A stretch of 64,000 nucleotides of DNA from Mixia osmundae IAM 14324 (Eukaryota; Basidiomycota; Mixiomycetes; Mixiales; Mixiaceae): positions 1,998,068-2,062,067 of the forward strand of contig NW_014575563.1 of the NCBI RefSeq assembly GCF_000708205.1, written 5' to 3'. Positions within the stretch are counted from its first letter, which is position 1, and every line of letters begins with the position of its first letter. Position numbers and translations under genes: made by a program. Positions 1 through 64,000 of the stretch are shown piece after piece. The notes beneath the pieces were generated by a model that saw only the letters and a list, made by a program, of their open reading frames with translations, was not told the DNA's origin and made no database searches.

Positions 1-2661
1 TTCGGGCAAGATCGAGCTTCGCGCTAGCACTGTATTTATGTAACGGGAGAAAGCTGGGCTTGCAACGGCATGAGAACTAAGTCCTCGACTGCGCGAAAAG
101 GCAGAGAGAGTCTTGCCAACCTGACCGAGGACATCGGCGTCTGCTGTCCATTGCACGAGCGCGATCGTCATGCCGTGTAACGCGAAGTCGAGGACCTCGC
201 TACCGGCAGGCCCACCGAAGGTTGCTTCAAGGGACGAACTGTCTCATGCAGTCGATCAGCGCTACGTAGATACGTCTCATATGCTCTCTTTTACCTGAGG
301 GGACCGGTGTAAGTGGGATCGGTGAGAACATAAGACGGCGCGAAGATGCCGAGGAACCAGAACAGGTCCTCTTGGATCTGTGGGCTGCAGCGCGTGGCGA
401 CCAATGAGTTTGCATCTTCGTCTGTTAGGCCTCTAAGCAGATTGAGTAGACTTCGCGGGATCTGCACAATCGGATCTTCCTCGATGTTCTGCGCTTGAAC
501 GGTCAGTCTGATGATCGAGAACTTGGGCGGACATACCTGGACGCGGGCTGAAAGCGCAATTAGACTGATTGGAGCTGCCGGTGTCTCGCCTCGAATGTCA
601 TCGGCAAGCCAAAGGGTTGCGATAAGGATTGCCCAGTGCAGATGCTCGAAAGCAATCTCGAGCTGTCGTTCGCGCTCGTCTATGTCTGCACCCGTCTCGG
701 ATGCAGACGGCACACGATGGATCAGATTGAGCGTGCGGGCAGATAAAGCGCTGACGAGCTGGTTGAGGCTGCCAGCTAGCTTTTCTGGAGCTCTTCGACC
801 AAGATTGGCCAGAACGAGCAGATGATCGCGGAACAGGCGACGATCCTTCACACCTACTTTGGCTTCCTCGTCTTCAACTTCATCGGCATCATCCATTCGA
901 GCCAAAAGGTCTGACCGCTGACTCGCATTTGTCAATTTGGCTTGCAGGAAATGTAGCGGCAGCAGACAGCCGTCGTTGATCTGTGCGAACAGCGTTGCAT
1001 GAGGATGCTGCTGAACATGTACACCATTGCCATTTGCGTATGGAGGGTGATCATGAGGGTTCAGGTCCGGCCATGCTGCATCTGCCAGGCTCGCAAGATG
1101 CGTATACGTCTGTGCCGCCTCCTGAAATGCTTCGAGGCCAAGCTTCTCGCTTTCATCCCATGCGTCCACAGCTGCTTGCGCGCCCATCTCTTGGTCTGCT
1201 GTCACGACCACAGGCTGAGTAGCTTGCAGACTGAGCGAGGAGACCTTTTGCAGGCAGATGAGAAAGGTGGCAAACGTGATCTCTGGTTCTCCTGGCTCAT
1301 AGGGCGGCGACAGCGCTTCCAGTAAGACCTCGAGGGGCGTTGTGGCGACGAGCACCCGGTACCAGCGACTGAGTGAGAACAGCGTGGACAGAAGGCCACT
1401 CGAAGTCACGTTGAGGGCAGCGGGATCTGGAAGACTCATCGTGATGCCAACCAAGACGGATGCAACGGTTCGCTTCCACTCCTTCTGCTGCCAATCATGC
1501 GCTGACAAAGCAATCAGGTACTCGAGGCAGATGCGACAATCTGATTCAGCGGTCTGCAGATCGTCGTCGTCGGGTCGGTCGGTGGTAAGGTTGGCAAGAT
1601 GACTACGTATGCGAGCCAGTAGTATGAAAGTGGCCGGATCGAGCAGCGTTTCGCGTGCAGGCGATGGGACCGTACGGGCTTGAGGAACACTCGTGCCAGC
1701 CGCTTCATCTGCATCATCTATCGATTCAAAGGTGGAATTGAATGTGCCAGGAAGAGCCTCTGTATCGGAACTGCTGTGACCTGACGCAACAAAGTTGAAG
1801 CTGATCAACGCTTCGAGCGTGCTCATCAGGCCAGTGAACAAGCCTATCGTGTCCTCGGACGAAGTGGCAGCGGCATGGTCCAGTAGATCGAGCGTCAGTC
1901 GCAGCGAGAGTGGGTGCAGAGCATCCTGGTAGGTTTGCTTTGCGATGTCTGACTCTTTCCAGGATAGTTCGTCGGTCAGCTTTCGTCGTTTGCGATTGCC
2001 AAAAGCATCGAGCTCGTCAAAGTGATTCACAAAGCTGGCGGCAAGTGACATGCCCACTTCATGATGGTATAGATGATCCGCGGTCAGACCGGCAGCAGCA
2101 TCTGGCGAGGACAGCAATTGCTCAAGTTGAGCAGCGACCTGATGCCTATGCTCATTCGACCATCCCGATGCCCCTGAGCTAGCATGTGTATCTAATGCAA
2201 AGCCTGCGCGTGTGACTGCTGCGATGATCTCAATGACCTGTCGCCCGATGAAGCCAAGACGACGGCTGCCTTGAGCTCGACTGCCGATTGCATATTGGAT
2301 GAGCCAGGTCCTGAGCTCCCAGATTGTGTCGATGGGCAAGAGCTGAGAGAGCAAGCAATGTGGCAGAGCGCTCTGAAGCAAAAGACATGCGTGAAAGAGC
2401 GCCGTCTGACTGCGAGAGTGCTGAAGGATATGCTGAGCTGCCTGTATCGCGTTTGCACCCTTGCCGACCGTCGTTTTCCATTCAAGTATCTTTGACTCGC
2501 CCAGTATGCGAGCCTGTCGATCCCTGACATTGTCTGAGGCTGCGCATGCGGCTTCAAGATGGTGTTGGGCGACTTGCAAGTCTTGAGCTTGCATTGCATC
2601 CAGGGAGTGTTGCCCGGCCAAGAGGCACCTTACCACTTTGCTGCTTACGCGACGTGATCAT
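1..2661 (-). CDS. XPO4: Exportin-4 (partial, 3' end beyond window)
   Basis: Nuclear export receptor of the importin-beta/exportin family, an all-helical HEAT-type protein that carries cargo such as eIF5A and Smad3 with Ran-GTP in animals. Exons (minus strand): 2661-2634, 2572-537, 488-295, 238-1; the last is open to the edge. The start ATG opens a 9-codon first exon joined through a 61-nt intron. Family landmarks are visible: HLHWAILIATLWLADDIRGE matches the Exportin-4 'ADD.QGETP' block, SPQIQEDLFWFLGIFAP matches 'LSPQM..D.VWFL', and the last exon carries the ALVQW stretch near the C-terminus. About 830 residues are present, against roughly 1,150 in human, so some C-terminal sequence is missing. 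Family assignment is firm. The short first exon is inferred from splice signals and phase only. Confidence 0.9.
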
Positions 2662-2994
2662 CGCGTCTTTGCCTAGGTGCACCATCAAAGACGATTACGG
2701 CTGGTCTCTCACAATGCTGCGTCAAACCCGTGTAAACTCAAATCAGATCATCAATGCAATAATCGACGCTTGGGTTCACGACTTTGCCAACCTTATGCCG
2801 TCGCGCTGCCATAAGGGTTCCTTCGCTTGAGGATGACTTCGCCTGCACATGCGACGCTCTCAGGCGGATTGCCAAGTAGTCGTAAGTCGTCGTCAGTGCA
2901 GGCTCCCATCCGATGGTCTCCGAGCTGTTTGCATACGAGTCTGATATCAGAGCGTATCATATTGACGGCGCCCTGCTCGGTGAAGACATCAATA
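2662..2994. other. Intergenic spacer upstream of XPO4
   Basis: About 330 bp between the XPO4 start and the 3' end of the next minus-strand locus. The open frames here overlap each other, lack good starts and match nothing I recognise. It presumably holds the XPO4 promoter. I see no clear motif. Confidence 0.4.
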
Positions 2995-4320
2995 CTACCG
3001 CAGCACTCGCACCGAAACACCATGACTTGCTGTGAGTGCATCGACAAAGAAAGTTGCGCCGACTTTGCCCGTGCAGCTGCAAGACCCATAATGAGTTTGG
3101 AATGAGCGGAGGGCGCGAGTTTTGGGATTGTCTACCATCTGTCAAATATCGGGTATCGAAAAAGCGAGAATCTGCTGATGAGGAGGTCGGCACTCAATTG
3201 GAAGCGGACGCCTCCCAAAAGGTTGTCTCGGTCCCAGACATCTGCATAGGCATTATCGTCCCTCTGAAGCATAGTCTGTCAGTCGAGCGCAGCGCATGGG
3301 TCGGCATGACTTGCAATAGTTCCGGTCCAGTAGGTAAGTTCATATCTTGGCGGCTCAAGGTTGACTGTGATGATGTCGATCGCGCGGTCGAGACCGTCCG
3401 GTGTGACAAGCCATGGTCCCGGCGGAGGCGAGACCTCGCCTCTGTCCGGAAGCTGACACCTGGCCTGCAGCTCGTGTTGTCAGAGTTTAGCTCAGTCCGA
3501 GGGACACGCTCACACTTCTGGTAACTGCACGACTGACAGTCAGTAACATCTCATACTTGGCCTCGACGACTGACACTCGTACAGGTACTGTTTTCGTTCA
3601 AGGCGGGGCGATATCTGTCTCCAATCTGGATAGTCTTCCAGCTCGCATACTGTTTCCTCTGTCGGAGTGTTAGCTCGTACGCAGTGGGCAAAGTCAGCTT
3701 GACCGGCCCTGGGGATAACCGAGCAAGCTTTGCCGACAATGCTCATTGGCTTTGGCAAGCGGACTCGGCTCGCAATAGAGAGTCATCGCAGAGGGCCGTT
3801 GCAGCTCCATTGTCTGTCGCTCGGTATCAACGTGGACGAACGTCGTCAGGTTGACACGGCAGCAATTTGACCAATCGGGCCCCAATCCGCTCACGAATGG
3901 TTCGTATCTGATCGTGATACCGTGCGGGCTAGACCAGCTCGTCGTGATGATATCCAATCGATCTTCACCGATCTGCGTCATTATCAGAGAGGATGTTTGT
4001 TTTTGCCAGCATAGTTTACGAATGATGGTGTCCATCCCTCTCCGTCTTTCGTCCTCACTAGCTTGACTTAAATGCGGCCGGGGTTTGAACGGCGGTCAAA
4101 GTACTGCAGCGGTGCTCCGAATGCTGTGCTTGCTCCACAAGAAGCCACAAAATAATCTGTCGTCTGCATGAGCTGATTCGCTTGACAAAGCATGCCGGAG
4201 CTGACAGCCCATTACGTATTCTTGCACATCCGCTGTGACGCCGTTTTGTACGTCGATGTGAGCTCCGGCGAGGGTAGAGTGTGCGTAGGATAAGAGCAGC
4301 AGGGCCAATCGGGGGATCAT
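2995..4320 (-). CDS. Probable secreted protein, multi-exon, structure unresolved
   Basis: I do not recognise this protein. The minus-strand ATG at 4320 opens a classic signal peptide (MIPRLALLLLSYAHSTLAGA), followed by frames that switch repeatedly with splice-like signals, so several short introns are likely. The 3' part is better defined: an exon ending at 3315 (…LEPPRYELTYWTGTI), a GC-AG intron 3314-3276, exon 3275-3136 (…VWDRDNLLGGVRFQL…), intron 3135-3077, and exon 3076-2995 ending …VSVRVLR. Cysteine pairs occur in two places (NCCRVNLTTFV near 3860; RCCTGKVGATFF near 3070). The middle exons (3560-4200) are not resolved, and two adjacent genes instead of one remain possible. The function is unknown. 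Secretion is inferred from the N-terminus only. Confidence 0.45.
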
Positions 4321-5370
4321 GTTTGCAGCAAGCTGATTAGCTCTCGCTGTCGTGCGACCGCATGAGCGGCTGGGTCGGATCTCGGAGCCGAGTGGGGTGG
4401 GCATGCTTTACATGTACACTGGCGCGCTCGCGATTCCCGACTCTGGGACTTTACTCATCATCACTTCCATTCCAGTCTTGTCAAGCGCTCTCACTCGGTC
4501 CGCAACAGAGCCTTCGCGGGCGACGATCTATTCTGACAACGTGTTGAGTCCGAATTCGTGCAACGAGCCCGCGAAATCGATATTCGAAGGATGGCTTGTA
4601 CGGCCAGACGGAAAGAAATATCATTGCTTGCAGAGACAGCGACCGAGGAGCGTTGAAAACGAACGAAAGGAATTGCTGTAATAGCTGTCGAGTAAGTCAT
4701 GAGGCACACTCGCTCGCAACGAGGACGATCGGCTCGATGAGAGGACGACAGATGCATTCAGGGACTTTCAGTCAAGCCTATGTGCGCAGCCCCCCGAGGC
4801 AGTCTGGCTCACTGTCGTGGGACGGGACCCTGCGCGTTGATGTGACGAAGCTACCATGTGCTTGCCGACGGACCGTGACATGAGCAGTCGCATCAAAAAG
4901 GATGTCACGCGGTGGCCAACTTGCTTTCCTGGGACAAATGTGCGGTCTACGAGAAGACGACAACCGCGCCCAGACTCGTGCTCGATCCTGTGCATGTCCA
5001 GAGGCAAAGTTTTCAGATTACTCAGGACGCAGATTCGCTCATGAATAAGCAGCGAGACGAGTACGGCCAACAGCGAGCGCGAGACTGCGCTGCAGCTCGT
5101 TGCGATCGCTCAAATACCCTATACGCTCGTCGGGACGAGATCACAGTTTGCAAGCAACGACAGACATGCTTGCAGAGATCTGCAGTCGGGTCTCGCGTAT
5201 ACGATATATTGAGGGCAATGCAATACATGATGCAATACCTGAAGGCGACGAGCGGATCCACAGCTCATCTTATATGCAGCTGCTCCGGATGCAGGCTCGA
5301 CTTGAGGTATCCCGAATCATGCATTCCAATCTTCGGAATCTCTCGCGTGCACTCATGAGTATGAATGCAG
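4321..5370. other. 1 kb without a supported gene
   Basis: Both strands carry open frames of 60-110 codons here, but they overlap, many begin with non-ATG codons, and none shows a family motif, consistent splice pattern or signal peptide. It may hold a lineage-specific gene that I cannot see, the promoter of the secreted-protein locus and the 3' flank of BUD22. No repeats were noticed. Confidence 0.35.
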
Positions 5371-6841
5371 TCAATCGAATACGATCTTCTTTCCTGTGAA
5401 GGCTCCTCCCGCCACACCGGTGCTGGCCTTAGCAGCAGCCATACGCTTGGCCGCCCAAGACGGGTGCATCGAAGCAGCAACGTCCTCGTTGACTTTCTTG
5501 CCCGTGCTTGGATCCATGGACGAGCTATCCCATCGTCTTCGGCCCTCAGGTTGGGCTGGCGCTCGTTGCGTAGGCTGTACTTGGAGCCTCTGTTGCGTTC
5601 GCTGGCCGGGAGCGCCCACTATGCGCGGCCTCTGTTGATCATCCTGGTGTCTTGAATATCTGCCAGGTCTTAGTCTTGGCTGCTCAGCTGCCTCTTTCTC
5701 CCTCTGCGCCTGTATGTGCTTTGCGTTCTCGCCGAATTTGGCCTCCCAGATTCTGTGCAATCAGTGAGCTCTCTGATAAGGTTCAGTGGTAGCATCCTTA
5801 CGCTCTGCGCGCCTGCTGTCCACGTCGATTCCTGCGAGGCACCTCCTCGCGTCGGTCGCCATTATCATCGAAAGAGCCTGGAGAGTCGCCATCGCCGGCG
5901 GTGAAACCCGCAGACAGTGAAGGCAAGAAAGCTGAAGAACGGATCTGTTTCGCCTTGCCTGGCTTTGCCGATGGCAGCTTCACAGAGCTCTCGATATCGG
6001 ACTCTGACTCAAAGCCTGTGTCATCCTCTACTGCCTCGCTCATCGATCTCTCGTCTGATCGTTCGGCTTCGCTAGGCGTCGCTGCCCCGGTTGCCGTGGC
6101 GATCTGTGGACTAGCAGACAGCTTCCTCTTCTTGTAAATAGATGCAGGCTCAGAGGGCGCAGGCGCAGCACGCTTTTTGGGAGGCTCAGAGTCCCCAGGC
6201 AAAGGGGCCAAATCGGCCTGACTTCTGAGCTTCTTTCGCGCATCTTTTATTGCTTGTTGAACGGTCTTTGTGGCGAGCACACGCCCTTGCGCTTTGCCCT
6301 GCGGAGTCGTGGGATCCATCTTATCCTCTTTGCTTGTCTTGGTCTTGATATGCGCCAGGACTGTCGGATGAGCTATGAGCTCTACGTCTGATCGTAGCAT
6401 TCGTTCGAGGCCAAAGTTGGCTATTCGAGTGTGGTCGATGGCCTATGCGCTCGCTCATCAGCGGTGTCGTAGGGATCTGCTGACCATGCGTATACCTTGA
6501 TGCATCGTGCTAGCTCTTCGAGCTCAGCAATCGCCTGTTCATTTGCGTTGTCCCCTTGAGCTCTGCAGCGACACTCAGCAGCGAGCCTGCTTCACAAGGC
6601 CTTCCTTCTGACTTGCCTTGCTTCCTTGAGCTTGCGCAGGACCTTGACGTGCTCAAGCTTGGCAGCTCTTTTCGAAGCTCTGACGAGCTCGGTCGCTTCT
6701 AGATGCACCTGACAAACCAGCTTGAGCGCAATACGCTCTGCGCAGATAGACACGAACGAGCTTTGCAGACAGCCTCGGTGGTGCACCTGGATCTGCTGGT
6801 GCCTGCGTGCGTAGCCGCTTGACATCTCGGGCACGGCCCAT
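5371..6841 (-). CDS. BUD22: Bud22/SRFBP1-family ribosome-biogenesis protein
   Basis: Nucleolar factor needed for 18S rRNA maturation and 40S subunit assembly in yeast. Exons: 6841-6787, 6737-6617, 6562-6496, 6442-5802, 5752-5371; 421 residues. The N-terminal helical region (…RASKRAAKLEHVKVLRKLKE…) and basic/acidic middle are typical. The C-terminus has the family signature: RRNRRGQQARRAIWEAKFG, then MHPSWAAKR and a terminal GKKIVFD. Intron 6616-6563 starts with GC (…GCAAG|gcaagt), because only this junction keeps the frame through to the next exon. The other introns are GT-AG of 49-53 nt. Its start lies 122 bp downstream of the UTP15 stop on the same strand, and both encode small-subunit processing factors, though co-regulation is only a guess. 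Confidence 0.87.
6563..6616 (-). other. GC-AG intron in BUD22
   Basis: A 54-nt intron with donor gcaagt and acceptor gctgcag. The nearest GT donor, 4 nt further into the intron, gives stop codons in the following exon, so the GC donor is required to join the two conserved helical segments. Confidence 0.75.
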
Positions 6842-6963
6842 CTTAGCCAGGAGACGGCAAAGACTGAACGATGTAGGGTTTGACGAGATTGATATCGATG
6901 CGGTCGATCAACGCGACTGATCTATCGACAACGAGATCACGGTGTTCATGCAACAACAGATAT

Positions 6964-8860
6964 TCATACAGATAGCGATGCGCTGTTGAAGACCATCTCG
7001 AGAGCGCCGCGTACGCCAATGAGCTTCTCTTGAAACGCAAGTTCTTCCGTCAGTGTCCTTCGCAATTTCGCAAAGAGATCGTCAGTCAAGCTGGACTGTC
7101 CTACGACACTCTGATACAGATCTGACAGGCCGCGAATGTCAGCATGTCATCAGCAAGAACCAGTGCATAATGTACCTATGAGTGTGTTGGCGACGTCGCA
7201 CGCGATGACGCCAAAGCGAGGATCGGTCGTGTTCTTGATAAGGAAGCGTAATATCGGCTCGAGCGAGAACTCGTCTCGGGCTGATAGCGCAATAGGCAGC
7301 GCTTCTCGATGTATGAGCTCGAGCAGCAGCGCAAACGTCAGAGCAGGGTCAACATTCTGCCATCCTCTCAGTCTGTGCAGCGAGTCGTGCAGAGAATAGA
7401 CCTACCGGGACGAGAACAGCATCTAATGCGTCGGCATACCTGAACGACTTGAGCGCTCTGTCCCATTCTGCGAGTTTCCTCCTCTTCTTGCTTGTCACTT
7501 TGATCTCTTTGTTGTCGCCGTCGGCCTTTGGCCTGAAGACATCGAGTCCCTGCTGAGCATCTGGTCCGCTATGTATCCCTGTCTGCGCTCGCCCGGCTAA
7601 TCTTGCATCGTTGGCGACTGTGCGAGACGCTAGCTTATTCGCTGCTCGTTGCGCTAGCTCGGTCGCTGTTGCAGCTCGTTTGCGGATTGTCAGCGCGCCG
7701 TCTGCTGCGCCTACAATGAGTTGCGTGTCAGTAGGCTGCATGCAGACCCATATCAGCTGAATGCTAGTGGTATGGCACTGCATGACTTGCCGACAACGCC
7801 AGGCTGAGGATCTGTCCGCCATAGCGCATTGTATGACCAACGCGCCAGTTCTTTTCGGCCCCCTCGTAGACCTTCACAAGTCCATCTAGACCGGCACTGA
7901 GGACGCGTCTGTACTCCCCGTCCCAAGCGAGCGATGTGATGGTCTTTTGATGATTCGACATTGCCCTGAGACACTTTGGACTGCCGCTGACCAGATCCCA
8001 CACTTTGATGACGGGCCCTCCTGCGGATAAGGCGATCGTGCCGCTAGGATGAACGATGACGCTCTCGACGGGGAAACCGTGATCGAGTGACATGGCTTGT
8101 GATTGTCCTTCGCCTGCCCTGCTATCCCACAGCTTGATGGTACGATCATAGGAGCCAGACAAGACCAGCGAGGGATTAGAAGGCAGAAAGCAGCCCGTCC
8201 GGACGTAATCCGTGTGAGTGTCGAAGAAAGATGTCTCGTCGCTGGTACTTAGGTCGAACAACCGAACCGTCGTGTCGTCTGAAGTGGACAGAATGGACGT
8301 AGCCGTACCCGGAGAGAAATGGGTCGTATGTACAGGTCTGCAAAGCTTCCTTGAGCTCCCGTCTGGCGGTCTGAGGGGAGACATACTGCTTGTGGTCTCG
8401 AATCGTCCGCAATATCGCGCGCGAATTGATATCAAAGACCTGTCTCCACCTTGTCAGCGCTGACATCCCCAGGAGTAGTATCAGACATGCTTGTATGAGT
8501 CCACCATCATCACCGGCAATGACGAGCTTGCCGTCATCTCTGATCGTGCCGCAGCGAGCAGTATCTTTGAACCTGTTGATTGTCTTGACTACACGCGCCG
8601 TCTTCGGGCTGTATATTTGCACGCGAGTGCCCGTCGTGACCGCATATCGATGGGGGGCCGTGGGAGAGATGTGCACATGGTTGACCGCGGCGTATGACTT
8701 GATAAAGATGGGATCCTGTCCTCTTTCGTCTCAGCCATCATATCGGACGCCACTGGCGCGTATAGACCTTGAACTTTCGCCAGTATTTGCTCTCGCTATA
8801 GTCCTTTTGAGACTGCGCAAGTGTGCTATACCGCTGCTGTCGCACAGGCTGAAAGTCCAT
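6964..8860 (-). CDS. UTP15: UTP15, U3 snoRNP (t-UTP) WD40 protein
   Basis: Component of the t-UTP/UtpA subcomplex of the small-subunit processome, which supports pre-rRNA transcription and early 18S processing in the nucleolus. Exons: 8860-8768, 8715-8491, 8439-8387, 8337-7791, 7735-7406, 7356-7176, 7121-6964; 528 residues. The N-terminus follows the family (DPIFIKSYAAVNHV…YAVTTGTRVQIYS), WD repeats run from about residue 35 to 310 (GSYDRTIKLWD, SAGGPVIKVWD, SAGLDGLVKVY), and the UTP15_C domain carries RFLIKNTTDPRFG and YQSVVGQSSL. Two introns use GC donors (8490-8440 gcatgt; 7790-7736 gcaagt). Both lie where the aligned family has no extra residues. Transcribed divergently from OMA1 across a very short shared promoter. 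Confidence 0.92.
7736..7790 (-). other. GC-AG intron in UTP15 (second of two)
   Basis: A 55-nt intron with donor gcaagt and acceptor gcatgcag, joining ILSLALS to PTDTQLIVGAADG as in human UTP15 (ILSLAL…TIVVGMTNG). GT alternatives give introns of 34 nt or less, or the wrong phase. Confidence 0.75.
8440..8490 (-). other. GC-AG intron in UTP15 (first of two)
   Basis: A 51-nt in-frame intron with donor gcatgt. Reading through it would insert 17 residues into the conserved GGLIQ|VFDINSRA stretch of the WD40 domain, where the family has none. No GT donor gives the same join. Confidence 0.7.
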
Positions 8861-8988
8861 TCGCACTGGCTGCCGCTGTGACGCTCCGGCAAAAATTCGC
8901 GAAGCCAAACGTCGAAATGTCAACGCGTCAAAATTATTCTCTCTTCGGGTCTCCCTCGCCGAGCTGGCTCATCAGCTGCAGCTCATCG

Positions 8989-10102
8989 ATGCGGCTCTTC
9001 ACAGCAGCTCGTATCGCCACGCTGCGTTCGTGTGCTGGCTTCGGAGCTATGTCAGCATCGACTCGCAGATTCGCGTCAAGTTATCGTCGGTTTGGTCAGC
9101 AAAAGATGATCCCCTTCGAAGGCGAGTCACATGGTCAGACAAGCTCGCAGCGGCCGCGGATAGCTTCAGAGTTCAAGTCACGATTCAATCAGCTGCATCC
9201 GCGTACCCGCCTCGTGCTCATTGCTGTCGGAACCGGCGTGCCTGTTGTCTATGTCTACAATCTAGAGACGGTCGAAGCGACAGGCAAACGTCGCTTCCTC
9301 CTCACTTCGGAGGATTATGACATTGAGCTGGCAGACCAGGCTACAAAAGATTTACTCAAGCAGTACAAAGCTCAAGGAGCAATCTATCCGCCCAATTCCC
9401 AGCAGGCGCGACAAGTGACGGAAGTAGCCAAGCGGCTGATTGCCGTCTCGGAGCGGGAGAGAGCTCAGATGCAGAAGCCGGGGAAGGCCGTCAACTGGCA
9501 CATCTATGTCATTAAAGAGCCAACACCGAACGCCTTTGTCCTTGCCAATGGCGCAATATTCGTTCACGATTCAATTCTGAAGCTTACCGCCGGCGACTCT
9601 GGACTGGCAGCCGTACTTGGGCATGAGATCTCTCATCAGCGAGCTCGTCACACTGGCGAGCGCATCTCGAGCGGAATGGTCAGTCCATACTAGCGAGCGT
9701 CAGCAGAGGCTGATCATCCTTTAGCTTGTCAATATTCTGGTGCTTGCCGGGACCATCGCTTTGGGACAGGATACCGCGCAGATACAGAACACACTACTCC
9801 AATTGATGATGACGTTGCCGAACAGCAGGCGACAGGAGACGGAAGCCGATCAACTTGGCCTGAAACTCATGGCAAAGGCTTGCTTCGATCCGGCTCAGGT
9901 CACTGCCTTCTGGCAACGTATGGCTGCGCAAGGTGCGCATCAGCCGGAATTCATATCGACGCATCCGACAGACACCACTCGCATCAAAAATATTACCAAA
10001 TGGCTCCCGGAGGCGCAGCAAATACGCGCTGAGTCCTGCATGGGCGGTGCGACGGGTGCTCCATCGTTCATGCAAGATTGGCCTGCGATTCAGGGACGCT
10101 GA
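8989..10102 (+). CDS. OMA1: OMA1-type mitochondrial M48 metalloprotease
   Basis: Inner-membrane stress protease that, with i-AAA/m-AAA partners, cleaves OPA1/Mgm1-like and misfolded membrane proteins. Exons 8989-9678 and 9725-10102; 355 residues. The start at 8989 gives a basic, Ser/Arg-rich mitochondrial presequence (MRLFTAARIATLRSC…). An in-frame ATG at 8917 lies only 56 bp from the divergent UTP15 start and is less likely. One predicted membrane segment follows (TRLVLIAVGTGVPVVYVYNL). The catalytic zinc motif HEISH is in exon 1, and the third ligand lies in the RRQETEADQLGLKLM block after the 46-nt intron. The terminal HPTDTTRIKNITKWLPEA block is family-typical. The functional assignment is family knowledge; the motifs are seen directly. 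Confidence 0.92.
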
Positions 10103-10185
10103 TTCGGCATGACATGGGTTGCATTTTCCAGACGTAACGAATCTTGCGCGCACAACGTAAAACGGGTCCCGCGACGATCTCTGCA

Positions 10186-12089
10186 TCACATCTTGGCCTT
10201 GAGGCCTTCCTTTTTGGCTCGCTCTCGCAGATCCTTGCGCAGGATCTTGCCCGATGCCGACTTGGGGATGACATCAATGACGCAGACACCGCCTTTCAGT
10301 CGCTTGTAGTGAGCGACCTTGCTTGCGACAAAGTCATAGACTTCCTTCTCGACGTCCTTGCCTTCTGCCGCCTTGGGATCGACGACAATGTAGGCACGAG
10401 GATACTCTGTCGCGTTCTCTTCGGACCACACGCCGATGACGGCAGAGTCTGCTACGAGTGGACAGTCGAGTAAGACACCTTCAAGCTCAGCAGGAGGCAC
10501 CTGCACATCAACGTCAGCTCACGAGCTTCTGCGACGTAACAGCAACCTACTTGATAGCCTTGCGTCTTGATGAGCTCTTTTGCCTGTCATCACATGCAGT
10601 GTCAGCTTGTGCTCTCCTTCGCAAGGGGCGGCTTACGCGATCGACAATCTGCCACCAGTTGTCGCGCACGATGGCGATATCGCCCGTCTTGAGCCAGTCG
10701 CCCTCAAAGGTTTCTTTGTTGGCCTTGTCATTATTGTGATATCCCATCATGATAGTCGGTCCTCGCATCCAGAGCTCGCCCCGCTCTCCCTCTTTTGCAT
10801 CCTCGCCGGTCTCGACGTCGACCAGACGTGCTTCGAGACCGACAAAAAGAGGTCCGATTGTGCCAGGTCGAGAATCGTGAACTGGATTGACGTGAGACGT
10901 GCTGTCGCTTTCTGGCAGACGCAGAGGAATCAGTACAGTCAACGAAGCGAATAGCCAGCCGCACCTGTCAAGCCATAGCCTTGAGTGATAACAGTCTGTT
11001 TGCCAAGACGCTTTTGCAACGCATTGTGCAATTCCGGCGAAAGCGGCGCTGCGCCAGAAGTAATGTTGCGCAAGGTCTTCAGATTGAACTTGTCGATGAT
11101 GGGATGCTTTGCAAGAGCGAGTGCCATAGGAGGCACAACGTAAGCGATGGTGATCTTGTGCTCCTGAATAGATTGACAGAATTGCACGAGATCGAATCGC
11201 GGCAGAATGATGAGGGAGCCGCGGACGTCGAGCACGTTGTGGAGCAAGACTTGCAGACCATAGATATGATAGAATGGTAACGTGGCGGAGATGATGTCTT
11301 GCTCGAGAGCCATGCCAGGACAAACTGGCGCTTGACAGCACATTGACGTGATTGTATGATGCGATAGCTCGACGCCCTCTGTGATCGGTAGGGTTAGCCA
11401 GGATATACGAACAGAGACACAGAAACGGACTGGCTAGGCCGGTCGTGCCACTCGAGTAGGGCAAGTAAGCCATGGTCTTCTTGACCTTATCCTTTGGCAG
11501 AGTGAAATGCTCAAAGCCTTTGCCAGAGCCGGGTTTGTTGAGCTCCTCCCAGCTCTTGCAGCCGGAGATATTGGCAATCTTGCCATCGACGCCCGGCAAG
11601 ACGTAGATTGGAATCTTTCCGTCGACTGACTTGAGCGCTTCTTGCGCGATAGGGACGAGGTCAGAAGCGACAAGGAGGAGCTTCGCGCCCGAGTCTCGGA
11701 TCTGATGCGCGAGTTCTCTTGGCGTGTAGGCCGAATTGGCCGTTGACACGGGTAAACCGGCAGCTTGTCCGCCCAGCAGGACGACAGGATACTCGATCGA
11801 GCTTGATGGAGGATGTCAGTCATGCGCTCTGAACCGATACAACGGACACTCACTTTGGCGAAAAGGCAAGTATCATATCGCCTACTTTCAGGCCTGCTAC
11901 TTTGCGCAGACCGGAAGCCAGATCGAGGCAGGCGTCAACGAGCTGACCGTAGGTCATGGACTGCTTTGAGACATAGTTCGTAAGTGCTACCTTTTCCCTC
12001 GGCAGCTTTCGCGAATGTCCGAAGAGATAGTCAAATACGCTCTGTTCCGGCAGCTCCGGTGCGGTATAGATGGATTTGTAGACGTGCAT
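10186..12089 (-). CDS. 4-coumarate-CoA-ligase-like acyl-CoA synthetase
   Basis: ANL-superfamily enzyme that activates a carboxylic acid as acyl-AMP and then forms the CoA thioester. Exons: 12089-11854, 11801-11431, 11378-10965, 10911-10637, 10583-10551, 10500-10186; 547 residues. Family motifs fall across the junctions: SPNSIEYP, the AMP-binding P-loop YSSGTTGLAKGVE (split by an intron), QGYGLTES, the DWLKTGD motif, DRAKELIKTQGYQVPPAELE and the catalytic lysine motif KSASGKILRKDLRER. This order is diagnostic for fungal 4CL-like proteins. The protein ends in …KAKM, a plausible variant type-1 peroxisomal targeting signal. The true substrate (phenylpropanoid, fatty or other acid) cannot be read from sequence. 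All six exons join in phase. Confidence 0.92.
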
Positions 12090-12318
12090 CTTGCCAGGCT
12101 GCCAAGGATAGGTGTCGAGCAGTGTGGAGGTAGATTTTGAAGTCGCGCTTACTTTCTCGGTAATCGCGCGACGGGCCCGGGTTTAATGGAATGTTCAATC
12201 CGACAACACTGCATTGCTCTTTCGTCGTCTTATGCTCTTGCTCGCGTGCTCTTGTGGGCTTGTGGATGCTTCGACGCATACTTGCATCATTCGGCAGCGC
12301 ATCTGCGTGATTCTGCGC

Positions 12319-13035
12319 CTATTCTGGCTTGCGCTCTCGTCTCTGCTCGTACATGCCTGGAGAGATGTCGTGCTGCGCCTTTGCCTCGACTTCCCAAAGG
12401 CCTGCTTCGCCCTCTTCGTATCCTTCTTCACTGTCAGTCTCGCTCATCGCTGGCTCGTCTGCGAGTTCGGCAAATCGGCTGTCATCGAGACCAGGGTAGC
12501 GTCGGGCAAAGGCCTTGGCTCGATCTTGTTGCCTGCCTCGAGTGCAGGTTTCCCGCTGGCCTTTGCCATCACGTCTTGCTTCTTCCGCTGAGTAAACCTC
12601 GGCATCATGGCGCGATTTGGCCCCCGACATGGCTTTGACGGATCCGATGACGCACTCGTAGCCGCCAGCATCGAGCTCGTCGACTGATTCGTTCGGCATT
12701 GCCAAGGCTTCCTCTCGGTACGCGTACGAGCTGCTTGATCCGTCGTCGTCGACTTCGGTCTCCGAGTCTACGTCCACTTTCTGATGACAGACGTAGATCT
12801 TGCCGCGCTCGCCTCGATAGTCCTGTCGGTCTCTTCCGCAGCGAAGCGGCACCTGACGAGGCTCGTTGGACATGTCGTACTTGTCAAAATACGAGCCTGC
12901 GGACGGCATGACTTCTGGCTCGGTGGGATCTGCACGGTACGCTTTAGGCAGCCATTCGCTCTCTGCTCCCGCGCTCTGCTGTGTCTTCTGCTTTGTCTTG
13001 GCTTGAGCTGCAGTACGGCCTCTGCGTCTGCCCAT
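12319..13035 (-). CDS. Acidic hypothetical protein
   Basis: I do not recognise this protein. It is a single open frame of 238 codons from an ATG at 13035. It starts with a basic segment (MGRRRGRTAAQAKTKQKTQQ), then becomes acidic and Ser/Asp/Glu-rich (VDVDSETEVDDDGSSSS; SETDSEEGYEEGEAG) with a basic, Arg-rich stretch between (EEARRDGKGQRETCTRGRQQ). The composition suggests a disordered nuclear protein. There are no cysteine motifs, transmembrane segments or recognisable domains. The other strand also has open frames here, but they are shorter and show no consistent protein. It lies head-to-head with the LRR gene to its right and upstream, on the same strand, of the CoA-ligase-like gene. Confidence 0.5.
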   Translation of the reverse strand: MGRRRGRTAAQAKTKQKTQQSAGAESEWLPKAYRADPTEPEVMPSAGSYFDKYDMSNEPRQVPLRCGRDRQDYRGERGKIYVCHQKVDVDSETEVDDDGSSSSYAYREEALAMPNESVDELDAGGYECVIGSVKAMSGAKSRHDAEVYSAEEARRDGKGQRETCTRGRQQDRAKAFARRYPGLDDSRFAELADEPAMSETDSEEGYEEGEAGLWEVEAKAQHDISPGMYEQRRERKPE

Positions 13036-13407
13036 GACGTTCGACGAGCGACAGCGACGAGCGTTGCCGCTCGCCACTCTCTGCGCTGATAAGAGGCTAG
13101 GACGCGTGCTCCACAGCGTCTCCGTTGCTAAGCAGCCGAACAGGAGCCTTCCGTCCTACCTCTGACTGACACCTCTACTCGACCTACAATCCTGTTCCTC
13201 GCCCTATCACGCCGTGCGAGAGCTGACGGACGCGTCGAGGACATTCCTCGGGGAAGCCTGCCTCCGACCAGCGCTGCATGACTTGAACTCCGATGGCTGC
13301 ATGTCTCGCGGCTTTTTCAGACCTGCTAGTCTCGCATTGCTCGATAAGCTTCTGTTCAGGTGTACAGTACAAGCAGTGACGTCCATCGACAGACGACGCC
13401 CGCAAGG

Positions 13408-15364
13408 ATGCGAGGCAGAAGCAACCACTCGGGTCTCCTTAGCATCGACTCGGTCGAGAGCCAGACCTCGCTCAGCACACAAGATGCATCGACCCAGCCT
13501 TCGCTCACAGACGATGGCATGTCTCCAGAGACGAGCCTCTCGACGCATGCCGGTCAAAGTAGCAAGACCAAACAGCCGAGAGCCAAGCGTCCCAATGTAG
13601 ATGCGCTGTCTAGACCCTCAAAAGCTCTCAACGCCGGCCAAGGCCGTACACCGGCGTGGCTCGTTGAGCCTACTGGTACTGATATCGAGCACAACTTGCT
13701 CGACGGACTCGAACGCCTGGCGTCACCTCCACCTTTGCTAAGCGCGCAAGATTTGAATGGTCGAGCTCGATCGCACACAGAGGATGTTGGTCATCACCAG
13801 CTCATTCAGAACAGCCACCAGACTGCCCTCGCCAATCACTACGTTGCTGAGCCGCTGACATTCTCTGCAGTATCTTCGAGCGGGATGGTACTGTCGGACA
13901 TTGACGTCATCGCGCGCCAACGCGAGATGTCACACCAAAGCCGAGCCTTTCTGCAGCCTTTCCCCTCGCCTCCCAACTACTCTACGTTCGCGCTTCCCAA
14001 AGAAGGCTTCGGCGATCAGTCTTTCACCGAGCTGACCGGACCACCCGCCTATCGCCCCTCACCTGTGGCGCATTCACCGACGAGATATGACGATAGCTTT
14101 CTGTCCATTCCTTCTATCCACGGTGCCAGTCGTAGTTTCGCACACGATAATGCGTTGCGCCTGCCTTCAGTAGGCCGTGTCATCCCATCAGTTGATCTGC
14201 CGGGCTGGGGGGTCACGGCTCGTCCAATCTTTGCATCGCCTTTGCACATCTCCGACACCGGAACTGGCCACCCAGATCGAGACCAGCCCGCGTATGCACC
14301 CTCGCATCAGCTCTTTAAACGCTGCGAGGCTCTTGCCGCGCTTCTGCCCGGCACTGGTATCAGAGAGATCCTCCTTCGCGATGCGCCGCAAGGCCTCGAT
14401 TCGCCTCAAGATCAGATCAACCGCTTAGACGAGCTCGGTTCGTACTTTGAGCTCAAGTCATGACATGAACTCACCAGAAGGTACAGGCGCGTTAAACGGA
14501 CAAACGTTGGCACTCTATGTCAATCTAGCTGTCCGAGAGATCAGTCTGACTCGCTCGCTCATGGATCCGGCCGGACTTGCACCTCGCTCATCCATCATGA
14601 CACTTTCAGTCTTTGCTGACCCTCATCACTGGCCTATCCTGCAATCACTCAACCTCGCCTCTGTGCCCCTTCACGATCACGATCTCACTTTTATTCATCA
14701 TCTGCCCGCTCTTCGCACACTCAATCTGTCTAGTACTGGTATATCGCCCGAAGGTATCACCCATCTCACGGCCCTCAAGGCGAACCTCAAAGAGCTCTCG
14801 CTGTGCGAGAATGCCCAGATCAATGACGACGTCTGGCTCATGTTGTCATACCTCAGCGCGCTTGTTTCGCTCTCGCTTGATGGCACCCATGTCACAATGG
14901 TCGGCTTGCGCAAGTATGTTCGCGGACTCATCAAGGAACAGCGCAACGTGTCCATGACCGTGCCAGCCGAGATATATGACTACCTGGCAAGTTCAAAATG
15001 TGCTCAGAACAATGCGCCACTGATTTCACTCGACAGGATTCGGCAGAAGATTTGTATCCGGACTGCAGCCAGAAGCCAATGTGCAACAAAGTCTCGAGAG
15101 TAGCAAAGCTATCCGGTCCAGAGATCAAGCTCAACCTGGTCACCCATCGTGGCCTAGATTCGAGTATCATTCTGGGCGGTCTGCGCGCCGATCAAGACGC
15201 TCGCCTTCGAGCCATTCTCGAGCGAAGGTGGGCGAGCTTGACGTCAAATCCGCTGGCTGCTTACCCGATTGAGCAGAGATGCTGATTTGGCATGCCTGGC
15301 CTACTTCCACATGCTGCGCAAGCCCGAGAATTACGACGATGAAGGCTCTCCCGTTTCAGCATGA
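13408..15364 (+). CDS. Leucine-rich-repeat protein with long disordered N-terminus
   Basis: Exons 13408-14437, 14478-14986, 15037-15227, 15277-15364; 605 residues. The first ~340 residues are Ser/Pro/Thr-rich and probably disordered. The C-terminal half has RNI-like leucine-rich repeats (LQSLNLASVPLHD, LRTLNLSSTGISPEG, LKELSLCENAQINDD, LVSLSLDGTHVT). Such proteins are usually protein-interaction scaffolds; no specific partner can be named. The first intron is short (40 nt). The second uses a GC donor (gcaagt, 15036-14987). The last intron restores a clean acidic C-terminus (…YDDEGSPVSA) instead of an early stop. The start at 13408 is the first ATG in the long frame; codons further upstream are open, so an earlier exon is possible. 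Confidence 0.75.
14987..15036 (+). other. GC-AG intron in the LRR gene
   Basis: A 50-nt intron with donor CTG|gcaagt and acceptor actcgacag. Reading straight through ends at a stop 23 codons past the acceptor, whereas splicing continues in the frame that leads to the remaining two exons. Confidence 0.6.
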
Positions 15365-15643
15365 CCAAACACCGCTGCCCAAAGGTGCACCCTGACCAAG
15401 GCTCTTGTCATGGTGCGTAGAGGCGAGCGAAGAACAAAGACACAAGATGCTCCCCTGAAGCCAGCTATGCTGCCTTTCGCAAAAGGCTGCAGCTTGCTAC
15501 GTGCTTTTCAAAAGCCAGCAGCCTGAGAAGTGAGCACGACATTCCACTCAACTCTCGTAAAAATGCAATGCGAGACTATCTACAGTTGGTGCACGTGTCG
15601 TGAGGGTATTGAAAGGACGTCGAAATTAAGCAGCGAAATACGT

Positions 15644-17882
15644 TTAGATGTAGGCGAGGTGGGTCTTGGGTCGCGGTGCACAGTCTGCCTCGTTCTCCTC
15701 ATCCGTATCTGTGCCTTCGGTGTCGGACCAGTAAGAAGCAGAGCGAGATCGAGACTTGCTGAGATCGTCTAGAGCCAGGCCAATGTTCAGACCTTTCATG
15801 CTGGCAGACTCTGATTCTGATGAGCTTGAGAATTGCATAGAGCGAGGCGATTCGGTCTCGACGCGATAGGCTTGTGACCAGTCTTCGTAAGGAAAGTAGC
15901 TCGAGGGAGTCTTCGGTCGGCCGTGCCATTCGTTTGACATCGCAGCAGCTGCCGCTGCAGCCGGATTGGGCGAACGACCTAGCAACCCGCCTTTCTCGCG
16001 GAAGGCAGGAGCATGCGATCGCAGAGATGTATTAGATGTGCTCGGTGTGGGCTCCCTCCTCTGTGCTCTGGGTGTAGGCGGTCCATTGTGTTGCAGGTGA
16101 TCTTCGGTCTCACCCTGAGCGTTGGGCAGTAAGAATGCAGCATGTCTGGTAGGCGTCGAAGGTCGTCGGGAGACCGGCTGCGACTGTTGAGTTGCAACGC
16201 TGCGAATGTATTCTGGGGTTTCAGGCGTGGGAGGCATCTGGCTAGAGGCGGGCGTCGTGTCAGAGATCGATCGACGCATCTTTGCGGCAGACAAAGATGG
16301 CCGCTCGGCAGGCGATGCTCTTGTCACGCGAGGCGTCGAGAAGCTCGGTTGACCTGCAGCGATACGCTCGGTGGTAGCCTGAGATGTTTGCTTGCTTTTG
16401 GGCACAATATGCAGCTGCCACTCTGTCTTGTTGTCACTTGACGTGCCTCCGATACGTCTGGTAGATGTCGTCACGAGCGAAATATCGAAGTTGTCGATGC
16501 CTAGGCCGCCAATGGAGCCTAACGAGAGAGTAAAGCCATTGCCGTCGCAATCAATGTCGGCGAGCTTGCAGGTCTGCGTTGATTGCTTGATGCCGAGCGA
16601 GAGGCTGAAGTCTGGCTTCGGAGAGCCAGGCGTCTTGCTTGAGACAGAAGTAAATACATCGGTGAAGACCGGTGCAGGTGGTGTGGGGTCTTGTTCATTC
16701 GAGGCTGGCGATGTCGCGACAGGAGACGCGACGTGAGCCTTGTGCCTCGGTGTGCCGGGTGGGCTAGCAGCATTGCTTGTCAATGAAGACTGGACGCCTT
16801 CGAAGCGGCTAGAGGAGCGCGGTTGCAGCAGGAATGTTTGCCCAGATGCAGCGCGTGTGCCAGTCGTTGCTGCCCGAGCGTGGGAGGTGCCGGACCGCGG
16901 CGCCTGTTGCGTCGCATGCTGAAGCTTCGACTTGAGCTTGACAGGCGAAATAGACGCTTCAGGTGACGTCGGTACATCAGGTTTATTCAGTAGCTCTGGG
17001 TTGATGGCAGCAGGCGGCAGAAGGCTATCAAGCGACGCCCGTCGAGTAAGCTCGGTAGGCCCGTATGGAACGCGTGGCTGTGGCTCGACAGGCATGTTGG
17101 CGCTCCTCTGTCGGAGTCTTTGCTGTCTCGCTGGCGTACTCAGCAGGCTTTCCGGGGACAGACTGGTGCTCTTGACCATCTGACGGAAAAAAGCATCAGC
17201 AACGAATCAGAGACGCGAAATGGCAGCGGCGGCGTACATTAGTACGAGATTCTGACGACTGAGCTGCTGTGGGACTGTCCATACGGGGACTCCTTCCACT
17301 TGTGCCGTAGCGCTGCAAGCTGCCGGCAGATGCCTTACGAGGGTTAACGACCAACGGCGCAATGGGCGCCATGGCCGGAACATTAGGTGAGGCACATGAG
17401 CGAGAGGGTAGTTTCTGCCTTGCGTATGGATGTATTTGCGTCATCGCGCCGTCCTCTGGGGCAGAAGCGGCAGGCGGTGAGACTCTTGTAGGATTTGCGT
17501 TTGATGATCTATGAGGCACGTCTTGTTGGGTGTCGTGATTGAGTTGTGAAGGGTATACAGATGGAGGCGGTACACGCGTGCTGGCAGCGGTGATGGATGC
17601 CTTGCGGTCAACTCTGACAAAGTGAGAGCTACTGGCGTCTTGTAAACGCTGCAAACGATCGTGTCCTTGATCGCTCAGGCTCAGTGATTTATTGGTCGGA
17701 TTCAACGCGAAGGCGCCTTGCAGCGGCTGAGGCGTCAACCGAGGCTCGCCGATCGTACGCCTGGGCGTCTCTGTCAGGTAGGACGGCAGATCGTTGGCGG
17801 CTAACGGGGTCGGTGCTGACCCCGCGTTAAGAGTCGTGGGCGCATTGGCCTCCTTGCGCGTTTTGAAGCCGAGCTTATGCAT
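15644..17882 (-). CDS. Ser/Pro-rich disordered protein, function unknown
   Basis: I do not recognise this protein. Exons 17882-17238 and 17179-15644 joined by a 58-nt intron; 726 residues. It is dominated by Ser, Thr, Pro and Ala with many SP/TP pairs (possible CDK/MAPK sites), and it has a run of eight alanines near residue 610. One compact segment around residues 430-470 (FSLSLGIKQSTQTCKLADID, SIGGLGIDNFDISLVTT) looks structured and hydrophobic and may be the conserved core. The C-terminus is acidic (…WSDTEGTDTDEENEAD…). There is no signal peptide or transmembrane segment. The ATG at 17882 follows upstream stop codons in frame. It is probably a regulatory or cytoskeletal-associated protein, but that is only composition-based inference. 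Confidence 0.7.
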
Positions 17883-18235
17883 CGCCGCACTGGTCTATGT
17901 GCGTGATGACTCGCTGGGTATATCGCTGCTGCTCGAGGAAGCTGGCAGCCAGGTCGGGCTGATATCTTGCAACACTGACGCGACGAGACCTGCTGTTGCT
18001 GGTGCCGCAACGCTGGTCGCCTCGTGTTTGTCTCTGCGCTCAGGCACCTCTCATCCTCGAGATGAACTAGAGTTCTGGCGAGCAGACCAGCAAAGCGGGA
18101 CTGTCAATGTCTTCAAATCATCATCAGAGCCTATCGTTACTTGACAAATTCTAGGCATTAATCGCTGGCGATCTCGGACGCGTCAAGACGCGACTGACTG
18201 ATCACAACATCATGCGGGCAGCGCTGGCTGATTCA
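17883..18235. other. Intergenic spacer
   Basis: About 350 bp between the Ser/Pro-rich gene (minus-strand start) and the 3' end of the oxidoreductase gene, holding the promoter of the former. One 116-codon plus-strand frame overlaps it, but it also runs antisense through the neighbouring exon and looks like a shadow. No motif was noticed. Confidence 0.35.
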
Positions 18236-19818
18236 TTATTGTTGACCGATGACGCCCATCTTCTGGGACCGTTCAGATGCCTCCCTGATGCGCCAAGTGA
18301 GCTAGAATTGCGTGGTCCCGTCAGTCAGTGACGGCTCAACGAGCAGATCAAAGCGCATAGACGCACCTCGTAGGTCTTGCACGCGTCTTCATACGATGAT
18401 AGAATGTCGGTATCGGCAAGATACTCATTGGGTGTGGCGGCGCCTTCATCGCTAGCTTCATCGTCGGATTCTTCAATGACTTCCGGAGCTTTCTTGATCG
18501 ATTTGGGATTGCTTGGGTCGATGGCGTCGATGAAGCTCGCAATCTCGGTGAAGAAGGGGTCGTCGTCCTTTTCCATGTGGATCTCTTCGGCATCGGAGCC
18601 AGGACGACGGATGCGTAGCTCTGCTTTGCCGTACGGGTCAACCAATCGGAAGCTCCATCCGTCTGCGATGACTTCGATCTCGGTATCGTACTTTGCGCCT
18701 TGCAGCACAAGCGAATGTGTCAGCGTGCCGACAGCGCCAGTGGTGTACTTCCAGATGGCAGACGTCACGCGGGGAATACGTTGCTCTGGTGGGATGCTAT
18801 CTTCAGGAATCGGAATCTTGCTCAGACGACCAGCTTCTTCGTAATGCTCGAGTGCGTGAGCCTGCACGGTGTCGAGCGCGACGTCGCCGCCAAAGTATCT
18901 GCGCAGATCATCAGCTCGGCCCCGGTCAATGATGAGCAGAGCGTGCCTAGAGAGATCTGCAAAGTGCGTGGCTTGCTCGACGATCGGGCCGCAGTCTTTA
19001 GACTTGTCCCACCAAGCGAGCTTATTCGTGCTTATAAGATGCCGTCAGCATTGTCACACGGCAGAGCAGTCTCACACGACTCACTGCTCATAAGATGCAG
19101 AGTAGCGCGCTGTCGTCGCCATGACATGCAAGCCGTTGGCATCGATGAGTTCCTTGATCTTCTGTACGGGCTTGAGGTAGCGAAGAAAGTAGCCGACTGA
19201 AGCAACAACACGCTTCTGCTGCAGCAATTTCGCGACTCCGAGCGCATTCTCTACAGGGCCAGTCGAGACCGGCTTCTCGATGAAGAGGCCGATCTCTGGA
19301 AAGGCCTTGATGATTTGCGCCTCAATATTGAAAGGCGGCTTGTCGGTTCCTCTGAACTGTGGCGGCGATCCTAAGATGGCAGCTTGAGGGTATTGTCCAG
19401 GCTGAGCGCGTTTGACGAAGTCGTCAAAGCTTGCGCAGATGAGTGCATCCTGGTAGGCGCTGCGGACGAAAGAGTCACATTTGGCTTTGATGGCCGCCTT
19501 GGCGCGATCTATCGAGGGATCTATGAGGCCGACAATCTTGAGTCGCGGACCGAGTCTATGCTCTATACGGAAGCTGCTCTTCCTGTCTCAATCCGGCACC
19601 TCGCGAAGGCAAGGTATGAGCACGGACCTGTGATTCCATGGGCCCTCTACGGTGCCAAAGTTGATAGCGCCGGCGCCAAAAAGCAGGATGTTGAAGTCAT
19701 CACCTTGTCGAGGAGGAGCGGCTTGATGCATCGGCTTGAGCTTGTCGAGCGAGATCGAAGGTCGACGTACGCTCGACTTGCGTCGTCTCATGGCGTCTTG
19801 CGTGGGTGTCGATGTCAT
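18236..19818 (-). CDS. Gfo/Idh/MocA-family NAD(P)-binding oxidoreductase
   Basis: Exons 19818-19628, 19582-19085, 19030-18947, 18898-18367, 18301-18236; 456 residues. A Rossmann nucleotide-binding motif occurs near residue 45 (LLFGAGAINFGTVEGPWNH). A sugar-dehydrogenase-like EKPVS motif follows (LFIEKPVSTGPVENALG) with VGYFLRYLKPVQ, then the family block HTNKLAWWDKSKDCGPIVEQ and SRYFGGDVALDTVQAHALEH. The final exon completes TYELTWRIREASERS. The intron 18946-18899 has a GC donor (gcacgc) and is in frame; it is inferred because the family has SRYFGGD contiguous at this point. The substrate is unknown. The protein is soluble, probably cytosolic, with an acidic insertion near the C-terminus (EESDDEASDEG). 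Confidence 0.83.
18899..18946 (-). other. Probable GC-AG intron in the oxidoreductase gene
   Basis: A 48-nt in-frame segment with donor AG|gcacgc and acceptor ctgcgcag. Removing it restores the family string SRYFGGD; retaining it adds 16 residues. The donor is less canonical than the others, so this call is weaker. Confidence 0.5.
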
Positions 19819-20059
19819 CTCGAGGGGTTCGTCGTTAGGATCAGCTGATGCACCGTGTATGTCTCCTCGTGCACTGCTGTGTGTCTATTGCTGCTTGTCT
19901 GACCAAGCCTATCGCTCCTCGTGCCCCTCGCCTCCGTCGCTGAGCTTCACTACCGCTGATGATACGCCTCGGGCTCGCTGCACGGCGGTGCGCGCGTCAT
20001 TGAGATGCATTCATATCGATAGCGGTCTCCCTCAGCTGCCTGGCCTGCATGGCCAGCCT

Positions 20060-20532
20060 ATGGAGCTCAGCCTCGACAGCTATGCCAACGCCTATGACGA
20101 GCCAGATGTTGTGACCTTGCTGGTCCTTGTATCTTTCATCCTCTTCCTCAACGTTCCTCGTCATGTCGGCGACACATTGCTCCGTGCAGGCCTGCTGGGC
20201 GAGCTGCTCGTCGGATTCATCTACGATCGGCCTCTCGCCAACACCCTCCAACCGGTACTCGAGCGAGCTTTCACAGACATGGGCTATGTGGCTCTCGTCA
20301 GTCTCGCCTTTCATGGTCAATATCTCATGCGCCGCACATCTCAGATCTCTCACACTGTATCGCAGGCGGCTTGGAGACTGACCTCGCACAAGCGCGCTCC
20401 ACAATCGGTCTAGCTACATTGCTCGCATGTATAGGCGTCGTTGCACCTGTCGGGCTTTCCATTCTCTTGCTCCACGTCGGGTATGGCTACGCGCCTCTTC
20501 AGGCCTTCTCGGCCGGCGCAGCACTCGCTTGA
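20060..20532 (+). pseudogene. 5' half of a CPA2-type Na+/H+ (or K+/H+) antiporter gene, cut by an inversion
   Basis: Exons 20060-20315 and 20366-20532 (50-nt intron). The product starts MELSLDSYANAYDEPDVV and has the first transmembrane segments of a Kef/NhaA-like exchanger (VTLLVLVSFILFLNVPRHVG, LRAGLLGELLVGFIYDRP, GYVALVSLAFHGGLETDL, IGLATLLACIGVVAPVG), ending FSAGAALA. The frame stops six bases after the hexamer GCACTC (20521-20526). In the family the next residues are STSLGTT.T.LG..GLT. Exactly that continuation lies on the other strand, starting at 38,535. This half looks intact, but it encodes only the N-terminal third of a transporter. If translated, it would be a non-functional fragment. 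The mechanism is described under the 18-kb inversion finding. Confidence 0.85.
20521..20526. other. Left inversion breakpoint hexamer GCACTC
   Basis: The last six bases of the contiguous antiporter coding sequence. The reverse complement GAGTGC occurs at 38536-38541 at the other breakpoint, so the exact cut is ambiguous by up to 6 bp, as in microhomology-mediated joining. Confidence 0.75.
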
Positions 20533-20940
20533 GATTCATCCTCGGAACCTCGGCGAAGTCGCAAGAATGATTGATCTGGGATGTCACAGCACGAAAGATA
20601 ACAACGTCGTGCTACCGTAGTCCAACGCATCGGAACTCACAAAGCCGCTGCTTGGTCGATCTCGTTCATCAGGAAGTTTCTGAGTTTGGCTGACGATGAC
20701 CGGGCGAAGCGGCTATTCGCCCGAGCTGGAACGTCACAAGCTCGAGGAAGGCTGCGCGGCTTCCGACTAATGTTTTCTGCTCTTTGACGACGAGGACACG
20801 CTCACGCGCTCGTCAGCCAATGGCCCAGCAAGCCGGTGCCTTCACAGAGAACTGCTTGGGCCATTGCGGAAGCTGTTCAGGCATGCCAAGAGAAGCCGTA
20901 CAGTATTCTCATGCATGTTCGCTACATCGTTTGCCGTCAA
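20527..20940 (+). pseudogene. C-terminal remnant of a trehalose-6-phosphate synthase/phosphatase-like gene
   Basis: Three degraded pieces of a GT20-plus-phosphatase protein appear in order but in changing frames with stops between. LEIHPRNLGEVARMID begins at 20528 and matches the end of the TPS glycosyltransferase ('…NPWN..EVA.AI'). IGTHKAAAWSISFIRKFL (about 20629-20682) matches 'YV..HTA..W..SF...L'. LFDDEDTLTRSS (about 20780-20815) matches the phosphatase box 'LLLFDYDGTLT', with the nucleophile region altered. The upstream half of the same gene is at 38,542-39,657 on the minus strand. The frame leaving that half (…RRGHS) runs into LEIHPRN if the inversion is undone. It is a host gene remnant, not functional. 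Confidence 0.65.
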
Positions 20941-22067
20941 GGTCAAGAAGTCAACTCGCCATTCACGCTGATCCTGTCAAGCGCAGCAGAAATATTGGCT
21001 GCTCAGAGATGTGTCCCAACAGAAAAGGCTCCAGTCAGTCAAAGCGATAGCACCAGTACCAGCCAGGCCAGAGCTTGCTGGCTCTTTGCCAGCATGTTCA
21101 GACGTTTCAGTCGTCGTCGCCGCTGGAAGGAAGCAGAGGCTGCTCTTATGCATGATTCATGATTTCGCAGAGTGGCATACAATTTGACGTCACACTGAAA
21201 CGTGTGCATTGTCTCGTGCTACGTCCTACCGTCTATGTGATCAAGGAGTCCGCAATCCCCAATTCGCAGGGGTATGCACCAGCACTACGCAGAAGCGCTT
21301 CCGATCTGGCACTGATGAAGTTCGCCNGATCTATCGATGGGCGCACGTACCNNNGATGAGCAGCAATCCCCAATTCGCAGGGGTATGCACCAGCACTACG
21401 CAGGAGCGCTTCCGATCTGGCACTGAAGAGTTTCGCCAGGTTTGTCGGCAAGTGCGGCAAGGAGTGGGAAGAAGAATTGGGCGCGCCTTTTATCGCGGTC
21501 TGAAGTGCAGGTTTGCAGACATAGCTCAGACGGCAGTCGCGCGCGTCACGTGATTGGTCTCTCAGCGCGCGGAACAAGCGAGTGAGCGGTCGACTTTCAG
21601 GTGAGGCGTGCCGGGCAGTCTTCATGCTATCGATCCTCACCTGTAGACGCCCTGAATGCACATCTTTCGAGGGCTTCGTGGAAATTGCACATAGAATGGG
21701 CGCTGTACTGGTCAGATCCGCCTGCCGATGTCTGGACTAGCTGTCCATGCATTGTGCGGGTTCAGCCCGCAAGGACGCTGCGCTCATCTAATCGCCTAGT
21801 GCTGACTCGCAGACGCACTCAGCTTGTCCTTGACCCGCGCAAAGTATCAGGCTTTCGTAGATCCTTTCAGGCCATTTGAGCGCCGAGCCTGGCTCCTCCA
21901 GAATGGACGACGCCGAGCAGTCGACCAGTGGCAAATACACCGATCGCGTGCGCCGTGTTGCGACAAGCTCACGATTCGACAAGATCCGGGTAACGCACCG
22001 GCCTCATCTGCTCGTCTGCTCTGAATGCAGCAGCTGTCGAACAGTCCGCTTTCTCTAGCCACAGAAG
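20941..22067. other. Non-coding spacer with ambiguous bases and a short direct repeat
   Basis: About 1.1 kb without a convincing gene. It contains an assembly ambiguity (n at 21327, nnn at 21352-21354) flanked by a ~75-bp direct repeat, and further right a TCACGTGA box immediately followed by ATTGG (21546-21557), a possible promoter element for WSS1. Short open frames here start with non-ATG codons or cross the ambiguous bases. Confidence 0.5.
21252..21437. repeat. Two ~75-bp direct repeat copies (period 111 bp) flanking ambiguous bases
   Basis: Copy 1 spans 21252-21326 and copy 2 spans 21363-21437; both start gcaatccccaattcgcag and share nearly all bases, with a few differences (agaagcg/aggagcg; gatgaag/gaagagt). 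The interval between them holds an n at 21327 and nnn at 21352-21354. Both copies contain gcgcttccgatct, one base from the end of a common sequencing-adapter sequence. This may be a genuine tandem repeat, or an imperfectly closed assembly gap. Confidence 0.7.
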
Positions 22068-23455
22068 ATGGTGCCCGGGCATCGAATCAAGCAACCTACT
22101 TCGACTCATCCGAATGAAGACATTACATTTGTGTCTTGTCTACGGGACCCATCGCTATCCGATCAAGACAGGGCGATGAAGCTCATGAACGGCCTGGCTG
22201 CCCAGTTCAGACGTATGACGAGAGCGAGATGTGAGCCCTCTGTTCGGCTCACGCAGATTGGCGCGCTTAGGAGACGAGAACAGACTATACGTGTAATTCG
22301 CTCGAAGAGGCTCCCTACAACACCGTTAGCAGTCTCGATAGCTCAGTCGTGCAGGACTGAAGACCTCGCAATGTCTGACAGGAATTTCTGGGCCGCAATT
22401 GGAACAAGGGCGAAGTGATTGAAATTGTGTTACGCAATGTCGACGGCAGCTTCCGACCTTTTGGCTCGCTCGTCGCCATCATGTGCCACGAGCTTGCCCA
22501 CAATGTGCACTCCAATCACGGTCCCAATTTTCAGAAACTTGACAAGGAACACCGCGAAGAGATCAAAGCGGCTCAAGGACAAGGCTACTTTGGCGAGGGC
22601 TTGTGGTCAGATGGCAGACAGCTCGAAACCAACGATCGCGTTGCAGGTGAGAACCATTTAGCACATTACGATATGGACCAGTATCTCTGCGCCGGTGACG
22701 GATCCAAGAAGCGGAAGAGTGCAAAACCTTCAAGGCGTCGTTCAAGATGGTACACACGCAGACCTGACAAGTACTCTGGCTCGGGAAGACCAGGCGGTCG
22801 AAAGGCCAAAGCGGGCAGCAAGAACAACAAAAAGGGCGCCTTTGCAGGCGAAGGTCAGACACTGGATGCAGACGAATCCTTTTTTCGCAAACGCGCGCAA
22901 AGTCAGACGGCCAAAGAGCTTCGAGCTGAAGCGGCAGAAAGGAGGCTGGCCGGTCTCCCGCCGGCTGGAAGTATCAACGGACCCATTGCTGGTGCCTCCT
23001 CTGCTGGCAAGAAGATCCAGCGTGACATAGAGGATGCAAGTGCTGTCTCTCTCGCTACAAGAACAGGGCTGACGGTGCTGCAGCTTTCAGCATCTTCTGA
23101 ATCAGATGACGATGCAGGCGTATACGGTTCGGGTGTACCCGTCTGGTCAGCTAGTGGAGAATCAGACGACGACATCGAAGAGGATGCCTTGCATTCTGTT
23201 CGGACGAACGGCACTTTGTCTACGCGTGCGGGTCCGAGCTCAAGCAGAAAGCTGATTCAGCCAAAGATTTCGCTCATAGGCGCCAAGTCGAATGGCAAAT
23301 CGACCGGCAAGTCCAAAGCTGAGTCAAAACGAAAAGTGCAGACAAAGGACGAAGCCCGTGCAAGCACACCAGGCTTTATCGTGATCGATAGCAGCGAGGA
23401 CGGCGACTCGGAAGGCGTGCCTGAGCAGCCTGCGAAGCGATCGCGACGGGATTAG
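22068..23455 (+). CDS. WSS1: WLM-domain DNA-dependent metalloprotease (Wss1-like)
   Basis: SUMO-associated protease of the Wss1/SPRTN type that removes DNA-protein crosslinks. Exons 22068-22230, 22284-22324, 22382-23455; 425 residues. The WLM domain occupies about residues 15-200: NEDITFVSCLRD, then NSLEEAPYNTEFLGRNWNKG across two introns, VIEIVLRNVDGSF, and the zinc motif HELAHNVHSNHG (HExxH plus a third His). The long C-terminal tail is basic and Ser-rich. Near the end, GFIVIDSSEDGDSEG is a good SUMO-interacting motif (hydrophobic core followed by acids). This is the first intact gene inside the inverted block. Confidence 0.9.
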
Positions 23456-23510
23456 GAGCGGTGTTCCTGGTTCGTTCTTGTTGATTGTACAACATACTGC
23501 ACTGTAGACC

Positions 23511-24430
<920 letters not shown>

Positions 24431-24704
24431 CTCGCGCTCCTGCCGTCTTCGCGTTGTGACAGTGCCGCGGCAGCGCGGAAGCCAACGCGAATGCAGCAGA
24501 AGTCAAACGACTCTGCGACTCTCCACACACACAGCACAAGCCCTTCCCACTCTTCACTTTCTACGCTCTGCTCGTGCGATGCCACCGACTTCTGCCAGCT
24601 GGCCGGCGGCTTCTCGCGATCGAAGAACTAACTATAAATCGAACAAGGTTTTGATCGCCAAAACAGCAGGGATGGGGAGCGAGCGTCTCATGCTGGTCTA
24701 GCAG

Positions 24705-26345
24705 ATGCAAGCGGCTCTGGGCATTGCGCCCGAGCCCGCACCTTTGTTGAACCACGTTCACACGGTCACTGTACAGCAGCAAGACGATGCGGACTTGGCA
24801 GAATTGCCAGTCCTCAACCAGTCAGATCCAGCGCCGGCTCTATCTTCGTTTGAGTCTGCCAACAGTACTCTGTCCAAGCGACCCACTTTCAGCAGCTTTG
24901 ACTCGTCCAGTTGGAGTATACCTAAAAAGTCACTGCGCCCAAATGCGCGCTCTGCACTCGCCCATATTGGTCAGATCGGTGCGGCTCCCGCAAGCACGAA
25001 GGAGCTGTCCTTCGTCTTGCCAAGAATTGATGGCGGTAGAGGGGCGATCGGATTTCTAGTACTCGCATGCATCACCGAAGCGCTCGCTTTCGGCCTCGCA
25101 GGCTCGTACGGCGTCATTCTAGACTACTACTTGCAAGTACCAGAGCTTGCGGATTCGCCCCACTCTGCTACCATCTTGCCTCTTGTCGGAACACTATCGG
25201 GCACAGTCGTATATTTCGGTGGACCTCTCATGCTAGCGCCACTCAATCGATATCCCCACAGAAGAAAGGCGATCGTATGGTCCGGTCACGCTCTTTTCTC
25301 GTTGGGCTTGGGACTGGCCAGCTTGGCAAAGACGCCTTGGCAGCTCTTGCTCACTCAGGGCGCGCTTCTCGGTCTGGGTGACACTCTGGCGTACTTCACC
25401 GTCTATACCTGGCTCACAGAATGGTTCGTGCGACGTAGAGATCTTGTGTCTAATCTCTTGCTGGCTGCTTCAGGCTTGGGCGGTGCTATAACGCCCCTCA
25501 TTGTCCACAAGCTGCTCGAGATGTACGGCTGGAGGACGACATTGCGCGCTCTTGCAGTGGGCCTCTTTGCACTCAAGGCACTCATCACGCCCTTCATGCA
25601 CTCGCGTCTTCACCAAGTCCACAATGCTGCAGGCCACGACCCTGGCGTCAAAGTCAGCGCATTCGATCGCATACCCCACCAATCGCCCATCGTCTGGCTG
25701 TGTGCACTGGCCGCTGTGGTACAGAGCACTGCAGAATTCACAATTGGCCTCTACCTTGCAAGCTTCGCTACCGCTGTAGGCGTCAATAGCACACACAGTA
25801 CTCTGCTCGTTACGCTCTTCAACCTCTGTGCTTGTTGCGGTCCCTTGCTTGTCGCTCTCGGGCTCCGCAAATTCAGTCCACACTGGGTTGCGATTGCGCA
25901 AACGACTACCAGCTCGCTCTTCGTTCTCACGCTGTGGGGCGCTTCCAGCTCTTATGGCGTACTCGTCGCATTTGCAATGATCATTGCGATCAGCTCCAGT
26001 GGCTATTCTGGCCTCTTTGGCAGCTTTGCAGAGTACATTCACAAAGACTCTTCGGGCAACACTCTCTGGGGCCTGCTCATGGCCACACGCGGCGTTGGCA
26101 ACCTCGTTGTCGGTCCGCTGGGCGCAGCACTGCTCAAGACAGAATTGACGGGCTTGCGCTGGCGTGGTTATGGCGTCGCTTCACCACAAGCGGGTCATTT
26201 CGGTGGCATCATTCTGTTCGTCGGACTCGCTTTCGCATCAGTCACTATCGTGCACCTGTCTGTCATTTTCATCGCGAGGCGAAGAGGCAGTCACGAGGAA
26301 CGGCCTGCCGAGCATGAGTCAGATTTGCTTGATCCAGTGATGTAG
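24705..26345 (+). CDS. Monocarboxylate-transporter-like MFS protein (intronless paralogue 1)
   Basis: Major-facilitator transporter of the MCT/SLC16 type (fungal relatives include Mch proteins), 546 residues in a single exon. About 150 N-terminal residues are hydrophilic and Ser/Pro-rich; then come DGGRGAIGFLVLACITEALAF (TM1 with the MCT-like DGG…G motif) and SYGVILDYYLQ, and about 12 hydrophobic segments in all, with the conserved loop RLHQVHNAAG and SAFDRIPHQSP in the central region. It is a direct tandem with the next gene, to which it is clearly paralogous (e.g. PHWVAI.TT.SS.., SSSGYSGLFGSFAE/SSGYSGLYGAFAD). The substrate is unknown. The lack of introns contrasts with the partner's two. 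Confidence 0.88.
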   Translation: MQAALGIAPEPAPLLNHVHTVTVQQQDDADLAELPVLNQSDPAPALSSFESANSTLSKRPTFSSFDSSSWSIPKKSLRPNARSALAHIGQIGAAPASTKELSFVLPRIDGGRGAIGFLVLACITEALAFGLAGSYGVILDYYLQVPELADSPHSATILPLVGTLSGTVVYFGGPLMLAPLNRYPHRRKAIVWSGHALFSLGLGLASLAKTPWQLLLTQGALLGLGDTLAYFTVYTWLTEWFVRRRDLVSNLLLAASGLGGAITPLIVHKLLEMYGWRTTLRALAVGLFALKALITPFMHSRLHQVHNAAGHDPGVKVSAFDRIPHQSPIVWLCALAAVVQSTAEFTIGLYLASFATAVGVNSTHSTLLVTLFNLCACCGPLLVALGLRKFSPHWVAIAQTTTSSLFVLTLWGASSSYGVLVAFAMIIAISSSGYSGLFGSFAEYIHKDSSGNTLWGLLMATRGVGNLVVGPLGAALLKTELTGLRWRGYGVASPQAGHFGGIILFVGLAFASVTIVHLSVIFIARRRGSHEERPAEHESDLLDPVM

Positions 26346-26513
26346 CATTGCACAGGCTGTTGAGCGTGATCGAGGAGATCGGCCATTGTGGCCGGAGATC
26401 CGCCGATCACGAACTGATAGAGCAGGCGTGCCCGTCTATCGCCTTTCCTAGGCCAGCCTCTTCAACTTCCTCGCGGGCCTGCTCGGACAGGCGAGCCTGA
26501 CGGCTCTGGCGCT

Positions 26514-28492
26514 ATGCAGTCTGCCTTGCTCAATGCGCCAGAGCCGGACCCAGTTCTCGAGCGAAGCTATACCGTCCGGGTTGCGGAAGGCTCCATTCAA
26601 GCTGCCAACTCGCCCGCACAGATCCCGGCAAGTCCGCCAGCTTTACTGGATTCACCGACAAGCCTCTTACCCGTACTCAACAAGCGTCCGCGGCTACACC
26701 ATAGCACATCCGGCGAGGACACCTACGATGACAGCTCGCCCGAATCTCCCAAGGGCTCCCTGTTCAAACGGCCTACACTCAACAAGTTAAGAACGTCCAG
26801 CTTGAGCACGTACAAGGTGCCTGTCAGGCCGAATGCTCGTGCTGCACTCGCTAGAATCGGGCAGATCAGTGCGGCTCCCACCGCAACGAAAGAGCTTACC
26901 TTTGAGCTTGCAAGAATCGACGGAGGCAGGGAAGCGTTGCGGTTCTTAGTGTATGCGTTCATCTTCGAAGCAACAACGACAGGCATCGGCAACTCCTACG
27001 GTGTCATGTTGGACTTTTATCTTCAACAGCCGACGTTTGCCGACTCGAAGGGCGCGGGGACGATCTTGCCGCTGGTTGGTACCACGGCAGCGAGCTGTTT
27101 GTATATCGGCGGACCCATCTTGCTCGCTCCGCTGAACCGCTGGCCACATCGCTGCAAGAGGCTAGCAATCTTCGGCACCATTGTCTACAGTGCCGGCCTG
27201 GCACTTGCAAGTACTTGTACCAAACCATGGCAGCTGCTCATCACGCAGGGCCTGATCACTGGACTCGCCGATGCTTTGGTGTATTTCACTACTTTCACCT
27301 GGCTGACCAGCTACTGGGTCAAGCGTCGGGACCTTGCGGCCAATATCTCCTTGGCCGGTGCAGGAGTGGGTGGCGCAGTCATGCCATTCGTCGTGCATAA
27401 GCTGCTTGATTCGTACGGATACCCCACGACGCTTCGTGCACTGGCTGTGGGGACCCTCGTGGTACGAGGGAGTCTGCTGCCATTCATGCATTCGCGGCTA
27501 CGTCATGTGCATCAAGCAGCAGGACGCGACCCCGGCGTCAAGCTTAGCGCATTCGATAGAATCCCACACCAGAATCCCTTAGTCTGGCTGTGCGCCTTTG
27601 GCAGCACTGTCCAATCTTTGAGTAAATTCGCAATCGGTCTGTACCTGCCAGCATTCGCAAATGCGCTTGGCTTGAGCACCGAGCAAGGCACTATCCTCGT
27701 CATGCTCAGTAAGCGCACAGACTAGTTATCGATGATGAATGCTGACATGATCCTCAGACAACCTGTGCGCGACAATGGGACCGCTGCTCGTCGGTCTGGC
27801 TGTACGCAAGCTCAACCCGCATTGGGTTGCGATCACGAAGACGACAGTGAGCTCGATGATCGTTCTTCTCCTGTGGGGCGCCAGCTCGACCTACGGCGTC
27901 TTGGTTGCCTTTGCCGTCGTCATTGGTATCACAAGCTCAGGCTATTCGGGTCTGTATGGTGCCTTTGCGGACGACATAACAAAGACGAGCAATAATGGCA
28001 ACACGCTTTGGGGAATGTTGACTCTTGCACGCGGAGTAGGGAACATTATCATCGGGCCCATCAGTGCAGCTCTGGTATGTAACCTATCCTCGCCAGGCCT
28101 ACTTTGCTGAATCTTGATAAAAGCTGCGCACAGAAGTCCCCGGCCTGAAATGGCGCGGCTACGGTGCTCACAGTCCTCAGGCTGGGCATTTTGGCCTGCT
28201 GATCCTCTTCACGGGCTGCACCTTCATCTTCGTGACTCTGATCCACCTGTTCATCATCGCGATTAGCGAACGAGTCGAAGGCCGCAACGCAGGCTCACCC
28301 TCGACTGAGCTGACGCCCGTTCAGCTTGCTGCGCAAGACGACGGGGAACTCAAGACCCAGACACCAGATGAACAGCAGCTTACTATACCTCACCAGCTTC
28401 CACGCCACAGCGCAGACCACAGCACACACAGTGCACACACACATCATTCCCGCGAGAATGTGACGGAGCTCGATATGCTCGATTTTGCTTGA
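26514..28492 (+). CDS. Monocarboxylate-transporter-like MFS protein (paralogue 2, three exons)
   Basis: Tandem paralogue of the preceding gene. Exons 26514-27708, 27758-28074, 28124-28492; 626 residues. It has a long hydrophilic N-terminus, then DGGREALRFLVYAFIFEATT, NSYGVMLDFYLQQP, AYFTVYTWLT/VYFTTFTWLT-type signatures and the shared RLRHVHQAAGRDPG and SAFDRIPHQNP. The C-terminal tail is longer and polar (Gln/His/Ser-rich, …HTHHSREN). Both introns (49 nt each) lie at positions that are continuous coding in paralogue 1 (MLN|NLCATMGPLL and AAL|LRTEVPGLKW). This shows that introns were lost from copy 1 or gained in copy 2. Substrate unknown; plasma or vacuolar membrane location is assumed from the family. 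Confidence 0.88.
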
Positions 28493-28600
28493 CCATCATG
28501 GTGTTGTAGTGCAATAGGGAATACAGTGACACGTTTGCGGAGCAAGGCAGATCCAGAAGTGCACGACAGATCGTACAGCCATGACGCAACGACGCGTAAT

Positions 28601-29733
28601 TTACTTGGGCGGAAGGACATTTTCTGCAAATTCACCATCGTAATTTCCTGGTCAAGATGGTCAGCAGGCACTGGAGGAGTCCAAATTTTGCATACCGGGC
28701 GGACTATAATTGCAGGACCAGAAGTAGCCCATGTTGCTGCAGAAGGTGACAGCGCAGCCCATTGATGTAGTGGATTGCCAGACCATCTGTTCTGCTGGTC
28801 AGCGATGCACATGCGCACATGAGCATGCATACCTGGGTGAAATGGCCAGCAGCATCGGAGAAGCCTGATATGATCTCGCGTCAGTCAAACACATTTGCAG
28901 GAGAGCGAGCACTGACCTGGATTCGAATAGTCATAGTACTTGACTTCATCTTGACCCCACGCTGTGTCAACTTCGGTCGGATTGATGTACCCGCTGGCGA
29001 TGTTCTCGCCATAGAGGTCGGTACCACTGTGCTGGAAGACGCATCGCTTGGTCCAGCTCTGCGCGAAAGCCGCAGCATCGGCATTCCAGGTCAGTGGCGC
29101 TGCCTGGAACTTGGCCCTGAATGCATTGGTCGTCTTGAGGAATTCGGCTTGCATCTGTGCAGGAGCACGAGTATAGTCGGGATTGCCATAGCTATCCAGG
29201 GGGATGGCAGTGCTCGAAGCAGAGGTCGTGCTGCTTGTCTTTGTGGTGCTTGGGCTCGTCTTTGTGGTGCTTGTGCTTGAGCTTGACTGTGTGGAGCTTG
29301 TGCTTGAGCTCGGCTTCGTTGTGCTAGTGCTAGAGACTGCCGAAGCTGGGCTACTCGACTTTGTCGTGCTCGTCAATGGCTTGGAGGTGCTTGTAGGCGG
29401 CGTAGACGTCGTCGTGCTCGCTGGCTTGCTGGTGGTAGTAACTGGCTTTGTGACGCTCGATGACTTTGCTGTCGTTGTCGGCTTAGCAGTGGTTTTCTTA
29501 CTTGAGGTCGTCTTTTTTGCTGGCTTGGCCCGCTTCTTGGGCTTCTTGGTCGATTTCTTCGTCGTCTTCTTCGCAGCTTTGACCTTTTGACGTCTGCGTG
29601 ATTTTGCATCGAATCGAGGTCCATCGGAGCATTCGGCCGAGCGCTTCGCTAGCTCGAGAGTGTCCTGTGGTACAGCTATAGAATGAACGACGACGGCAGT
29701 CGTTAGCAAGAACAGTATCGATGTCACCCGCAT
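28601..29733 (-). CDS. Secreted CAP/PR-1 (SCP) domain protein with Lys- and Ser/Thr-rich linker
   Basis: Pathogenesis-related-1-like (yeast Pry-type, sterol/lipid-binding) secreted protein. Exons 29733-28917, 28864-28833, 28786-28696, 28647-28601; 328 residues. A signal peptide occurs at the N-terminus (MRVTSILFLLTTAVVVHSIA), then a run of Lys-rich sequence (KKTTKKSTKKPKKRAK), then ~100 residues of Ser/Thr/Lys/Pro low complexity (probable O-glycosylated stalk). The CAP domain begins near FLKTTNAFRAKFQAAPLTWN; it includes SGTDLYGENIASGY, GHFTQMVWQSTTSMGCAV, and the terminal WSCNYSPPGNYDGEFAENV. All four introns' phases and the conserved cysteines agree with the family. It is transcribed divergently from RPS19. 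Confidence 0.92.
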
Positions 29734-30058
29734 GCTGATTATGTTATGGTGAAGAAGTCGAGTTGGCAGTGTTGGCGTCGAGCCTGGAGATATAGGTGGT
29801 TAGGTTCTCGTCGGGACCAGCCCAGATATCCGTATGTTAAATGAAGGTGACGGCAAGCAAGCGTTGCCTTGGCGGCGACGACCGATCCGGCCGAGAGGTG
29901 CTTAACACGCTCACTTGTTCTTTTTGGCTTCTTGCCGCGTTTGGAAAGCACGTGACATGCCTTCGATCTGATATCCTTCTTTTTTTTTGGAACGCAGGCG
30001 AGCGTGAGAGATTACGAGTCGCATCTGCTGAGCCACGCCCATAGCCAACGTTGACAAG
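29734..30058. promoter_or_regulatory. Divergent promoter between PR-1 gene and RPS19
   Basis: A 325-bp spacer shared by the secreted PR-1 gene (minus) and RPS19 (plus). It contains the E-box-like CACGTGAC at 29950-29957 and a run of eight T at 29981-29988, about 70-80 bp before the RPS19 start. Both kinds of element occur in fungal ribosomal-protein promoters, but function here is only inferred. Confidence 0.4.
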
Positions 30059-30699
30059 ATGCCGGGCGTTCGAGATGTCGCTGCAAACGACTTCATTACT
30101 GCATACAGCCAACACTTGAAGCGATCAGGTATGTTCAGCTACTGATATCGTCCCTGTACGCCCGGCAGAGGCTAGGGACGAGGTCGGAATCGAGGCTAAT
30201 TTTATTGCGAGCAGGCAAGCTGGAAGTGCCTACCTGGGTCGACATCGTCAAGACGGGTACCTTCAAGGAGCTAGCGCCGTATGACCCAGACTGGTTCTAT
30301 GTCCGCGCTGCCGCCGTCGCTCGTCATGTCTACCTCAGAAAACACGTCGGTGTCGGATCGCTGCAGAAGCTCCATGGTGGCTCGCAGAACAGGGGCAACC
30401 GTCCATCTCGTCATCGTGACGCATCAGGTGGGCTGAGCGTGACCAGCGAGATAGAGCCCAAGGCTGATTTGCGCTATCCGGCAGGCTCCGTCGAGCGCAA
30501 GGTGATGCAAGGCCTCGAAAAGATTGGCGTGCTCGAGAAGGACCCACGGGGTGGCCGAAGAATCAGCCAGGACGGACAGCGAGACTGTATGTGCCTCCTT
30601 GGCAGTACTGCTGACCAAGCTCATGGTCAAGCAGTGGACCGAATCGCATCCTCGCTCGTGGTGCGCGACGACGAGGAAGAGGCCGAGGATGATGAGTAG
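30059..30699 (+). CDS. RPS19: 40S ribosomal protein eS19
   Basis: Small-subunit ribosomal protein needed for 18S rRNA 3' processing and 40S assembly. Exons 30059-30128, 30215-30586, 30635-30699; 168 residues (usual 140-160). The protein starts MPGVRDVAANDFITAYSQHL, continues KRSG|KLEVPTWVDIVKTG, and carries the family core DPDWFYVRAAAVARHVYLRK and VGSLQKLHGGSQNRG, then LEKIGVLEKDPRGGRRIS. The last exon adds a short acidic tail (…DDEEEAEDDE), an extension beyond the yeast protein. Intron 1 is 86 nt, longer than most here, as is common for ribosomal-protein genes; intron 2 is 48 nt. Confidence 0.93.
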
Positions 30700-30965
30700 A
30701 CCGCTCGAGCACTCTCGGATGTGATTGTACTCTGGTCATGCATCGATTTGCAACTGCAGGCAATCGTCTGAGGACGGCAGAGTTCAGCTTAAGTGACATG
30801 TTTGCATTCCTCGGTCACAGATCCGACCATATTTCACACTTTGGATAGAACGAGAAGTATATAATTAGGCCTGCAGGTGAGCCTACAAGTCATGGATGAT
30901 ATGTCTATGGCGCCGGAATCTTTGATATCGATTTTGCAAGGAGGAGGTCGCGGCAGGGCAAGCTC

Positions 30966-31712
30966 TCATTTGATCTGTCGCGCGACACCAATGAGCGCAG
31001 GCCCGGGAGAGCCAGAGATCCGAGACTGACATTACCCGCTCCACCTCGTCCGGCACTGTGCATGTGAGGGTGTGCAGCAGCTTCGGCCTCGTACATCTTC
31101 TTGACGTCAGCCTCGTGAGCGGTCTCCGTCTTGTCGGCTTCGGCCGCGCGAGCACGATCGGCAGGATCGCGGCTTGGACTGCGAATGTTGCCTGCACCGC
31201 CACGGCCAGAGGTGTGGATATCACCCTTGCGGGCCTCGCGCGAGCGGGATCGCTCCTGCTGCTCTCTGGCGTCCTCGGCACGCTCTCTGCGCTCGACCGA
31301 CGGTGACTTTGATCGCGCCATGTTGCCCGCACCACCTCGACCGGTGGACATCAGTCGATCGGGCAGTGCGCCATGCTGGTGACCGCCTGCGCCGCCGTGG
31401 AACGCACGTCCTCTGCCTTCCTCTTCGGCTGGCGAGAGATACGATCAGCCCCGTCTACTGGCGGTCAGATTGGCCAAGTTTACCTGCAGATCCGTGGTGA
31501 TCGCGCTCTCGAGAAACATCGCGGCTTCTGCCACCGACTCGATTGGGCGAGAGTGCCTCTCTGACCTGTCCCACAACAGTCACAATCAGTTCACCGTCCT
31601 ACCCAACCACTCAGTCACTCGTCGGCGTCTTCCTCTGCAGACGCAGATCGACGCGAGCAGAGAAGACGTCAGAGAGGATGCGTGGACCGACCTTGTCTAG
31701 TGCGCCCGTCAT
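30966..31712 (-). CDS. PAR32: PAR32 family (DUF3602) GRGGAGN-repeat protein
   Basis: Small phosphoprotein family acting downstream of TORC1; yeast Par32 inhibits ammonium transporters. Proposed exons 31712-31692, 31565-31484, 31428-31031, 30974-30966; 169 residues. The repeat GRGGAGN occurs three times (STGRGGAGNMARSKS; TSGRGGAGNIRSPSR; SAGRGGAGN), with a related HGGAGGH upstream, separated by basic/acidic charged segments. If the intron 31030-30975 is spliced, the protein ends GRGGAGNIK; if it is not, translation continues to 30905. The middle exons join in phase. The first exon (MTGALDK) with its 126-nt intron is the weakest part and rests on phase only. Confidence 0.75.
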
Positions 31713-32053
31713 CGTAGCTGTGGAGTGACTTGCTTTGCCTGGTGCTGCAGAATGAAAAAGCGCACGATAACGACGAACGCAGCTTGGCAGAGCTCCCGAG
31801 AGACGCCACTTTGCATTGTGCTCTTTACTGTCGCTCGCGACGCTCACGGTCGTGCAGGCGTGGCGGACTCGACGGGCGACCACGAAGCCAGCAGAAGAAG
31901 AGTGTGTCCGGCTTGCATCATTGATCCAGTGGTCCGTCTACTGATCATGCTTTGCGTGGCAGACACCAAGCTCTGAGTGCAAGTTGAGCACATATAGCAG
32001 CCCACTACTAGGCAACATCGCTTGCAGCCTGCAGCCCAACCTCCGTCTTTGCC
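31713..32053. other. Divergent spacer between PAR32 and UGP1
   Basis: About 340 bp holding both promoters. The overlapping short frames on both strands show no family features. I see no obvious motif. Confidence 0.35.
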
Positions 32054-33944
<1,891 letters not shown>

Positions 33945-34075
33945 TGTAACATTGCAACCATGCTGAGCACCTCTGCGCGTGAGGACTGCTTCTCTCGGCT
34001 CTGACGCGGACGATCACGCGCGGCGCGCAAAACGCTCAAATTTCGTTCACGAGAGCCTCGACCTTGCTTGTCGTC

Positions 34076-35207
34076 ATGGGTCTACGGACAGCCTTGGAAA
34101 AGCGCAAGAATGTGCAAAAGACGAGCAAGACAAAGGGCAAGCATGTCAAGTCGGCAGAAGAGCCTGTCGTCGAGCCAAAGTCGATATTGAAAAAGCCAAA
34201 AGTCAAGCAGAGTGTCCTTGCTGCGCTGGCGGAGGACGGTGTAGATAGGCCTGCGTCGATCAAGAAGGGCAAAGGCAAGGCGGTCGTGAGCAGCTCAGTC
34301 TCGGCAGAAGCGCCAACTGTTACATTCGACACTGCGCCTGCAAAAGAGTCTGCAAAGGATCCCAACGATTTCGTAGCACTAGGCCTGCCGACTTCAGATG
34401 ATGAAGACAGCTCAGATGATGACAGACAAGCTGATGATGAGGCGATACGCAAAGCCAAATCGGAGCTCTCCCAAGGTCTGGCAGACTCGATGCCTAAACT
34501 CAACAAGAGCGACGAAGCAGTCAGACAACGACTCGACAAGGCAAAGAAGGATCCCAACCAGAAGCCAGGTGTCATCTATCTCGGACGTCTGCCTCGTGCT
34601 TTTGCAGAGAAGGAGATGCGGTCCTACTTTGGTCAATTCGGCGAAGTAACGCGTTTGCGACTCGCTCGCTCTACCAAGGTCAGTCTAGCTCACATGTCAC
34701 AGATACAAAGGCTCATGTACGGCATGCAGACGGGCGGCTCAAAGCACTATGGCTACATTGAATTCGCGCACGAATCTGTAGCGGAGATTGTCGCAGAAAC
34801 GATGAATAACTATTTGCTCGCCGGTCATCTGCTTCAATGCAAGGTCGTACCGCCCGCAGAAGTGCACCCTCGACTCTGGATAGGAGCGAACAAAAAGTCT
34901 GGTCTCATCTCGCCTGGCTTTGCTGCTCGCACTGCGCACAATGCGGTCAGTCATTCGCGATTGACATTTCCTCCTGCTGAAGGGCTTGCAGCCCAAGGAT
35001 GAAGCGAAGAAGGCCAAGATTGCCCAGCGACTGTTGTCAAGAGAAGCCAAAAAAAGAGCCAAGCTGACTCAGCAGGGAATAGAATACGACTTTGAGGGCT
35101 ATGCGGCGTCCAAGCGCAAGCGCGCCGCACCGGCATCGGAGGAGCCTGTGCTCAAGAAAGCTAACAAGCGAGCAAAGACGACCAAAGCTACCCTCATCTC
35201 CGCCTGA
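34076..35207 (+). CDS. NOP15: Nucleolar RRM protein, Nop15/NIFK family
   Basis: Pre-60S ribosome-biogenesis factor. Exons 34076-34678, 34730-34945, 34992-35207; 344 residues. The N-terminal ~160 residues are Lys-rich and acidic. The RRM (about residues 166-245) begins [20 protein letters not shown], with [20 protein letters not shown] across the first intron, [20 protein letters not shown] and the trailing [18 protein letters not shown] typical of Nop15. The region [19 protein letters not shown] is basic, and the C-terminus is rich in Lys/Arg. The ATG at 34076 is chosen because the four upstream in-frame codons start with TTG. Confidence 0.92.
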
Positions 35208-35279
35208 TCATGTTGTGAAATCTCTCTTGCATATGTTACAATAGTGCTACGAACTTGACTGATCCCATTCTTGATCTTA

Positions 35280-36936
35280 TTAAACCGCTCGCAATTCCGT
35301 CAATCTGCTAGAGAGATTGTCCGTGCCGTGCATATCGGCAGATGCGAAAAAATGCTTCTTGTCTGACATTGGCGAATTTGCTTGACTGTGCGTGCGAGAT
35401 GAAGGTGCGCTCGATTCTGCAGAGGCAAGACCGCCCGCGGCATGCTCCCTTCGCAAGCTTGCTGAAGGTGATGCATCTACTGGACTGTCGCCCTGAACTG
35501 CGTGACCCTGGTCCTTCGATGCCCGTCGGTGTTGATGGCCAGCTTCTGGTCCGTGTGCCTCTTCGCCACCCTTGATGATCCACTCGGACAAGCCTGGCTT
35601 GCCATCGCCGTATTCTCGCCAGCGATCATACTGTGCCTGTCGTCTCTCTGCCGCCAGCTTGACCAGTGCCGGGAAATAAGTGTCGTGGTTCTGAAGAGTA
35701 TTGTCAGCAATGCCTACGAAAGATCATGGCCAAAACGTACATATTGAAAATCGAGCGCGCCTCCGAAAGTTGACTTATCAAGCTGCTCGGCTGGTATCAG
35801 ATCGGTCGTTTTGGGATTGAACCTGATCTTGTCTTTGGTCATGGGATCGATGAAAGGCCCGACGAGCTGTTTTATCCGGTTAGCCCACCTGTCGAGAGAG
35901 ATGCGACGTGCTTGCCTTGTAGAAGCCCCAGAAGACGAGCGGGACGCGCACACAGCACGCTCGACCGAGGCGCTCGCAGTAGTAGTTCTGCAGGATATTG
36001 AGGACTTCGCGAGCTTGTCCCAGCGAAGTGGGTTGCCCGCCACCATGTCCGCTCCCAAAGTCAATATTCTATGCAGAATGTCAGCGCGACAGATACGAGG
36101 AGGACGTGGTACGCACAAGACACAGTGAGTCCACACCGGGTGGCATGAGGTCGACAGCGCGTTCGAGACACCAGACGACGAATTTGATCTGTCGCGGGCC
36201 TGTCTTTGTCTAAAACATCGTGTCAGCATACTGTATGGCAACCCCAATTCGGATGACTCGCGTTTTGACGACCCGGATACATATACAGTACGGGTCTGGA
36301 GTGGATATCGTAGCCGAGCAGCAGCTCCTTGCCCGTCAGCGCCTCCTCTTCTATCTCCTTGTCTGACAGTTCCTCCACGCCATATTCGCGTCGCCAGACA
36401 ATCGTCTCCTCGGCGCGAGCGGTAGCCTTGTTGAGGTCCCATCTGACGGATCGGCATATACGCTCGAGCGATTCCTTGGAGAGGTAGCACTTCTCCTTGT
36501 CAGTCAGTGCCGCCAAGGAGTCACTCGTCCGCATCGAGCTCGCGTAGCTCTGGTAAGAGTCGCCACGCGTGATGGCTGGCCTGGCGTTGTTGTCGAGCTG
36601 ATTGAGACCCGAAGCTCGACGTTGCGCTCGCGTCAAGTCCTTGAGACCTTTTAGCGTACGTGGCAAGACGAGATCTGGTGCCGATAGATAAGCCAAGAGC
36701 GAGTCGTAGGTGCTTTGTTCCGTCTTCGTCAGAGGGGCGCGGGCTGGCGGAAGCGAGCTAGACGGTGCTGGATGTTCGATAGGCAGGTACCAAGGCTGCT
36801 TGCCCGACATCTTGCTTGTTGGGTGCTCCAAGGAGGTATGAGACCCGTGTGATTTGCCATTGGTGATACTCGATGCAGTACTCGGGGATGAAGGTGTGGA
36901 CTGGCCCTTGTGGTGGTTATTGAAACCCAAGACCAT
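35280..36936 (-). CDS. CRAL-TRIO (Sec14-like) lipid-binding protein
   Basis: Phosphatidylinositol/lipid-transfer family member resembling fungal PDR16/CSR1-type proteins. Exons 36936-36262, 36209-36117, 36068-35916, 35866-35741, 35690-35280; 485 residues. A Ser-rich N-terminus and CRAL-TRIO-N segment (SVRWDLNKATARAEETIVWR) precede the lipid-binding domain: PVLYMYPGRQNTKTGPRQIK, VVWCLERAVDLMPPGVDSLC, PTSLGQAREVLNILQNYYCE, RVPLVFWGFYKLVGPFIDPM, then LIPAEQLDKSTFGGALDFQY. The tail is polar and Ser-rich. Two introns have GC donors (36261-36210 gcgagt; 35915-35867 gcaagc), each at a place where the family sequence is contiguous. The start is the first ATG in frame after a probable 5' UTR or upstream exon. 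Confidence 0.88.
35867..35915 (-). other. GC-AG intron in the CRAL-TRIO gene (3')
   Basis: A 49-nt intron with donor AAG|gcaagc and acceptor aaacag, joining FWGFYK to LVGPFIDP (family 'FWGFFKLITPFIDP'). There is no GT donor in a usable position. Confidence 0.75.
36210..36261 (-). other. GC-AG intron in the CRAL-TRIO gene (5')
   Basis: A 52-nt intron with donor AAC|gcgagt and acceptor tgttttag, joining YPGRQN to TKTGPRQIK (family 'HPGRQNT..SPRQI'). The GT four bases downstream gives the wrong frame. Confidence 0.72.
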
Positions 36937-37518
36937 TTCTGCCTGCAATCCGGGAGTTCCACTCGGTTTTGTATGTCGAGGCGAGCCAAGGCGGAGTCAG
37001 CGGCGCTGGTCAGCATGCTTACACGCGCCGCTCCGGCCGGCTGGCTGCTAACGCCGCGCGAATTTCTTCACGCAAATTTTTTATTCTCAACTCCGATGTG
37101 ATGCCGAGAAAGATCAGCGAGAGCTGACGGCTGTAGCAGGACTGCGCCGAGCAAGCTCGACGTGAGTGCGAGTTTTGCGAATGCACAGACCTGTCTATGA
37201 CAGCTCGCTATTCTTTTCTTAAGCTCCGTCCTGGTCATCAGTTCCTGCGATCACCGGCGAGGACCTTGCGCCAGCGTGATCACTCGATGGCTCAACAGAG
37301 ACGCAGAAAGACTCGGAAGGGCGACATTAATCACGGTCTGCTTCGTATGACTACAGCGAGAATCGTTTCATGCCGTCGTCACATGCATTCACTTTTCAAA
37401 GGCTACGTTTGCTTGCTTGCAGTAGTTGCGGATTATGAGCACTCGCGTGGCATTCCGTGAGCACGACGTGAAAGTGCACCCACGAGGATAGACCGCAGTA
37501 GTGTGTTGAGCAGTATGG
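36937..37518. other. Spacer left of the antiporter 3' remnant
   Basis: About 580 bp containing the presumed promoter of the CRAL-TRIO gene and the 3' flank of the broken antiporter gene. The short frames have no recognisable features. Confidence 0.35.
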
Positions 37519-38535
37519 ATCAGCTGATTATGAGAAAAAGTGAGTACTCGATAGCACCCGCTTGAAGCGCTACTTGGGCGATGAGTAGCCCCACTTTCGC
37601 CTCGCGCAATCATTGCACTGGCCAGCAATGCCGTCGGAAGCCAGAAGCTCATCTCTTTGGAACTCGACGGCGTAACCCCCGGCGATGCTTGATCGGTGTT
37701 GTTGGACGCTGATGCTTCGCCTGTTGCACCGTTCGCTTTTGCCTCGTCGACAGTGGGAGCTTCTCTGACGGCTTGTGCTGGCGAGCCATGGGAATAAGAT
37801 GTGTCTCTGATCTGTCGCCGCTTTGCATCGTCGCGCTCTCGAAGATGCCGCACCGAAAGTGCTCTTCTTGCATGTGAGATGACGACCCAGATGCCCACGA
37901 TAGCTTTATCAATGCAGCATACTGAAGCGTATAGCACGCCGTTCAAGACGATTTCGCCACTGAATATCTCCCTGACCGGGATCGCAAAGCCGATGCTGGC
38001 AAAGAAGAGCGGCAGCCAGAGATACGATTGCACTTGCGAGACAAGCTCTTCAGATGTTGCTGCAAAGGATCTCGTCGTCCTCATGTGAGGTCGTATGTCG
38101 AGGTAGCTCAAGGCGAGGCCGGCAAAGAAGGCGCCTAGGAGGAGCGTCGTTCCTGCGTGAGCTGCCGCACTGAGGCCAACGCCTAGCAAGCATCAGAACC
38201 AGCTTTGTGCGTCTGATCGAGTGATCTGATTGAAGTCTGGCTTTGGCTTCCGCTCGTCGCGCTAGCCAGGCCAGTGGCCATCTCGTGATCGTGTAGCTGC
38301 ACAAGAGCATGCCGACAGAGACGCCGGGAGGTCGCAAGATGATCTCAGTCAGATTGTTGTCATGCTCGTGTCCATAGCCAGACACAGATGGAGGCAAGGC
38401 GAGGACAAGTTGGAGTAATATCAGAGCTATCACATCATCGATGAGTGCGGCACTTTGCAATACTGAACCGATACGCGTCTCGGTCAAGCCGGAAGCGCCC
38501 AGTGCAGTCAGCGTTGTGCCTAGCGAGGTCGAAGA
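37519..38535 (-). pseudogene. 3' half of the antiporter gene, orphaned and frameshifted
   Basis: Minus-strand remnant that begins exactly with the residues missing from the 20,060-20,526 half (SSTSLGTTLTALGASGLTET…, then SAALIDDVIALILLQLVLAL). The aspartate pair in LIDDV is the expected ion-binding motif of the family. Later transmembrane segments are recognisable (LGVGLSAAAHAGTTLLLGAF, YLWLPLFFASIGFAIPVREI, MIARGE|VGLLIAQVALQAGAI). The reading frame changes near 38,184-38,190 and again near 37,588-37,600 without intron signals, so this half has decayed. It has no start codon or promoter of its own. A sequencing error could explain one shift but hardly both. Confidence 0.8.
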
Positions 38536-38541
38536 GAGTGC
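38536..38541. other. Right inversion breakpoint hexamer GAGTGC
   Basis: Inverted copy of the GCACTC found at 20521-20526. To its left lies the antiporter 3' half, to its right the trehalose-phosphate-synthase-like 5' half, both on the minus strand. Confidence 0.75.
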
Positions 38542-39657
38542 CCCCGTCTTATCAGATTCGTCAGGCCAATGACTCGGACAAGCTGAGCGGCCTTCTTAGC
38601 TCGGCTTGAAATGGGTTGAACGACACGCCGATGGTCCTCGTAACATGACGAATGGTGATGATCAAGCAGACGTTGGCCGCAGTCATTGAGGCAGAGTATC
38701 GTTCGCGTTATCATGACTGATGATGGTGGTGTAGTGGCTGCCAGTGTAGGCTGCTCTACGTCGCATCGATTGATCGCCCATGTCGTTGGCGGCAGGCGAT
38801 GTTGCTTGGAACATAACGACTTGTCCGATCGGTCAGGATAAACCTTGCAAGAGCCACTTGCACGCTCGGAGCTCAAATATGACCCTCTTCGTGGGATCGA
38901 GCTTGCCTGGTCAGGGCCGATTGCATTCGGCTGCATGAAGCGAGCGCATAGCGCTCGAACACAGAGGTCGACGCCGTATTCGATTCGCTCTGCGTCGATA
39001 ATAATGGGCGATAGTCGATTGCGCAGAAGATAGCATTGTTCGACGTCGCTCTTGGCAGGTTCGTGCCCATGACAAGAACGCAGGTATGCGCTTACGAGCA
39101 GAGAGCATGCGAGTATGTCTGGCAGGTAGATGTGAATGAGCGAAGATGCTGATGCAGCTGTCGGGACAGCGTTAGCGGGGCAAGAACATGAGGTGGCAGT
39201 TGTCGATGTAGATCAGATCGCCAGACCTGTACACTTCGGTCAGCCGATCGGCGAAAGCGAAATTGGCGGCATAGAAAGCTGGCCAGGTTCTTGCTCCATC
39301 CTCTTTCTCCCCGTTGTTCACGAGCGCCCGATAGTGCAAGAAAGGCCAAACGCAGCCTTTGCAATAGCCTTCGTAGGAGGCAACCGCGCCCTTGTCATCT
39401 GAGCTGGCAGGAGCATACTGGCCTCTTCTCTGAGCCAATCGGAATGGCGGCAGCGGACGCTGCTGAGATTGCGACGCTGCCCGCGAGTCGAATAATTCTG
39501 GAGTGTACGCCGTCATCAAGCGAATTTGTGCTTCCTGAGCATGTGCAAAGCGGTGAGACGTCGCTACCGCGGTCAATGCACGTACTAGGACGGCATTTGG
39601 GCTCGCCGCCACGGTCATCTGACACCATTGGCACGGTAGGACGAGGCAAAGGCACAC
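38542..39657 (-). pseudogene. N-terminal remnant of a trehalose-6-phosphate synthase (GT20)-like gene
   Basis: Minus-strand remnant. At 39,380-39,172 it reads SYEGYCKGCVWPFLHYRALV and FAFADRLTEVYRSGDLIYID followed by NCHLMFLP, which is the GT20 block '..GYCN..LWPLFHY … FAD.I...Y..GD.IW.HDYHLMLLP'. In a shifted frame it continues with FAHSHLPARHTRMLSARKRI (family 'FLHTPFPSSEIFR.LP.R.EI'). Stops and frame changes follow, and the last open frame runs …LVRVIGLTNLIRRGHS into the breakpoint. The upstream region 39,395-39,820 has open frames but no recognisable domain. The matching C-terminal remnant is at 20,527-20,940. It is probably inactive. Confidence 0.7.
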
Positions 39658-40264
39658 GCTCTACGGCGCGGAGAGCGACAGTGACTGGGCCAACAAGCTG
39701 TGACACGAATCGCCTGAACCGAACTTGAGACAAGAGATTGGAGATCGCTCGCAAGGATCGTATGCTTGACGGAAGCATACTCGAGGCTCGGTCGCTTCTG
39801 ATGTAGCAAAGCGAGAGCATCCGACTCGCGGTCCGATACTGCAGTGGCTAGCGCGACTATCGCTGCTTTGGAAGCCTTCTCGTCCTCGCGCTATTCCTTC
39901 GTTTCCTGCCTAGTCTTTTGCGATTGCTTGAGTGATCATACGAAATGAGATGAAAGCGTAAGCCCAAGTGGATCGAGCAAGCGTGCTTATCAATCAGCTC
40001 CGCTGTGATTTGGCGGACGCCGGGCCGGTCGATGAAGCCTTTGAGGAATGAGTTGCGAGCATTTTGCGGATATCCGGACCGGCCGGCCGGTCATCTGCCA
40101 TTCAATTCATCAACACGCGCATCATGGTCAGCGTTTGGCTCATAAGACCGTCACATTCGACTCAGATAGCTGGACTCGATCTGTCAGAAATATCCAACAT
40201 CTAGGCTTTGCTTGCTGTCTCGTTAACGTCGAAGTACGTAAGATGCCTCGAACTACAGTCTTGC
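39658..40264. other. Spacer upstream of the TPS-like remnant
   Basis: About 600 bp. Frames on both strands (up to 140 codons) lack recognisable domains. Part may be the decayed 5' end of the TPS-like gene, and the right part is the 3' flank of the unknown gene. Confidence 0.3.
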
Positions 40265-41849
40265 CTATTCGGATTCTGAGGCTTTCTGGGTGCGAGCCTT
40301 CGCCTCTGCCGACGACCTCGTACACAGTCCACGCGAGGGCTTCGCTGTGGCTTGGTATGCCATTGCTTTTGCCAGCTGCATGATCGAAGAAGCGTCGGCT
40401 GGCGAGACTTGGCAGACCGAGTACTGTCTTCTGCTTTCGATCGGAACCTTATGCCAGCGGGCTGATTCGAGAAGCTGTACAATCTGCTGATCCGGGACAA
40501 GCAGCGTCACTGAATGCTGCATCGCGAACGTGCTAGGATTGTCTGCCAGATCGAAAGCCGTCTTCAGGGCCAGACATAAGCCGACGGAGGTATTGGTACC
40601 TGCCGTCATATGAACAACGGCAGAATAGACGCTCGTCCCATCGAGCTGTACTGTCCGCAAGACTGTAGCGGCAGAAATCATGTTGTCCTTCGCCAAGGCG
40701 TAAGTCGCGACGAGAATCTCGTACATGCTTTGTGTGCGAACCAGGCTCGCTGCCTGCATGATCGCATTATTGCCAGCGGAGTGCTGTTCAATGATGATCT
40801 CCTTCTCGGTGGGAGAGATCGTCGTGGGATTGACTGATACGGCCTTTGAGACCGTGTCCAGAGGGCATCCTGAAGCAGAATTTGAGATTGCAGCCAGCAT
40901 CTGCAGGAGGTGGGGATGCCGGCTGGCGCCCAGTGTCGATGTAGCTATCGAGACGAAATGTGTGAATGATGGTGAGCACTTGGCCGACTCTTGTGACGAA
41001 TCGGTGCTCTTTTCGCTCTTGTTCTGGCAGTCGTCGGCCGCGCTGACGGTGCTTCTGCCGTTCGTCGCTAGCGCCGCTCGCGCAATTCTGGAAGCCTGCT
41101 CGCATTCTGAAGGAGACAATGAGCAACGTCGCAAATCAACGGTCGAGGAGACTCACCCGTATCACGCTGTCGGAGTGCGAGATCCATCTGGAGGAGTAAG
41201 TCCTCCAGATCTACTCTCGACAGCGTCTTGAGCGCACGGCGTAAGAATGGCGTGTCTGCGGTGGCACAGGCCTGCGCCGTGCGCTCCAGGGTGAGGGCTG
41301 AAGGAACGAATATCTTAAGTTCTTTGCTACAACCACGAAGAGATCTATCAGCCACGATGACGCGCAAAATGGCATGAGCTCACCTGTCGTTGATGAGATC
41401 CATCAACGAGGTAGCCGTGTGCTGAGAGGCTTGAAGGCGCTTTTGAAGATTCTCGAAGATCGCTTTGTCGAGTCCGTACATCACTTTGGTTCTGTCGAGC
41501 TGCGGCGGGGTCGAAGCCGGTCGAACGATGGTGGCTGGTGAGGGGAGGTTGTTCGCTGTGCCGAAGCCCTGCGGGCGATGGACTTCGTCCGAGCCGAGAA
41601 CTATCCGGGTGACTTCGCTGCGGGCAATGACCTTGTGTGAGCATTGCTCGTCAGGATGGCGTGAGGATGGCGTACCGTTTAGGCGTGGGCCAGATTGGCG
41701 GGTGTCCTGAGCCGACCATGGGGGTGCTGCGATAGCCGGTGCGCAGATGAAGAGAGCTGGGAGAGCAAGTTGAGGAGACAGCTGATCCGCGCGTTTCTTG
41801 AGATTCGGTCGAGAGAGGACTGCTCGAGGAAGTTGAGCTTGCTGTTCAT
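40265..41849 (-). CDS. Conserved-looking protein of unknown function
   Basis: I do not recognise this protein. Exons 41849-41780, 41726-41384, 41344-41157, 41106-40265; 480 residues. It begins MNSKLNFLEQSSLDRISRNA. A polar segment follows, then helical stretches (GLDKAIFENLQKRLQASQHT; LTLERTAQACATADTPFLRR; LKTLSRVDLEDLLLQMDLAL) and a more hydrophobic C-terminal half (MYEILVATYALAKDNMISAA; VVHMTAGTNTSVGLCLALKT). No catalytic motif, signal peptide or clear membrane segment is visible. The pattern suggests an alpha-helical scaffold. The 39-nt intron 41383-41345 is unusually short, but phase demands it. This is the first intact gene to the right of the inversion. Confidence 0.6.
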
Positions 41850-42326
41850 GGCGCTCGCTAGTCCCACGCGTCGAGGCCGAGAAAGCTCTTTGAGCGCTGT
41901 CTGCCCGAGGACGACGATCGAAGCATATGAGATTATCCCGCGTGCTGCATCGAGATGTGCGTGTGTTTGTGCACAGGCATCGCCCCCTTGGGCGAGGTGT
42001 GTTAATGCAGATACGCAGAGCCTGTTGCGTGGATACTAGGGGAGATTGTCCTTTGACGTGCACGAAGTAGCGGCGGCGGTCTGGAGAGCTCCTTCCTGTC
42101 GCAGGGCCCGAGGCGTACTGCGGCAGGGGCAGGCTGACAGCTGGCTAGCCATGATTGACACATCATGCATTGCATTGCGCTCGGTCTTAGCTCCCGACTG
42201 CTCCATACGTTTGCTGCTGCACGTTTTATTAGTCGCGTCACTGCTCGAGACTCAAATTGAAGCTTGAAGCTCCGAAGCCCCAAATTGACCCCGACAAGCT
42301 TGCTATTGCAGCCAGCGTCGTCTGAC
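41850..42326. other. Divergent promoter region
   Basis: About 480 bp between the unknown minus-strand gene and TFB4. The open frames here begin with non-ATG codons. No clear motif was noticed. Confidence 0.35.
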
Positions 42327-43616
42327 ATGGTCGCCGCTGATCGGATACATGACCTCTTATGTATCATCGTGTGCTATCTAGCGGCTGGTACCGCCCTTTG
42401 CTGACAGATGCGCAGATCGACACCAACGTCTTGGCTTGGCACGAATCCGCACAGTCGTCCGAGTCTGGCGATAGGCTGTCACTCTCAGAAGCACTAGAGA
42501 CTCTCCTCGTCTTTCTCAATGCACACCTCGCTCTGCGCGATCAGAACGAGCTCCTCGTCTACGGCGCAGGTCCAGGCCATAGGTAGGGCACACTCGACGA
42601 GCGTCGGCGCAGTGCTCAAGATTGGTGCAGCGAGATGATCTACTCTTCGTTCGATGATCAAGGAGAGTCTAGCGCAGATCACGCAAGCGAGACCAATGAG
42701 AGATACGCGAGTACCTTCCCCCGCTTCAGGCAGGTCGACACCCAAGTCAGCAAGGCCGTAGGTCAGATGATGCGCGAGCTCGAGCCAGATACAGACGGTC
42801 CGCGTGGTCTGTAGAGCTGACACGCAAGGAAGCTGACATTAGGATGCAGCTCCACCGGCCATCGTGAGCGCGCTCGCAAGAACGCTTTGTCACATCAATC
42901 GCATCTCGAGAGAGGAGACGAAGCATACCATCAAGCCGCGCGTTCTTCTCCTCAGCGTCAGCCACGACTCGTCGAGCCAGTATATTCCTCTCATGAACTG
43001 TATCTTCTCGGCTCAAAAAGCAGTGAGTCAGACAAGCGTGAGATGGCTCCCGTGACGGATGTGTTTCCATAGAATGTGCCGATAGACGTTTGCAAGATCT
43101 ACGGCGATGATGCTGTCTTTCTACAACAAGCCGCCTACCTGTCTAGCGGGATATACTACAAGCTAGAGAAGCGTGCGGGACTACTGCAGTATCTCATGGT
43201 GGGCACGTCGCATATCTGCCCTTGCTCCTCCTTATGCTCGCGCAGATGACTTTTCTGCCGGGCGTGACCTCACGCAAGCTGCTCAATCTGCCGAGCCAAG
43301 ACGCTGTAGACCTACGAGCTGCCTGCTTCTGTCACCAAAGGATTGTCGATATTGGCTTTGTTTGCTCGGTCTGCCTGAGCAGTACGTCCTCTTCTCAGAT
43401 CCTTTTGTGCATACTGACATCCCGGCACCAGTCTTCTGCACGCCAAGACCGTCTTGCTTGACGTGTCGGACCAAGTTTCCACTGAGCACACTCAAGAGAT
43501 TAGGATTCGGACCTGCAAAAGGCAATGCACCGCTCAAGCGTAAGCGACCAGATGGTGCAAACGGCACTACAAGTCCCGCAACGCCAGCACCCAACACGCC
43601 CACTGTAGCGATATGA
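42327..43616 (+). CDS. TFB4: TFIIH core subunit Tfb4/p34
   Basis: Subunit of the TFIIH core used in transcription initiation and nucleotide-excision repair. Exons 42327-42368, 42416-42569, 42621-42797, 42850-43022, 43073-43198, 43246-43381, 43432-43616; 330 residues. The von-Willebrand-A-like domain starts HDLLCIIIDTNVLAWH, with LSEALETLLVFLNAHLALRD, SALARTLCHINRISREE, LLSVSHDSSSQYIPLMNCIF and AQKANVPIDVCKIYGDDAVF. The C-terminal zinc-finger part has AACFCHQRIVDIGFVCSVCL and SCLTCRTKFP, cysteines as in human p34. Exons are short, and every join was fixed by family alignment. The tail after the finger is basic and Thr/Pro-rich. Confidence 0.92.
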
Positions 43617-43694
43617 CACAGACTGATGGACATGCAGTACAACAACACTTGTCGTACAACAGCGCATTTTGCAATATCTACTTCTTTGTGCCGA

Positions 43695-46600
43695 TCACGA
43701 GTACGGCGAAGAGGGTGCCTCCTCGAGCGTATTGAGACTAGGGTGTGCAGTCTCGACATTGAAAGGTCGAGTAAGCCTATTGGTACGGCCCCTGCCAGTG
43801 AGGCCGGTGAAGCTACTCTTGGGCCGAGCAGAAGGTCGACTGATGCGTTGACTGACCTGCTGCTGCTGTTGCGTTTTGACAAAGTTGATTGTCTCGAATT
43901 GACGGGCGAGAAATTCTGCCACGCCGGGCTGAGTCCGCATACGAAGTATGCGTAATAGCATGTCCGCGTTGTCTTCTGCGTCGTGATCCTTACGCTTCTC
44001 TTGCTTCCTCTGCCTGATCGTACCTAGATTACGCTGCTGAAGGACCGATTTGGAGCGAGTCAAACCTCTGGCTAGACTGGGTTGAGCAAGACGCTGGTTG
44101 ACTGCACGATTGCATTGCTCCATGAGCGTGTCGGTGTCTTGTTCGTAGTACATCGGAAGGCTGATAATGTGCTGATACCGCGCATTGTGCAAGTCCTCGA
44201 GCGGGACGCCTTCACCTTCGCCATACAAGAAGTTGGCGAGACCTTTCAGCCATTTGACGACAATGTAGACCTCTTTGTCAGACAGCTGCTTCATCTCGGA
44301 GAGCTGGTCTGACAAGGGCGGCACGAGCAGACTTTCGATAATGTTGAGGATCTCCTTCCACAGCTTCACCATGACGAGATGACAAGCTGCTCGTGTCAAT
44401 CAGCTACATTTCTCTATGGTGGACCAAAGCGCACCTGTGTCGCTGAGATTTTCCTTGAGAACAGCGAGGCTCTCGTCAAAGTATTCGAAGAGCGGCTCAA
44501 TGACGTCTTCGATCTCCTTGTCTGTCAGAACTGCAGGACGCTTGCGACCAGCTTGTGACTGCGACAGATCATTTTGAGCAGCCGCAGCTCGCTCAATCTC
44601 GACGGGCGGGATCTCCGAAAGCTTGGCCTGGCCATTGGACTTGAAGAAGGCAGTAACCTTGTCGAGCTTGATGTTTTCCAGCTTGATATTTTCCGGCAGC
44701 TTGATCTGATCCAGCTTGAGGTCCGAGAAATTGTAGCCTTTCCTTACTAATGTCCTGAGACCTTGACGAGAGAGCAACTGCCTAATGAAAGGCGACATCT
44801 TGTCGACGATGATGCGCACCATATCGTTCTCTGCACGCTTGAGTGAACGGAACGCGCGGCCAAAGTAGAAGCGTATGTCGTCTTTTTCGCCCTCCATGTT
44901 GACACGCAGGAGTGCGCGGCCATGAGTGTCAAGCGGTAGCCAGAGATCGTGGGCAAGGAAGTCGCCAAATTTGTCTGGATCGAGGTGGAGATAAGCGCGA
45001 CCTATCTGGTCGTGGTCATCAACAAGAGCTCTATCGTAGACGGTAGCGGCCACCCAGAGATCGCCTTCGATCGATAGATCGACAGTTTCGCCCCAGCGAG
45101 GATTGGCAGTATCGTAGAGCGTACGTGTCTTGGCCAGCCTATTGCCGTGCCGATCGCTCAGACAGAGAAAGGGGTTGATTTTGGCGGCTTCGTTGACGGC
45201 GACCAGACCTTCGGCAAGGACGACTTTGACCGAGAATAAGTAGGAAGTGTGAGCAGGTCTTACGACTTGTGTCGGCTGTGTTCGCTCCAGTAAGCTGACC
45301 AATCGATCTGCATCTAGTGTCGTGTAGAGCGTGTCCAGCAGTCCTCGTGCAGCTTCGATATTGTTCAGTATGACGCAGGATCGAGGCTGGAAGTGGAAGG
45401 GTACTGCTCGCTTGTCTCCTTGCAGGTGCTCTCTGGCTTTAATGAGCCAAGCAGCGGTCGAAGCGTGGTTCTCAGACGGCGTCGTCAGGCTTTCTTCCGG
45501 GAAGAGATCCTCCATGAAGAGTTCTTCGAGTTTGTTGCAGTATTGTTCGACAGCTTTGGAGATGGTCTGGGTTAGCCGCGTTAGGAATAAGGCATACTCC
45601 TCTTCTACTGGCCACTTGAGCCGGACGAGATAGTCCGCCGCAGACTTGCAAGACTCGATGAGATCGACAACCGAGGAGCTACGACGATCTTCACCGACAG
45701 CGGTGAAGAGGTCGACACTGATGGCCGATTGTACCCAGCTGATCGTCTTTCGATCCGTCTTTTCGAGCCATCGTCGGACAAAAGGCGCAAAGCAGCCCGC
45801 AAAGTCAATTTCGAGCTGTGTGGAAGGATTGAAGGCACGGTGCATCTGCCGTAGCTCGAGGCAACCATCGTACAGCGCACGTAACTCGCTGTCATATCGA
45901 TCTGCATCCTCTTGCGAGGCGTCTGGCAACTCTGATAGCGCACTAGCATACTGATGTAACGTTGCGCCAAAAGAGGTCGCGAGCGTATCGATATAAGTAG
46001 CTGCTACATCTGTGCTACCTAGCAGGGCAGACGGAAAGCGTTTGTCGACTATCGCAGCCGACGATCTGACCCAATCGAAAAGCCGTAGAAAGACCTCGAC
46101 AAGCGTAGCGTTCTGCAACCGAGGCATCTGAGCGCGTTGATCTTCGTACGTACGTGCGGCTATGTCCCGCACTGCCTCCTCAAATTCGGGCAGCCGAATA
46201 TCGAGATCGTCAACGCCTTCTGCGAACGCCGGCAAGACAGTAATGCCAGCGAGCAATTCGACAGTCTGAATGACATCAAGATCCGTACTTGCTTCCGGTA
46301 GCCTCAGACTGTCACAAAGCCTCCGTAGTATAGTGTCGAAAAGCTCGGACAGCACGTGGGCCAGCGACAGACTCTGTGTGCTCCGAGATGAGCGTACGCT
46401 AGCTGCGACGAGGCAAGACTGACATCTGCTTTGGCCCACCGGCTCTGTGGCCACTCTGCTGTGATCGCGTCTACCTGAGATACCGCCTCGCCTACACACT
46501 GGATGAGTGGAATCTCGAAAGAAGCGAAACGTCGGCAGATCTCGTCCAGGAAAGCGACGGCACAGTGGGATGACATGATTCTCCACCATATGGCCGACTC

Positions 46601-48216
46601 CTCCAACAGATCTTGACTGTCCTTGGACAGTATGCGCAGGGAGATTTGATCATCGGGTGAGAGATCGTGCGTTGCTTCGATGTCGTGATTCAGACAAGTC
46701 TCAAGAAGGTGCTGGTAGTGGAACTCAGTATCGGTGGGAATGAACGTATAGGAGTGCGTCGCTTCCTCTCGGAGGTCGCCTGCCGAGATGCGATGTGTCT
46801 TTCTCGCTTCTTCGGCGTCTTGTTCGCTCTCTTTGCCAAGATGGGTGAGCGAAAGCCGACCGGAGAGAGAGGAAGTACGTCCGGCGAGTGTCGGTCGCTT
46901 GACCGTCTGGGGGCTAGAGGGAGCGACCTGCATCGATTCTAGGAGGGTACTCAGTTCATCGAGTTCCTTCCGCCGCCAGTGTTCGAACGCATCCGGATCT
47001 TGAAAGTCTTCCTCGCAGTAGGGAAAGTGAGCACCTAGATGGACCTGCGCAATGACCGCTCTGAGGTCTTTGCAGATGGATTCTTGCGTGATGACGGGTC
47101 TGAGCATATCGACGTCTTGCCGCAGCTTGTCCGGCGGTATGCGGAACAAGCGACCGACTTGCCTGACGAGCCGTTGTTGATGCAGGTCTTCTGAGCCTGT
47201 CGAAGAGAGTTGCTGGCTCAGGCTGGAAGAGGGCGAGGGTGCGCGAGTAGAAGTGGGCGAACTCGTGCTGCCGGATTGGCGAGAGGCAGAAACGGTAAGG
47301 TGGCCCGATCCGTCGACTGAGACGCGCGTGGCGGGAGCAGGTTTGGGTACCATCTTTGAGACGTAGGTCTCCATTCTAGCGAGCAGTTCGGTTGATGAGG
47401 ACTTGATCGTCTTGAGCACGTCTTGGATGATCCTGACAAAGGTAGCCGTTTGTATCATGAGTTGGTCTTTCCATTCGTCTCCACCTCCCTCACGAGTTGC
47501 TTGTTTGCGCAGTACGCCTTGAGCAGTAGTGACGAATTGGAGGATGATCTCTTCGACCTTTCTGTTCTCTTTGAGTGTCTTCTGAAAGGCTGGCCGTCCG
47601 TAAGGTCCAAAGAAAGCGCCGACGGTCGCGCGCTGCTCCCCTTTGCTCAGCGCAAGCACAAGCAAGCAAGAACAGGACCAAGACTGACGAGTGACAGGTC
47701 GGTATAGGTTCTATCTTGACCCTTTGCGATAGCTTCTATCTTCTTCTCGAGCGCTTTGATGAGTTCCTTTGGAAACTGGACAGGACGAGCTTGCGAGGCC
47801 GAGAGAGCAGATTTGGAGGAGCCAAAGATGTCTCCCAGGCTGGCGAATGTGTTGGCCCAGCTCGGGTTCCCCTCAATGACGCTCGACCTCGACTTGTTGA
47901 GATCTGTCCGTGAGCCCGTACTGTGCGGTCTTGCCGACTTGAGCGGTTTCTCAGCCGAGAGACCGGGACGGGCATTGAGGGCAGCGATAGCGGCTGCATC
48001 GTCACGCTGCTTGGCCAGATCTGCAGCGGCCTGCAGGACGTGGACGAGGCAAGCGATCTTGAGTGCCCATTCGTACGTTGACTCTGTGCCCACTTCGACG
48101 GATCGCCTGGGCGATTCGGACGGTCCGACGGTGAGGAAATCGCTGGCGGGCTGCTGGTGATGATAGTGCACTGCCTGAGCCTGGAAGCCGCTCATCTCGT
48201 CCACACTGAACGGCAT
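43695..48216 (-). CDS. Munc13-like (MUN + C2 domain) protein
   Basis: Large fungal Unc-13 homologue (cf. S. pombe Ync13), implicated in vesicle docking/exocytosis at sites of cell-wall growth. Exons 48216-47689, 47632-46424, 46373-44435, 44386-43695; 1,455 residues. The N-terminal region is helical and Ser-rich. The MUN region (MHD1) spans about residues 600-900 (LRALYDGCLELRQMHRAFNP; SAISVDLFTAVGEDRRSSSV). A C2 domain near residues 970-1090 reads YLFSVKVVLAEGLVAVNEAA, KTRTLYDTANPRWGETVDLS, VYDRALVDDHDQIGRAYLHL. MHD2 follows (ENDMVRIIVDKMSPFIRQLL; VVKWLKGLANFLYGEGEGVP). All four exons join in phase. The tail is basic and Gln-rich. Confidence 0.88.
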
Positions 48217-48374
48217 CCTCGCATCCTCCTCACCTTTGAGCTTTCAATGCGTCAAGGCGCGCGCGTGTCACGTCACAACAGGCAAAGCTCTTGGCTCATG
48301 GCTCGCTCATCCTGACAGAGGGTCACTGAAAGCGAGCGGTGCAATGCAACAACAGAACGAACAAAGGAGGGCAC

Positions 48375-49070
48375 TCATGCGATCGAGATGGGCTGCCAGT
48401 TGGCTCCTTCGATGAGCTTCTTCTTGGCCTCAATAGACAGGACTCCGTTGGCGTACGTAGCCGTCACAGATTTCGTATCGACGGGCTCGGGCAGACGGAT
48501 GGAGCGTCTGAAGGAGCCAAAGATACGTTCGGAGAAAGCAGGCTCGTCTCTCGTGATGACCTGGCTTTCGCTCTCCTTGCTGACTGCCTCTGTCTGCTCG
48601 CTAGATCCATGAGACTTGGTCGCGTAGGATCGCTCGACTTTGCCACTACATTCTGCCCATCAGCGCTGTGGAGAATGAGATCTCAGAGAGTCGACCTACC
48701 TGAGCGATAATACCTGCCCATTCTCGCCAAAGCTGACCTCGAGGTCCTCCTTCTTCGCGCCAGGGATCTCGACCTCGATCATGTAGCCGTCTTTCTGCTC
48801 GTGAACATCGACAGCGGGCTGGATCATCTTGTGTTGCAAGCCCCTCGACAGCGGTCCCTCGAACAGGCTCGGCAATACGCTAGACCGTGTGAAGAAGGGA
48901 TCCTCTAGCATCCTGAGAGCGGTCCGTAGCTCGGGAAATACTCGAGAGAGCGACATGTCGAATAGATCGTCAATATCTCGATAGATGCGATGTCTCGGTG
49001 TCTCTTCGCTTGCGATGTGACTCACAGGAACCTCCTCGCTCGCTTCTGTCCTTCGGCGAAAGAAGGGCAT
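48375..49070 (-). CDS. Small heat-shock protein, Hsp20 family
   Basis: ATP-independent chaperone that holds unfolding proteins. Exons 49070-48700 and 48645-48375; 213 residues. The alpha-crystallin domain runs from about residue 85 (IQPAVDVHEQKDGYMIEVEI, GAKKEDLEVSFGENGQVLSL) through SGKVERSYATKSHGSSEQTE, a charged insertion in the middle of the domain, to FGSFRRSIRLPEPVDTKSVT and ANGVLSIEAKKK. That insertion is common in fungal members. The ATG at 49070 gives MPFFRRRTEASEE. It is transcribed divergently from the mitochondrial GHITM-like gene, and the shared 141-bp promoter holds a perfect heat-shock element, so strong heat induction is likely. Confidence 0.92.
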
Positions 49071-49113
49071 TCGACCCGGCTTATATCCTCTGATGATCTT
49101 CGGCGAGGGATGG

Positions 49114-49131
49114 TTCGCGAATTTTCGAGAA
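49114..49131. promoter_or_regulatory. Perfect four-unit heat-shock element
   Basis: TTCGCGAATTTTCGAGAA: four alternating TTC/GAA triplets each separated by two bases, the canonical Hsf1 site. It lies 44 bp upstream of the Hsp20 ATG (49070) and 80 bp upstream of the divergent GHITM-like ATG (49212). A TATAAG sequence on the minus strand lies between it and the Hsp20 start (about 49080-49086). Confidence 0.85.
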
Positions 49132-49211
49132 GTCGGACGGACGCGCCAGCGCCAATTAAATTGGGCGGCAAAATCGCTGCTACGCTGATCGACCACAGTG
49201 CCCGGCTCAAG

Positions 49212-50318
49212 ATGACAATGAAGACGCCAATATCACTGCAAGCACTGCTCGGCAGGCATGTCAGCCAAGCTAGTCAGACCTCTTGGACAGCACCGGCCCT
49301 CCTACGAGCCGCCAAACCCGTTCAGAGAGCTTCGGCGTCATCGCCCCTCGCACGATCGCTGCACACTCGCTTTGCCTCGCCCGCTGCCTGCCCGAAGCAA
49401 AGTCCAGTGAGGGGTGCTCGTTCGCTACACACTAGCTATCGATCGCCCAGTGAGGTCCTCAAGCGGATCACCCGTCAAGGCAGCAGACGATCTTACCAGG
49501 GTGCAGCGGCGAGTCTGCCGGGACTGAACCAGCAGCAGAAGTATACTCAGTATGGCATCACGGCAGGTGTCATCGTCGCCGGTGCCACCGCTCTGCAGAT
49601 GTTCATGAACAGAGAGCAGAGGGACAGTCTCAGTCCGGTAGAGGCCAAGCATCTCAATGCCACGTTCCAATACCTCGGAGCAGGCTTGGCCGTCGTCGTC
49701 GCCACAGCTGTAGGCTTGCACAAGTCAGGCACGACATATAGGCTCATGGCCCTCAACCCGCTCGTCTTCGCCGGTGTCTCGCTCGTTGGCTCGATCGGAT
49801 CGATGATGCTCATCCATCGTATTCCCGCCGAGGAGACAGGCAAGAAGCACCTCGCTTGGCTAGCCTTCAACGGCTTCCAGGCCATGACCCTCGCTCCTCT
49901 TGCATTCCTCCAGCCTGCCATCCTCTTCAAGGCTGGACTCTACACTGCTGGCGTCATCGGCTCGCTATCCTACGTCGGTGCAACGGCCAAGAACGACACC
50001 TACCTGATGATGGGCGGTCCCCTTCTGGCCGGTCTCACCGTCGTCGCTCTCTCCAGCTTGGCGCCCCTCGTCTTGCCCGCCACAGCCATCAGAACAGTCT
50101 CGATTGCACAGAATATCTCCCTCTACGGCGGCCTGGCAGTCTTTGGCGGCATGACTCTCTACGATGTTCAGAAGATTCTGGCGCATGGTCGCATGGCAGC
50201 AGCAGGTCAGATCCAAGCCGATCCCATGGCCGACTCGATCGGTATCCAGCTCGACACGATCAATATCTTCATTCGGATTGTTCAGCTGCTCATGATGCAG
50301 CAGAACAGACGCAAGTGA
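49212..50318 (+). CDS. Mitochondrial Bax-inhibitor-1 family protein (GHITM/TMBIM5-like)
   Basis: Inner-mitochondrial-membrane protein of the BI-1/TMBIM family. In animals the homologue (TMBIM5) affects cristae and Ca2+/H+ exchange. Single exon of 368 residues from the ATG at 49212. The N-terminal ~110 residues are rich in Arg/Ser/Ala with few acids, a typical long presequence (…SLHTRFASPAA…). About seven hydrophobic segments follow (ITAGVIVAGATALQMF; LGAGLAVVVATAVGLHKSG; LVFAGVSLVGSIGSMMLIH; LFKAGLYTAGVIGSLSYVGA), then the family C-terminus GGMTLYDVQKILAHGR and DTINIFIRIVQLLMMQQNRR. The ORF extends upstream to 48990, but that part overlaps the promoter and the Hsp20 gene, so the first good ATG is used. 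Confidence 0.9.
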   Translation: MTMKTPISLQALLGRHVSQASQTSWTAPALLRAAKPVQRASASSPLARSLHTRFASPAACPKQSPVRGARSLHTSYRSPSEVLKRITRQGSRRSYQGAAASLPGLNQQQKYTQYGITAGVIVAGATALQMFMNREQRDSLSPVEAKHLNATFQYLGAGLAVVVATAVGLHKSGTTYRLMALNPLVFAGVSLVGSIGSMMLIHRIPAEETGKKHLAWLAFNGFQAMTLAPLAFLQPAILFKAGLYTAGVIGSLSYVGATAKNDTYLMMGGPLLAGLTVVALSSLAPLVLPATAIRTVSIAQNISLYGGLAVFGGMTLYDVQKILAHGRMAAAGQIQADPMADSIGIQLDTINIFIRIVQLLMMQQNRRK

Positions 50319-50395
50319 GATCGTATCGTTGCATTGCAGACCACTCTACTTCTGTTGTCTTTCCCATGCATGCACTCTCCATAGTGACCGAGCAG

Positions 50396-51380
50396 TCAAG
50401 CTGGTGTGTCGTCGTCGAGAATAGCCTTGAACCGCAATCGGACGTACATGACAGTCCATTCGCCAGTCTCTGGATCCTGGCAATCTGGCCGTAAGGCCTC
50501 GCAGATCTCTTGTACGACTTGCTCGCGATCATCGTCGGAAGCGAGATGAGCCAACTGACCTGGCGCAAAAAGCTTGATCCAAGCAGCCAAACCCTCTGGC
50601 AAGGGCGTTATCCGGGGTACGTGCTCGATCGAGACGACTCGGAAATTCTCGGACTCGAGCAGGCGTTTGTATGATGTGGGCGAAGGGAAGAACCATGGGT
50701 CTGCAGCATTACCGTCAATGCCGCGCCGATTGAGCGCATTGACAAGCGCAGACCGCACGCCGATCATCTGTGCTCTCCTTCAGTGATGATCCTTCGGTGG
50801 GACCAAGAATGCGTACATTGAGGAAACCGCCCATTTCGCCTACGAATGTCTTTATACGTCTTTGGCGCGTGCGCCTTGCCATACTGGCAGGTATAGACAT
50901 GTTCAGCAACGCTCTGACGCCTTTGATGACAGCCAGAGGATCGCGCTTCATCCAATGCAACGCAGCATTAGTAAAGACTGTATCGAATCCGCCATATTGT
51001 TCAATCTCTTTGCTTAGGTCGCGCACGAGCTCGTGTCCGTCAGCCACATAAAACCTCACATCCGCAGCAGATCCGCCTGTAGTGCGCCCGAGTGATATTG
51101 CTTTGGCAATCATATCGGGCGAGTAATCACTGCCCACAATGCTCACGCCCTCGCATCCTTTCGTCAAATCGGGCGAGATGGTAAGCTCGCCTGTTCCGCA
51201 GCCGAGGTCGAGAATCCGATCACCCGGACTGACATCGAGAAGAGCGAGGACGGGCGCAGTAGCTTGTGACGAGTACACGCTGTATGCGGGCGGCATTCAG
51301 CATGTGCATAGCATTCATGTAGTGACCTACAAATTCGCCACTCTTCGATAGTCTTGCGCTTTCCATGCCTTGGCATCCAT
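50396..51380 (-). CDS. Class I SAM-dependent methyltransferase
   Basis: Exons 51380-51331, 51279-50817, 50767-50396; 294 residues. Motif I DRILDLGCGTGELT, the acidic GSDYSPDMIAKAI (motif II) and FDTVFTNAALHWMKRDP (motif IV, typical of the trans-aconitate/arsenite-methyltransferase-like group), then TFVGEMGGFLN|MIGVRSALVNALNRRG across the last intron. The start used is MDAKAWKAQDYRRVANF. An upstream ATG at 51463 (MSAPTPARVTI…) could be joined by a 41-nt intron and is an alternative. The substrate is unknown. It is convergent with the GHITM-like gene (77 bp between stops) and divergent from MCM2. Confidence 0.87.
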
Positions 51381-51582
51381 CTTTCGGGGCTAGTGTGGGC
51401 GCAGAGATAGAATAGATGGACTTGGGGATCAATCGTGACTCGAGCAGGAGTGGGTGCTGACATGCTCTCGGGCCCCACCTAATTAACGCGTCCACTTCAA
51501 ACGCGACGCGACCCTCGCCTTTGCATCTGAGCAGCGACGGAAATGGTCGGTACAGAGGCTCATAGGGTCACATACAGAGCTG

Positions 51583-54500
51583 ATGGCATCCCAGCAGAGC
51601 GCACCATCCTCGTCACCAGTGGCTAACAAGCGCCGACTGGGCCGCAATGACGAGCCTTCTTCGCCTGCGGGCCCAGCTCCTATCGGCTCTTCTGGCCGTC
51701 AGGGCAGCGAACCGCCTGCCCTTAGTCCTCTCGGCGCTCCTTCTGGTGACCGAGCAGGCTCGACGCTCTATCCAGGTGGTTTGGCGCCCAGGCCTATGCT
51801 CGACAGGAGGTCTTCTGGCTCTGGCCTCGGCCCTTCTAGTCTGCCCCCCTCCAGCCTGCCGCCCTCGAGTCCGCCTGCTCCGTTCAGTGAGCTCGGCGGG
51901 CCGGAAGAGGATGACTCCGAAGTTGACGAGCGCGAGAGAATCCGCGATGCTGACTCGGAAGGCGAGGGTGAAGACCTTTTCGGGGACAACATGATCGAGT
52001 GCGTCTCTCTTTGCGTCTTGCTGACGGGCTCACCCCGAATACTCGCAGGGATTATGGTGCCAACGAGAGGTTGGACCGATATGACGACGCTGGTCTGAAC
52101 GACAGCGAGGAGTTCGAGGCCATGGACGCCGCAACGCGTTTCGCTGCCGAGCGAAGAATGGACAGACGCGACCGTAGAGAGGCTGGCCTACCCGGCGCTC
52201 CAAGCCGTCGACGCAATCGTGCTCCTGCCTTTTTGCGCTCAGATAGCGAGGACTCGGGCGCAGAAGCGGAAGCGCAGCTGCTCGGTCGTCGTCGTCGTCG
52301 TCGCCAGTATGATGAAGTTCAGGACGATAACGACAATGTCTACGAAGAGGCGTGTCTTGAGCGATTAGGCATACATAAAGTGCTGATAGAGTCATGGTCT
52401 CGCAGGAGCTTCCTCTCGAGCAACTCAGTGACATCAAGGCCAACAGTCTCAAGGAATGGATCGATACGGATGCCGTCAAGCGCACGATCATGCGCGAATT
52501 CAGACAGTTCCTCATGTCCTTCACCGACGAGTCTGGCACCAGCACATACGGCGAGCGCATCAAAAGTCTCGGCGAACGTGAGTTCAACGTCTCGTCAAGT
52601 CGCGCTGCGCTAATGACTTGGGGCAGAAAATCTCGAAAGCCTTGAAGTGTCATTCTCACATCTTTCGGATTCCAAGGCCATCCTTGCATACTTCCTGACC
52701 AACTGCCCATCGGCTATGCTGTCGCTCTTCGATACTGTCGCACTCGAAGTGATTCTGATCTACTATCCAGAGTACGAGCGCATTCATCCCGAAGTTCATG
52801 TCAGAATCACCGAGCTACCCGGCTACACTTCGCTCAGAGATCTACGTCAAGGCCATCTCGATGGCCTCGTGCGCGTTTCCGGCGTTGTCACTCGTCGAGG
52901 GGGCATCATGCCTCAGCTAAAGTATGTCAAATTTGATTGCGGCAAATGTGGCGACGTCCTTGGGCCCTTCTTTCAAGATGCAACGAGCGAAGTCAGGATC
53001 AGCTTTTGCAGCTCGTGCGGTGCAAAAGGTCCCTTCACCGTCAATTCAGAGCAGACGGTCTACCGCAATTACCAAAAGATGACGCTGCAAGAGTCGCCTG
53101 GCTCCGTGCCTGCAGGCAGATTGCCTCGACATCGCGAAGTCATCCTCTTGTGGGACTTGATCGACTCTGCAAAGCCCGGAGAGGAGATCGAGGTCACCGG
53201 CATCTATCGCAATAACTTTGACATCTCGCTCAATATCAAGAATGGCTTCCCAGTCTTCTCGACGGTGCTCGAAGCGAACTACATCAACAAGAAGGAAGAT
53301 CTTTTCGCTGCCTTCAGATTGACAGAAGAGGACGAGAAGCAGATCCGCACATTGTCGCGAGACGAGCGCATTCGCAAACGGATCATCAAGTCGATCGCGC
53401 CTTCCATCTACGGCCACGAAGATATCAAGACTGCAGTCGCGCTTTCACTCTTTGGCGGCGTGCCCAAGAATATCAACAACAAACATCGCATCCGTGGTGA
53501 TATCAACGTCCTCTTGCTTGGCGATCCCGGAACGGCCAAATCTCAGGTCTTGCGATATGTCGCCAACACGGCCCATCGCGCCGTTACTGCGACCGGTCAG
53601 GGTGCAAGCGCAGTCGGTCTCACGGCGAGCGTTCGCAAGGATCCCATCACGCGCGAATGGACACTCGAGGGCGGCGCGCTCGTCTTGGCTGATAAGGGCG
53701 TTTGTCTCATCGACGAATTTGACAAGATGAACGAGCAAGATCGGTTAGTTGCGATATGTTGATTTGCTAAATACGCTGATGAGTCCGACTCGCTCACAGA
53801 GTGTCTATACATGAAGTCATGGAGCAGCAAACAATCTCGATATCCAAAGCGGGCATTGTGACTACGCTACAAGCCAGGTGCTCGATCATTGCGGCTGCCA
53901 ATCCCATCAGAGGGCGATACAATCCAACGATTCCGTTCAGCCAAAACGTCGAGTTGACCGAACCGATCTTGTCCCGATTTGATGTCCTCTGCGTCGTCAA
54001 AGATACTGTCGACCCTGTCATCGACGAGATGCTCGCCAAGTTTGTAGTTGGCAGTCATCTGAGATCGCACCCAGACTTTGACGCCGAAGTGGACGAGGTG
54101 AAGGTGGCGACATCAATCGATGCAGAGGTAAGGCTGTCATTTCTGCTTTCTCATATAAGCTGACGAGTTGGAGCAGATTCTGCCACAAGACGTGCTCAAG
54201 AAGTACATCCAGTATGCTCGCGAGCGATGTCAGCCCAAGCTAGGTCAGATGGACCAAGACAAGCTTGCGAGACTCTATTCGGAGCTTCGTCGCGAATCCA
54301 TCGCAACTGGCTCGTTCCCTATCACGGTCAGACATCTCGAAAGCACCATCAGAATGGCCGAAGCGTCTGCCAAAATGCGATTGTCGGAATACGTTCGCAG
54401 TGACGATATCGATCTGGCCATTCAAGTGACCGTTGGCAGCTTCGTTGGCGCAAACAAGACATCTGTCAAGAAGCAGCTTGACAGAGGCTTTGCGAAGTAT

Positions 54501-54814
54501 CTGCGTCGTGCTGCGGATACCGACGAGCTGCTTTCCTTCACACTTGGTCAAATTACCAAGGACAAAGTTCGCTATCACGTCTACAAGTATGGCGAGCAGC
54601 CCAATTCGATTCGCATCAATTTGTCCGAGCTTGCAGATAGGGTGAGTCACCAACAGAACGTGTTCTTTGCACGCACTGACAGCTAAAGCAGGCTAAGGAT
54701 CTGGAGATATTTGACGTTCAGCCATTCCTGCAGACGAAGCTGTTCCGAAACAACGGCTACCGCTTCGCCAATGACGCCATCACGAAGACGTTTGGCGAGG
54801 CAGACGGTCTGTGA
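51583..54814 (+). CDS. MCM2: DNA replication licensing factor MCM2
   Basis: Subunit of the Mcm2-7 replicative helicase. Exons 51583-51998, 52049-52351, 52390-52577, 52627-53743, 53800-54127, 54177-54641, 54692-54814; 979 residues. The long N-terminus is Ser/Pro-rich and acidic (histone-binding region: [20 protein letters not shown]). The zinc finger is CGKC…CSSC, the Walker A motif GDPGTAKSQ, Walker [14 protein letters not shown], arginine finger [12 protein letters not shown], and the C-terminal winged-helix region follows. The canonical 'DRTSIHEAMEQQ' reads [12 protein letters not shown] here. Intron 52352-52389 is only 38 nt. All exons join in phase and the family alignment is continuous. 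Confidence 0.95.
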
Positions 54815-54884
54815 TCTAGTGATTCCTGCATGTGACATGGTTGTACAGTCTAGAGCCTTGTGTCAATACAACAATCAGTGTCTA

Positions 54885-55917
54885 CTAATGCTTCACTTGC
54901 TTCTTCGGTACCGTGAGCCACAACGCCGAGCCCAACAGCTTGATGCCTGCTGCTATACCCAGAGTCGCAGCGCTACCTAGTTGCGCTAATATTGCACGCG
55001 AGACCAGCGCGCCGACGAACAAGCTCGCGATTGACAGGAATCGCCCGTCTCTTCCCTCTGTCGCTGCTGCAGCGTTCTTGCGCCATGGCGTCAGCAGAAG
55101 CTTGGGATCGTTGACGAATTCCACCCATCTGCCAGCACAGTCAGATCCGGCGATCTCGTGTCAGAGCGTCCGTACATTGTAGTGAGGACGACTGTCGTGT
55201 TTGCCACTTGACCGAGCTTCTTGCCGACGGCAGCCTGCAGACCAAGATTGGCAGAAGCGAATGCGAGTCCGCAGAAGCCGCGGAAGGTCGTCCAAGACGG
55301 GTCGCCTCGATCGAGCGTGAAGCTGGATTCGTGTGCGACGATGAGGCATATTGATGCGATAAGCAAGAACAGAGCTTGCACGAGCGTGGCCAGGATGAGC
55401 CAGGAGCGCTGCTTGGGACCCAGAATTGAGGGATAGCGGTCCGTCACGCGAGCGAGCGCAGCACCGATGAGAAAGCTGATGAGCGATGTGAGAGCTTGTC
55501 TGTCGGTCATGAGGAAAGTGCCGTTCTCTTGCGGACCGGGTGAGAACTGCTTGCGTTCTTCAGCATAGCGCGCGCGGTGAGGATACCATGATGACCGACG
55601 AGACGAGCGATGGCCAAGCCCATTTGTATGGTGTTGCCCGACTCGAAGCCGGCCCAAATGGAGCAGGCGGTAAAGGTGACTGCGCTCACGAAGCCCGTCT
55701 CGAAGCAGTACATCATCACAGGCAGCCAGATTCCCCGCCCGGCCGCATCAACATCCTCTCTGAGCACAGTCCACACGCTGATCTGCGTCTTTGATTGCCG
55801 GACAAGCTGATCAGGAGTTTCCGAGGAGCTCTGATCGGTGTAAGCGATTATGTCCTCTGAGGGTGATGAGGGAGCTTGGGCTTTGCTGTCTGGCGATGTC
55901 GCATCACTTTCGATCAT
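54885..55917 (-). CDS. DUF1275 (YoaK-like) membrane protein
   Basis: Exons 55917-55600, 55549-55176, 55128-54885; 311 residues. A hydrophilic N-terminus (MIESDATSPDSKAQ…) is followed by about six transmembrane segments: GIWLPVMMYCFETGFVSAVT, WAGFESGNTIQMGLAIARL (the DUF1275 'GNTVQ' motif), ALTSLISFLIGAALARVTD, SWLILATLVQALFLLIASIC, LAFASANLGLQAAVGKKLGQ followed by TTVVLTT, and SIASLFVGALVSRAILAQL near the end. The function is unknown for the family; membrane location is predicted. It is convergent with MCM2 (70 bp between stops) and divergent from SLD2. Confidence 0.85.
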
Positions 55918-56059
55918 GACGCCGCCTGCCCAGGTCGGGCTAGCGGCCGTCGAACAGCCACCAAAGTCGTGCGAGCGATTGACGCAATCAGCGTTTCGAC
56001 GACGCGACAAGCCGAGCTAAGCTCGACAGTCGCGAGCTGGGCGCAGTCTCTGGCGGGGC

Positions 56060-57726
56060 ATGTCGCAGACGATCAGTGCTGCGACACTCAAAGCGGAGAT
56101 CAAAGCTTGGGAGAAGGCCTTCCGAGCGCAGCATGGCCGCGACGTCGACTCCAGCGATGTCAAGTCAGCCGGCATGTGTGCGTTTCCAGTCGGAGGACTT
56201 GGCCTGCGCTGACATTGCCCGACACAGCTGACAAGTACAAGCAATACCACAAGCTACTCAAAGCCTCGAAATTGGCCAAAGCGAGCAAAGGAGCGCCAGG
56301 CAAGGGCAAGGCGCGTAGTAGAGAGCGCGGCGAGAGTGCGGATGATGATCCATTCGCTGCACCGAGTCAGTCGTCGCAAGAGTCCAGAAAGGGTCTCATG
56401 AGGATCAGAACTCGGCCGGCTGTCGAATCGGATGAAGAAGCCGAGCCCAGCGACCCAACAACGGCGTACAAGACACCCAAAAGAGCGCGTTCGGGCGACT
56501 TTGTACCTCATCTCACACCCAGCAAGTCCGCCGAGCGTCAAAACGGCACGGCAGTGCGTACGCTGTCACCATTCAAGCGCTCACAAGCTCAATCGGGTGC
56601 CGCGTCACAAGCATACCATATCGTTCGATCACCTTCAAAGCTTCAGACTCTGATCTCTGCCCATTCCTCCCACGCGGCAGATACGCCCAGAACAAGGATG
56701 AAGCGCTTCATGGCTGGCGAGCAAGGTCACACGCCCGTCAAAGACACTGCTCGTGGCTCTCGTGCTGCGTCAGTCTTTGCGCCTAGCGAACCTAGCGCAT
56801 CGCAAGACGATCCGTTTTCCGCGACTCAATTGGCCGAACCTGCCAGTACTGCGCTTGTCGGCCCTTCGCCCGTCAAGGCATCGCAGAACTCCAATTTCAA
56901 GCCCCTATTCGATCTCTCACCTGAGAAGCCAGCGGCTCCGGCGAAAGCGGCTAAAAGGCCGTCAGCCAAGCCTATATTCGGGCGAGACGCATTTGCCGCA
57001 TCGAGCTCGTCGCAGTCCACTTTTGTGGCGCTGTCATATGGAACATCGGACCCGAGTGCAACGGATACCGACGTATCCTCGCAGAACGGCGCAGAAGCGG
57101 CTAAGCGCAAGGGGAAAGAGCGATCAAACGATACTCGCGTGGTGAAGAAGAAACGCGTTGACGAGCCAGAACTCGACGCGACACCTTCAGAGGTTGCATT
57201 GCAGGACGAGATAGAGCCTGTTCGTGTTGAGTCCTGGCAGCCTTGGCATAGGTTCCGTCAGCAAAGAGGACATGCCGAGAAAGTAGACGGCGACTTCAGC
57301 AGCGATGAAGAGAGTATGCCATCGAGAGCACGGGCTATGTCTAACGGCGGGATCGACCATACAGATCGTGAAGTGGAGGTCGATCCCGCTGTTCCTTCTG
57401 ATCTGGTCGAATTGCTATCATTACGCGCTTCGCCACTGAAAGCGCGCAGACAGAAGCTTATCGCGGAGCGAGACGCAAAGATCTCCAGAATACTACAAGA
57501 GCCGAGCATCACGCAGAGGGAACGGCTAGCAAGAGAGCGGTCGGGCTTAGCAGATTTAGCAGATGACACCCAGGCACCCTCTGCGTATCATCACGACGCC
57601 AGCGATCCTGACGAGATTCAGCATGACTCGGGCCAAGACGACGACTGGGAGAGTGAGCCTGAGGGCTGGAAAGATCTAGACAGACTTGACGATCTCGACT
57701 ATGACAAGGATGTGAGCAGCGAATGA
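56060..57726 (+). CDS. SLD2: DNA replication regulator Sld2/Drc1
   Basis: CDK target that, when phosphorylated, links Dpb11 to Sld3 and loads the GINS/polymerase-epsilon complex at origins. Exons 56060-56177 and 56228-57726; 538 residues. The N-terminal Sld2 motif is clear: LKAEIKAWEKAFRAQHGRDV, then the intron, DKYKQYHKLLKASKLAK. Many SP/TP sites follow (KTPKRARSGD, TLSPFKRS, PSPVK, FDLSPEKP), consistent with multisite CDK control. The C-terminal part is charged and helical (SLRASPLKARRQKLIAERDA). The C-terminus is acidic (DDDWESEPEGWKDLDRLDDL). Its stop codon is 28 bp from the RSE1 stop on the other strand. Confidence 0.88.
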
Positions 57727-57754
57727 TGCATCGCAGATGCATTGCCAAACCCAT

Positions 57755-60700
57755 CTACCATCCACTCGAGAGGATGCGCATGCTATCGATCTTCTTGAGC
57801 ACCTCACTCACCGATCGATCCAGCTCGCCAGCTATTTGGGCTTGCTTCTGCATGGGTAGCAGCGCGAAGGTCTCGCACAGATCGCCGTCGACTGTAGCCT
57901 TTTGCGGCACGTAGTCTGTATGCACGCATTAGCGACGGCCAAGAACTATTGAAAGCGGGACTTACATCCTCTGTAGGCGAGGTGATCTCGGCCGACGATG
58001 CTCGGATTCTCAGCACGCATGTGCATTTCGAGCGTTGAGCTGAACTCGACATCTTCCTTCGAGATGAAAGGGATAAGCATACCAACAGTCCCGCCTAGGC
58101 ACGTGTACAGTAGGATTTCGCGTCCACCGGCGACCAGTGAGACCTTCTGAATGCACGTAAGTATGTCGCCGACGTTAAAATGTGTCAGTAGCTGCAAGCG
58201 GTGCGGCGCGCCCATGAAGAGCGGTTTCTCGTGCAAGATTCCAGCGCCAGTCTGATCCTCATCGACATCCTCACTGACGAGCTTATCGACCCGGCTGACG
58301 AAGACGTTGCCAAATTTGTCGCCTGATGCTACCGTATCATAGTCGACCACGGTGTTACAAGTGATCCAGCGCTGCTGCGTATCGTCGGCAAAGATAAGCA
58401 ATCGATTGTCTGCTGCTTTGTAGGCGACAAAGTAGACAGAGTCCTGCGCGTCGGACGCATAGATGCGAGACCCCTGTACCTGCAGAGATACAACTGCTGC
58501 CGGGAAGGACTGCAACGCAGCGTCAGCAATGCTCGCGAGCGGATGTGGGAGTCTCGCCTTGTTTTCAGACTTGCGGAGCAGTCGCGACTTGCCCATCGTG
58601 TAAAGTCGTAATGCACGCCCGACGCCGACGACTGCTCGTCCTTGGAAAGCGGCGATAGATAAGGGCACATCGTCCAGCTCAGTCTGTTGCATGGCTCCGT
58701 GTCAGTAGCGGTGATTCTGACTAAAATGAAGCCAACCTTATGTAGCAATTCGAGCGACCGCCCTGCTTCTGTAATTTCGTAGGTACGTATGAAGCCATGC
58801 GTACAGGTCCGCGGCGAGACGGTGGTATCCTGTGCAGTACCGACGAGCAAGAACCACTTTCCGGGGCGCTCTGCAAATTGCGCGACTGCGACCGAGAACG
58901 CTGCTTCGTTGTTATCGAGATATATTTGAGTCACTGTCGCGTTCTCGGGCTCGGTAGGATCAATGATGGAGATGCAGGACGACCATTGCCCGGCTTCCGC
59001 TCGCATGAGTCCGTTGATTTCTGCGGTCCACATTGCTTCGCTGGGTTCCATCTGCAAGATCTGTCAGGCCCGAGAGTAATCCCGAAGCGAGCAGACTTGC
59101 CAAGTCTTTTGCCTTTTCCTCTTGCGTGATCGGCGATAGCGTGCGATGGTCGGATTGGATCATGTAGAGCAAAGTGCCGGCGGGATGGAAAGCCGTTCGC
59201 CTGGGAGTGAGCGAGAGCGGTATGCTGTCCATCTTGACCTTCGTGCCTATTTTAGGCAGCGTGAAGATCCTGGGAAACGATCAGCAAATGCTCGGAGTAC
59301 GATCTCAGCGGCAGAAATGCTCTCAGCAGGATCAATTGGAAAATGTTAGGAGTTCTCGGCAAGCCAGTAGCTTTACGACTCCTTGCTGTCATCGTCGAGC
59401 AGGAGGGGAAAGAAAGTAAGGCTAATAGCTCACCTTAAAGTGTCGCCTGTAACGCCAATGATGCCTTCGGGACAGACCTCCGCTCTCAGGCCTGTTGCAT
59501 GGTCGAGCGGATCTGATATCAGCGGGTCGAATTGGAGCAAGCCTTGATGGGTATAGTTGACCCAGGTCCGACTGGAGATTGACAACACGCCGGATGAATC
59601 GCCGATCGCCAACCGTCTGAGCTTGACCGGACGAGTGCCAAGGAAGCTGCCAGATGTGTCAGCTCAAGTCTCCTCGTGGTACGAGGAGCCAACCGACCGA
59701 GTACGCGTGTCTGTCAGTCTACCGCTCATCGGATCAAGGACTGTTCTGAGCAGGACGCCGTTTTGCAGGCCGATATTGACAAACGTCGTCGGCCGGGTTT
59801 TATCAACGCTGCTGTCTAGGATCTCGGCAATGCAGATCGAGCTTGGCAAAGCGGTCAAAGCCTGAATGGAAATGGTCTCGAGACAATTTTGCTCTTGTAG
59901 CGAGATAATTCGAACAGTCTGATCCTCGCAGCCAACGCAGAGATAATCTGTCTGCAGTCGATCTTCCGAAAGCTCGCCAATGCTCATGGAGGTAACGCTG
60001 ACACCGAGCTGCTTCCGGTCGTCGAAGACGGTGATCTCGCCATCGAGCTCGCATCGCAAGTAGATGATATCACCGCTTGTGGTGGCGAGCACGATCTGGC
60101 GTTGGTTTGCACAAGCGACAGCAAGGTTGACTCGCTCGGGCGCTAGCGGCCAGACCTCTTTTGAGCCGTCTGCACGTACGCGTAGGAAGCCGGCCGGATG
60201 GACCTGCACGATCGAGTCATCGCCGACTTGCTGAACGCACAGCGTCCGTTGGTTCTCGACCAGGCCTGAATTTGACGCTTGCTCTATGCTCTCGCCGATG
60301 GTCAAGACTATGGTTGCGGCGGGCGCGGACAGGACGATGTATGAATCATAGGTGTCTGCAAAGCCATGCACTGTCAGCCAGCTCTCGCTAGATCGCGAGC
60401 AAATTATGCACCATCACTTTTGAGCTTCGTAGTCCAGAGGCCAGTAGGCTCGAAGCCAAGACCGGAGCTGACCATCTCTTCTACCTCGAGACCATGTCTG
60501 AGCATCTTTAGCGAGCTCCTATGCCCTCGTCCACAGGCTGTAATGATCTGCGGCGCATCGGCTCCGAGCACATTGGCCACTTTGGCATCGACGATTGGAC
60601 AAAGAGAGTCGAGCTCGTCTACCAGAACGAGATTCTCGAGCGGCCTCGGCTTGAAAAAGGTGGCTGGTTCTTCTCGTTCCATGCCGAATGAAGGGTAGTC

Positions 60701-62062
60701 CGCTGAAGAGACCTCGTCGCCATCATCACCAAGCTTATCGAACTGATACACATTGCTGTCCACAGACTCGTCAGTTGAGCACGCGTGGGTTTCCGTATAG
60801 AAACTGACTGATTGCCGAATTCACTGGCAACAAAAAGGAAGCCAGACCGTAAGATACACAAGCTGCTCGCAACGGGCACGGTGTCAAAGTATTTGATCTT
60901 GAGCGCCAAGACTTCTTCCTCCTGACGTTCGACGGTGACTTTGTAGAGGTCGCCTTCTTCGCTCTGCACTAGGATGAAGAAGTCACCCTGCGGAAGAGAT
61001 CAGGCCAAGCTCGAGCGCATGAGGCTGAGATGGTCGACTGACCTTCATACGATGCATCACGCTGGCCGTGATGAGCAGGCCGCGATCTGGATCTAGGAGG
61101 GGATGGTCGCGCTTGGGTATCGGAACGCGGTGCTCGGGCACGCCTTGATGCTTGTAGATGATATAGTTCTCAGTGCAGACGAGTACGCCTGAAGGTCCGT
61201 CGAAATGTTCAGAGGTGGTCGACTGACCGCCGGGTAGAGCGATCAGCATGTTTGCTCGAACATCGGTAGGATCAGTCCATCGTCGAATGACGTGGTTGAG
61301 ACCAAGGTCGAGCTCGTAGTAGGTCAGCATCTTTTCGGCTGCTTCGAATGCCGCACCCGTGTCGTCCTGATCTGATTCGCTATAGTCCACCTCGAGAGCT
61401 GCAAAGAGCGGGTTCTCAAAGCCGACATCAAGACCAACGATGGAGTGGATGATGGCATGTGCCTTGTTCGCTTCGAGGGGAGAGGATATTGTCAGATTGG
61501 CAGCAGCATCGCGGTTCAGAATGTAGACTCTGCGATGAAGCTATGAGCTGAGCTATCAACGAGCATGGCAAGGCAAACGTACAGCTTTGTCTTCTCCATG
61601 GCAGCGATCATGACGCTCCTGCCTTTGGGATCCACTGCGAGATACTGTCCAGGTACGACCCGGCGCGAGCCTGATTTGCCGAATGTCTCTTGATGGAGCT
61701 TGACGAATGTGTTCGTGGTGGCATCGTAGGAGAGAACGACGATCCTGCCCGAGTCCGAACCAAGCACGATATAATCTGCCAATCCCATTTCATCTTTTAG
61801 CTCGTTTGACCAGCTCTGGCCTGGGTTGCTCGCCTTTGCTGCCGCCTGTCAGCTTGAATGGCTGCAGGGATCGTATCGTCCCAAAGGCCTCTGTCGCTAG
61901 CAGACTAGTGACCTTGGTCGTCTGTGTGTCGACGGCGAGGAGCTCCAAGCGAGTGCCGCCTCTGACGACGCATATTTGCTGGGCCCGTGTGCCTGCGAAT
62001 GATCCGACGACGGCGCAGGTGATCGACGATGGCGGAAGGAGTGTCAGATTATACAAATGCAT
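57755..62062 (-). CDS. RSE1: Splicing factor RSE1 (SF3b130/SF3B3)
   Basis: Largest beta-propeller subunit of the U2-snRNP SF3b complex. Exons 62062-61834, 61775-61583, 61529-61043, 60987-60809, 60755-60412, 60355-59698, 59646-59434, 59269-59101, 59051-58737, 58683-57966, 57915-57755; 1,221 residues, the family length. The alignment with human SF3B3 is continuous: [110 protein letters not shown]-type motifs, [37 protein letters not shown], and the DGDLCETF C-terminus. Two introns have GC donors (61833-61776; 59100-59052). One intron (59433-59270, 164 nt) is three times the usual length. Confidence 0.96.
59052..59100 (-). other. GC-AG intron in RSE1 (3')
   Basis: A 49-nt intron with donor TTG|gcaagt and acceptor gatcttgcag. 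It is needed to move from the EEKAKDL frame to the [15 protein letters not shown] frame that leads into the conserved [12 protein letters not shown] block. Confidence 0.8.
61776..61833 (-). other. GC-AG intron in RSE1 (5')
   Basis: A 58-nt intron with donor AAAG|gcgagc and acceptor attggcag, joining LTGGSK to [10 protein letters not shown] exactly as in SF3B3 (LTGGTKDYIVVGSDSG). No GT donor gives the right phase. Confidence 0.85.
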
Positions 62063-62340
62063 GATGCCCGGACCAGAATAGCATGAGCAAGTGGACACAA
62101 GTCGCTGAGTCGCCGGCAGTCTGCCCAACTGCCACGTCTCCCTTTTTTCTTCCGCGCGAACTGTGTGCGCCCGTGCCTGTCCTCGTGAGCCAAACAAAGT
62201 CGATCAGCCTCGGATTGAGTCAAGCCAGGTCTCGACAGACAGCCGTCAAGATTCCTCTCGGAATCGGCAAGAAGAAGCGAGGAGAGGTCACCTCTCCTCA
62301 GACAGGCAGCAACGGTACAGCCGGTGGCAGTCCCACCAAA

Positions 62341-63602
62341 ATGTCACATCACGGCCTACCCGCCAAGGTCAGTTGACTCCTGCTGAGCACACTGCACGCT
62401 GCTCGATGGTCTCCTTCGGCCTCGATGGACTGCAAACCGAGGCAAGAAAAGCAGAGCTGACTGCCATGCCCTCGGGTCTTTGACGCGTACAGGATCCTCT
62501 GAGCGGACACCCTGGCCATCTCGACATCACACAGAATCATGTCCTCGGCAAGTTCAAAAAGGAGCTCGAAGCCGATGGCTTCTACACTGCCGAACCCCCC
62601 TCGCACGATGATGCGACACTGCTGTCAGTGATGCCTCACCAGAGGGCATACCTCTGTAGATAAGTCAGCTGATGCTTGGTATCCTTGCAGACGCTTCCTC
62701 CGCGCACGCAAATTCGATCTGCCCAAGAGCAAGCTGATGTTTGAAGACTCATCCAAGTGGCGAAAGAGCTACAAGGTCGACGAACTCTACCAAAACTTTG
62801 ACTACAAAGAACGCGCGCAAGTAGACGAATATTACCCCAAATTCTACCACAAGATCGATAGGGTGTGCCCGAGTACTTCTCTGTGGGGCCTTCAGATGCT
62901 CATCCGGTCCCAACGACAGGATGGACGACCGATATACATCGAGCAGCTTGGCAAACTAGATGTGGCAAAACTCTACTCGGTCACGACGCCGGAGCGTCAG
63001 CTGCAAGCTCTCGTCGTAGAATACGAGAAATTCCTCAGAGAACGATTGCCGATCTGTTCCAACATCAAGGGCGAGCTTGTCGAGACATCGTGCACCATCA
63101 TGGACCTCAACAACGTTGGCATCTCCCAGTTCTGGAAAGTCAAAAACTTTGTCCAGGAAGCCTCACAGATCTCTCAGTATAACTACCCAGAAACGATGGG
63201 CAAGTTCTACATCATCAATGCGCCCTAGTAAGGCTTTGAGCTGTCCTGACGAGAACGTGCTGATGTGTCGGGCAGCCTATTCACGACAGTCTGGTCACTC
63301 GTCAAGGGCTGGCTGGACGAGGTGACGGTAGCAAAGGTGAGACCTGGCTTTCCATCCATGTCAAGACTGTATGACTGACATGCGAGCAGATCACAATTCT
63401 CGGGGCGAATTACCAAGAGACATTGCTTGCCCAGATTCCGGCAGAGAACTTACCGGATTTCTTGGGCGGCAAGTGTCATTGCTCTCAGGGTTGCAGTCTC
63501 AGCGATGCCGGTCCATGGCAAGACGAGAAGCTGCAAAAGGAGGTTCTCCATCCCGATGCCTCTCACCAAACTCACCCAGTGACCAACGGCACTGGCGCAT
63601 GA
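62341..63602 (+). CDS. SEC14: Sec14 phosphatidylinositol/phosphatidylcholine transfer protein
   Basis: Essential lipid-transfer protein of the Golgi secretory pathway. Exons 62341-62367, 62493-62623, 62691-62862, 62920-63227, 63276-63336, 63390-63602; 303 residues, as in yeast. After the short first exon (MSHHGLPAK) come PLSGHPGHLDITQNHVLGKF, TLLRFLRARKFDLPKSK, HKIDRDGRPIYIEQLGKLDV, VETSCTIMDLNNVGISQFW, YPETMGKFYIINAPYLFTTV and IPAENLPDFLGGKCHC. These follow the CRAL-TRIO order of Sec14p. The first intron is 125 nt and the start is inferred; an in-frame ATG at 62083 would add ~86 residues but lies 20 bp from the divergent RSE1 start. The other introns are 48-67 nt GT-AG. Confidence 0.93.
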
Positions 63603-63761
63603 GTCTGCAAGCTCGGCATTGCGATGACAGAGCCGGCACTCGCCCTCACGCCTTTAGACAATCATCATTTGCGCCGTCCGACCTCGCTCGCAGGAAGCTT
63701 AATTTGACGACAGATCCGGCTCGTTCCGATGCATCTTTCCGTGTATACAATCTCAGAGATC

Positions 63762-64000
63762 TCATTGTGCAGCAGTGGCCGTGTGCGGCGTCAGATTCAT
63801 GAGTTTGAGCTTCTCGACCAATCCGTCTACGTTGCCCAGATAGCGTCCGAGGAGGGCCTTCTTGGCTTCGACATCCCGGGTGCCATCCGGTCGAATTGCA
63901 GGACGATGTTTCGTGGGCGATGAGCGTGATGACTTTGTCGGACTGACAGATGCAGACAGTCTTTTGTTGGGCGATTGGTGAGCCGGACTGCTTTCTGATA
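63762..64000 (-). CDS. 3' end of an unidentified gene (partial)
   Basis: An open frame on the minus strand runs from the window edge to a stop at 63762-63764. The visible 79 residues are Ser/Pro/Lys-rich with two SPTK motifs (possible CDK sites), then a helical, charged C-terminus (RDVEAKKALLGRYLGNVDGL, VEKLKLMNLTPHTATAAQ). I do not recognise it. The 5' part lies outside the window. It is convergent with SEC14 (159 bp between stops). Confidence 0.55.
   Translation of the reverse strand, partial: SESSPAHQSPNKRLSASVSPTKSSRSSPTKHRPAIRPDGTRDVEAKKALLGRYLGNVDGLVEKLKLMNLTPHTATAAQ

Follow-up and report, generated by a model that had tools for sequence, protein, structure and literature searches.

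Three described systems come closest to the locus reported here. In D. mojavensis, inversions 2h and 2q are attributed, in the published account of their breakpoints, to staggered breaks followed by end joining, and they carry inverted duplications at both ends (PMC3355041). The human inversion HsInv0379 is described as disrupting ZNF257 and yielding a fusion transcript (PMC4591017), and among the structural variants described in Fusarium graminearum there are breakpoints that lie in coding sequence (PMC11152077).

The window analysed here, a stretch of 64,000 nucleotides, corresponds to positions 1998068-2062067 of contig C1 of Mixia osmundae IAM 14324, whose genome comprises 13.5 Mb in 19 contigs. 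M. osmundae is a fern fungus with a small genome. The window holds an inversion that splits a gene, and this is a new example of an already known type of event. As in 2h and 2q of D. mojavensis, the inversion appears to result from two breaks, DNA that was once single-copy would now stand inverted at both ends, and the genes at the breakpoints are altered; however, the duplications described there measure about 1-7 kb, whereas those in Mixia would be 5-6 bp (PMC3355041). Mixia also differs from D. mojavensis in being a fungus, with one break in a coding exon and the other in a gene relic. As described for HsInv0379, an inversion of this kind breaks a gene and can place a promoter and first exon before other sequence, but the human fusion RNA was documented by RNA-seq and RT-PCR, whereas the chimera in Mixia is a gene model only, E5Q_00525 (PMC4591017). 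With the F. graminearum variants the Mixia case shares fungal rearrangement breakpoints within genes, although isolates were compared in that account (PMC11152077), while the Mixia inversion was reconstructed inside a single genome. It is resolved to the base, with a paralog and protein homologs serving as yardsticks.

Two genes rejoined by flipping one segment

A fungal cation/H+ antiporter gene (PF00999) is represented on the plus strand by its N-terminal half at 20060-20526, where a 50-nt GT-AG intron separates exons 20060-20315 and 20366-20526 (139 codons). Its C-terminal half lies on the minus strand at 37448-38535, starting at 38535, with its extent taken from homolog alignments. A check of the sequence found the N-terminal frame running to GCACTC at 20521-20526 and GAGTGC, the right copy of the same six bases, at 38536-38541 (both read on the plus strand), the letters being exactly those given by the sequence-only reading. 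The left breakpoint falls between 20526 and 20527, its exact place being ambiguous inside the common 6 bp, and the right breakpoint falls between 38535 and 38536.

The second interrupted sequence is the relic of a trehalose synthase/phosphatase-like (TPS2-like) gene. Its decayed 5' part, belonging to the GT20 domain, occupies 38542-39414 on the minus strand, and its 3' part, comprising the end of the GT20 domain and the start of the trehalose-phosphatase domain, begins at 20527 on the plus strand. An intact frame with both GT20 and trehalose-phosphatase domains is present on the minus strand of contig C5 at 396641-398998 and represents a TPS2-like paralog; the relic aligns with it into the phosphatase domain and is recognisable to about 20890. 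A further relative was found on C2 at 511.7-513.2 kb.

Flipping a single segment, 20527-38535 (18,009 bp), makes both junctions contiguous with known genes. In the flipped order the antiporter frame reads AFSAGAAL|SSTSLGTT across the joint. Against PF00999, the N-terminal half scores 21.5 bits and a 116-aa piece of the C-terminal half 29.2 bits, while the joined piece reaches 66.1 bits, and its two parts cover adjoining profile positions, 19-113 and 114-202. With this score above the curated cut-off of 26.2 bits, the joined piece is, as predicted from its sequence, a fungal cation/H+ antiporter. Scoring 7997 candidates gave 205 related proteins, of which 120 are listed; 14 homologs picked from these 120 were aligned together with two Mixia proteins, and the joint is without a gap in all 14. 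A frameshift-tolerant aligner gave the same picture in 6/6 homologs, the N-terminal half stopping at residue n and the C-terminal half beginning at n+1. The best match to the antiporter was L969DRAFT_42303 of M. osmundae IAM 14324 itself, whose tag we take to denote the JGI assembly.

The same cut points are obtained from the TPS2-like gene. The C5 gene matches the unflipped window in two pieces (141 and 187 bits) that end at 20526 and 38544, and the flipped window in a single piece of 934 bp (one HSP, 309 bits). The minus-strand frame reads IRRGHS|LEIHPRNLGEVARMID at this joint, and the sequence-only reading had relied on its in-frame continuation. The frame is indeed open, but only by coincidence: a frame change nearby compensates for the 7 bp that the joint has in excess. 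The alignment with the paralog is the real evidence.

Both broken genes thus rejoin at identical cut points, as had been proposed, and the flipped junctions agree with intact proteins. Because two unrelated genes agree on where the cuts lie, these sequence comparisons strongly support a simple two-break inversion of 20527-38535, most simply explained by breakage followed by end joining. We infer that the rejoined gene order is the ancestral one.

Condition of the two broken genes

The N-terminal half of the antiporter contains no frameshifts or stops in 6/6 homolog alignments. The C-terminal half carries two frameshifts in 6/6 alignments and one in-frame stop in five of them, the sixth alignment stopping earlier; these disablements therefore fit a dead gene and not a live gene that was misassembled. 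Between the halves no difference in decay can be demonstrated (0 in 139 codons against 3 in 349; Fisher P = 0.56). When the 148-aa joined piece was searched against the genome at E <= 1, the two halves in the window were the only matches, so a second antiporter copy was not found at this threshold. Matches to the PF00999 profile occur at four further places in the genome, at C1:438-440 kb, C1:1320-1321 kb, C1:1817-1819 kb and C4:1010-1012 kb. The antiporter was presumably functional before the break, and it could also have died before it. A transporter for which no second copy is detected can in this way vanish in a single step.

The TPS2-like relic is more heavily damaged. When its 5' and 3' pieces, of 275 + 114 codons, were aligned separately, they showed 4 + 4 frameshifts and 5 + 2 counted stops. 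This amounts to 15 disablements over 389 codons, compared with 3 over 488 for the antiporter (139 N-terminal codons plus 349 C-terminal codons aligned to homolog P0003; Fisher P = 0.001), the references being unequally distant, with 51-55% amino-acid identity between the relic and C5 and 39-58% between the antiporter and its homologs. If decay rates were similar, the TPS copy therefore died first, and from these counts it was probably dead already when the inversion took place, with one live gene broken. Taken literally, the earlier statement that a gene is cut at both breakpoints holds, but the decay of the TPS copy very probably preceded the cut, which leaves the antiporter as the one functioning gene that was broken.

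Origin of the six shared bases

The antiporter uses the six bases as codons for A-L ahead of SSTSLGTT, and the site is gapless in 14/14 homologs. At the other joint, the comparison between relic and C5 gene places 7 extra bp in the relic, beginning one base from the junction under 6/6 scoring schemes. This insertion is the longest in five of the six scorings and is tied with one other in the sixth; as drawn, it includes five of the six shared bases, that is, five of the six bases of GAGTGC, in all six scorings. Consistent with this, the C5 protein is ungapped at the joint site in three alignments among the 27 PDB sequences matched. The comparison uses a paralog and not an ortholog, which takes the place of the ancestor at about 68% nucleotide identity. 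Further indels occur in the relic as well, with 7-14 insertion events counted over 869 bp according to the scoring scheme.

Since the six bases are coding and gapless in the antiporter, while the C5 paralog has no counterpart, they belong to the antiporter. GCACTC stands in inverted orientation at both ends today and is absent from the paralog at the TPS site in 6/6 scorings, the arrangement expected of a staggered break. The six bases are most likely antiporter bases that were duplicated to the other joint by fill-in of such a break, with 1-2 G added.

The sequence-only reading had instead taken the 6 bp for an inverted microhomology that existed beforehand. The same inversion would then have arisen through microhomology-mediated joining, with GCACTC present in inverted orientation at both sites beforehand and guiding the joint. 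Such a course would agree with the presence of the six bases at both ends in opposite orientation, and the further indels of the relic show that it does acquire insertions. But taking the C5 paralog as the ancestor, the bases were not at both ancestral sites: the intact paralog is without them, the three PDB homologs among the 27 matched show no additional residues at that position, and the joining would require an independent earlier insertion exactly at the break site. This explanation is probably wrong, and we regard microhomology-mediated joining as unlikely. A chance insertion in the relic before the inversion is conceivable, given its other indels. The accompanying claim that no base was lost held in that nothing is missing, but compared with the paralog the right joint has gained about 7 bp.

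For the staggered-break mechanism, the following course of events can be proposed. Two double-strand breaks with end joining would have produced the inversion of 20527-38535. One break would have fallen inside the functioning antiporter gene, its ends staggered by about 5-6 nt; filling these in would have placed GCACT(C) in opposite orientation at the two ends of the segment. The second break, in the relic of the duplicated TPS2-like gene, would have been almost blunt, and the join would have received 1-2 extra G. The net change would be zero loss and a gain of about 7 bp, and the antiporter would have been split in two, its C-terminal half decaying since. We infer the order of these events from the unequal decay of the two genes. 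The whole account, comprising a genuine inversion, two double-strand breaks, fill-in of a staggered break and end joining, is one that we consider probable and hold short of certainty because the C5 gene, about 68% identical, is a paralog. It would contribute an example from fungi of a very small inverted duplication at the joints that indicates staggered breaks.

Gene models, repeats and genes carried by the segment

A gene model of the same strain, E5Q_00525, is located on a contig of 451,752 bp, compared with 2,325,249 bp for the contig of the window, and it therefore comes from a different assembly. Its tag presumably refers to the assembly of Nishida and colleagues. That assembly is described as built from 454 reads with Newbler into 283 contigs, with AUGUSTUS gene models constructed on RNA-seq alignments (PMC3376729). 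E5Q_00525 maps colinearly to the plus strand of the window from 19859 to 23452, where it follows the antiporter exons, continues through pieces at 21.2-21.9 kb and ends in a WLM-domain gene (PF08325; 22068-23455, plus strand) that lies inside the inversion and forms the 3' part of the chimeric model. In the ancestral order this WLM gene would lie about 15 kb away on the opposite strand. Since the model joins the N-terminal half of the antiporter to the inverted WLM gene, the left-hand order is present in both assemblies, which represent one strain, IAM 14324. The left junction falls inside an intron of E5Q_00525, and the model supports the order of the pieces and not the bases at the junction. 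For the right junction in the other assembly, models of 76-243 aa were sought, and 0/112 candidates matched at E <= 1e-10.

These observations bear on the possibility of an assembly artefact, in which the segment was simply misoriented in contig C1. In favour of it, four N bases are present some 800 bp in from the left end, within a segment that has a 92% copy on C3. Against this, a different assembly gives the same left-hand order, no repeat common to both ends was found, the disabling changes in the C-terminal half are unlike a live gene, and a misjoin would not make 7 extra bp at the joint. We consider an artefact of this kind very improbable.

The model E5Q_00525 also raises the question of a new gene. 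The antiporter promoter and N-terminal membrane helices might now head a spliced chimeric product with the WLM-domain protein, a reading that comes from a single gene model and that we regard as unlikely. If the chimera were real, a new gene encoding a membrane-tethered WLM protein would have been made, with the C-terminal half of the antiporter decaying meanwhile; the antiporter-WLM model is in any case a testable candidate chimeric gene. A search for other models akin to E5Q_00525, at 374-1190 aa and with 8000 candidates scored, returned only itself. At the other end, L969DRAFT_42303 (37254-38814, minus strand), a model of the window's own assembly, joins TPS-relic sequence to the C-terminal half of the antiporter across the right junction. 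This fusion is probably an annotation artefact of the inversion.

A repeated segment of 908 bp at 20919-21826, within the inverted DNA, starts 392 bp away from the left breakpoint and has a 92% copy at C3:149157-150065. Its position near one end would suit an inversion by ectopic recombination or transposon activity between inverted repeat copies near the ends. However, a comparison of 17.0-23.5 kb with 35.5-42.0 kb gave zero self-matches (E up to 10, words of 7, dust on), inverted self-matches in the segment measure 10 bp at best among the matches listed, and both breakpoints fall in coding or once-coding sequence. With no partner found at the right breakpoint, the 908-bp repeat was rejected as the cause, and we consider a repeat-mediated origin extremely improbable. 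Between the C3 region with the other repeat copy and the TPS region of C5, the only match lies at C5 399.49-399.62 kb, which is outside the TPS2-like frame. No RNA genes were found at the ends, nor elsewhere in the window, by Rfam (gathering threshold) or ARAGORN (bacterial code).

The 908-bp repeat also has a 77% partial copy at C5:522145-522399 and an internal 85-bp duplication (21252-21336 and 21363-21447), and the four N bases of the window (21327 and 21352-21354) lie in and between the two 85-bp copies. Many scattered N bases were likewise seen at C5:525825-526330 (L015 7826-8331), near two matches, both short and weak, to the repeat region of the window.

Among the scanned ORFs, at least eight genes inside the segment match Pfam, namely the WLM gene, a methyltransferase (PF02390), two MFS transporters, and CAP, DUF3602, UDPGP and RRM genes; an ORF pair at 35.7-36.9 kb gave zero Pfam matches. 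The sequence-only reading had put the number of intact genes carried along at twelve or so, which may or may not be right given this lower bound of eight. The two MFS transporter genes are adjacent, at 24705-28110, and look like a diverged tandem duplication, with 68-74% nucleotide identity in three blocks.
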